From: an uncultured archaeon
GTDB lineage: Archaea > Halobacteriota > Methanosarcinia > Methanosarcinales > Methanoperedenaceae
Direction of reading: 5' to 3'
Assembly (NCBI GenBank): GCA_902386135.1
Contig: CABMIB010000094.1
Coordinates: forward strand, 1-32,563
DNA length: 32,563 nt
Made by a program: the position numbers and the translations under genes. The notes below the pieces were generated by a model. That model was not told where the DNA came from. It made no database searches and was given only the letters and a program-made list of their open reading frames with translations. Positions 1-32,563 of the stretch are shown in pieces (the stretch's first letter is position 1; each line of letters opens with the position of its first letter).

Positions 1-62
1 CTTTCTATCTTCTAACCATTTTACTACTTGTTTAACTATGTTCATACTTTATGAAATATCTA

Positions 63-455
63 TTACTTTTTCTTTAAGTTCATAGAGTATGAATTTTCAT
101 AAGATAAACCCTTAAGTTGAAGGTCTCGATTAAGCTCCTCTTCGCTACTGATCTTTATTATCTTTGCGCGCCTGGTTTTCAGGATTTGGTAGGTTGTTCG
201 GGTCTCATTTCGCCTTATACGAGCATGAAACCCCTATCGCCTTCAGTCACAAACCCCGTACAATGTACGAGGCCTATACACAGCGCTTTTTGCATTATGT
301 TTACACAGCATTTTGGTATATTTCTTAATAACTTCGCATCAGTTCCATACTGGATCACATGGTCAACCGCTGATGAAACAGTAAGTCTATCATGGCGGAG
401 ATGCATCTTTCTTTGCGAACTTTGCGTTCTTCGCGGTGAGTTCTTCGTATCCAAT
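63..455 (-). pseudogene. Degenerate ORF remnant in a gene-poor left flank
   Basis: No intact gene is seen in the first 620 bases. On the minus strand, the stretch from about 200 down to a stop at 63-65 is open for over 40 codons and looks coding-like (a lysine-rich end with ISSEEELNRDLQLKG). A different minus frame is open upstream of it, at about 215-454, so the two would need a frameshift to join. The 215-454 frame also runs through a CGCAAAG repeat, which commonly gives spurious ORFs. I do not recognise a family. It may be a decayed gene or chance. Confidence 0.2.
411..441. repeat. Half copy of the CGCAAAG palindromic repeat
   Basis: The sequence CTTTGCGAACTTTGCGTTCT followed by TCGCGGTGAGTT matches the right arm of the complete palindromic elements at 8726-8798, 32225-32287 and 32434-32504. 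No matching left arm is present upstream, so this is a truncated or decayed copy. It lies about 185 bp upstream of the narG-like gene. Confidence 0.7.
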
Positions 456-515
456 ATAAATTATTCAAAATGAAATATATGAATCCCTGAGCAAATGAAG
501 CGGTTGTAGAAAAAA

Positions 516-523
516 GATATATA
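516..523 (+). promoter_or_regulatory. TATA box of the nar operon
   Basis: GATATATA, preceded by a purine-rich run of A that could act as a BRE, is the best archaeal core promoter upstream of the narG-like gene. Transcription would start near 545, giving a leader of about 80 nt, which is longer than for most genes here. Confidence 0.5.
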
Positions 524-624
524 CGTTCATTTTCAAAACAACGTATTAGAGTAAGCGGCATTAAAGGGATATCAGGGGAATAGAAAACAGCGGCTCGTAT
601 ACTGAGCGAATTATCAACAGGAGG

Positions 625-3426
625 ATGATCACGGAATTGGCACAGGGTGACAGGACAACAGAAAAGAAAGCAGGAGCACCGGGATTATCGTCCAGGCATG
701 CGCTGGCGCAAAAACTCATCGAGCGAGGAGTCCTGGCAGCCAGGAACGTGCTGGCGCTTGACCTGCTGGAGAGAGTACATGAACCTGTCGGCAACTATCC
801 CTATCGCGGATGGGAGACATTGTACCGCGAGCAGTGGGATTATGATTCCTATGGCAGGACAACCCATTCCGTGAACTGCACGGGTTCCTGTACGTGGAAA
901 GTTTACGTCAGGAACGGCATTGCATTCAAAGAAGACCAATATTCTGATTATCCCGACATCAATCCCGACCTCCCCACGTACAACCCGCGGGGATGCCAGA
1001 AAGGTGCCAATTACAAGGAATACGTGTACGGCCCGCAGCGGGTAAAATATCCGCTGATACGGACTGGCGAGAGGGGTGAAGGAAAATGGCGGAAAGCCTC
1101 ATGGGAGGAGGCATTGAGTTACATCGCCGGCAAGCTCGTGGATGCGATATCCAATCACGGTACTGATACGGTAATGTTCTACTCGGCTAACCACGCCAAG
1201 TTTGCAATTACGTATGCAGCAGGCGCGCGCCTCGCAAACCTGATAGGCGGTGTGGTAGGCAGCTTCTATGACTGGGTCTCAGATCTTCCGCCCGGCGAGC
1301 CAATCACATGGGGGGTGCAGACCGATTCATGCGAAGCTGCAGACTGGTTCAACTCGAAGTATCTCCTGCTATGGGGCTCGAACATTCTTGAGACACGTAT
1401 CCCCGATGCACACCTCATAACCGAAGCAAGGATGCACGGGACAAAAATAGTGGCGATATTCCCGGAATACAACCCGGTCTCGATCCACGCGGATATATTC
1501 ATCCCCGTAAAGCCGGGTACTGATTGTGCCCTGGCTCTTGGCATGGCGAACGTGATAGTGAATGAAAGGCTCTATAATGAGGCTTACATAAAGCAGTATA
1601 CAGACCTGCCAATGCTCGTCAGGAATGATAATGGAAAATTCCTGAGGGAAAACGACATTATCGATGGCGGAAGCCCTGATAAATTCTATTTCTGGGATAC
1701 GAATGCATCAAAACCGGTACTGGCGCCGGGTACTGGTGGAACTACCGGTTCATCCGACTGGACTCTGGAACTCGGTTCTCTCGACCCAGCCCTTGAGGGA
1801 ACTTTTACAGTAAATACGCTCTCAGGCAAAGTGGATGTGACCACGGTTTTTTCACTTCTCAAACAGAGGCTTGCAGATTATGAGCCTTCGAAAGTGTCCG
1901 GCATCACGGGTGTAAACGCCAATCTTGTCACACAGCTTGCCCATGAATTTTCAAAGACCAAACCTGCCAGGATTATCAATGGTGCAGGAACGAACCATTA
2001 TTATCACAACGATCTCACCAACAGGAGCCAGATACTGCTTGCTGCCCTGACCGGTAATGTTGGTGTTCCCGGAGGTGGCTTTGACCACTACGTAGGTCAG
2101 GAGAAGATTTGGTGCGATGACGGGTTCTTCAAGCTTGCATATCCGCTCGGGCGCCCAAAGCAGCGCTTTGTGCCTACTACCCTCTGGACATACGTGCATT
2201 CCAATATCGACTCAAATATTGATGGTCTCTGGCCGCGTCATATCAATGAATATATACGCGAAAGTGTGAACAACGGCTGGATGCCTCTTTACCCGAAAGG
2301 TACGCTGGACAGCGGCAGGTCGCCGAAGGTCCTGATGGTATGGGGTGCCAATTACCTGAACCAGGCAAAAGGGGCAGAGTACATCCTTGCCAACCTCCTG
2401 CCGAAACTTGACCTTATCGTGGACATTGATTTTCGCATGAACACTACGGGTCTTTACGCTGATGTTATTCTTCCAGCAGCCAGCATGTTCGAAAAATGGG
2501 ATCTCAGTGCCACCGACCTCCACTCATACATTAATCCGTTTACTCCTATTATCCCACCGCAGGTAGATAGCAGGACAGACTGGCAGATCTTCCAGGATTT
2601 GGCTAAAGCACTTGCGGATACAAAGTTCTCTTTTACAGATACACTGCCCGATGGCTCCACCATCACCCGCGATTTCTCCACGCTGGTAGAAGATTTCACC
2701 GCGCACGGTAAGCTTGAGTCTGATAAAGATGCAGGGCAGTATATCCTGGATAATTCCGTGGAGACAAAAGGCATGACAATGGATATGATCAACCAGCAGC
2801 CCCGGCGCTTTGTAGCTACCAGCGAGGGATGGACAAGCGATATCAAGGAGGGAGAGGCGTATTACGGCTTCCAGAGGATGTATGAACTGAAACGCCCTCT
2901 ATCCACGCTGACAGGACGCCAGCAGTTCTACATAGACCATGACTGGTTCCTGAAGGAATTCCATGAAGAATTGCCTGTGTACAAACCGCCTGTGGACGGG
3001 AACAAATATCCGCTTCGCTGGCTCACGCCGCATGGTCGCTGGAGCATACATTCCGTTTGGCGGGATGCAACTTTCCAGTTGCGCCTGCAACGAGGACGTC
3101 CCATTGTTTACTTAAGCCCGAACGATGCCAGCGCCCGCGGACTTTCGGACAACGATGCTGTTGAGATTTTTAACGACAACGGAGCGATTGTAGCTTATCT
3201 GTGTATTTCCCGCAGGATACCGGCGGGCATGGCACTGATGTACCAGGGCTGGGAACGCTACAACTTCAAGAAGGGCGGTTTCCAGAGCCCTACAACTATC
3301 CATATCAAGCCGACGCAGCTCGCAGGCGGGTACGGGCAGCTCAAGTTCAGGGTTAACTACTGGGGTCCGACCGGGAACCAGAAGGATACAAGGGTAGAGA
3401 TCCGTAAATACGCGGGGGAGGAGTAA
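625..3426 (+). CDS. narG: Nitrate reductase alpha subunit-like molybdoenzyme (NarG family)
   Basis: This is the catalytic bis-MGD subunit of a type II DMSO-reductase-family enzyme, most like NarG, which reduces nitrate to nitrite (the related NxrA runs in reverse). Seen: the FS0 cluster motif with His81, Cys85, Cys89 and Cys124 in the NarG-type context HSVNCTGSCTWKVYV, and the Mo ligand Asp220 in YDWVSDLPP. At 933 residues it is shorter than E. coli NarG (about 1250) and close to archaeal and periplasmic type II enzymes. The N-terminus has no twin-arginine signal, and the frame is closed at 562 with no upstream start codon. A strong AGGAGG at 619-624 directly abuts the ATG with zero spacing, which is odd. 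The narH-like gene follows after one base. Selenate or chlorate reductase cannot be fully excluded, but the motif wording favours nitrate. Confidence 0.85.
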   Translation: MITELAQGDRTTEKKAGAPGLSSRHALAQKLIERGVLAARNVLALDLLERVHEPVGNYPYRGWETLYREQWDYDSYGRTTHSVNCTGSCTWKVYVRNGIAFKEDQYSDYPDINPDLPTYNPRGCQKGANYKEYVYGPQRVKYPLIRTGERGEGKWRKASWEEALSYIAGKLVDAISNHGTDTVMFYSANHAKFAITYAAGARLANLIGGVVGSFYDWVSDLPPGEPITWGVQTDSCEAADWFNSKYLLLWGSNILETRIPDAHLITEARMHGTKIVAIFPEYNPVSIHADIFIPVKPGTDCALALGMANVIVNERLYNEAYIKQYTDLPMLVRNDNGKFLRENDIIDGGSPDKFYFWDTNASKPVLAPGTGGTTGSSDWTLELGSLDPALEGTFTVNTLSGKVDVTTVFSLLKQRLADYEPSKVSGITGVNANLVTQLAHEFSKTKPARIINGAGTNHYYHNDLTNRSQILLAALTGNVGVPGGGFDHYVGQEKIWCDDGFFKLAYPLGRPKQRFVPTTLWTYVHSNIDSNIDGLWPRHINEYIRESVNNGWMPLYPKGTLDSGRSPKVLMVWGANYLNQAKGAEYILANLLPKLDLIVDIDFRMNTTGLYADVILPAASMFEKWDLSATDLHSYINPFTPIIPPQVDSRTDWQIFQDLAKALADTKFSFTDTLPDGSTITRDFSTLVEDFTAHGKLESDKDAGQYILDNSVETKGMTMDMINQQPRRFVATSEGWTSDIKEGEAYYGFQRMYELKRPLSTLTGRQQFYIDHDWFLKEFHEELPVYKPPVDGNKYPLRWLTPHGRWSIHSVWRDATFQLRLQRGRPIVYLSPNDASARGLSDNDAVEIFNDNGAIVAYLCISRRIPAGMALMYQGWERYNFKKGGFQSPTTIHIKPTQLAGGYGQLKFRVNYWGPTGNQKDTRVEIRKYAGEE

Positions 3427-3427
3427 C

Positions 3428-4465
3428 ATGCCTGTAATTAAACAGATACGGATGGTCGCTGACCTTAACAAATGCCTCGGGTGCCATACCTGTACCATGG
3501 CATGCAAGACCATGTGGACTGACAGGAATAAAGGACAGATGCATATGTACTGGAACAACGTGGAAACCCATCCCGGGAAAGGTTATCCGAAAAACTATGA
3601 GACCCACGGCGGCTGGTTTAACGTATCAGACAGAGCAGCTATACCCCTTCCGGATATCAAAAAAGGTTACGGCGCTCCATGGGAGTACGATTATGACAAA
3701 GTACTGAAGACAGAAGGAGGAGACGCCTCATCCTCTGTGCTGGTACCATCCCCGGAACCTTCAGGCGCTGACGCCTATGCGAGTAACTGGGATGAGGATG
3801 TGGGCGAGGGAGAGTTCCCGAATTCCTATTATTTTTATCTTCCCCGCATCTGCAATCACTGTACAGACCCGCCGTGCGTGGACGCCTGTCCGCGCCAGGC
3901 TGTCTATAAACGCGAGGAAGACGGGATCGTACTGGTCGACCAGAACAGGTGCAGGGGATACCGATACTGCGTTAAAGGTTGCCCGTATAAGAAGATATAC
4001 TACAACCCGGAGCAGAAGATAGCCCAGAAATGTATATTCTGCTATCCAAGGATAGAGCAGCATCTGGGGAACTTCTGCGCGAGCCAGTGCGTCGGCAGGA
4101 TACACTTTGTCGGCTATGCCGAAGATACGGGAAGCAACGTCTACAAACTGGTCAACAAATGGAAAGTGGCCCTTCGATTGCACCCTGAATTCAAAACCGA
4201 GCCCAATGTATTTTACATCCCGCCTCTCAGCCCTCCGTCATATTCACCGGCTGGCGAGGCGATGGAAAACAGACGCATCCCTGTTGAAGTGCTTGCGGAA
4301 TTGTTCGGTGATACTGCAGACCAGACTCCTGACCAGCGCATAGCCCGCATCGAGGAGATATTTGACATCATCCAGAGAGAAAGGGATAAGGTCGCGGCAG
4401 GAGGAAGCTCGGAATTGATCGATATATTAATCGCGCGGAGAGAAACGGACAGGTTCCAGGTGTGA
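3428..4465 (+). CDS. narH: Nitrate reductase beta subunit-like iron-sulfur protein (NarH family)
   Basis: This is the electron-transfer subunit carrying four Fe-S clusters between a heme-b subunit and the molybdenum subunit. Seen: Cys groups C16/C19/C22/C26, C142/C145/C150/C154, C175/C181/C185 and C202/C205/C217/C221. In the third group the second position of the usual CxxC is Tyr178 (CRGYRYC). E. coli NarH has Trp there and carries a [3Fe-4S] cluster, so a [3Fe-4S] cluster is expected here too. The motifs GCPYKKIYYN and KCIFCYPRIE are typical of NarH/NxrB. At 345 residues it matches the short beta subunits of type II enzymes. It starts one base after the narG stop, with GGGGGAGGAG upstream, so the two are surely co-transcribed. 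Confidence 0.9.
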   Translation: MPVIKQIRMVADLNKCLGCHTCTMACKTMWTDRNKGQMHMYWNNVETHPGKGYPKNYETHGGWFNVSDRAAIPLPDIKKGYGAPWEYDYDKVLKTEGGDASSSVLVPSPEPSGADAYASNWDEDVGEGEFPNSYYFYLPRICNHCTDPPCVDACPRQAVYKREEDGIVLVDQNRCRGYRYCVKGCPYKKIYYNPEQKIAQKCIFCYPRIEQHLGNFCASQCVGRIHFVGYAEDTGSNVYKLVNKWKVALRLHPEFKTEPNVFYIPPLSPPSYSPAGEAMENRRIPVEVLAELFGDTADQTPDQRIARIEEIFDIIQRERDKVAAGGSSELIDILIARRETDRFQV

Positions 4466-4467
4466 GC

Positions 4468-4529
4468 AGGAGGTTATTATGACAACAGGTTTATCAGTAA
4501 AAAATTTATCGAGGTGTTTGCAGTGGTAA
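4468..4529 (+). promoter_or_regulatory. Strong RBS and ATG in the wrong frame, with an A6 run
   Basis: AGGAGG at 4468-4473 sits five bases before an ATG at 4479, the best ribosome-binding site in the nar operon. That frame codes only MTTGLSVKNLSRCLQW before a stop at 4527-4529. The gamma-subunit frame lies one base back. A run of six A at 4499-4504 forms the heptamer A AAA AAT in the zero frame. Adding one A, or a -1 slip, would join ATG 4479 to the gamma subunit. Confidence 0.6.
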
Positions 4530-5182
4530 ACCCGTCCCCCGTAGTTCCTTCTACGACTATCCCGGCAGCATATGTATCAGGGCATATAGCCCTTGACCCC
4601 GGAGACCCTGCATGGGCGCAGGCTCTGGAAACCACAATCAATCTTACGCGCAGGCTCAATGAAGCAGGTGCAAGAGTGTTCAGGCTTGATGAGAAAACGA
4701 GGAGCATCAAAGTGAAAGTCCTGCACAATGGGAACGATATCTTTTTCCTGTGCCGGTGGAGCGAGAATACAGCAAGCGCTTCTGTGGATGATTATCCAGT
4801 TTTCGCGGATGCTTTTGCCCTGCAGTTCCCGCTCCTCACGGAAGATGGCATAATATGCATGGGTTCCATAGACAAACCTGTGAACATCATTTTCTGGAGA
4901 GCAGACCTGTCCAGGCCGGAGAATGTTGTTGCAGGCGGCATGGGGACGCCGCAAACAAGCCCGGATGCCGCATCGCAGAACATCAGGCATTACCAGGAGT
5001 GGAGCAACGGGATGTGGAAAGTGATTATAACAAGACCGATGGCGGCAGCTTCGGAGAACCAGGTCTCATTCAGGCGCGGCGCTAACTACATAATAGCCTT
5101 TGCCAACTGGAGAGGCGGAGCCTACGGGGAGCGCGGGGGACACAAGATAGTTTCAGAGTGGCACGGCCTCTCCATCAAATGA
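4514..5182 (+). CDS. Heme b-binding gamma subunit of type II DMSO reductase family (EbdC/DdhC-like)
   Basis: The protein resembles the ethylbenzene-dehydrogenase-related domain (EB_dh) that binds one heme b in gamma subunits of ethylbenzene, DMS and selenate dehydrogenase/reductase and of some archaeal Nar and Nxr complexes. Seen: the typical core DAFALQFPLL followed by CMGSIDKPVNIIFWRAD, where Met116 (from the GTG start) is the likely axial ligand, and a C-terminal SEWHGLSIK. The open frame has only a GTG start at 4514 without a convincing ribosome-binding site. The well-placed AGGAGG/ATG at 4479 is one base out of frame. The N-terminus shows no signal peptide or membrane helix, matching the absence of a Tat signal on NarG. 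It is third in the nar operon, and no narI or narJ follows: the next gene is convergent. Confidence 0.75.
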   Translation: MFAVVNPSPVVPSTTIPAAYVSGHIALDPGDPAWAQALETTINLTRRLNEAGARVFRLDEKTRSIKVKVLHNGNDIFFLCRWSENTASASVDDYPVFADAFALQFPLLTEDGIICMGSIDKPVNIIFWRADLSRPENVVAGGMGTPQTSPDAASQNIRHYQEWSNGMWKVIITRPMAAASENQVSFRRGANYIIAFANWRGGAYGERGGHKIVSEWHGLSIK

Positions 5183-5188
5183 CGCTTC

Positions 5189-6397
5189 CTAATAGATAGT
5201 TGTAATAGGACTGCCTAATCCTGTCACATAATCATAACCTGCCATTGCGTTGCAGTAAAACCCGCAGGCTCCGTTTGTGCCGCTCGTGATATCGCGGAAG
5301 TGAGATGAGTAGCTTGTTTGTGCATCCGGGTAAAACTTGTCATTTGATGCAGAAAGTCCCAAGGATTTGATTGCTGCCCATTGCGGTGTACCTGCGCTTG
5401 TTCCACCGACAATCCACCATCCTATCAGACCATAATAGGGAGTGCTATCATACACATAAACACCTGAATTCGGGTCAGCATTATACGAAACATCCGGTAC
5501 AGCACGTTTACCATTAGCTTGAGGTACGTTATATGTTAACTGATATGATGGTTCTGTTTCGTATGCGCTTAAGCCTCCTCCACTTCCGCTCCAGGCAGTT
5601 TCAGGCAAAAGCGATCCATTTGACATATTGAGGCTTGTTCCACCAACTGCAACTACATTTGGTGAAGCAGCAGGATAGCCAATACCTGTTCCACCATCTC
5701 CAGAAGCGGCAAAGAAAGTTGCTTTAGAACTGGTGAAATGGTAATCATAAGAGGATTCTGAGGGGAACTCTCCAGCAATCCAACTCATTGATATTGCCAC
5801 AACGTCTGAGCGACTTCGAGCATAATCGACAGCAGCAAAAAGATCCGTTAAGCTATTTGATTTAGCCTCGACCAAAAGTATCTTTGCATTTGGAGCAATA
5901 GCATGAGCCCATTGAGTGTCAAGCGCCATCTCAAGCGCCCAACCACCATCAGTACGGATTTTGGACGCCATCTTATGTATTTCAAAACAAGGATTCGTAC
6001 TATTACAAAGAGGCAAGCCGAACTGGCTGCTGAACGTATTTAAATCTGTATTCGCTGTCGGATAATTAAAAGCATCAATGATAGCAATTGTTCCACTACC
6101 CCCTGAGGGAGGAAGATTATATACTGTTTTAATTTTGTTTACATCAAGACCACCACTTAATATTACATAGGTAGGGGTTGCGCCCTGGACATTAATTGGT
6201 GGACCACGAATATGGAATGGCGGATCTGCTTTCAACTGATCTGGATTTCCAGCATGCGCATTAGCACCATTCTCCTTTGGAGAACCATCAGAAGCCGCTG
6301 CAACAACCGTAATTCCTGCAAGTATCTGTAATAAAAACAGTGATGCAATGAAAACCATAATTGCTGGCATTTTTAGAAACGTTATTTTAAATGTCAT
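5189..6397 (-). CDS. Secreted S53 (sedolisin/kumamolisin-type) serine peptidase
   Basis: This is a predicted exported acid-type endopeptidase. Numbered from the chosen start, the catalytic set is visible: Glu156 and Asp160 in WALEMALD, the oxyanion Asp234 in SGDGG, and Ser334 in GGTSAGTPQW. The C-terminal calcium-site pattern (FRDITSG ... GYDYVTGLGSP) is also present. Residues 1-36 form a signal peptide or membrane anchor. I chose ATG 6397 because GAGGG lies six bases upstream and the signal peptide then begins properly. A GTG at 6463 would add 22 residues and sits about 27 bp from a TATA box, so it is a second option. The large propeptide (roughly 180 residues) typical of kumamolisins is missing: only about 50 residues separate signal and catalytic domain. 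Its 3' end nearly touches the convergent nar operon. Confidence 0.85.
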   Translation of the reverse strand: MTFKITFLKMPAIMVFIASLFLLQILAGITVVAAASDGSPKENGANAHAGNPDQLKADPPFHIRGPPINVQGATPTYVILSGGLDVNKIKTVYNLPPSGGSGTIAIIDAFNYPTANTDLNTFSSQFGLPLCNSTNPCFEIHKMASKIRTDGGWALEMALDTQWAHAIAPNAKILLVEAKSNSLTDLFAAVDYARSRSDVVAISMSWIAGEFPSESSYDYHFTSSKATFFAASGDGGTGIGYPAASPNVVAVGGTSLNMSNGSLLPETAWSGSGGGLSAYETEPSYQLTYNVPQANGKRAVPDVSYNADPNSGVYVYDSTPYYGLIGWWIVGGTSAGTPQWAAIKSLGLSASNDKFYPDAQTSYSSHFRDITSGTNGACGFYCNAMAGYDYVTGLGSPITTIY

Positions 6398-6486
6398 TTT
6401 TTCCCTCATGATAGACTTATATGGTGAAAACGCTGCCTCACCATTTTCCAGCGATTTCCACACAAGCTAAGAGGGCGCTTGGAAGG

Positions 6487-6494
6487 TATATAAA
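6487..6494 (-). promoter_or_regulatory. TATA box of the S53 peptidase gene
   Basis: On the minus strand TTTATATA lies about 27 bp upstream of a GTG at 6463 and about 93 bp upstream of the chosen ATG. Transcription would start near 6464, giving a leader of about 65 nt for the chosen start. Confidence 0.5.
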
Positions 6495-6532
6495 CGTTTT
6501 TTTGAAATATTTTTCAATTAGTTCAGCATGCG

Positions 6533-7816
6533 CTACAGATTCCCGCGCAGTTTTTCCGCGTGCAGTATTCTCTGTAATGCAAGCTTATATGCAGACTGTC
6601 TCATCCTGCAATTTTCCTTATCGCACAGAGCGTAAACGTCATTGAAAGCTGTTATCATGGTCTTCTTGAGCCTTTCAAGGACACGGGCTTCCTCCCAGTA
6701 ATCATTGGTAAGGTTCTGGCTCCACTCAAAGTAGCTCACGACCACACCGCCGGCGTTTGCAAGAACATCTGGTATCAGCATTATTTTCTTATCGAAGAAT
6801 ATATCATCAGCGTCCTTTGTCGTCGGGGCGTTCGCGAGTTCCAGGACGACCTTTGCCTCCACGTCAGCCGCATTCTTCCTGGTAAGCTGGTCGGACAGGG
6901 CAGCGGGGATCAGGATATCGCACCCGCAGGTCAGGAGCTCCTCGTTCGTGATATTGGTACTGCCTGCAAAATCCACGACACTTTCTGTTAAGTCCTTGTG
7001 TTTCATTACAGCCGGGATATCAAGACCATCCTGGTTTATTATTCCGCCCTTTGAGTCGCTAACAGCGATTACTTTGTATCCTTTTTCATGAAGGAGGCGG
7101 GCTGCATTCTCCCCGACATTCCCGAACCCCTGTACTGCAAGACACACCTCGAATTTATCCAAGTCTATTTTTCTCATAGCTTCTTCAAGGATATAGATAC
7201 CGCCGAGGGATGTTGAATAACTCCGGGCTTTGCTGCCGCCAAGCTCGATGGGTTTTCCGGTCACCAGAGCCGGGACATGTTCACCCTTTATGCGTTCATA
7301 TTCATCTAGTATCCAGACCATGATCTTTTCATCGGTGTAAACATCGGGCGCCGGAATATCCTTGAAAGGTCCGATGTAATCCGATATTGCCTGGATATAA
7401 CTCCTGGTAACCCGCTCAAGCTCTCCCCTGCTGATCTCTTTCGGATTTACAACAACACCGCCTTTTGAGCCTCCGAAAGGTATGTTCACAACGGCGCATT
7501 TAAGCGACATCAAAAAAGCAAGGTCTTCGACATCGTCATGTGTCAATTGCGGATGGAACCTTATGCCTCCTTTTGTCGGACCCCTGGCATCGTTATACTG
7601 CACCCTGTGCCCCACGAACATCTTTGTTTTCCCATCGTCCATCCGTACAGGAAAATGGACACTGAACGAACGCCTGGGCATGTCCAGTAGATCAAGTTCT
7701 TCTATCGAGAGACCAAGATCAGAATATATGTCCTCTAATTCGCTGATAGCCAGTTTACAGAGATTCTTATCATCCCTGTGAAGTCTTTCATGCTGCTTGA
7801 TTTCCAAGAGTTTCAC
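6533..7816 (-). CDS. gdhA: Glutamate dehydrogenase (Glu/Leu/Phe/Val dehydrogenase family)
   Basis: This cytosolic enzyme interconverts glutamate with 2-oxoglutarate and ammonia using NAD(P). Seen: the substrate lysines Lys82 (TKGGIRFHP) and Lys106, the catalytic Lys118 in FGGSKGG, Asp158 in PAPDVYT, and the Rossmann motif GFGNVGENAA at about 230-239 with the DSKGG segment following. The 427 residues are the normal hexameric-type length. It starts with GTG (GTG AAA CTC TTG), with purine-rich AAGGTCGAG just upstream, and no nearby ATG fits better. It links ammonia, including ammonia from nitrate or nitrite reduction or proteolysis, to amino-acid synthesis; that context link is inference. The cofactor cannot be decided by eye. 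Confidence 0.95.
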   Translation of the reverse strand: MKLLEIKQHERLHRDDKNLCKLAISELEDIYSDLGLSIEELDLLDMPRRSFSVHFPVRMDDGKTKMFVGHRVQYNDARGPTKGGIRFHPQLTHDDVEDLAFLMSLKCAVVNIPFGGSKGGVVVNPKEISRGELERVTRSYIQAISDYIGPFKDIPAPDVYTDEKIMVWILDEYERIKGEHVPALVTGKPIELGGSKARSYSTSLGGIYILEEAMRKIDLDKFEVCLAVQGFGNVGENAARLLHEKGYKVIAVSDSKGGIINQDGLDIPAVMKHKDLTESVVDFAGSTNITNEELLTCGCDILIPAALSDQLTRKNAADVEAKVVLELANAPTTKDADDIFFDKKIMLIPDVLANAGGVVVSYFEWSQNLTNDYWEEARVLERLKKTMITAFNDVYALCDKENCRMRQSAYKLALQRILHAEKLRGNL

Positions 7817-7879
7817 CTCGACCTTGTTTTTCCTCTTTCACTGCGTATTTTTATTATGTCTGCAACTTAAGGAGCTTCG

Positions 7880-7886
7880 TATATAT
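7880..7886 (-). promoter_or_regulatory. TATA box of gdhA
   Basis: AAATATATACG on the minus strand sits about 66 bp upstream of the GTG start. Transcription would begin near 7857, with a leader of about 40 nt. Confidence 0.45.
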
Positions 7887-8008
7887 TTGTTTTCCTGTGG
7901 GCCTGGTTTTGATATTAAAACATCGTTGAAACCGGAACTCAAGATTTATCAGCACGGAAACCAATTGTAAAAATAAGGCAATAGCCTCTGAAAACTCTAG
8001 AAAAGCGG

Positions 8009-8686
8009 ATGTACATGAATGAGATCAAAAAGCCAGGAATAAAGACCGAGCCATCCCATAAAACCTTAGAGCTTATGCTACCTTCCCGGGCAGGAGAGCT
8101 TGAGGCGCTACTCACGCTCCCTGAACCTCCTGAAGATACTCCTGCAGCGGTTATCTGCCATCCCCATCCGCTCTACGGCGGCTCGATGCATACCAAGGTC
8201 GTGGTCACAGCTTCACATGCGTTCCTTGATCTCGGCATGCCTTCGCTGCGCTTTAACTTCCGCGGGGTGGGGAGGAGCAGCGGAAAATACGATGAAGGAA
8301 GAGGAGAGCATGACGATGTCAGGGCGGCTATAAATTACATGGCAGGAAAGTATAAGAGGCTCGTTGTTGCCGGTCACTCCTTCGGGGCATGGGCTGGCAT
8401 GAAAGCAGGGTGTGAAGATGAGCGCGTACAAATGGTGATCGGGATAGGGACGCCTGTTAATTTCGTGGACATGGATTTTCTCAGGGATTGCCCGAAACCT
8501 AAAGTTTTCATCCACGGCACACTTGATACGCTCATACCTGTAGAAAAAGTGGAAGGGCTTTATTCAGGGCTTCCTGGACCGAAGAAGCTTGTTAAGATCG
8601 AAGGCGCAGACCACTTTTTTACGGGAAAGCTGGATGAACTGGCCGGGGCGGTGCGCGGTTTGACTGAGGAATATTTAATTGCTTAA
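8009..8686 (+). CDS. Alpha/beta hydrolase (COG2945-like)
   Basis: This is a small serine hydrolase of the alpha/beta fold with unknown substrate. Seen: the nucleophile elbow GHSFG with Ser124, an acid Asp173 in HGTLDTLIP and His202 in EGADHFF. The oxyanion-side motif CHPHPLYGGSMHTKVV and the segment RFNFRGVGRSSG are hallmarks of the COG2945 group. It has no signal peptide or lid domain and is 225 residues long. The ATG at 8009 has no clear Shine-Dalgarno site, and a second ATG lies two codons later. It stands alone on its strand. Confidence 0.85.
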   Translation: MYMNEIKKPGIKTEPSHKTLELMLPSRAGELEALLTLPEPPEDTPAAVICHPHPLYGGSMHTKVVVTASHAFLDLGMPSLRFNFRGVGRSSGKYDEGRGEHDDVRAAINYMAGKYKRLVVAGHSFGAWAGMKAGCEDERVQMVIGIGTPVNFVDMDFLRDCPKPKVFIHGTLDTLIPVEKVEGLYSGLPGPKKLVKIEGADHFFTGKLDELAGAVRGLTEEYLIA

Positions 8687-8725
8687 GGTTAGTGTCCATT
8701 GACTTGTTGTGGTAGTTTGTGCATC

Positions 8726-8798
8726 TCACCGCAAAGAGCGCAAAGGGCGCAAAGATTATTGTAGCTACGCTTTGCGCTCTTTGCGTCCTTTGCGGTGA
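8726..8798. repeat. Complete CGCAAAG palindromic repeat (hairpin)
   Basis: The left arm at 8726-8754 has three CGCAAAG heptamers at 9-bp spacing. The right arm at 8770-8798 is its inverted copy, matching 26 of 29 positions with a 15-bp loop. The same element occurs at 32225-32287 and 32434-32504, with a half copy at 411-441. Its place between convergent genes would let it act as a bidirectional terminator, though dispersed mobile-type repeats are often found in such sites anyway. Confidence 0.9.
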
Positions 8799-8851
8799 TT
8801 TAAATTAAATCCGTTTAAGTATGAATCTCAAAAGGTTACTGGATATTAAGC

Positions 8852-9304
8852 TTAGGGCAATCCTTCAAGTTCCAGCAGTCTCTTTTTTAAATCCACCCCT
8901 CCTGAGTATCCACCAATACCGTTCTTAGCCACAACCCTGTGGCAGGGAATAACTATCGGGATGGGATTGCTTGCAAGCGCTCTTCCGACAGCGCGATACG
9001 CTTTGCTTCCTATCCTTTTTGCAAGCCCGGAATATGTAATCGTCTCACCATATTTGATTTTTCTTAACTCGTCCAGCACTTTTTGCGTGAAAGGCGAAAG
9101 CCCTGATATATCCACATCGCATGAGAATTCTTTTATTTCACCACCGAAATACTGCTCAAGTTCAAAGGTGGCTTTGAATGTTTTCTTCTCTTTTAAGCCA
9201 TTTTTGCTTTTGATGAACCTTATAGAGCTCAGCCTGGTGTTATATGTTAACTCCACATAACAACCAAGAGGCTGCGCAAAGATAATGTCGGTATTGCCGG
9301 TCAT
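8852..9304 (-). CDS. ogt: Methylated-DNA--protein-cysteine methyltransferase
   Basis: A suicide DNA-repair protein that transfers the alkyl group from O6-alkylguanine to its own cysteine. Seen: the active-site motif PCHRVV with Cys121, the DNA-binding helix region RAVGRALASNP (residues 106-114), and the C-terminal GGYSGGVDLKKRLLELEG. The 150-residue length fits the short form without an Ada regulatory domain. The ATG at 9304 lies about 30 bp from a TATA-like TTTTATTATA at 9329-9338, so the mRNA would have almost no leader. It is divergent from the gene at 9391. Confidence 0.95.
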   Translation of the reverse strand: MTGNTDIIFAQPLGCYVELTYNTRLSSIRFIKSKNGLKEKKTFKATFELEQYFGGEIKEFSCDVDISGLSPFTQKVLDELRKIKYGETITYSGLAKRIGSKAYRAVGRALASNPIPIVIPCHRVVAKNGIGGYSGGVDLKKRLLELEGLP

Positions 9305-9328
9305 TGCTCAACAATAGGATTCGCAGGT

Positions 9329-9338
9329 ATAATAAAAC
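9329..9338 (-). promoter_or_regulatory. TATA box of ogt
   Basis: TTTTATTATA on the minus strand is centred about 30 bp upstream of the ogt ATG, the spacing expected for a leaderless or nearly leaderless archaeal transcript. Confidence 0.5.
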
Positions 9339-9390
9339 TTGGTGGCTTCAACCAAAACATTTATCAGATTTGGTAACAAATGTAGTATGG

Positions 9391-9960
9391 ATGTCTCAAT
9401 TTTATAGTATTATTACAGAAATGCTGGCTCACCAGCAGATGTCGATAAGCAGGATTGCGAGGGAACTGAAAAAAAGCGGTTATGACCAGCACAGACTGAT
9501 ACTTACGGGCTACCTTCGCGCGCTGTATGACACAGGATTCCTTGAGGAAATAGATATTCCCCCCTCAAAAGTGTATACCCTGAAAGCCGGCCTGAAAAAA
9601 GATATATACGGTATCGTAAAAGAGCACCTGGAAGACATCGATGCCTCAGAGCGGCTGGAAGTTGCGGTCTATATCCTTACATCCCTTTTCCACAGGCCAT
9701 GCTTCAAATACGAGCTCGAGCTGCTCGGAATAGAGGCGCAAAAGACCAGGAACGTAAAGGAGTCCAGGGACTCGCGCCTCAAAGAGCACAGGGCTGCTGT
9801 GACGCGGATTAGAATACCGCAAGATGACCCTGCATTTGAGTTAAGCGGGGATGCCGGTCATGTACTGGCACAGGGGAACGAGGTGCTGATAGAAATCATA
9901 AATGAATTAATCGACCTTGACGGGTTAAAGGCAAAGTACCAGCAGACTAAACTTGCCTGA
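9391..9960 (+). CDS. Uncharacterised winged-helix-like protein
   Basis: I do not recognise a named family. The first 75 residues look like a helix-turn-helix or winged-helix domain: SISRIARELKKSGYDQHRLILTGYLRA is a plausible recognition unit, followed by a short beta hairpin (IDIPPSKVYTL). The rest is mainly helical, with a basic segment near residues 110-130 (RNVKESRDSRLKEHRAAVTRIRI). No cysteine cluster or membrane segment is seen. I chose ATG 9391 because the frame extends upstream only from a TTG overlapping ogt, and an AT-rich box near 9355-9366 would place transcription start close to this ATG. It is divergent from ogt and could be a regulator; DNA binding is inferred from fold only. 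Confidence 0.65.
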   Translation: MSQFYSIITEMLAHQQMSISRIARELKKSGYDQHRLILTGYLRALYDTGFLEEIDIPPSKVYTLKAGLKKDIYGIVKEHLEDIDASERLEVAVYILTSLFHRPCFKYELELLGIEAQKTRNVKESRDSRLKEHRAAVTRIRIPQDDPAFELSGDAGHVLAQGNEVLIEIINELIDLDGLKAKYQQTKLA

Positions 9961-10023
9961 ATTTAAGTATCCGCGGAACTTTTCTTTTTTTAATGGCATT
10001 TTCAGGCAAGACATTATAAAATA

Positions 10024-10031
10024 TTTATATA
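10024..10031 (+). promoter_or_regulatory. TATA box before the signalling island
   Basis: TTTATATA within an AT-rich run is the strongest core promoter before the sensor kinase at 10100. A second possible box, TTATTATACT, lies at about 10055-10064. Either would give a leader of 15-50 nt. Confidence 0.4.
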
Positions 10032-10099
10032 TGAAAGTTATTTAAAGATGAATTTATTATTATACTCATAATGATGTAAATGCGCCCTTATGACATATC

Positions 10100-13000
10100 T
10101 TGAACAGGGGATGTGATATAATAGCAGAAACACGGATACTGGTCGTTGAAGATGAAGCTATTGTTGCCGAAGATATAAGAAGAACCTTAAAAAATATGGG
10201 ATACAATGTCCCATCAACAGCTTCTTCCGGAGAGGAGGCTATCAAAAAAGTAGAAGAAATCAATCCGGATTTAGTGTTGATGGATATTGTACTGCAGGGC
10301 AAAATGGATGGGGTTGAGACTGCAAGGCAAATAACATCCAGCTTTAATACTCCTGTTATATATCTTACTGCCCATTCGGATAAAAGAACTCTTGAGAGAG
10401 CGAAAATAACAGACCCGTTCGGGTATATAATCAAACCTTTCAAAGAAAAAGAACTGAAAATGGCTATAGAGATAGCTCTCTTTAAATACGGGACTGAGAA
10501 AGTATTGCGCCAATCGGAAGAGCGCTATAGAAATCTGGTTGATAATGCGAAGGATGTCATCTTTACTCTTTCTATAGATGGAACTATTACATCCCTTAAC
10601 CCCTCGTTTGAGACTACTACAGGCTGGTCACGCTCTGATTGGCTTGGAAAAACCTTTCCAGGCATCATTCATCCGGACGATTTATCCTTCGCCATGGAGA
10701 TATTCCAGCATGTACTGCTTGGGGAAGTATCGCCCTCCAGCTTTGAGCTGCGTGTTCTCTCAAAGTCTGGAGTTTTTGTAACGATGGATTTCGTAGTGAC
10801 GCCCCAGGTTCTGGATGGAAAAGTGGTCAAAGTCCTGGGGATTTGCCGTGATATCACGGAGCGCAAACGGGCTGAAGAGGCACTAAAGATATCCGAGGAA
10901 AAGTACCGCACATTAATAGAGAATATTCAGGATGGCGTCTTTATTATCCAGGACGCCAGGATTCAATTTGCTAATGAAGCATTTGCCAGAATAGCTGGCT
11001 ACACTGTAGAAGAAATCACTGGAAAGGATTTTCAGGAGCTTATAGCACCTGAGGATTTGGAAATGGTTACAGATCGCTATCGTCGAAGACAAGCGGGTGA
11101 CGAAGTTCCAAAGGAATATGAATTCCGCATGCTGCATAAGGATGGGAAAAAAATCATTGTCAATATGAATGTCGGGCTCATCAATTATCATGGCAGAACA
11201 GCCAGCATGGGAACTGTAAAGGATATCACCGAGAGCAAGCGGGCTGAGGACAAGATGCGTTTTCAAAGTCAGATTATCGAAATCATGGCAGAGGGAGTTA
11301 TTCTCATTCGAGCAAGCGACGGCATTATTGTCTATGCTAATCCCACATTTGAGCAGATGTTCGGTTACAAACCGGGAGAATTGGTTGGCATGGATGTATC
11401 GGTTATCAATGCTCCCACCGAGAAAAAACCTGAAGATGTGGCGGCAGAAATCAAGGAAGTTCTGAATAAAAACGGTGAATGGAAAGGAGAAGTATATAAT
11501 ATCAGGAAAGACGGCACAAAATTATGGTGCCATGCAAATGTTTCGACTTTTGAACATCCTGAGTATGGAAATGTATGGATATCAGTCCATGAAGATATTA
11601 CAGAAAACAAACAGGCTGAAGAAGCACTACGAGAAAGCGAAGACCGCTACCGTCGTCTTGTGGATTTCTCCACCTTTGGAATCGCTATCCACTGCGATCG
11701 TAAAATTGTGTATGCGAACCCGGCAGCATTGAAAATTTTCGGTGCAACAAAACCTGAAGAACTCATTGGAAAATCGATACTTCAACTTATACACCCTGAC
11801 TATCACAAAATCGTCAAAGAACGAATCGGTAAACAAAAACATGGGGAAACAGCACATCTCATGGAAGAAAAGTTCCTCAGGCTTGATGGCACTTCTGTCG
11901 ATGTGGAAATAGTATCAATTCCTTTTACCTATATGGGCAAACAGGCGATGTATGGAATTTTTCAGGAAATCACCGAGCGCAAGAGAGCTGAGGAGGAGAT
12001 CCAGAGAAGGGCTCAGATACAGGCGTCACTCAATAAATTGCTCCAGATTTCTTTAGAAAATATTTCACTTGAGGAAATACTGAAAAAGGTTATTGACCAC
12101 CTGACTTCTATTCCCTGGCTTGCACTGGAATCCGCGGGAGGTATCTGGATGGCAGATGATGACTCAGATGTGCTGGTATTGAAAGCACAAAGGGGATTGC
12201 CGGATTCATTGCAGACCATATGCGCCCGGGTTCCGTTTGGCAGGTGTATTTGTGGTCAGGCGGCATCATCCGGCAAAATAGAGTTTGCTAATAATATAGA
12301 TGAACACCATGAGAATATATACCAGGGGATAACCCCTCATGGTCATTACTGTGTTCCACTTATATCTTCAGGCAGAGCAATCGGGATAATCAATCTGTAC
12401 CTGAAAGAGGGACATCGCCGGGATGAAAAAGAAGAGGATTTCCTCCATGCGATAGCCGATGTGCTTGTAGGAATGATCCAGCGCAAGCAGGTAGAAGAGG
12501 CTCTAAAACGCTCAAGTGAATTCTCCAGTACGGTACTTGACAGCATGAATGATGCCCTTTGCATCATTGATGCTAATAAACTCAGTATAGTGGGAGCTAA
12601 CAGTGTTTTCTTAAGTGAAATAGGGCTGAGTGAAGAAGATGTTATTGGTAGAACCTGTTACGAGACAACTCATCACAGACCGGATCCATGTAAACCCCCG
12701 AATGATGTCTGCCCTCTACTTGAAACAGTAAAAACAGGAAAGCACTCCTTAGTAGAGCATTTGCATTGCGGAAAGGATGGTAAAAAGATATATGTAGAGG
12801 TCTCTACGTCGCCTATACTGGATGAAAAGGGAAGGATAACACGGGTTGTTCATGTATCCAGGGATATCACCGAACGCAAGCTGGCGGAGGAGCGTCTTAA
12901 ACAGGCAAATATAGAGCTTAAAAAAGCCGATGAACTTAAAACACAATTTTTAAGTGTAGTTTCCCACGAACTGCGGACTCCTATTACGCCCATGAATGCC

Positions 13001-13675
13001 CAGCTTCAAATGATCCTTGCAGGGTACTTCGGGGATGTTACGGAGAATCAAAAGAAGAGCCTTGAGATGATCCGAAGGAACACAACACGGCTTGACAGGT
13101 TAATCGGTGACGTTCTTGATATCTCCAAACTGGAAGCCGGGGTTATGAAATTCGACATGGCTGGGGCAAATCTTAACGAGATAGTGGAAAATGCAGTTGA
13201 GACCATGAAAATCCAGGCATGGGATAAGAACCTGAAGCTTACATTAAAAGAAGAAAAGGTTCCAGAGATAACAATCGATAAGGACAGGATTACCCAGGTT
13301 ATTATAAACCTGATAAATAATGCGATCAAATTTACAGACACGGGAGGAGCAATAGACGTTGAATTATCAGGCAACACCGATTATGCACTTGTTAAAGTCA
13401 AAGATAACGGGATTGGCATCAAAAAAGAGGATCAAGGCAGGTTATTTACGCCATTCCAGCAGGTGGACTCAAGCTATGCACGAAAATATGAGGGATCAGG
13501 ACTTGGACTTGCAATATGCAAGAGAATAGTTACACACCATGGTGGGAAAATCTGGATAGAAAGTGAGCCTGGAAAGGGATCGACGTTCCAGTTTACAATT
13601 CCATATAATTATAAAATCAAAGAAGGGATTATCGAATCAAATCTGTTCGGGAAAGTTTTAGAGAAGGAGGCATAA
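10100..13675 (+). CDS. Receiver-first multi-PAS/GAF hybrid sensor histidine kinase
   Basis: This is a large soluble signal-transduction kinase with no membrane segment. Domain order: receiver 12-125 (phospho-Asp62, Thr90, Lys112), PAS 137-257, PAS 265-383, PAS 388-508, PAS 514-633, GAF about 645-795, PAS 805-928, HisKA with His956 in SHELRTP, and HATPase 1055-1170 with NAIKFTDTGG, DNGIGI and GSGLGLAI. The GAF has C716xC718 plus HGHYC (747-751), and the last PAS has Cys853, 864, 871 and 890, suggesting metal or redox sensing. The frame opens at TTG 10100. AGGGG at 10106-10110 precedes non-standard ATA codons rather than this TTG, so the exact start is uncertain by a few residues. A stand-alone receiver follows in the same operon. 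The stimulus is unknown. Confidence 0.9.
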   Translation: MNRGCDIIAETRILVVEDEAIVAEDIRRTLKNMGYNVPSTASSGEEAIKKVEEINPDLVLMDIVLQGKMDGVETARQITSSFNTPVIYLTAHSDKRTLERAKITDPFGYIIKPFKEKELKMAIEIALFKYGTEKVLRQSEERYRNLVDNAKDVIFTLSIDGTITSLNPSFETTTGWSRSDWLGKTFPGIIHPDDLSFAMEIFQHVLLGEVSPSSFELRVLSKSGVFVTMDFVVTPQVLDGKVVKVLGICRDITERKRAEEALKISEEKYRTLIENIQDGVFIIQDARIQFANEAFARIAGYTVEEITGKDFQELIAPEDLEMVTDRYRRRQAGDEVPKEYEFRMLHKDGKKIIVNMNVGLINYHGRTASMGTVKDITESKRAEDKMRFQSQIIEIMAEGVILIRASDGIIVYANPTFEQMFGYKPGELVGMDVSVINAPTEKKPEDVAAEIKEVLNKNGEWKGEVYNIRKDGTKLWCHANVSTFEHPEYGNVWISVHEDITENKQAEEALRESEDRYRRLVDFSTFGIAIHCDRKIVYANPAALKIFGATKPEELIGKSILQLIHPDYHKIVKERIGKQKHGETAHLMEEKFLRLDGTSVDVEIVSIPFTYMGKQAMYGIFQEITERKRAEEEIQRRAQIQASLNKLLQISLENISLEEILKKVIDHLTSIPWLALESAGGIWMADDDSDVLVLKAQRGLPDSLQTICARVPFGRCICGQAASSGKIEFANNIDEHHENIYQGITPHGHYCVPLISSGRAIGIINLYLKEGHRRDEKEEDFLHAIADVLVGMIQRKQVEEALKRSSEFSSTVLDSMNDALCIIDANKLSIVGANSVFLSEIGLSEEDVIGRTCYETTHHRPDPCKPPNDVCPLLETVKTGKHSLVEHLHCGKDGKKIYVEVSTSPILDEKGRITRVVHVSRDITERKLAEERLKQANIELKKADELKTQFLSVVSHELRTPITPMNAQLQMILAGYFGDVTENQKKSLEMIRRNTTRLDRLIGDVLDISKLEAGVMKFDMAGANLNEIVENAVETMKIQAWDKNLKLTLKEEKVPEITIDKDRITQVIINLINNAIKFTDTGGAIDVELSGNTDYALVKVKDNGIGIKKEDQGRLFTPFQQVDSSYARKYEGSGLGLAICKRIVTHHGGKIWIESEPGKGSTFQFTIPYNYKIKEGIIESNLFGKVLEKEA

Positions 13676-13679
13676 AAAT

Positions 13680-14045
13680 ATGTCAAAAGTAATGATAGTG
13701 GATGACAACAGGGATATTGCAGAGACATTAAAAACCATAATGGAAATAGAAAAGCATGAGACTGAGATAGCATACAATGGAGAAGAGTTCCTGAGCAAAG
13801 TTGAGAAAGCGAATCCGGACCTTGTATTGCTTGATGTAATGATGCCGGGTCTGAAAACAAAAGAAATCCTTACCAGGTTAAAAGAAAAAGGACTGGGTGA
13901 CCTTAAAATAATTCTTGTTACGGTTGTCCGTTTTTCAGATGAAGAGAGGAAATTTCTGGTGGAACAATTCAAGATCAGGGACTATATAACCAAGCCGTTC
14001 GATATGCCGGACCTCGTAAACAGGGTAAGGAAGGCACTTCAATAG
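13680..14045 (+). CDS. Stand-alone response regulator receiver
   Basis: A single CheY-like receiver of 121 residues with no output domain. Seen: the acidic pair Asp8/Asp9, phospho-acceptor Asp52 in LLDVMMPG, Thr81 and Lys105 in ITKPFD. AGGAGG inside the final codons of the kinase gene lies an ideal distance before the ATG, so translation is tightly coupled. It is the probable phosphotransfer partner of the kinase at 10100; this is inferred from adjacency. Confidence 0.92.
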   Translation: MSKVMIVDDNRDIAETLKTIMEIEKHETEIAYNGEEFLSKVEKANPDLVLLDVMMPGLKTKEILTRLKEKGLGDLKIILVTVVRFSDEERKFLVEQFKIRDYITKPFDMPDLVNRVRKALQ

Positions 14046-14087
14046 GAGGTGCGCTCATCAAAATGAGAATAGGGAAGTGGTAAAAAT

Positions 14088-14705
14088 ATGAAAGAAGGTT
14101 ATGAGGTAGTCGCTGTAAACTACTGGAAATCGGTAAACAATGAGTTTAGAAGGATAACGCTGGACTTCTGGAATACCCTGTTGTTGATACATGACTCACT
14201 GGAATTCAGGGAAATTGCAAGTTTCCTTAACAAATTCCCTTATCCCGGGAAAATACTGTACATCTCATTAACTAAAACTAACGATGCCATAAAGCCTCAT
14301 TTTAAAAACATGAAGTCTAAAATTTTCGTTGTTGATTGCGTTTCCAGCCAGGTATTTGAAAAAAAAGGGTCACAGGATTGCCTGTTTGAACCTGCACCAT
14401 CAAGCTTGAATGAAATGGTCGAATTACTCGAAAAATATTCAAAGCAGATACAACCGGATATCATTGTACTGGACTCCTTATCGCAGTTCATCGACCTCTC
14501 GTCAATATCCACTTCGAAGGGAAGGGAGCTGTACTCATTCCTGGATTATTTAAAAAGCAGGTACTCTAAAACTTCTTACAGGTTCATTATACTCTATGAT
14601 AATACCCTCTCAAAAGAACTGGCAAACTTACCCTCGACCGGTGTGGATGTAATTTTGAAATACGAGGTAATAACAGGCAGGATCGACTGGAAAGATAATT
14701 TGTAA
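14088..14705 (+). CDS. RecA/KaiC-fold-like protein without P-loop (possible MEDS-type sensor)
   Basis: I do not recognise a firm family. The pattern follows a KaiC/RAD55-like core: a strand NTLLLIHDS where a Walker A loop would lie, then GKILYISLT, and a Walker B-like strand PDIIVLDSLSQFID at about residues 124-137. The P-loop GxxxxGK(T/S) is absent, and the sequence around residues 32-50 (LLIHDSLEFREIASFLNKF) resembles the degenerate N-terminus of MEDS sensory domains. It is therefore probably not an ATPase but a sensory or scaffold module. There are no membrane segments. It sits between two kinase systems on the same strand, 42 bp after the receiver gene. A six-codon ATG frame at 14063 ends just before its start and may be chance. 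Confidence 0.55.
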   Translation: MKEGYEVVAVNYWKSVNNEFRRITLDFWNTLLLIHDSLEFREIASFLNKFPYPGKILYISLTKTNDAIKPHFKNMKSKIFVVDCVSSQVFEKKGSQDCLFEPAPSSLNEMVELLEKYSKQIQPDIIVLDSLSQFIDLSSISTSKGRELYSFLDYLKSRYSKTSYRFIILYDNTLSKELANLPSTGVDVILKYEVITGRIDWKDNL

Positions 14706-14754
14706 TTATGCAGGATAAATCTGTAGTTCATAATTGAAAATTGGACGATGAAAA

Positions 14755-16560
14755 ATGAGTAAAATAAACCACACTTTAAAGATGCTGGTAACCATTGTAT
14801 CGGTATTCCTTATAGGATATTTCCTTGAATCATACAGGGCGGTTTCCCCCACGGTTGGCGATTTCTTTGAAATTTCAACAGAGCTTTTACCTTTTGTCCT
14901 GTCTTTTTCTATCTTTGTGATGACGTGGCACGCATATACAGCCAGGAATATGGATAACAACTCTCTCTTCCTTGGTGCGAGCCTGCTCGTTATCGGTGTT
15001 TTTGATATGTACCATATGCTATCTTATCCATTTATGCCGGACTTCATTACGCATAACACCCCGCAAAAAGCAGCCCTTTTCTGGAACGCGGCCCGGCTGA
15101 TATCCACCATGTTGTTCCTCGCAAGTGTATTTATCTATAAGGATTCATTCCCGCACTGGATAAACAAATCTGTCCTGTTAGTCTCTGTAAATGTTTTCAA
15201 TGTGGTTTTACTGAACATAATGCTGCTGTACTCTGACCACCTGCCTAAAATGTATTACCCCGATGGCAGCTTTTCTGCCATATGGATTTCCCTTATATCT
15301 TTAACTTCAATAATTATTCTGTATGCAAGCTACCTGTACTCAAGAAGATTCCGGGAAACCGGTCAGAAGAGCAACATTTGTTTGATATACGGGTTCATTA
15401 TCATAGCTTTCAGTAACCTGGTTTACTTCTATTATGATTATTCGGCACACTTACTTCTTGCCGCAGGTTACTTCTTCATATACCTTGCCCTGTTCAAGTC
15501 ATCGGTAGAACAGCCTTATGAAAAACAGGTCGTAACAGAGAAAGAACTTCGCTGTGAGACTGAGGAAAAGTACCGCAGTTTATTTGAAAATGCTTCAGAT
15601 GCTGTCATAATGGTAGACCTTGAAGATAATGTTACCTCCTGGAATATAAGCGCAGAGCGAATGTTCGGATGGACCGCAGAGGAAGCTATCGGGAAAAAGA
15701 ATACACAACTGATAGTACCCGGCGACCTTGTGCAGGATAAAGACCTGTTTATTTACCAGGCAAGATCCGGCAAATCCGTAAGCGGGATAGAGACCGTACG
15801 CATCCAGAAGGACGGTACCAGATTAGAAGTAAGCCTGACCATCTCACCTATGCGCGATGCGAACCAGAATGTTATCGGTTTTTCAAGTATAATCAGGGAT
15901 ATATCAGAGCGAAAGCGGACAGAGGACCAGATCAAGCAATCCCTTAAAGAAAAAGAAATACTCCTGCGCGAAGTCCATCACAGGGTCAAAAATAATATGC
16001 AGATCATCTCAAGTCTTCTCAGGCTCCAGTCAGGATACATCAAGGAAGAAAAGTATCTCGAAATGTTCAGGGAGAGCCAGAACAGGATAATGTCCATGTC
16101 CCTTATCCATGAGAAGATCTATCAGTCGAATGACTTTTCACGGATTGATTTTAAGGATTATGTCACCGATATGGTAGAAGGGTTATTCCAGGCATATGGA
16201 TTCGATGACGGGAGGATTGCACTGGATATCGATGCCGAAGATGCCCCGCTTGACATCGATTCTGCCATCCCGTGCGGATTGATAATCAATGAGCTTGTTA
16301 CTAATTCTTTGAAACATGCATTTCCCGGAGGCAGGGGAGGGGAAATTAAAATAGCCCTTCACAGGACCAGCGGAGCTGAAATCGAGCTTATAGTTGGCGA
16401 TAACGGTATCGGTTTCCCCGGGGATAAGGATTTCCTAAAAACAGAATCGCTGGGTTTGCAACTGGTTACTCTACTGGTAAATACCCAGCTTGAAGGTGAA
16501 ATTAATCTTGATCGAAGCAAAGGAACTGAGTTTAAAATTAAATTTAAAGGAGCGAAATAA
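14755..16560 (+). CDS. Membrane sensor histidine kinase (MASE3-PAS-HisKA_2-HATPase)
   Basis: Residues 1-250 hold about eight membrane helices in the MASE3 pattern, with GVFDMYHMLSYPFMPDFI at about 81-98 and FWNAARLIS at 109-117 being diagnostic. A PAS domain follows (about 268-390, ending RDISERKR). Then comes an HWE/HisKA_2-type dimerisation domain with the phospho-acceptor in REVHHRVKNN (His408 or His409) and an HATPase with NELVTNSLKHAFPGG, DNGIGFP and LGLQLV. HisKA_2 kinases usually pair with receivers lacking DNA-binding domains. The next gene, a receiver-PAS protein, overlaps it by one base (TAATG), so the two are very likely partners. The ligand of the membrane domain is unknown. Confidence 0.93.
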   Translation: MSKINHTLKMLVTIVSVFLIGYFLESYRAVSPTVGDFFEISTELLPFVLSFSIFVMTWHAYTARNMDNNSLFLGASLLVIGVFDMYHMLSYPFMPDFITHNTPQKAALFWNAARLISTMLFLASVFIYKDSFPHWINKSVLLVSVNVFNVVLLNIMLLYSDHLPKMYYPDGSFSAIWISLISLTSIIILYASYLYSRRFRETGQKSNICLIYGFIIIAFSNLVYFYYDYSAHLLLAAGYFFIYLALFKSSVEQPYEKQVVTEKELRCETEEKYRSLFENASDAVIMVDLEDNVTSWNISAERMFGWTAEEAIGKKNTQLIVPGDLVQDKDLFIYQARSGKSVSGIETVRIQKDGTRLEVSLTISPMRDANQNVIGFSSIIRDISERKRTEDQIKQSLKEKEILLREVHHRVKNNMQIISSLLRLQSGYIKEEKYLEMFRESQNRIMSMSLIHEKIYQSNDFSRIDFKDYVTDMVEGLFQAYGFDDGRIALDIDAEDAPLDIDSAIPCGLIINELVTNSLKHAFPGGRGGEIKIALHRTSGAEIELIVGDNGIGFPGDKDFLKTESLGLQLVTLLVNTQLEGEINLDRSKGTEFKIKFKGAK

Positions 16561-17309
16561 TGGTAGAAATACGCGTAATGATTGTTGAAGATGAAAGTAT
16601 TGTTGCAGAGGATATACGAAGGACCCTGGTAAAACTGGGATATGCCGTTCCTGCGGTCGCGTCTTCAGGAGAAATGGCTATTAAGAAAGCAGGGGAGCAT
16701 GTTCCGGACCTGATCCTTATGGATATCATGCTGAAAGGCGGGATGGACGGGATAGAGGCTGCAAAACAAATACGCTCCAGGTTCAATATTCCTGTTGTGT
16801 ATCTCACTGCTTATTCGGATGAGAAGATACTGGAGAGGGCAAAATTAACAGAACCGTTCGGGTATATTATCAAACCATTCAAAGAACGGGAATTAAAGAT
16901 GAACATCGAGGTAGCCCTTTATAAAAGCAAAATGGAGATGCGGTTAAAGGAAAGCAAGGAATTCTACGAAAGCGTGCTGGAAGGCATTGTTAACGGCGTC
17001 TGGGTGACGGATAAAAACGATGTTATCTGCTACGCAAATAAAGGTGCAATGACGTTCATGGGAAAAAACATGCCTCAAGTTGTCGGTGCGGGAGTTTTAA
17101 AGGATCTCCCGGAAATTTTCAGGCCATATTACTTGAAAGCGAAGGACAGCCGGCAGCCGTTCTATTACCAGGGTGTTCCTTTTGGTATGCCGGACGGGAA
17201 CCAGAAGTATCGCTCGGGATGGTTAATACCCAGGATTAAAAACGGAAGTTTCGAGGGCATGATATGCACTATCGAGAGCATACCCAAGTACGATACGGCG
17301 AGCGTTTAG
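16560..17309 (+). CDS. Response regulator with receiver and PAS domains
   Basis: Receiver at 4-120 with phospho-Asp55 and Lys105, followed by a PAS-like domain at about 125-245 (FYESVLEGIVNGVWVTDKNDVICYANKGAM). There is no DNA-binding or kinase output, so it may be a phosphorelay intermediate or interaction switch. The receiver is identical to that of the kinase at 10100 in 82 of 120 positions by hand count, far closer than to the neighbouring single receiver, pointing to a local duplication. The ATG overlaps the kinase stop codon, so translation is coupled. Confidence 0.9.
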   Translation: MVEIRVMIVEDESIVAEDIRRTLVKLGYAVPAVASSGEMAIKKAGEHVPDLILMDIMLKGGMDGIEAAKQIRSRFNIPVVYLTAYSDEKILERAKLTEPFGYIIKPFKERELKMNIEVALYKSKMEMRLKESKEFYESVLEGIVNGVWVTDKNDVICYANKGAMTFMGKNMPQVVGAGVLKDLPEIFRPYYLKAKDSRQPFYYQGVPFGMPDGNQKYRSGWLIPRIKNGSFEGMICTIESIPKYDTASV

Positions 17310-17318
17310 ATTGGAAAG

Positions 17319-17326
17319 ACTATATA
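17319..17326 (+). promoter_or_regulatory. TATA box of the nitroreductase gene
   Basis: ACTATATA is centred 26 bp upstream of the ATG at 17349. This supports a leaderless transcript and the choice of that start over the in-frame ATG at 17361. Confidence 0.6.
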
Positions 17327-17348
17327 GGAAATAAATACCAACCTACAA

Positions 17349-17879
17349 ATGGGTTTTTATATGGAATGCCTGGAAGCCATTAAAGGAAGACGGTCAATCA
17401 GGAAGTTTAAAGATAGCCCTGTAGGAAAGGAAATAATCGAAGAACTGCTTAGCGCTGCGCAGATGGCACCCTCGGCAGGCAACCTCCAGGCGCGGGATTT
17501 TGTAGTTGTCACGAACAAAATCACAAAACAAAAACTGGCAAAAGCTGCGCTTGATCAGTCGTTCATCGACCAGGCTCCTGTCGCTATCGTTGCCATCGCG
17601 AACATCGAGCGCTCATCCCGCATATACAGGTCGCGGGGAGAGCTTTATGCAATCCAGGACGCTACAGCAGCCATTATGAACCTGCTTCTTGCTGCTTATT
17701 CAAAGGGGCTTGCGACATGCTGGGTTGGGGCTTTTGATGAATACGCTGTCAGCGAGCTTCTGGGGCTGCCGCAACGGGCGACGCCTGTGGCTATAATCCC
17801 GGTCGGGTACTCTGATGAAAAACCCGCAGCGACGGCCAGGATGGGGCTGGAAAAGGTAGTTCACTGGGAGACGTGGTGA
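17349..17879 (+). CDS. Nitroreductase family flavoprotein
   Basis: An FMN-dependent NAD(P)H oxidoreductase of the nitroreductase fold. Seen: the N-terminal FMN-binding pattern IKGRRSIRKFKD, MAPSAGNLQARDFVVV, and the C-terminal GLATCWVGAFD followed by IIPVGYSDEKP. It has 176 residues, the usual short form. The substrate cannot be told from sequence; members act on nitroaromatics, quinones and flavins. The TATA spacing fits a leaderless ATG at 17349; ATG 17361 (MECLEAIKGRRS) is the alternative. It converges on the AK6-like gene with a two-base gap. Confidence 0.92.
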   Translation: MGFYMECLEAIKGRRSIRKFKDSPVGKEIIEELLSAAQMAPSAGNLQARDFVVVTNKITKQKLAKAALDQSFIDQAPVAIVAIANIERSSRIYRSRGELYAIQDATAAIMNLLLAAYSKGLATCWVGAFDEYAVSELLGLPQRATPVAIIPVGYSDEKPAATARMGLEKVVHWETW

Positions 17880-17881
17880 AG

Positions 17882-18448
17882 TTATAGTTCTACCAAATCA
17901 ATCCAGTTAATCTTTCCGGGCAGGAAATCCTCCGGAATTTTCCCGGTTTTCAGTGATTCGATTATAGAAATAACCGCTTTTACAACAGCAAGAGGCGTCG
18001 CATCCGTTGTATTTATCTCAAAAACATTCTTGCTCCTTTCAACAGATTCCACGAGTATCACATCCAGCGCCTCTGCATTTGCATTTTCCTTTACCTTTTC
18101 AAAAGAATATTCTTTCCTCTTGCCAAGCCTTTTCCTCAAAGCCACTGGATGCGTCCTGAGAACGATGATAGCATCAGCAGGCAGATACTGCGAAAGGTGG
18201 CCTTCCATGATGATATCCATGCCATCCGGCGCCTGGCTGATTACCTGTTTCACCCGCTCCTCCAGCTTTTCCAAGTCAGCGTTGTAAGAGTTCCGTGCCT
18301 CATCTTTTTCCGTATAAAGCTTCTCATCGATAATGAGCTTATTCAGGTCGATGATGCAGTACTGCTTCCTGTATTGCGAATGCTCGGCTATAAAGCCGCA
18401 GACAGTGGTTTTCCCGGTGCCTGGAGTGCCTGTGAGAGCTATTATCAC
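17882..18448 (-). CDS. AK6/Fap7-type adenylate kinase-like NTPase
   Basis: A small P-loop nucleoside monophosphate kinase like archaeal putative adenylate kinases and eukaryotic AK6/Fap7, which in eukaryotes helps mature the small ribosomal subunit. Seen: Walker A at residues 7-15 (GTPGTGKTT), a DLNKL segment, MDIIMEGHLSQYLPADAIIVLRTHP with a Walker B-like core, and a lid-like stretch RKRLGKRKEYSFEKVKENANAE. The 188 residues match the family. Its ATG overlaps the hisC stop by four bases (ATGA), so it is the last gene of a translationally coupled operon. Confidence 0.88.
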   Translation of the reverse strand: MIIALTGTPGTGKTTVCGFIAEHSQYRKQYCIIDLNKLIIDEKLYTEKDEARNSYNADLEKLEERVKQVISQAPDGMDIIMEGHLSQYLPADAIIVLRTHPVALRKRLGKRKEYSFEKVKENANAEALDVILVESVERSKNVFEINTTDATPLAVVKAVISIIESLKTGKIPEDFLPGKINWIDLVEL

Positions 18449-19536
18449 AAAATCGACCTCAATGCTTCTATCACTCTGCTATTCTGCTCTTCCGTGCCCA
18501 CGCTTATCCTGATAAGCGATTTCCCAGCGCCCCTGAAGGATGTGCAGTCCCGTACTATTATGCCTTTTTTCAATAGCGATTCGGAAACCTCTTTTGCTGT
18601 TCGCGCAGATACATCTATTAATATGAAATTCGCCTCTGAAGGATATACTTTGCATAAGGAGCCAAGCCCTCTTATAAGCTGGATGCGCCCATTTTTCACG
18701 GTCTCTATGCTTCTCTTCAGGTGCTCTTTGTCACTTAGCGCCGCAATACCGGCAGCAAGCGATAACACATCAACGGAGAACGGGGTCATGACTTTCATAT
18801 ATTCCTTCAAAATCCATCCCGGCACGAGCGCATAGCCAAGGCGCATACCTGCAAGACCGAATACCTTCGAGAATGTATGCCCGATTATCAGGTTATCGTA
18901 CTCCCTGACAAGCCCGTTAAGGCTTTTCCCTGCAAAATCCGCATATGCTTCATCGATAAATACAAGAGCATCAACCGATTCAAGGATCTTTCGGACATCC
19001 TCTTCGGGGATAACATTGCCGGAGGGGTTGTTGGGTGAACATAAAAAGATGATCTTTGTACTGTCATTTACTTTATTCAGAATATCTTCAATATCAATAT
19101 TAAAATCAGGAGCACGCTCTACAAATACGGGTTTCCCGCCGTTCGCAAGCGTTGATATCTCATAGTAGGAGAATGTTGGTATCGGGATTATCGTCTCTGC
19201 TCCCTGCGACATGAAAAGCCTCATCATAGTATCGAAAATGCCGTCCATGCCGCTTCCCGACACCACGATATTATCCACAGGATAACCTGTGAAACCGGAT
19301 ATCGCGCTTCTTAATCCGGAAGCATGCGATGTCGGATACAGGTGTACTCTCTCAGCTTTTTCCCTGACAGCCTCATCAGCAAGAGGTGAGGGGCCTAGGG
19401 GGTTTTCATTTGAGCCCAGCTTGATTATCCCGGCGGGGTCAAGCCCGTATTTGCCGGCTATCTCCTCTATGGACTTTCCCGGCACATAAGCCTCTATATC
19501 TTTAACAGTCGGGCGGAGAAGTTTTTCAAATCTCAT
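18445..19536 (-). CDS. hisC: Histidinol-phosphate aminotransferase
   Basis: A PLP enzyme of histidine biosynthesis that makes histidinol phosphate from imidazole-acetol phosphate with glutamate. Seen: GSNENPLGPSP (42-51), SPNNPSGN (167-174), the DEAYADF loop and PLP-binding Lys224 in HTFSKVFGLAGMRLGY. I start it at ATG 19536 (MRFEKLLRPTVKDIEAYVPGK), which gives 363 residues. The frame is open further upstream, but those codons lie inside argD and add unrelated sequence. It overlaps the argD end by 11 bp and the AK6-like start by 4 bp. Other class I aminotransferase activities are possible but less likely. Confidence 0.93.
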   Translation of the reverse strand: MRFEKLLRPTVKDIEAYVPGKSIEEIAGKYGLDPAGIIKLGSNENPLGPSPLADEAVREKAERVHLYPTSHASGLRSAISGFTGYPVDNIVVSGSGMDGIFDTMMRLFMSQGAETIIPIPTFSYYEISTLANGGKPVFVERAPDFNIDIEDILNKVNDSTKIIFLCSPNNPSGNVIPEEDVRKILESVDALVFIDEAYADFAGKSLNGLVREYDNLIIGHTFSKVFGLAGMRLGYALVPGWILKEYMKVMTPFSVDVLSLAAGIAALSDKEHLKRSIETVKNGRIQLIRGLGSLCKVYPSEANFILIDVSARTAKEVSESLLKKGIIVRDCTSFRGAGKSLIRISVGTEEQNSRVIEALRSIL

Positions 19537-20683
19537 CCAGTACTGACACCGCCTTATCAAGCTGTTCTTTTGTGATTGTGAGGGGCGGGACAAACCGCAG
19601 CACGGATTCGGACGTGCAGTTAAGAAGCACACCGCGTTCCCTTGCCCTGTTCACGATGTCTTCGCATTTGATGGAAAGCTCCATGCCCACCATCAGTCCC
19701 TTGCCGCGTATCTCCCTGACATAATCCCTGTTCAGGTCTTTGAGCTTTCGGATGAGGTATTTGCCCATCTCTTCAGACCTGTTTACGAGCCCCTCTTTTT
19801 TGATTACTTCAATATTTGCAATGGCTGCAGCACACGAAAGCGCATTCCCGCCGAATGTCGAGGCATGGTCGCCGCGAACAAAATTCGCTGCCACGTCCTC
19901 TCTTGCAAGCATAGCGCCCATGGGGAAACCTCCTCCCATTGCTTTTGCTGTCGTCATTATATCAGCCATGATGCCGGAATGTTCCCTTGCGAACCACCTG
20001 CCCGTTCTCCCGAAGCCTGTCTGCACCTCGTCCAGTATCAATAACGTGCCTGTCTCATCGCAGATTTCCCGAACTTCCTTCAGATAATCATCTGCCGGTA
20101 TTATTACGCCGCCTTCTCCCTGTATGGGTTCAAGGATAACTCCTGCAGTATCGCCGTTTATAGCCTGCCTGATAGCATCGGCATCGTTGTAGGGGACGAA
20201 TACAGCGGGTGCGAGCGGCTCAAAGGGCTTGCGGTACTTTTCTTTGTGAGTAACACTGAGCGCGCCCCGCGTCCTTCCGTGAAAGGCATGCTCGGCAGCA
20301 ACGAACTCTTTCTTTCCTGAGGCTTTGCGGGCAAGTTTCAGCGCGCCTTCTACGGCTTCCGTTCCCGAATTGCAAAAGAATATCCTGTCCATCTTCGTAA
20401 GATCGACGAGCTCTTCGGCAAGGATTGCCTGCTGCTCTGTATAGTAAAGGTTGGATACGTGTATTAACTGCTCTGCCTGCCGCTTTATCGCCTCTACGAC
20501 AGCAGGATGGCAGTGACCTACATTATTTACAGCTATTCCGGCTACGCAGTCGATGTACTCCTTTCCATCGACATCGGTCACCACAGCGCCGCACGCTTTT
20601 TTTATGGCAATGGGCTGGCGCGTGTATGTCTGGAATATGTACTTCTCGAATTTCCCGACTATCTCATCATAACTAAGATCCAT
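19526..20683 (-). CDS. argD: Acetylornithine aminotransferase (class III PLP)
   Basis: Converts N-acetylglutamate semialdehyde to N-acetylornithine in arginine synthesis; relatives also serve lysine or ornithine steps. Seen: VAGIAVNNVGHCHP, the phosphate-binding SGTEA (106-110), Asp218 in LILDEVQTGFGRTG and PLP Lys247 in TTAKAMGGGFPMGAM. The 385-residue length is normal. It lies 14 bp after the KaiC-like gene and overlaps hisC, forming an amino-acid biosynthesis pair inside the operon. Confidence 0.94.
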   Translation of the reverse strand: MDLSYDEIVGKFEKYIFQTYTRQPIAIKKACGAVVTDVDGKEYIDCVAGIAVNNVGHCHPAVVEAIKRQAEQLIHVSNLYYTEQQAILAEELVDLTKMDRIFFCNSGTEAVEGALKLARKASGKKEFVAAEHAFHGRTRGALSVTHKEKYRKPFEPLAPAVFVPYNDADAIRQAINGDTAGVILEPIQGEGGVIIPADDYLKEVREICDETGTLLILDEVQTGFGRTGRWFAREHSGIMADIMTTAKAMGGGFPMGAMLAREDVAANFVRGDHASTFGGNALSCAAAIANIEVIKKEGLVNRSEEMGKYLIRKLKDLNRDYVREIRGKGLMVGMELSIKCEDIVNRARERGVLLNCTSESVLRFVPPLTITKEQLDKAVSVLDEI

Positions 20684-20697
20684 ATCGTATCCCTTTT

Positions 20698-21462
20698 TTA
20701 TTTTACGCCCACAGAATCAAAAAGGCTTACTGCATCATTCATCACGGTCTCTGTCGGATGTACGACGATGCCTTTTTCCTGAATCTCATATGGGTGCAGG
20801 CTGTCATCATGCTTGACGCCTCGCATCTTTAATATTTCTATTGCCCTGACCCTGCTCCCCCCTGCCCTGAAGACATGCAGCCTGATAACACCTGCTGACA
20901 GGTATTCTTCTACGCTGAACGATTGTCCGCCGTATAGCTCGCTTGTCATAAGGGTGGTACAGTCAAGATACTCAAGGTTTTTGACAAACTCGGATACGAC
21001 TTCTCTTGCATCCGCGTCTGTGGATAATTTAAGGGACGTTATGGAGTCAACGAACAGTCTCTTTGCATTCAACTCATCAGCAGCAGCCTGGATTTGCCTG
21101 AAAATATCTCCAATGTTCTTGCTGGCTGCAATTGTGCAAACAGGGCTGTTTTCCGGTGTCTTGGTGAATTTTGTGTATTTGAACGGGTTCGCATAAATTA
21201 TTTTTAGCTCCTTCTGGGCTATGAGTTTTTCCATATCCCATCCGAATCTCCACGAATCACGGATTATCCTGGACGGAGTCTCTTCCATCACGACAAGGAT
21301 TCCGGGTTCATCAAAGCTTGTTATCCCTCCCATGAGATACTGCACGCCAAACGTGGTCTTTCCAGCCCCGGGTCCTCCTGTTACAAGGATTATGTCATTT
21401 TCGACATAACCTCCTTCGATTAATTCATCCAGTCCGGGAATAGCCGATTTTACTGTACCCAT
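20698..21462 (-). CDS. KaiC/RAD55-like RecA-superfamily ATPase
   Basis: A single-domain KaiC-like ATPase of 254 residues. Seen: Walker A GGPGAGKTT (29-37), paired catalytic glutamates at 60-61 in VVMEETPSR, Walker B RLFVDSITSL with Asp139, and the C-terminal IEILKMRGVKHD typical of the family. Archaeal members are often regulatory or signalling ATPases, not clock proteins. It heads an operon with argD, hisC and an AK6-like kinase. GAGGAA just before the ATG is a fair ribosome-binding site. The target is unknown. Confidence 0.9.
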   Translation of the reverse strand: MGTVKSAIPGLDELIEGGYVENDIILVTGGPGAGKTTFGVQYLMGGITSFDEPGILVVMEETPSRIIRDSWRFGWDMEKLIAQKELKIIYANPFKYTKFTKTPENSPVCTIAASKNIGDIFRQIQAAADELNAKRLFVDSITSLKLSTDADAREVVSEFVKNLEYLDCTTLMTSELYGGQSFSVEEYLSAGVIRLHVFRAGGSRVRAIEILKMRGVKHDDSLHPYEIQEKGIVVHPTETVMNDAVSLFDSVGVK

Positions 21463-21499
21463 TCAGTTCCTCGCTGCTGACAATAGTATGGATTTATCA

Positions 21500-21508
21500 A
21501 TATATATA
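21500..21508 (-). promoter_or_regulatory. TATA box of the KaiC-argD-hisC-AK6 operon
   Basis: ATTATATATAT on the minus strand is a strong core promoter about 43 bp upstream of the KaiC-like ATG, giving a leader of roughly 15-20 nt that carries a GAGGAA ribosome-binding site. Confidence 0.55.
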
Positions 21509-21522
21509 ATTGACTGTAAAAG

Positions 21523-21726
21523 TTAAGGATTGGCGAGGAACCTGTTCTTTTTTAATTCCCCCAGGATAAGTTCTTTTGAAGGTATGTCCTCCTCCTTGCA
21601 TTTTTCCTCTTTCCACGCCTCTAACGAGCGGAAAATAAAGAACATGCCGTCTTCTTTTTTTGAGGCTTCAAGGTTCGGATCATCTGATTTTTCTAAAAAT
21701 GCATGGTAGCCTTCAAGAACTTTCAT
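21523..21726 (-). CDS. Small hypothetical protein (67 residues)
   Basis: Not recognised. The peptide is rich in charged residues (many Glu and Lys) and has a plausible soluble alpha/beta composition (MFFIFRSLEAWKEEKCKEEDIP). It fills the gap between the Lon-like protease and KaiC-like genes on the same strand. A TATA-like TCATAAATC lies about 25-30 bp upstream of the ATG. The codon pattern looks coding, but there is no family evidence. Confidence 0.5.
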   Translation of the reverse strand: MKVLEGYHAFLEKSDDPNLEASKKEDGMFFIFRSLEAWKEEKCKEEDIPSKELILGELKKNRFLANP

Positions 21727-21772
21727 TGATGCATTAGATGTTCTATTGATTTATGAAACTTACGTCTATGGT

Positions 21773-22600
21773 TCAGGGTGACTGGATAGTGTATAGCATG
21801 GCATCTTCTATAGTCCCTACCTCTCTTACCTCAATGCCTATATCTCCCACATCGCTTTTTTGCCCGACGGGTACGAGGAACAGCACAGCTCCGCTCTCTT
21901 TTGCTGCCAGCGCCTTTTCCCGCGCCGCGCCGATTTTCCCGATCGAATGGTCGTCGTTTATGGTACCTGTAATCAGCACATCTGTCCTGATGGTCTTTCC
22001 CTGCATGGCTGCCATCGCGTCAAGGGTCATGGCTGCGCCTGCGCTCCCGCCCTGGATGAGCAAACCCTGCGCCTCTGGAGGAGATTCGATGTTTATAAGA
22101 GTGTCTTTATTAGCCAGGTTTGCCCCTGTGATTTCACGCGCAACTTTGACTGCTGTCTGGGCTGAGGACTGGAACTCCTCATCGATCAGCACATTGGCTA
22201 CATTAAGAAATAGATTACCGCTCCCGTTCTTAAGAACAACCTCCAGCGGTATCAAGTGACCTACATTGTTCTGGTCCACAGCAATGACGTAGTAATCACT
22301 TTTAGCGACCGCCGTGAGGTTTATTATCTCCCGCTCGTATGTTTGCCTTGTTCGCGTTTCGTTCTTCAATTGCTCCTCAGTCATGGACAGGTTCTGCCTC
22401 AAGTTAGCAGTAATGTTTTGAAGCCGCGATATCTGCTCTTTCTGGCTTTGCGAAATATTGGTCAGATCGCTGATATTTTCATTTTGCTGTCTTACCGTCT
22501 CAAGGTTCCGGAGTAAGAAAAAAAATGAGCCGACGAGTAATACGGCAAGGATTAGGATTATGAATTTTAGCTGCCTGTTGTAATCCGGCGGTTTCTCCAC
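21773..22600 (-). CDS. Membrane-anchored Lon-like (S16) archaeal serine protease without ATPase
   Basis: One N-terminal membrane helix (residues 12-31) is followed by a coiled-coil stalk (about 33-95) and an S16 Lon proteolytic domain (about 103-270). The Ser-Lys dyad is intact: Ser186 in QGGSAGAAMT and Lys229 in GAAREKALAAKESGAVLFLVP, which aligns with the Lon lysine region. There is no AAA+ module, matching the archaeal COG1750-type predicted proteases. With a single N-terminal helix and few positive charges after it, the catalytic domain is probably outside the membrane; this is inference. The start is GTG at 22600. Confidence 0.85.
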   Translation of the reverse strand: MEKPPDYNRQLKFIILILAVLLVGSFFFLLRNLETVRQQNENISDLTNISQSQKEQISRLQNITANLRQNLSMTEEQLKNETRTRQTYEREIINLTAVAKSDYYVIAVDQNNVGHLIPLEVVLKNGSGNLFLNVANVLIDEEFQSSAQTAVKVAREITGANLANKDTLINIESPPEAQGLLIQGGSAGAAMTLDAMAAMQGKTIRTDVLITGTINDDHSIGKIGAAREKALAAKESGAVLFLVPVGQKSDVGDIGIEVREVGTIEDAMLYTIQSP

Positions 22601-22623
22601 AATACTTATTAATATGCCATTAT

Positions 22624-22640
22624 GTAAAAGTCTTTTTAAT
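22624..22640. repeat. 17-bp AT-rich repeat, copy 1
   Basis: GTAAAAGTCTTTTTAAT occurs here and identically at 23428-23444. It contains the small inverted repeat AAAAG-T-CTTTT. This copy is 24-40 bp upstream of the Lon-like protease start, in its core promoter. Confidence 0.6.
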
Positions 22641-22745
22641 TATCTTGCATATCGACATAAGTATTGCAAATAAAATGTGTTAACCTGGGTATTTTAAAAA
22701 AACATTAAAAAATTAAACAAAAAATAACTATTGATTTTTAGAGAG

Positions 22746-23276
22746 TTACGGCAGGCTTGGCGGGTTTGATGGCAATGTGTATTTTATGTATGGGAACTTG
22801 TTAGCCGCATGGCAGCCGTTGCATCCCTGTACAGTGTTATTATATGCTGTCTGGAATGCGTTCCAGTCCTTCGCATTAATGGTATTATTCAGCGGCTCAA
22901 GGTAAGCTGATTCAAATGATTTAAGCATAGGGGCTCTGCCCGGTCTTGTGGTCTCTCCGGTTTCCTGTATCTCTAATGCTTCTTTTAACTGGTAACTGGC
23001 AAGGTCCCAATTGCCATTCTTGGCAGCATAGTACATTATGTAGAACCTGTTGCCGTATTCAAGCATAACAGTGCCCAGCCCGGGCTGGATCTCAGCAAGT
23101 TGTGCCAGCGTCAGATTACCGTGTGAAGTAGTTATTGAAACCTGTGCAGGGTTAATCGTCGGGGCAACCGGTACCTGCGGAGCCTGTACAGCCCTGTAAC
23201 CCATGCTCAAAGCCGCACCTGCTATAAGAATCGCTACTACCGATATGACAATCGGCACCATCGTTTTTGTTTCCAT
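22746..23276 (-). CDS. Membrane-anchored mono-heme cytochrome c (C-terminal CxxCH)
   Basis: An uncleaved signal anchor or signal peptide (residues 7-27) precedes a Pro-rich linker and a helical domain ending in one heme-binding motif, CNGCH at 152-156. The arrangement, with a helical body and CxxCH near the C-terminus, resembles four-helix cytochrome c' or c-556-type proteins; the fold assignment is tentative. It would lie on the outer face of the membrane and carry electrons or bind small gases. GGAGA lies nine bases before the ATG, and an 18-bp palindrome sits 27-44 bp upstream. It may serve extracytoplasmic electron flow, but nothing ties it directly to the nar genes. Confidence 0.8.
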   Translation of the reverse strand: METKTMVPIVISVVAILIAGAALSMGYRAVQAPQVPVAPTINPAQVSITTSHGNLTLAQLAEIQPGLGTVMLEYGNRFYIMYYAAKNGNWDLASYQLKEALEIQETGETTRPGRAPMLKSFESAYLEPLNNTINAKDWNAFQTAYNNTVQGCNGCHAANKFPYIKYTLPSNPPSLP

Positions 23277-23302
23277 TATATTTGTCTCCTGTTAATACTC
23301 AT

Positions 23303-23320
23303 TTATGCTCATGAGCATAA
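23303..23320. promoter_or_regulatory. 18-bp perfect palindrome upstream of the cytochrome c gene
   Basis: TTATGCTCATGAGCATAA is a perfect palindrome in the leader or core promoter of the cytochrome gene on the minus strand. A TATA-like TTTTATAG (23343-23350) or AAAATAAG (23326-23333) lies just upstream. It could be a repressor operator near the transcription start or a hairpin in the mRNA leader. Confidence 0.6.
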
Positions 23321-23427
23321 CATAACTTATTTTGTACTAATTCTATAAAAATGTTTTGTTGAATTAAACTCTGTTAATTGGAATTATTTTCAATGCTTAT
23401 AAGGTCAGGTTAATAAGATATCATAGA

Positions 23428-23444
23428 GTAAAAGTCTTTTTAAT
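23428..23444. repeat. 17-bp AT-rich repeat, copy 2
   Basis: Identical to 22624-22640. This copy ends at the ATG of the radical SAM gene (23443), so it covers the promoter-proximal region or transcription start of that gene. Confidence 0.6.
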
Positions 23445-24552
23445 GGCTATGTCCAATATCCACTTCCGCTACTTCAAGCCCAACATGCAGAGCATAGCCG
23501 TCCTGATGCCGCTTCTCCCGGGCGCCGAGCTGGTGCGGGAGCCCGCTGATGGCATAATGCTCTACAGCTTTGCAACTCCGCAGGCAGCATCAATTTTCCG
23601 GGAGGTGGAGAGCTCTAGAACGCGCTCAATTTTCATAGCAGGGGGTCCGCATCCTTCGGCGCGCCCTGAAGAGACGCTGAAGTTCTTCGACTATGTTGTA
23701 ATCGGGGAAGGCGAGGAGACGCTGCCTGAATTGGTAGGCGCGCTCAAAAAAGACGGGGATGCTTCATCTGTCAAAGGTATAGCTTTTAAAAAAGAGGGCA
23801 GCATCGTTTTCACCGGAAAAAGAGAGGATATAGAACTGGATAATTATTCCGCTTTTGACCCTGGCATGATACACAGCAGCATAGAGATAAGCCGCGGCTG
23901 CCCCTTCAACTGCGCTTATTGTTCGACACCGCAACTCTTCGGTCACAGGATGAGGCACCGCAGCATCGATGAGATCTCAAAGTACGCGGAATTCTTAAAG
24001 GACATAAGGTTCACATCTCCCAACGCCTTTGCTTACGGCTCTAACGGTGTTCATCCGCGCATTGAAAAGATAGAAGCGCTTCTATCTGCTTTACCACGAA
24101 GGAACATATTCTTTGGCACATTTCCCTCTGAAGTGAGGCCTGAATTCATAAATGACAGGCTCCTTGAGCTTGTGTCTGAATACTGTGCCAATACAACGCT
24201 CAATATGGGCGGGCAGTCAGGAAGCCAGAGGATGCTTGACAGTATAAACCGGGGGCATACCGTGGAAGACATAATCACCGGTGCCGAGAAATGCCTCCAG
24301 CACGGCTTAACGCCTGTCGTGGATTTCATCTTTGGCCTGCCCGGTGAAACGGAGGATGACCAGCTCGATACCCTGCGGCTTATTAAATGGCTCACGGGAA
24401 AAGGTGGAAAGGCGCACTCCCATTATTTTATGCCCCTGCCTGGAACTGCGCTTGAGAATTGTGTGCCGTCACCCTTATCCAGGCATGTGGACAGGGTAAT
24501 GGGCGAACTTGCGCTCCATGGAAAAGCGACAGGCGTATGGTCTAAAGCTTGA
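23443..24552 (+). CDS. B12-binding/radical SAM protein (MJ_1487 family)
   Basis: A cobalamin-binding radical SAM enzyme of unknown substrate. The N-terminal part (about 1-125) is a B12-binding-like Rossmann domain with IFIAGGPHPSARPEE and YVVIGEGEETLPEL. The radical SAM domain holds the [4Fe-4S] cysteines Cys153, Cys157 and Cys160 in RGCPFNCAYCSTPQ. It also has NMGGQSGSQRMLDSINRGH and DFIFGLPGETEDD, typical of the MJ_1487-type family found in methanogens. The ATG at 23443 lies about 27 bp from AATAAGATA, consistent with a leaderless mRNA. It converges on the coiled-coil gene and overlaps its end by 11 bp. Confidence 0.88.
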   Translation: MAMSNIHFRYFKPNMQSIAVLMPLLPGAELVREPADGIMLYSFATPQAASIFREVESSRTRSIFIAGGPHPSARPEETLKFFDYVVIGEGEETLPELVGALKKDGDASSVKGIAFKKEGSIVFTGKREDIELDNYSAFDPGMIHSSIEISRGCPFNCAYCSTPQLFGHRMRHRSIDEISKYAEFLKDIRFTSPNAFAYGSNGVHPRIEKIEALLSALPRRNIFFGTFPSEVRPEFINDRLLELVSEYCANTTLNMGGQSGSQRMLDSINRGHTVEDIITGAEKCLQHGLTPVVDFIFGLPGETEDDQLDTLRLIKWLTGKGGKAHSHYFMPLPGTALENCVPSPLSRHVDRVMGELALHGKATGVWSKA

Positions 24553-25570
24553 TATCCTCGTTCTCAACAAGAAGCCGGAACTCATCAAGGCTCAGGCGCC
24601 CGCTCTTCTGGAATTTCTCCTTCGCTTGCTCCCGCTTCCCCTCGTTCTTCTGCTCTTCCCTGGATAACTGTACCTCTTTCATCTGCTCAAGATAAGCCCC
24701 AAGTTCGTCTCTCAGGTTCGGTATTTCAGCTTTAAGAGCCCCTATCCTCTTTCGAAGGGGAGCTATGCCTTTATATTTCTCGGTCAACTGGGAATGATAG
24801 GAATCCGCTGCTTTCCGTATCGTATCGATCTCATTATAAAGGGCGATCATCTCTTCATGGTATTTCTGGGATTCCTGGGCAAGTGATTGGATCTTCGCAT
24901 GTAAGGAATCCATATCCGTATAGATCTCTTTTGCCCTGTTATACTCTGTTGATATCTCAGTATGGATCACATTGGCTTTTTTGGTCGCATTAAGCCTCTG
25001 GCTCAATTCTGTCAAACGGTTAAAAATACTGATCTCGTGCTCAAGCGGGATATCTGCTGTCAGGAGCATATTAAGTTCGTCGCTGTATGCTTTTTCGAGG
25101 GTTTCCGTCCGTCCACGCGCAGCCTTGTTCAGTTCATCGCGCGTTTTCTTGAGGTCTCCTATTTTTTCATTGAATTCTTTTCCCCTGCCTCTGAGTTGGT
25201 CGCGCATGGATTTTAATTCGGCTATCCTGGCGTTCGTTTCATCACGTTTTTTACGCAGCTCCGCAGCTTTGGGGGACATCTCCCGGACCCTGGAGTTCAG
25301 GTCGTCACGCTTGGCTTTTAATTCACCGCCGCCATCGTTGTGAAGTGATATTTCCCTGAAAATGTTTTTCAATTCCCTCTCGTTCTGTTCCAGCTTCTGC
25401 CTGAGAAGATTTATTTTCTCTTTCAGTTCCCGCTCCGAAAGCTTCGGGAATACCTTCGGCGCCGCGTCCTGTTGTGCTACGGCAGTTTCGCCCTGTTCTT
25501 CGGCATCCTCTGAGGTCACCTCTTTTGGTGGTTCTTCACTGGCTTCTGCCGGTATGTTTACATCCTGCAT
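24542..25570 (-). CDS. Long coiled-coil protein (COG1340-like)
   Basis: A 342-residue protein, almost wholly coiled-coil from about residue 45 to 315, with an acidic, low-complexity N-terminus (EASEEPPKEVTSEDAEEQGE) and a short C-terminal motif GRLSLDEFRLLVENEDIKL that may be a docking helix. It resembles archaeal coiled-coil proteins sometimes mislabelled as phosphoserine phosphatase. No enzymatic motif is seen. I chose ATG 25570, ten bases after the upstream stop. An ATG at 25630 would add 20 residues and overlap the previous gene by 50 bp. It is last in the MCM operon and may have a structural or chromosome-associated role; this is inference from context. Confidence 0.75.
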   Translation of the reverse strand: MQDVNIPAEASEEPPKEVTSEDAEEQGETAVAQQDAAPKVFPKLSERELKEKINLLRQKLEQNERELKNIFREISLHNDGGGELKAKRDDLNSRVREMSPKAAELRKKRDETNARIAELKSMRDQLRGRGKEFNEKIGDLKKTRDELNKAARGRTETLEKAYSDELNMLLTADIPLEHEISIFNRLTELSQRLNATKKANVIHTEISTEYNRAKEIYTDMDSLHAKIQSLAQESQKYHEEMIALYNEIDTIRKAADSYHSQLTEKYKGIAPLRKRIGALKAEIPNLRDELGAYLEQMKEVQLSREEQKNEGKREQAKEKFQKSGRLSLDEFRLLVENEDIKL

Positions 25571-25580
25571 CGTATCGTTT

Positions 25581-26240
25581 TCACTCAACCCTGATCCCAC
25601 CTTTTTGTTTTTCCCAGTATGCAAGTGCATTATTATGACTCTCTTTCCTGTGCTTTAACCAGTTGTAGCGCCCTTCAATTTCGCCAAGCTGTTTATCATA
25701 ATCTTTTGCGGTGACGGAGTTCTGTTTTGGCTTGTCCTGAAGAGAAAGCAGTTCTTTATGTGAGGAGTTCGCCTCGTTCAATTTATCTATGATCCCTTTG
25801 CCTGTTATGATAATACCCGCTTTTTTAGCCGCGGATTCAAGGTCGTAAATAAGTTTTTTAATTTCGACTATTATCTTCTCTTCGTCATCGATATTTTTTG
25901 AGGTCTGGAGTTTTTTCTCAAATTCCTCGACCCTGTTGATTATGCGGGTAATATCATGGACGTTTCCGGCCTTGCCTGCCCGCATCCTGTCGATCAACTG
26001 GCTTGAAAGTTCTTCCCTTTGCTTTTTTGCCTGGTAGAAAAGCAGATAGTGTTTTTCATTTAGTACCGTGATTCTGGTGTCTGTGGCCTCTATCTCTTTC
26101 TTAATTGAATCTGACTGCTGCCTGGTTGTGTTCAGGCTGTTTTCAAGTTCCGAAAATTCAGTATTGAACGACTCAAGAAAACGTTTATGTTTATCAATAA
26201 CCTGCTCAATCAATCCTTTGTTATCAATTATTTCGGTCAT
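25581..26240 (-). CDS. Coiled-coil protein in the MCM operon
   Basis: A 219-residue helical protein with coiled-coil over about 10-145 and again near the C-terminus (KHRKESHNNALAYWEKQKGG). It is charged, has no cysteines, and shows no catalytic motif or membrane segment. Its ATG overlaps the DUF424 stop (ATGA), so it is translationally coupled. I do not recognise a named family. Together with the next gene it makes a pair of coiled-coil proteins downstream of MCM and DUF424. Confidence 0.75.
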   Translation of the reverse strand: MTEIIDNKGLIEQVIDKHKRFLESFNTEFSELENSLNTTRQQSDSIKKEIEATDTRITVLNEKHYLLFYQAKKQREELSSQLIDRMRAGKAGNVHDITRIINRVEEFEKKLQTSKNIDDEEKIIVEIKKLIYDLESAAKKAGIIITGKGIIDKLNEANSSHKELLSLQDKPKQNSVTAKDYDKQLGEIEGRYNWLKHRKESHNNALAYWEKQKGGIRVE

Positions 26241-26527
26241 ATTCGTATCATCTGTGCGTGGGGGATGCCCTCAATGAATATAATGGCATCCGGATCAATA
26301 CACCCGCATTCTACCGCACAGGCTATAGCTTTTTCGCCTGCTATGTTCGCGATAGTGGCGGATGAGAGAGCCTCTTTGACCTCTGTCTTATCTGCTTCGT
26401 CGCCTTTATAGAAGCTGTTGTCCAGTTTCAGGACAAGCTTCCCTTCCCTGAATTTTTTCCCGAGTATATCCCTGTCACAGACTGCTACGATAACATGCCC
26501 TTCTGTGTCGTATTTTTTCATGTACAT
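26237..26527 (-). CDS. DUF424 family protein
   Basis: A small archaeal protein of unknown function, 96 residues, the normal DUF424 length. Diagnostic pieces are VIVAVCDRDILGKKFREG, SFYKGDEAD, IANIAGEKAIACAVECG and the ending EGIPHAQMIRI. It starts two bases after the MCM stop codon (or at a second ATG two codons on) and overlaps the coiled-coil gene by four bases. This places it firmly in the MCM operon, suggesting a link to replication or other information processing. Confidence 0.9.
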   Translation of the reverse strand: MYMKKYDTEGHVIVAVCDRDILGKKFREGKLVLKLDNSFYKGDEADKTEVKEALSSATIANIAGEKAIACAVECGCIDPDAIIFIEGIPHAQMIRI

Positions 26528-26529
26528 AT

Positions 26530-28623
26530 TTAAACAACCCTGAATCGCCCGTTGGTCACTTCAAGAATCTCTCCTATGGTTTTTAATTTCATTATATTTT
26601 CTTCAATGGTATCTTTTTTGATACCTGATTCTTCTGCCTTTGATATAATATCTTCCAGGGGCACCGCGCTCTTATGCTCTTCCTGGAGCTGCCGTATTAT
26701 CTCTTTCAATACCTTTATCCTGTCGCGCTGGCTCTTTCCCATTCCGACGTTAATGATATCCGCATCAAGCCTGCCTGTCTCCGGGTCGGTCATGACCTGT
26801 TTGAGGCTTGCCATCACGATCCTGATCACGCGGTCCGTGTCTTCCAGGGTTATGACACTGCTCAAACGCACGCGTGCGCTCGCCTCTGCCAGGCGGATAA
26901 GCGCCTCAAGCTGGCGCGCTGTTACGGGTACGGGAGAATTCGGGTCTTCACCCTGTTTTCGCAGGCTCAGGTAAAAGTCGATCAGCCGCTTCCTGGCATC
27001 GTCCTGGATTATCGGGAAGATGTTCCTTTTTGTATATGCGATATACTTTCGCAGCATATCAGCCTTGATAAGGGGCTGTATGACCTCCATAGCTTTCGTT
27101 ATCTCATCCATTTCTATGCCTGAACCGATGACATTGGCTCTCCTTACCGAGAGTTCGCCTGCATAATGCGCTTTAAGTATGTGTTCGGCGATCGCAGTAT
27201 CCCGGCTGACCGAAGGTTCATCCGTCAGGATGAAGATAAGGTCAAAACGCGACAGGAGCGCGGGAGGCATGTTGATCTGTTTTGCAATAGGCTCATACCT
27301 GTCAAACCGCCCGAACTTGGGATTAGCAGCGCCAAGCAGCGCACAGCGTGATTTCAATGTAGCCATGATGCCTGCCTTGGCTATACTTATTGTCTGCTGC
27401 TCCATGGCTTCGTGCATCGAACTCCTGTCATCCGCTTCCATTTTGTCAAGTTCGTCCACGCATGCAAGACCCATATCCGCAAGCACGAGCGCGCCTGCTT
27501 CAAGCGTCCAGCGCCCTTCGCCGAACTCATCCTTGACAGCGGTCGCAGTAAGACCGGCAGATGTTGAGCTTTTACCGCTTGTGTATATACCCCGCGGCGC
27601 AAGCCTGACGCCATATCGCAGCAACTGGGATTTTGCCACACCCGGGTCGCCAACAAGAAGAATATGTATATCGCCCCTTATACGCGCCCCGTCTGGCAGG
27701 GATTTGGGCATACCCGAAAAAAGCTGTAAAGCCATGGCTTCCTTGACTTCGTCATAACCATAGATGGAGGGGGCTATCGAGCGGATCACTTTACCAAAAA
27801 TCTCCGTGTCCTTCCCAAGGGCAAGGATCTCATCTATCTCTTCTTTTGTTATCTCGATGTCCTCGAACTCCTTATCCTCTATCTCGATAGACACGCCGTC
27901 AAGTACGAGGTCAAAGAATGTGCTTTTCCCCTGCTGGGTATTTCTCTGGAAAGAACGCAGTATCCCTGATATCACGATGCGGTCACCCGGGGTTACGACT
28001 CCTGCGAGGTCGTCATCCACGTCCACGTCCAGGGTCTGGGGCTGCTCTCCTCCGCGCAGGTCATCGGGAGATTCCTGCACCCGCAGTTTCTGCGCATCGA
28101 TAAATTCGGATTCCTCGTGGACTATCTTAAAAGGGCCTTTTCTTCCGCAGACGTCGTTTTCGCATTCATACGGCTCAACGAACTTGCCCTCTCCCTGCGG
28201 AACGAATGTCACATGCTCGCATCTCTGGCATTTGAATGCTGCATTGACTATCTTGGGTCTTACTTCTGTGGCCTTCCTGATAAGACCTGATACTGCTATG
28301 AATTTGTTGATATTGGCGCTCCGGAGCTCCCTTATCTGGATGCGTGCCTGTTCCGGCAGATTGATGACCCTTATATGTGTGTTCTTGAACTCCTCGACAT
28401 CCGCAGGCAGTTCGATGCCGATAAGGGCTTCGTTTGCATGTTTTAACACGGTTTCGGGGCGCTCAAGCAGCTCGTCTGCGAGCTCCCTGTCGAACTGTTC
28501 AAGGTCAGGGAACTGAACGAAAAGGCTGCGCTTCTCAGGGTAGTGGTTGGCCAGTTCGAGCAGGTTATCCCAGTAATAGCGTTTGAAGAAATCTTCCCAG
28601 ATCTGATTTGATGATTGTGCCAT
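26530..28623 (-). CDS. mcm: Replicative DNA helicase MCM
   Basis: The hexameric 3'-5' helicase that unwinds DNA at the archaeal replication fork. Seen: N-terminal domain with zinc site C132/C135/C154/C159, OB-fold region to about 255, AAA+ core with Walker A GDPGVAKS (325-332), sensor and hairpin segments, Walker B CVDELDKM (388-395), arginine finger Arg459 in LLSRFD, and a C-terminal winged helix (about 620-697, ending GEILEVTNGRFRVV). The 697 residues are a normal length with no intein, although MCM Walker A sites often carry one in archaea. DUF424 and two coiled-coil genes follow. Confidence 0.98.
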   Translation of the reverse strand: MAQSSNQIWEDFFKRYYWDNLLELANHYPEKRSLFVQFPDLEQFDRELADELLERPETVLKHANEALIGIELPADVEEFKNTHIRVINLPEQARIQIRELRSANINKFIAVSGLIRKATEVRPKIVNAAFKCQRCEHVTFVPQGEGKFVEPYECENDVCGRKGPFKIVHEESEFIDAQKLRVQESPDDLRGGEQPQTLDVDVDDDLAGVVTPGDRIVISGILRSFQRNTQQGKSTFFDLVLDGVSIEIEDKEFEDIEITKEEIDEILALGKDTEIFGKVIRSIAPSIYGYDEVKEAMALQLFSGMPKSLPDGARIRGDIHILLVGDPGVAKSQLLRYGVRLAPRGIYTSGKSSTSAGLTATAVKDEFGEGRWTLEAGALVLADMGLACVDELDKMEADDRSSMHEAMEQQTISIAKAGIMATLKSRCALLGAANPKFGRFDRYEPIAKQINMPPALLSRFDLIFILTDEPSVSRDTAIAEHILKAHYAGELSVRRANVIGSGIEMDEITKAMEVIQPLIKADMLRKYIAYTKRNIFPIIQDDARKRLIDFYLSLRKQGEDPNSPVPVTARQLEALIRLAEASARVRLSSVITLEDTDRVIRIVMASLKQVMTDPETGRLDADIINVGMGKSQRDRIKVLKEIIRQLQEEHKSAVPLEDIISKAEESGIKKDTIEENIMKLKTIGEILEVTNGRFRVV

Positions 28624-29207
28624 TCATACTACTAAATACCGAATGGTACTTCAATGTTTCGAGGTACAGTATATGCATCTTAAAGGGGTTGCAATAACGG
28701 GAGAGATCCACGGTTGGATATTATAAAAGTAATCAGCCTGTAATGCTGTAGATGTGGATAAAAGGAAACTCCATGGTCAGTTTAAAAACAGGGGTTTCCC
28801 GGAAAGAGGTCTTCAGCCATTTATTTTATCTCTGAATATTCAACCCCTTTATTTCTATTGGAGAACTTAAATTATAATTCTAATAATAATGATGAAAAAC
28901 GGGTTATAAAAATCAAGCCTACCCTATCTGATTATAAAAAAGCATCATGTGTACCTTTACCGGTCAGTTTACAATGTTTCCAGAAACGTGCTAATCATTT
29001 TGGATAAGTTACCCCTGTTTCTTCTGGAGAACTATTATCAGGGATAACAGGGGATAGTGGACAGAAGGAATTACGATGGTGTGAAAAAGAGACTTTGTAT
29101 ACCGCCCACTATTACTTCGTATATTTACGAACGCAGTATTATAGTTAACGGATTATGTCTTTCATTGAATGTATATTTTATAAACAAAAAAAACAAATTA
29201 GTACCCC
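28624..29207. other. 584-bp intergenic region with repeated GC-boxed motifs
   Basis: No ORF or RNA gene was recognised. AACAGGGG occurs at 28787-28794 and 29046-29053 and inverted at 29012-29019; the last two could form an 8-bp stem. A diverged direct repeat (CCCCT, T-rich spacer, TGGAGAACT) occurs at 28844-28867 and 29012-29034. A near-palindrome, GTTTCCAGAAAC, lies at 28976-28987. The region separates the divergent MCM and rpiA promoters. An unusually long, AT-rich, repeat-bearing gap beside MCM could be a regulatory region or a replication initiator site; there is no orc1/cdc6 gene in the window to support the latter. Confidence 0.4.
29176..29184 (+). promoter_or_regulatory. TATA box of rpiA
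   Basis: TTTTATAAA is centred 28 bp upstream of the ATG at 29208, with no Shine-Dalgarno site, so the rpiA transcript is probably leaderless. Confidence 0.6.
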
Positions 29208-29891
29208 ATGATGTCATCTACACGGAATAATCCAAAGCAGGCGGCAGGAGAAGAGGCTGCCAGGCTTGTAAAAAACGGTATGGTCGTTGGACTCGGAACA
29301 GGCTCAACCGCAGCCTACGCAATAAAAGAGCTTGGAAAACATGTTGCTGCGGGTTTGAAAATGCTGGGCGTGCCAACGTCCTACCAGTCCGCTTTTTTAG
29401 CAGCCGAGAACGGGATCCCCCTTACAACTCTTGATGAGCATCCTGTCCTTGATATCGATATCGACGGCGCAGACCAGGTCGCTGATTTTACGGCGATTAA
29501 AGGCGGCGGCGCAGCGCACACGCGCGAAAAAATCGTGGCTTTGTCTTCAAGGAAGTTCGTGGTCGTGGTGGATGAGTCCAAATGCGCCGGCGTCCTGAAT
29601 CACACAGTCCCGCTTGAAGTCCTGCCGTTTGCGCGGAAGCTTGTAATAAAACAGGTAGCGGAGCTTGGGGGAAAAGCTGAACTGCGCATGGGGGTCAATA
29701 AAGACGGCCCTGTCATCTCGGATAACGGGAATTTCATCATGGATGCCGATTTCGGGATAATAGACGATCCTGCTGCGCTGGCCGGGCAGCTTTCACAGTG
29801 CTCCGGCATAGTAGAGCACGGGATCTTCACAAAGGTAGATGTTATTTACATTGGGAAAAAAGACGGCTCTGTAGAGGTACTGGGCTCTTAA
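29208..29891 (+). CDS. rpiA: Ribose-5-phosphate isomerase A
   Basis: Interconverts ribose 5-phosphate and ribulose 5-phosphate, supplying pentoses for nucleotides. Seen: the phosphate loop GLGTGSTA (28-35), the active-site DIDGADQV (84-91), [13 protein letters not shown] (98-110) with the catalytic Glu107, and the C-terminal [14 protein letters not shown]. The 227 residues are typical. The TATA spacing selects the first ATG. The stop codon TAA (29889-29891) interlocks with the stop of the convergent sugar-nucleotidyltransferase gene. Confidence 0.96.
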
Positions 29892-31063
29892 GAGCCATTA
29901 GTCTCGGTGCCGAAACAATCATTCCCGATATTATCACATACCTTTGTATTTCTTTTCACGGAGACCTCAGGCCATATCCTGACAAGTGAATTAACCGTTA
30001 CCTTATCATCTATCATGACCCTCGGTCCGATGACCGTGCCTGTTTCCAGTATACATGTCTCCTTTATCCTGGTATTGTTATCGATAACTGCGCCTGAGAC
30101 CACAGTATTTAGGCCTATTTCGACGCCATCAAAGATATATGAGGACAATATTCTTGAGTTATTACCGATATTGCAGTTTGAGCCTATGGATGTATAAGGA
30201 CCTATCAACACATTATCCCCGATCGAGGTATTCTCACCGATAACTATTGGTCCTACGATAGCCGAATTTGAGCCGAGGGACACGTCGTGCCCTATATCCA
30301 CGGGCCCTGTCACCTTTGCGTCCTTGATATTAAAGCGTCCGGATATCTTTGTCCCCGGCATCTGCTCAAGCATCCACCTGCATGCTTCACGGTAAGCCTG
30401 CGGGTTGCCTATGTCCGTCCATCTCCCGTGGACAAGGAAACCGTTGATGTTTTCCCCTTTTTCCATGACGTCAGGGAAGAGGTCTTTTGCAAAATCGTAT
30501 TTCTTTTTCGGTACCCAGTCCAGCACTTCGGGGTCGCACACATATATGCCCGTACTTGCAAGGTTGCTGAAAATCTCACCCGGGGCGGGTTTTTCAAAAA
30601 AGCGGGTTATCCTGTTATTAACGTTCATGTCCGCGATACCGTACTCGCGCGGGTCATCTATCGGGATAAGCCCTATAGTTACAAGAGCATCGTTCTTCTC
30701 ATGGAAACGGTAGAACTCCCGCAGTCCCAGGTTCATTACGTGGTCTCCTCCCACGACCATGAAGGGCTCGCCCTCGAAGAGTTCTTCTGCGTTCTTTACC
30801 CCGCCTGCGGTCCCGAGTTTTTCCTGCTCATGGACATATTCGATATGCACGCCATACATGCTGCCGTCGCCAAGAGCCGCCTCTATCTCGCCGCCAAGGT
30901 AGCCCAGGGTGACAACGATGTCGTTGAAACCTTCCATGGCAAGGTGCTCGACCAGATGTACCACTGAAGGCTTATTTAACAGCGGAATCATCGGTTTCGG
31001 TCTGTCAAAGGTAAGGGGTCTGAGTCTTGTACCCTCACCGCCGCACATTATACATGTCTTCAT
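29888..31063 (-). CDS. Sugar-1-phosphate nucleotidylyltransferase with hexapeptide-repeat domain
   Basis: Makes an NDP-sugar from a sugar 1-phosphate and NTP for glycan or cell-surface synthesis. The N-terminal transferase domain (1-235) has the signature [18 protein letters not shown] (8-25) and VVGGDHVMN with the metal-binding Asp. The C-terminal part (about 250-375) is a left-handed beta-helix built of hexapeptide repeats ([20 protein letters not shown]). This resembles archaeal GlmU-like or mannose-1-phosphate guanylyltransferase proteins, and the sugar cannot be told by eye. I start it at ATG 31063 ([11 protein letters not shown]), since the longer frame adds 22 unrelated residues across the TATA box. 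The 391 residues fit the family. Confidence 0.9.
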
Positions 31064-31095
31064 TCGAATCCAGTTCTGAATTAGTTTAACAGGGT

Positions 31096-31101
31096 ATATA
31101 G
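31096..31101 (-). promoter_or_regulatory. TATA box of the nucleotidyltransferase gene
   Basis: TATATA on the minus strand lies about 35 bp upstream of the chosen ATG (31063), giving a short leader of about ten bases. It falls inside the longer reading frame, which argues against the upstream start. Confidence 0.5.
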
Positions 31102-31142
31102 AATTATCGTATTCAACGAACCAATCCATTAATTAGAAGGGA

Positions 31143-31193
31143 TAACAGGATTGACAGGATAGATTTTTATAATTTATCCTGTCAATCCTGTTA
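31143..31193. repeat. Perfect 19-bp inverted repeat (ACAGGATTGACAGGAT type)
   Basis: The left arm TAACAGGATTGACAGGATA at 31143-31161 is perfectly complementary to 31175-31193, with a 13-bp AT-rich loop. Each arm itself holds two ACAGGAT copies 9-10 bp apart. It has the build of dispersed palindromic repeats. It sits just upstream of the nucleotidyltransferase promoter. Confidence 0.85.
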
Positions 31194-31236
31194 ATATTGT
31201 CCATTAGCTGAATATCAGGTAATGTCCTATAAATGA

Positions 31237-31303
31237 GCCACCGAGGCGCAGAGGCACGGAGAGTTTTTCGAAATATTTCTCTGCGTCTCCGTGCCTCCGT
31301 GGC
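31237..31303. repeat. Imperfect inverted repeat (CACCGAGGCGCAGAGGCACGG type)
   Basis: The left arm GCCACCGAGGCGCAGAGGCA (31237-31256, extending to CGGAGAG) and the right arm CTCTGCGTCTCCGTGCCTCC through GTGGC (31279-31303) form an imperfect hairpin. It has the same CACCG-start, GGTG/GTGGC-end design as the CGCAAAG elements but a different internal heptamer, so it appears to be a related family. Confidence 0.75.
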
Positions 31304-31425
31304 GATTGTTTTTACATAAGTCACGAAATTTAAGACACAGTACAACAAAACAGTCATTAACGACGAACTAATATGAACTCGTACGAACTCTTATTAAAAA
31401 ATACATCGTTTTAACTGTTAAAAAT

Positions 31426-31887
31426 TTAAACTGAGGATGCGCTATCCTTCTTTTCCTGAAAATTGCTTTTTAAAATCTTTAACCCGGTTACTTTTGAGAT
31501 TTCGTCGAATCTCTTATCTGTAGAGGCAATCTTATCTGCTCCATTTGCTACGGCAATGCCTGCTATAAGTACATCAAGAGCATTAACAGGTTTTCCCATA
31601 GTTAAGAGATCTGCCATTATTTCGCTTGATTTTTCTGCAGCTTTAAAATCAAAATTTAAAACCGGTGTTTCAGAAAAAAATCTTCTGAAAAATCTTTCCT
31701 CTTTTTTTACTTTTTTATGTTTTACACCGGACATTATTTCATGAAATGTTATAACAGTAGTTGCAATATCCGAATCAAAATCAAGAGCAATATCAAGATC
31801 ATCAATTTCCGTAATTTCAAAAGCTCCCAGTGTTTCTTTTGTCCCTATAAAAAAATCAATGAGATAAGCTGTATCAAGAACTATCAT
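31426..31887 (-). CDS. vapC: VapC-type PIN-domain toxin
   Basis: A predicted Mg-dependent ribonuclease toxin. The four PIN acidic residues are visible: Asp5 in VLDTAYLIDFF, Glu50 in TFHEIMSG, Asp105 in NALDVLIAG and Asp124 in ASTDKRF. The 153 residues are slightly long, with an extra loop at about 20-40 (EITEIDDLDIALDFDSD). Its ATG overlaps the antitoxin stop by four bases, the usual vapBC coupling. The RNA target is unknown. Confidence 0.9.
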   Translation of the reverse strand: MIVLDTAYLIDFFIGTKETLGAFEITEIDDLDIALDFDSDIATTVITFHEIMSGVKHKKVKKEERFFRRFFSETPVLNFDFKAAEKSSEIMADLLTMGKPVNALDVLIAGIAVANGADKIASTDKRFDEISKVTGLKILKSNFQEKKDSASSV

Positions 31888-32105
31888 ATAGTTCGCAGCC
31901 TTGCAGATTCTCTTATTTTCTTACAGTCTTCTTTTATCTCGATTATAGCTTTACTTTCCTTCAAGCCCCCAAAATAATATCTTAGATTTGGTTTTCGCTT
32001 CTTTGTCAGCTTATATATCACATCACTGAAGCTTTCATTCTCTTTTTTTAAGCTCGCGAGGATATTGTATACATCTTCTCTTATCGATATTGTCTTTGTC
32101 GCCAT
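31884..32105 (-). CDS. vapB: VapB-type antitoxin
   Basis: A 73-residue antitoxin of the archaeal VapB group (COG1753/DUF217-like). The N-terminus MATKTISIREDVYNILASLK is a ribbon-helix-helix DNA-binding motif, and the C-terminus (KESKAIIEIKEDCKKIRESARLR) would wrap the toxin. I start it at ATG 32105 because a TATA box lies 28 bp upstream. The frame opens earlier at 32123, but that ATG lies inside the palindromic operator. Confidence 0.88.
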   Translation of the reverse strand: MATKTISIREDVYNILASLKKENESFSDVIYKLTKKRKPNLRYYFGGLKESKAIIEIKEDCKKIRESARLRTI

Positions 32106-32109
32106 AATA

Positions 32110-32131
32110 ATCTGTGTATGCATACACAGAT
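32110..32131. promoter_or_regulatory. 22-bp perfect palindromic operator of vapBC
   Basis: TCTGTGTATGCATACACAGA (32111-32130), extended by one complementary base on each side, is a perfect palindrome. It fills the space between the TATA box (32130-32136 on the minus strand) and the expected transcription start near 32107. A VapB or VapBC dimer bound here would block the polymerase; autoregulation is known for this family. Confidence 0.75.
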
Positions 32132-32136
32132 ATAAA
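32130..32136 (-). promoter_or_regulatory. TATA box of vapBC
   Basis: CTTTATATC on the minus strand, centred 28 bp upstream of the vapB ATG, abuts the operator palindrome. Confidence 0.6.
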
Positions 32137-32224
32137 GTTTATCACATGCTTATTGATGATGTTAACTTAATGTCATGATTGAACAACCCTTCTGATTTTT
32201 GTCAGATAGATTAGCTATATAAAA

Positions 32225-32287
32225 CACCGCAAAGAACGCAAAGGATAGCAATAGAAAATCTTTGCGAACTTTGCGTCCTTTGTGGTG
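32225..32287. repeat. CGCAAAG palindromic repeat, right-edge copy 1
   Basis: The left arm at 32225-32243 holds two CGCAAAG-type units, and the right arm at 32260-32287 holds three inverted units ending in TTTGTGGTG. The left arm looks to have lost one unit. The 50 bp that follow resemble those after the next copy, so the two copies share flanking sequence. Confidence 0.85.
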
Positions 32288-32433
32288 AGTTCACTGTGTG
32301 CTGCAACTGATAATGATACCAAAGCTAAACTTTGGGGGGGTAGTTATAGTAACTAGCCGTAAATTATAGCCATTATGGAAAGTTCGTATATCCGGCAGTC
32401 TTCTGGAGTATTCCACGAATTGATGGGATTAAA

Positions 32434-32504
32434 CACCGCAAAGAGCGCAAAGAACGCAAAGCATAACCATAAAACTCTTTGCGAGCTTTGCGTCCTTTGC
32501 GGTG
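32434..32504. repeat. CGCAAAG palindromic repeat, right-edge copy 2
   Basis: The left arm 32434-32461 and right arm 32477-32504 each have three heptamers at 9-bp spacing. Downstream, GAGTTTACTATATGCCGCGA and AAAGCTAAATTTTGGGG match the flank of the previous copy (GAGTTCACTGTGTGCTGCAA, AAAGCTAAACTTTGGGG). The pair is therefore a tandem duplication about 210 bp apart. No gene is seen from 32106 to the window end. Confidence 0.85.
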
Positions 32505-32563
32505 AGTTTACTATATGCCGCGACTGATCACACAAACAAAAGCTAAATTTTGGGGCTAATTAC

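Follow-up and report, generated by a model that had tools for sequence, protein, structure and literature searches.

Candidatus Methanoperedens genomes carry a conserved two-box module with a predicted origin recognition box away from the orc1/cdc6 gene

In bacteria, datA and DARS are sites where boxes for the replication initiator lie off the origin. To our knowledge, the control of initiation in archaea beyond Sulfolobus and the haloarchaea is poorly known. In the accessible part of a report on Haloarcula hispanica (PMC3936714), oriC2D, a region downstream of cdc6E with 11 origin recognition boxes (ORBs) in 722 bp beside that gene, restrains the origin oriC2, likely via titration of Cdc6E; the same text mentions that datA titrates DnaA. 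In Sulfolobus, as described in the available excerpt of PMC12141716, the active origin oriC1 has AT-rich DNA flanked by two inverted ORBs, both of which are needed, and a ucm motif in its unwinding element. Literature titles and abstract openings contained, among the matches listed, no description of ORB modules away from orc1 in Methanoperedens or Methanosarcinales, the search on ‘datA’ being weakened by its reading as ‘data’.

The window, which denotes the whole 32,563-bp stretch of DNA analysed, is contig C94 of a 3.24-Mb genome in 120 contigs (G000). Its host belongs to the genus Candidatus Methanoperedens in the order Methanosarcinales and is a methane-oxidising archaeon. A gap of exactly 584 bp (28624-29207) separates the start of mcm from the ATG of rpiA. 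These borders agree with the initial annotation, which also noted AT-rich blocks; the gap has 65.2% A+T compared to 54.1% in the whole window. The gap and its two neighbours comprise the following features.

26530-28623, minus strand: mcm, the replicative helicase gene and left neighbour (Pfam MCM, MCM_OB, MCM_lid and MCM_N)
28843-28862, minus strand: box A, a predicted ORB TCCAATAGAAATAAAGGGGT, exact match to TCCANNNGAAAYAAWGGGGT
28863-28902, no strand: AT-rich block with a ATNATNATGATG-like run, unwinding-element-like, 80% A+T, conserved in 23 aligned loci
28903-29010, no strand: inter-box spacer, weakly conserved in the consensus of 53 loci, including GTTTCCAGAAAC at 28976-28987, which is not conserved in the comparison with genome G002
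29011-29028, minus strand: box B, TCCAGAAGAAACAGGGGT, a mini-ORB-like version of the ORB core whose G side is shortened, with the half-site TTTCNNNTGGA(A/G) at a near-fixed distance
29049-29158, plus strand: element C, a dispersed repeat with a TATA-like tail (75.8 bits against model R2, an in-sample score)
29208-29891, plus strand: rpiA, the ribose-5-phosphate isomerase A gene and right neighbour (Pfam Rib_5-P_isom_A)

With the gap DNA as a query, matches were found in all 31 genomes of the genus. Those that were not at the mcm start or on the rpiA side fell mostly at about 28810-28900, which comprises box A and its AT-rich side, and at about 29052-29150, which corresponds to element C. Box A is the only sequence in the window that fits the ORB pattern at up to three mismatches, and one of four exact TCCANNNGAAAYAAWGGGGT matches in the whole genome, the others being a site on contig C66 and single ORBs on C101 and C117. 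Its TCCA end points right and faces the AT-rich block, so that an AT-rich, unwinding-element-like stretch stands directly beside the ORB. Ranked by stability, 28819-28898 is the third weakest of the well-separated 80-mers in the window, and just 0.43% of all 80-mers there are weaker than 28862-28941.

The initial annotation had built its case on shorter repeats, which were all re-found: three AACAGGGG boxes in both orientations, at 28787-28794 (+), 29012-29019 (-) and 29046-29053 (+); a direct repeat CCCCT...TGGAGAACT, with copies at 28844 and 29012, 168 bp apart; and GTTTCCAGAAAC. Over the whole window, AACAGGGG occurs four times; dinucleotide shuffles average 0.82 copies, and two of 100 reached four. 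In G002, the closest relative found, the direct repeat, which corresponds to boxes A and B, is kept together with the intervening DNA. The segment 28665-28823, including the first AACAGGGG, is absent from its mcm-rpiA gap, and so is 29036-29129, including the third AACAGGGG and most of element C, of which the tail is kept. GTTTCCAGAAAC is altered there and was rejected as a conserved element. Neither the first nor the third AACAGGGG lies within an ORB-pattern match, even at up to three mismatches. Because these two copies lie in segments missing from G002, the 8-mer AACAGGGG is the wrong unit, and the right one is the predicted 20-bp ORB. The loose likeness to ORBs suggested at first thus holds for box A, which fits the pattern exactly, and for box B as a degenerate version, but not for the other AACAGGGG copies.

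The orc1/cdc6 gene of the window genome lies at G000:C5:26719, with a paralogue at C77:9546. Four boxes are found upstream of orc1 (G000:C5:26205-26654; L007 and L110), the outer one inverted, and each of them fits TCCANNNGAAAYAAWGGGGT with one mismatch. We extended the comparison to 28 of the 30 genomes with an orc1 match, leaving out the partial loci L072 and L073. Within 650 bp upstream of orc1, all 28 have two to four boxes of the form TCCA-N3-GAA-N4-6-GGGG, whose usual positions are near -250, -212 and -82. An outer box in reverse orientation occurs at -424 to -568 in 26 of them, counting one-mismatch boxes, and two same-way ORBs are spaced 163-177 bp apart in 27. This ORB cluster is likely the main chromosomal origin of Methanoperedens. 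The AT-rich block of the window lies on the side of box A that corresponds to the interval between the inverted boxes of orc1.

We built a sequence-only model of box A, termed R1, from 23 dispersed loci and no orc1 site. It nonetheless matches 27 of 29 orc1 loci at E<=0.05, and nine of its 32 weaker matches in the genus lie right beside orc1. The comparison with the repeats near orc1/cdc6, proposed in the initial annotation as a check, thus yields a common motif within the lineage, exact in box A and degenerate in box B. Judged by its sequence, box A is an ORB that shares its motif with those upstream of orc1, and Orc1 very probably binds the module. With one mismatch allowed, TCCANNNGAAAYAAWGGGGT occurs 228 times in the 31 genomes, compared to once for a reversed-pattern control. 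In the 20 of these genomes with complete site lists (G000-G019), the ORB-pattern sites number 156, with 62 within 1 kb of orc1, 34 box A sites and 60 elsewhere, which places 94 of the 156 initiator boxes more than 1 kb from orc1.

Single ORBs away from both orc1 and the box A sites were seen at G000:C101:50771, C117:14431, C79:1693 and C116:5466 (L106-L108). One lone ORB with the core GTA recurs in an intergenic location common to G004, G006 and G030.

The box A model gave 52 matches above 40 bits in the 31 genomes of the genus, 23 of which had built the model and 29 had not; the score of the window copy (65.6 bits, E 9.7e-18) is in-sample, as this copy helped to build R1. Every genome has at least one box A site: 19 have two, G001 has three and 11 have one, and none of these sites lies within 11 kb of orc1. 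The two sites of a genome lie in different gene settings in 19 of the 31 genomes. Counted by eye from a cluster table, 10 of the 52 sites adjoin mcm, 16 larE and 11 folP and/or tatC, so that 37 fall in three gene settings; the other 15 lie elsewhere, some of them beside ilvD or a dadD-like gene. The mcm, rpiA, orc1 and amidohydrolase genes were domain-scanned (Pfam), and the names larE, folP, tatC, ilvD and dadD-like are readings of translations.

Boxes A and B share the same orientation and are 166 bp apart in the window, measured from TTTC to TTTC. Box B usually reads ACC-N4-TTTC, compared to ACCCC-N4-TTTC in box A, a shortened core that resembles a mini-ORB. It was searched for at 53 box A loci, namely the 52 of the genus and one from a different genus within the family. 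The search placed the half-site TTTCNNNTGGA(A/G) 140-205 bp downstream of box A exactly in 44 loci and with one mismatch in six more; in these 50 loci, it starts 159-181 bp past the start of box A. By comparison, the exact search at three control offsets gave 0, 0 and 1 of 53. In the three remaining loci (G022:C18, G001:C9 and G001:C6), a search that allowed up to two mismatches gave no box B. Among the exact loci, TTTC-to-TTTC distances span 150-172 bp, with a mode of 162, and the DNA between the boxes is mostly poorly conserved in the 53-locus consensus.

The modules have diverged in their overall sequence. Across 39 modules from 20 genomes, with the G001:C9 and C6 pair set aside, those that share a genome show 45-60% identity. 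All 39 have a closer best match in some other genome, at 54-91% identity and at least 70% in 29, a value biased upwards as it is the best of many. The margins are small for G017:C32 (0.61 vs 0.60), both modules of G009 and G022:C18, and for 10 of the 39 the best match elsewhere does not exceed 69% identity. We rejected recent mobile-element copying, since modules of the same genome are less alike than the best copy from another genome in 39 of 39. The boxes and their spacing are kept in otherwise diverged sites and therefore point to selection.

The exception is the pair set aside, which is 87% identical. These two sites (G001:C9:4058-4126 and G001:C6:21430-21494; L128 and L129) have box A and lack box B, and lie on contigs of 53 and 76 kb; they are possibly plasmid-borne. 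Of the three sites in G001, one is thus a full module and two lack box B.

To the right of box B lies element C, which is a different thing from the A-B module. It is about 100 bp long and has two inverted repeats, 29054-29064/29102-29112 (imperfect here) and the palindrome 29116-29131, which reaches up to 28 bp in other copies. The model R2, built from 12 loci, gave 1-18 matches per Methanoperedens genome, among the matches listed. Element C often follows box B in the part of the genus that uses the mcm slot, is sometimes tandem and also occurs without a box A site; further copies lie at L109:5324-5979 (G000:C101). Of the 27 genomes that have a certain tyrosine recombinase gene (Pfam Phage_integrase), presumably XerA-like, at least 14 carry element C within 1 kb 3' of it on the same strand. 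Such copies may serve as recombinase sites or operators, or may encode small RNAs.

Outside the genus the ORB recurs with its AT-rich side, mostly in the absence of box B. R1 matches 106 of 185 genomes of the order at E<=0.001, including the 31 of the genus, though many matches are short. We compared 20 sites drawn from 18 of the genomes that lie outside the genus. A ATNATNATGATG-like run, with one mismatch allowed, lies within 75 bp on the TCCA side in 14 of the 20, compared to three on the other side. Seven sites (G112, G116, G117, G128, G131, G133 and G134) lie upstream of a tRNA-Asn/tRNA-Met pair; the sites in this slot (L187-L189, L197, L198, L200 and L202) combine an ORB with AT-rich DNA and come from one genus of family f5. 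The site of G147 is the orc1 locus itself. Box B is present at the expected distance only in G071, from the same family as Methanoperedens. An element-C-like inverted repeat GATGGACAGG...CCTGCCCATC and a TATA-like sequence were seen by eye to the right of this box B (L196, G071:C12).

Compared to the ORBs and mini-ORBs linked to orc1/cdc6, the module has the same 20-bp motif, with AT-rich DNA at its TCCA end, but it lies away from orc1 and consists of one ORB and one shortened core in direct rather than inverted orientation. It shares with oriC2D, as the accessible text presents it, ORBs outside the origin proper and a proposed role in control of the initiator; it differs in having two boxes, no linkage to orc1 and a near-fixed spacing. 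The likeness to Sulfolobus oriC1, within the excerpt available, is one of layout: ORBs with a conserved motif in the adjoining AT-rich DNA, but without inverted ORBs flanking it. The analogy that we draw with datA and DARS is one of logic, in that initiator boxes lie off the origin; those sites use DnaA boxes and bacterial proteins, and there is no homology.

We favour a control site, with a secondary or dormant origin as a close rival. The module would be an off-origin binding site for Orc1/Cdc6, with a role in control that we put first tentatively and at somewhat less than an even chance. Orc1 monomers would bind tightly at box A and weakly at box B, the DNA between them would be bent or locally opened, and the pair would hold the initiator, or switch it, away from the orc1-linked origin, following the logic of datA/DARS or of Haloarcula hispanica, where oriC2D gives a precedent for ORBs acting as control outside an origin (accessible part of PMC3936714). 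Control is preferred over a start site because the boxes point one way, no initiator gene is adjacent, three modules lie only about 12-21 kb from orc1 and the skew of G117 places the origin at orc1. Nevertheless, a site for pure titration could do without the AT-rich block and without a fixed spacing, and AT-rich DNA next to the TCCA end of an ORB is a feature of origins. Moreover, the module is a small sink compared to the ORBs at orc1, and the motif might be read by another protein. The 10 modules without a close copy elsewhere and the three box A sites without box B also speak against a control site.

Next in probability comes a secondary or dormant origin that lacks an initiator gene of its own. 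Orc1 at box A would melt the AT-rich block at the TCCA end and load MCM, and the second module of the genome would act likewise. The ORB facing weak DNA fits this reading, and the A-B spacing of the exact loci resembles that of the same-way ORBs at orc1. However, the inverted ORB partner is absent, A and B being in the same orientation, and in Sulfolobus oriC1 both inverted ORBs are needed (available excerpt of PMC12141716). A search for orc1/cdc6 placed no such gene beside the module, which lies on C94 between mcm and rpiA.

Distance and skew bear on the same question. Related sites lie far from orc1 in five relatives with complete or near-complete genomes, at 44% of the chromosome in G117, 40% in G133, 37% in G131, 36% in G134 and 29% in G036, but the first four share one tRNA slot and are not independent. 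Matches to R1 in other complete genomes lie near orc1 (about 75 kb in G119, about 22 kb in G155 and about 6% of the chromosome in G079), and within the genus the modules of G022, G010 and G017 are about 12, 13 and 21 kb from it. In G117, codon-position-3 skew over 20 spaced 20-kb samples fits a single origin at orc1, and none of 200 gene shuffles reached the best fit. The skew of G036 showed nothing significant (23 of 200 gene shuffles). At the G001:C7 module, the raw skew turns from negative to positive as an origin would have it, but the change tracks gene orientation and reverses after 20 kb. Nothing consistent appears at the modules of G006 and G017, and no change is seen at the orc1 of G001, the sole Methanoperedens orc1 sampled. 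Of the origin-like character proposed in the initial annotation, the ORB beside an AT-rich block stands, but the inverted pair is absent, the orc1-linked cluster lies elsewhere and the skew does not favour an origin here.

Transcriptional control is improbable. Orc1 at boxes A and B would tune the divergent mcm and rpiA promoters, or other neighbours elsewhere, and would tie helicase supply to the level of the initiator. The 10 sites of the genus that adjoin mcm agree with such a role, but the other 42 of 52 lie elsewhere, neighbours vary by slot and some are gene 3' ends. Regulation specific to mcm was accordingly rejected as a general account. Still less probable is a site for chromosome organisation, segregation or termination, with an ORB-like sequence read by another protein. 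The related site of G117 (3043 kb) lies between 2938 kb and the record end, a stretch without samples to which the best fit assigns the terminus, but a terminus opposite orc1 fits almost equally (0.0299 vs 0.0322), the distance to orc1 is as small as about 12 kb and as large as 44% of the chromosome, and the motif is that of the ORBs at orc1. A non-coding RNA locus, also raised in the initial annotation, or a chance AT-rich spacer is very improbable: element C has inverted repeats and a TATA-like sequence that could belong to a small RNA gene, but the window has no Rfam family at the gathering score and no tRNA, element C shows little covariation, with both-side changes in two of 18 predicted pairs, and the conservation of the A-B pair is far above the controls.

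Altogether, with the control site still preferred, the position of the module far from the initiator gene suggests an additional point of control or a reserve site at which chromosome replication could start. We propose, with reserve, that Methanosarcinales may keep one or a few orphan modules of an ORB and AT-rich DNA besides the orc1-linked origin. In Methanoperedens, these would have two boxes at near-fixed spacing in inherited slots and would be an archaeal counterpart of datA/DARS that sets the activity of the initiator, or else reserve origins that lack an initiator gene. An off-origin ORB module that is conserved in inherited slots would offer a small and well-delimited object on which to ask whether archaeal initiators are controlled in the manner of datA/DARS or whether orc-less reserve origins exist.
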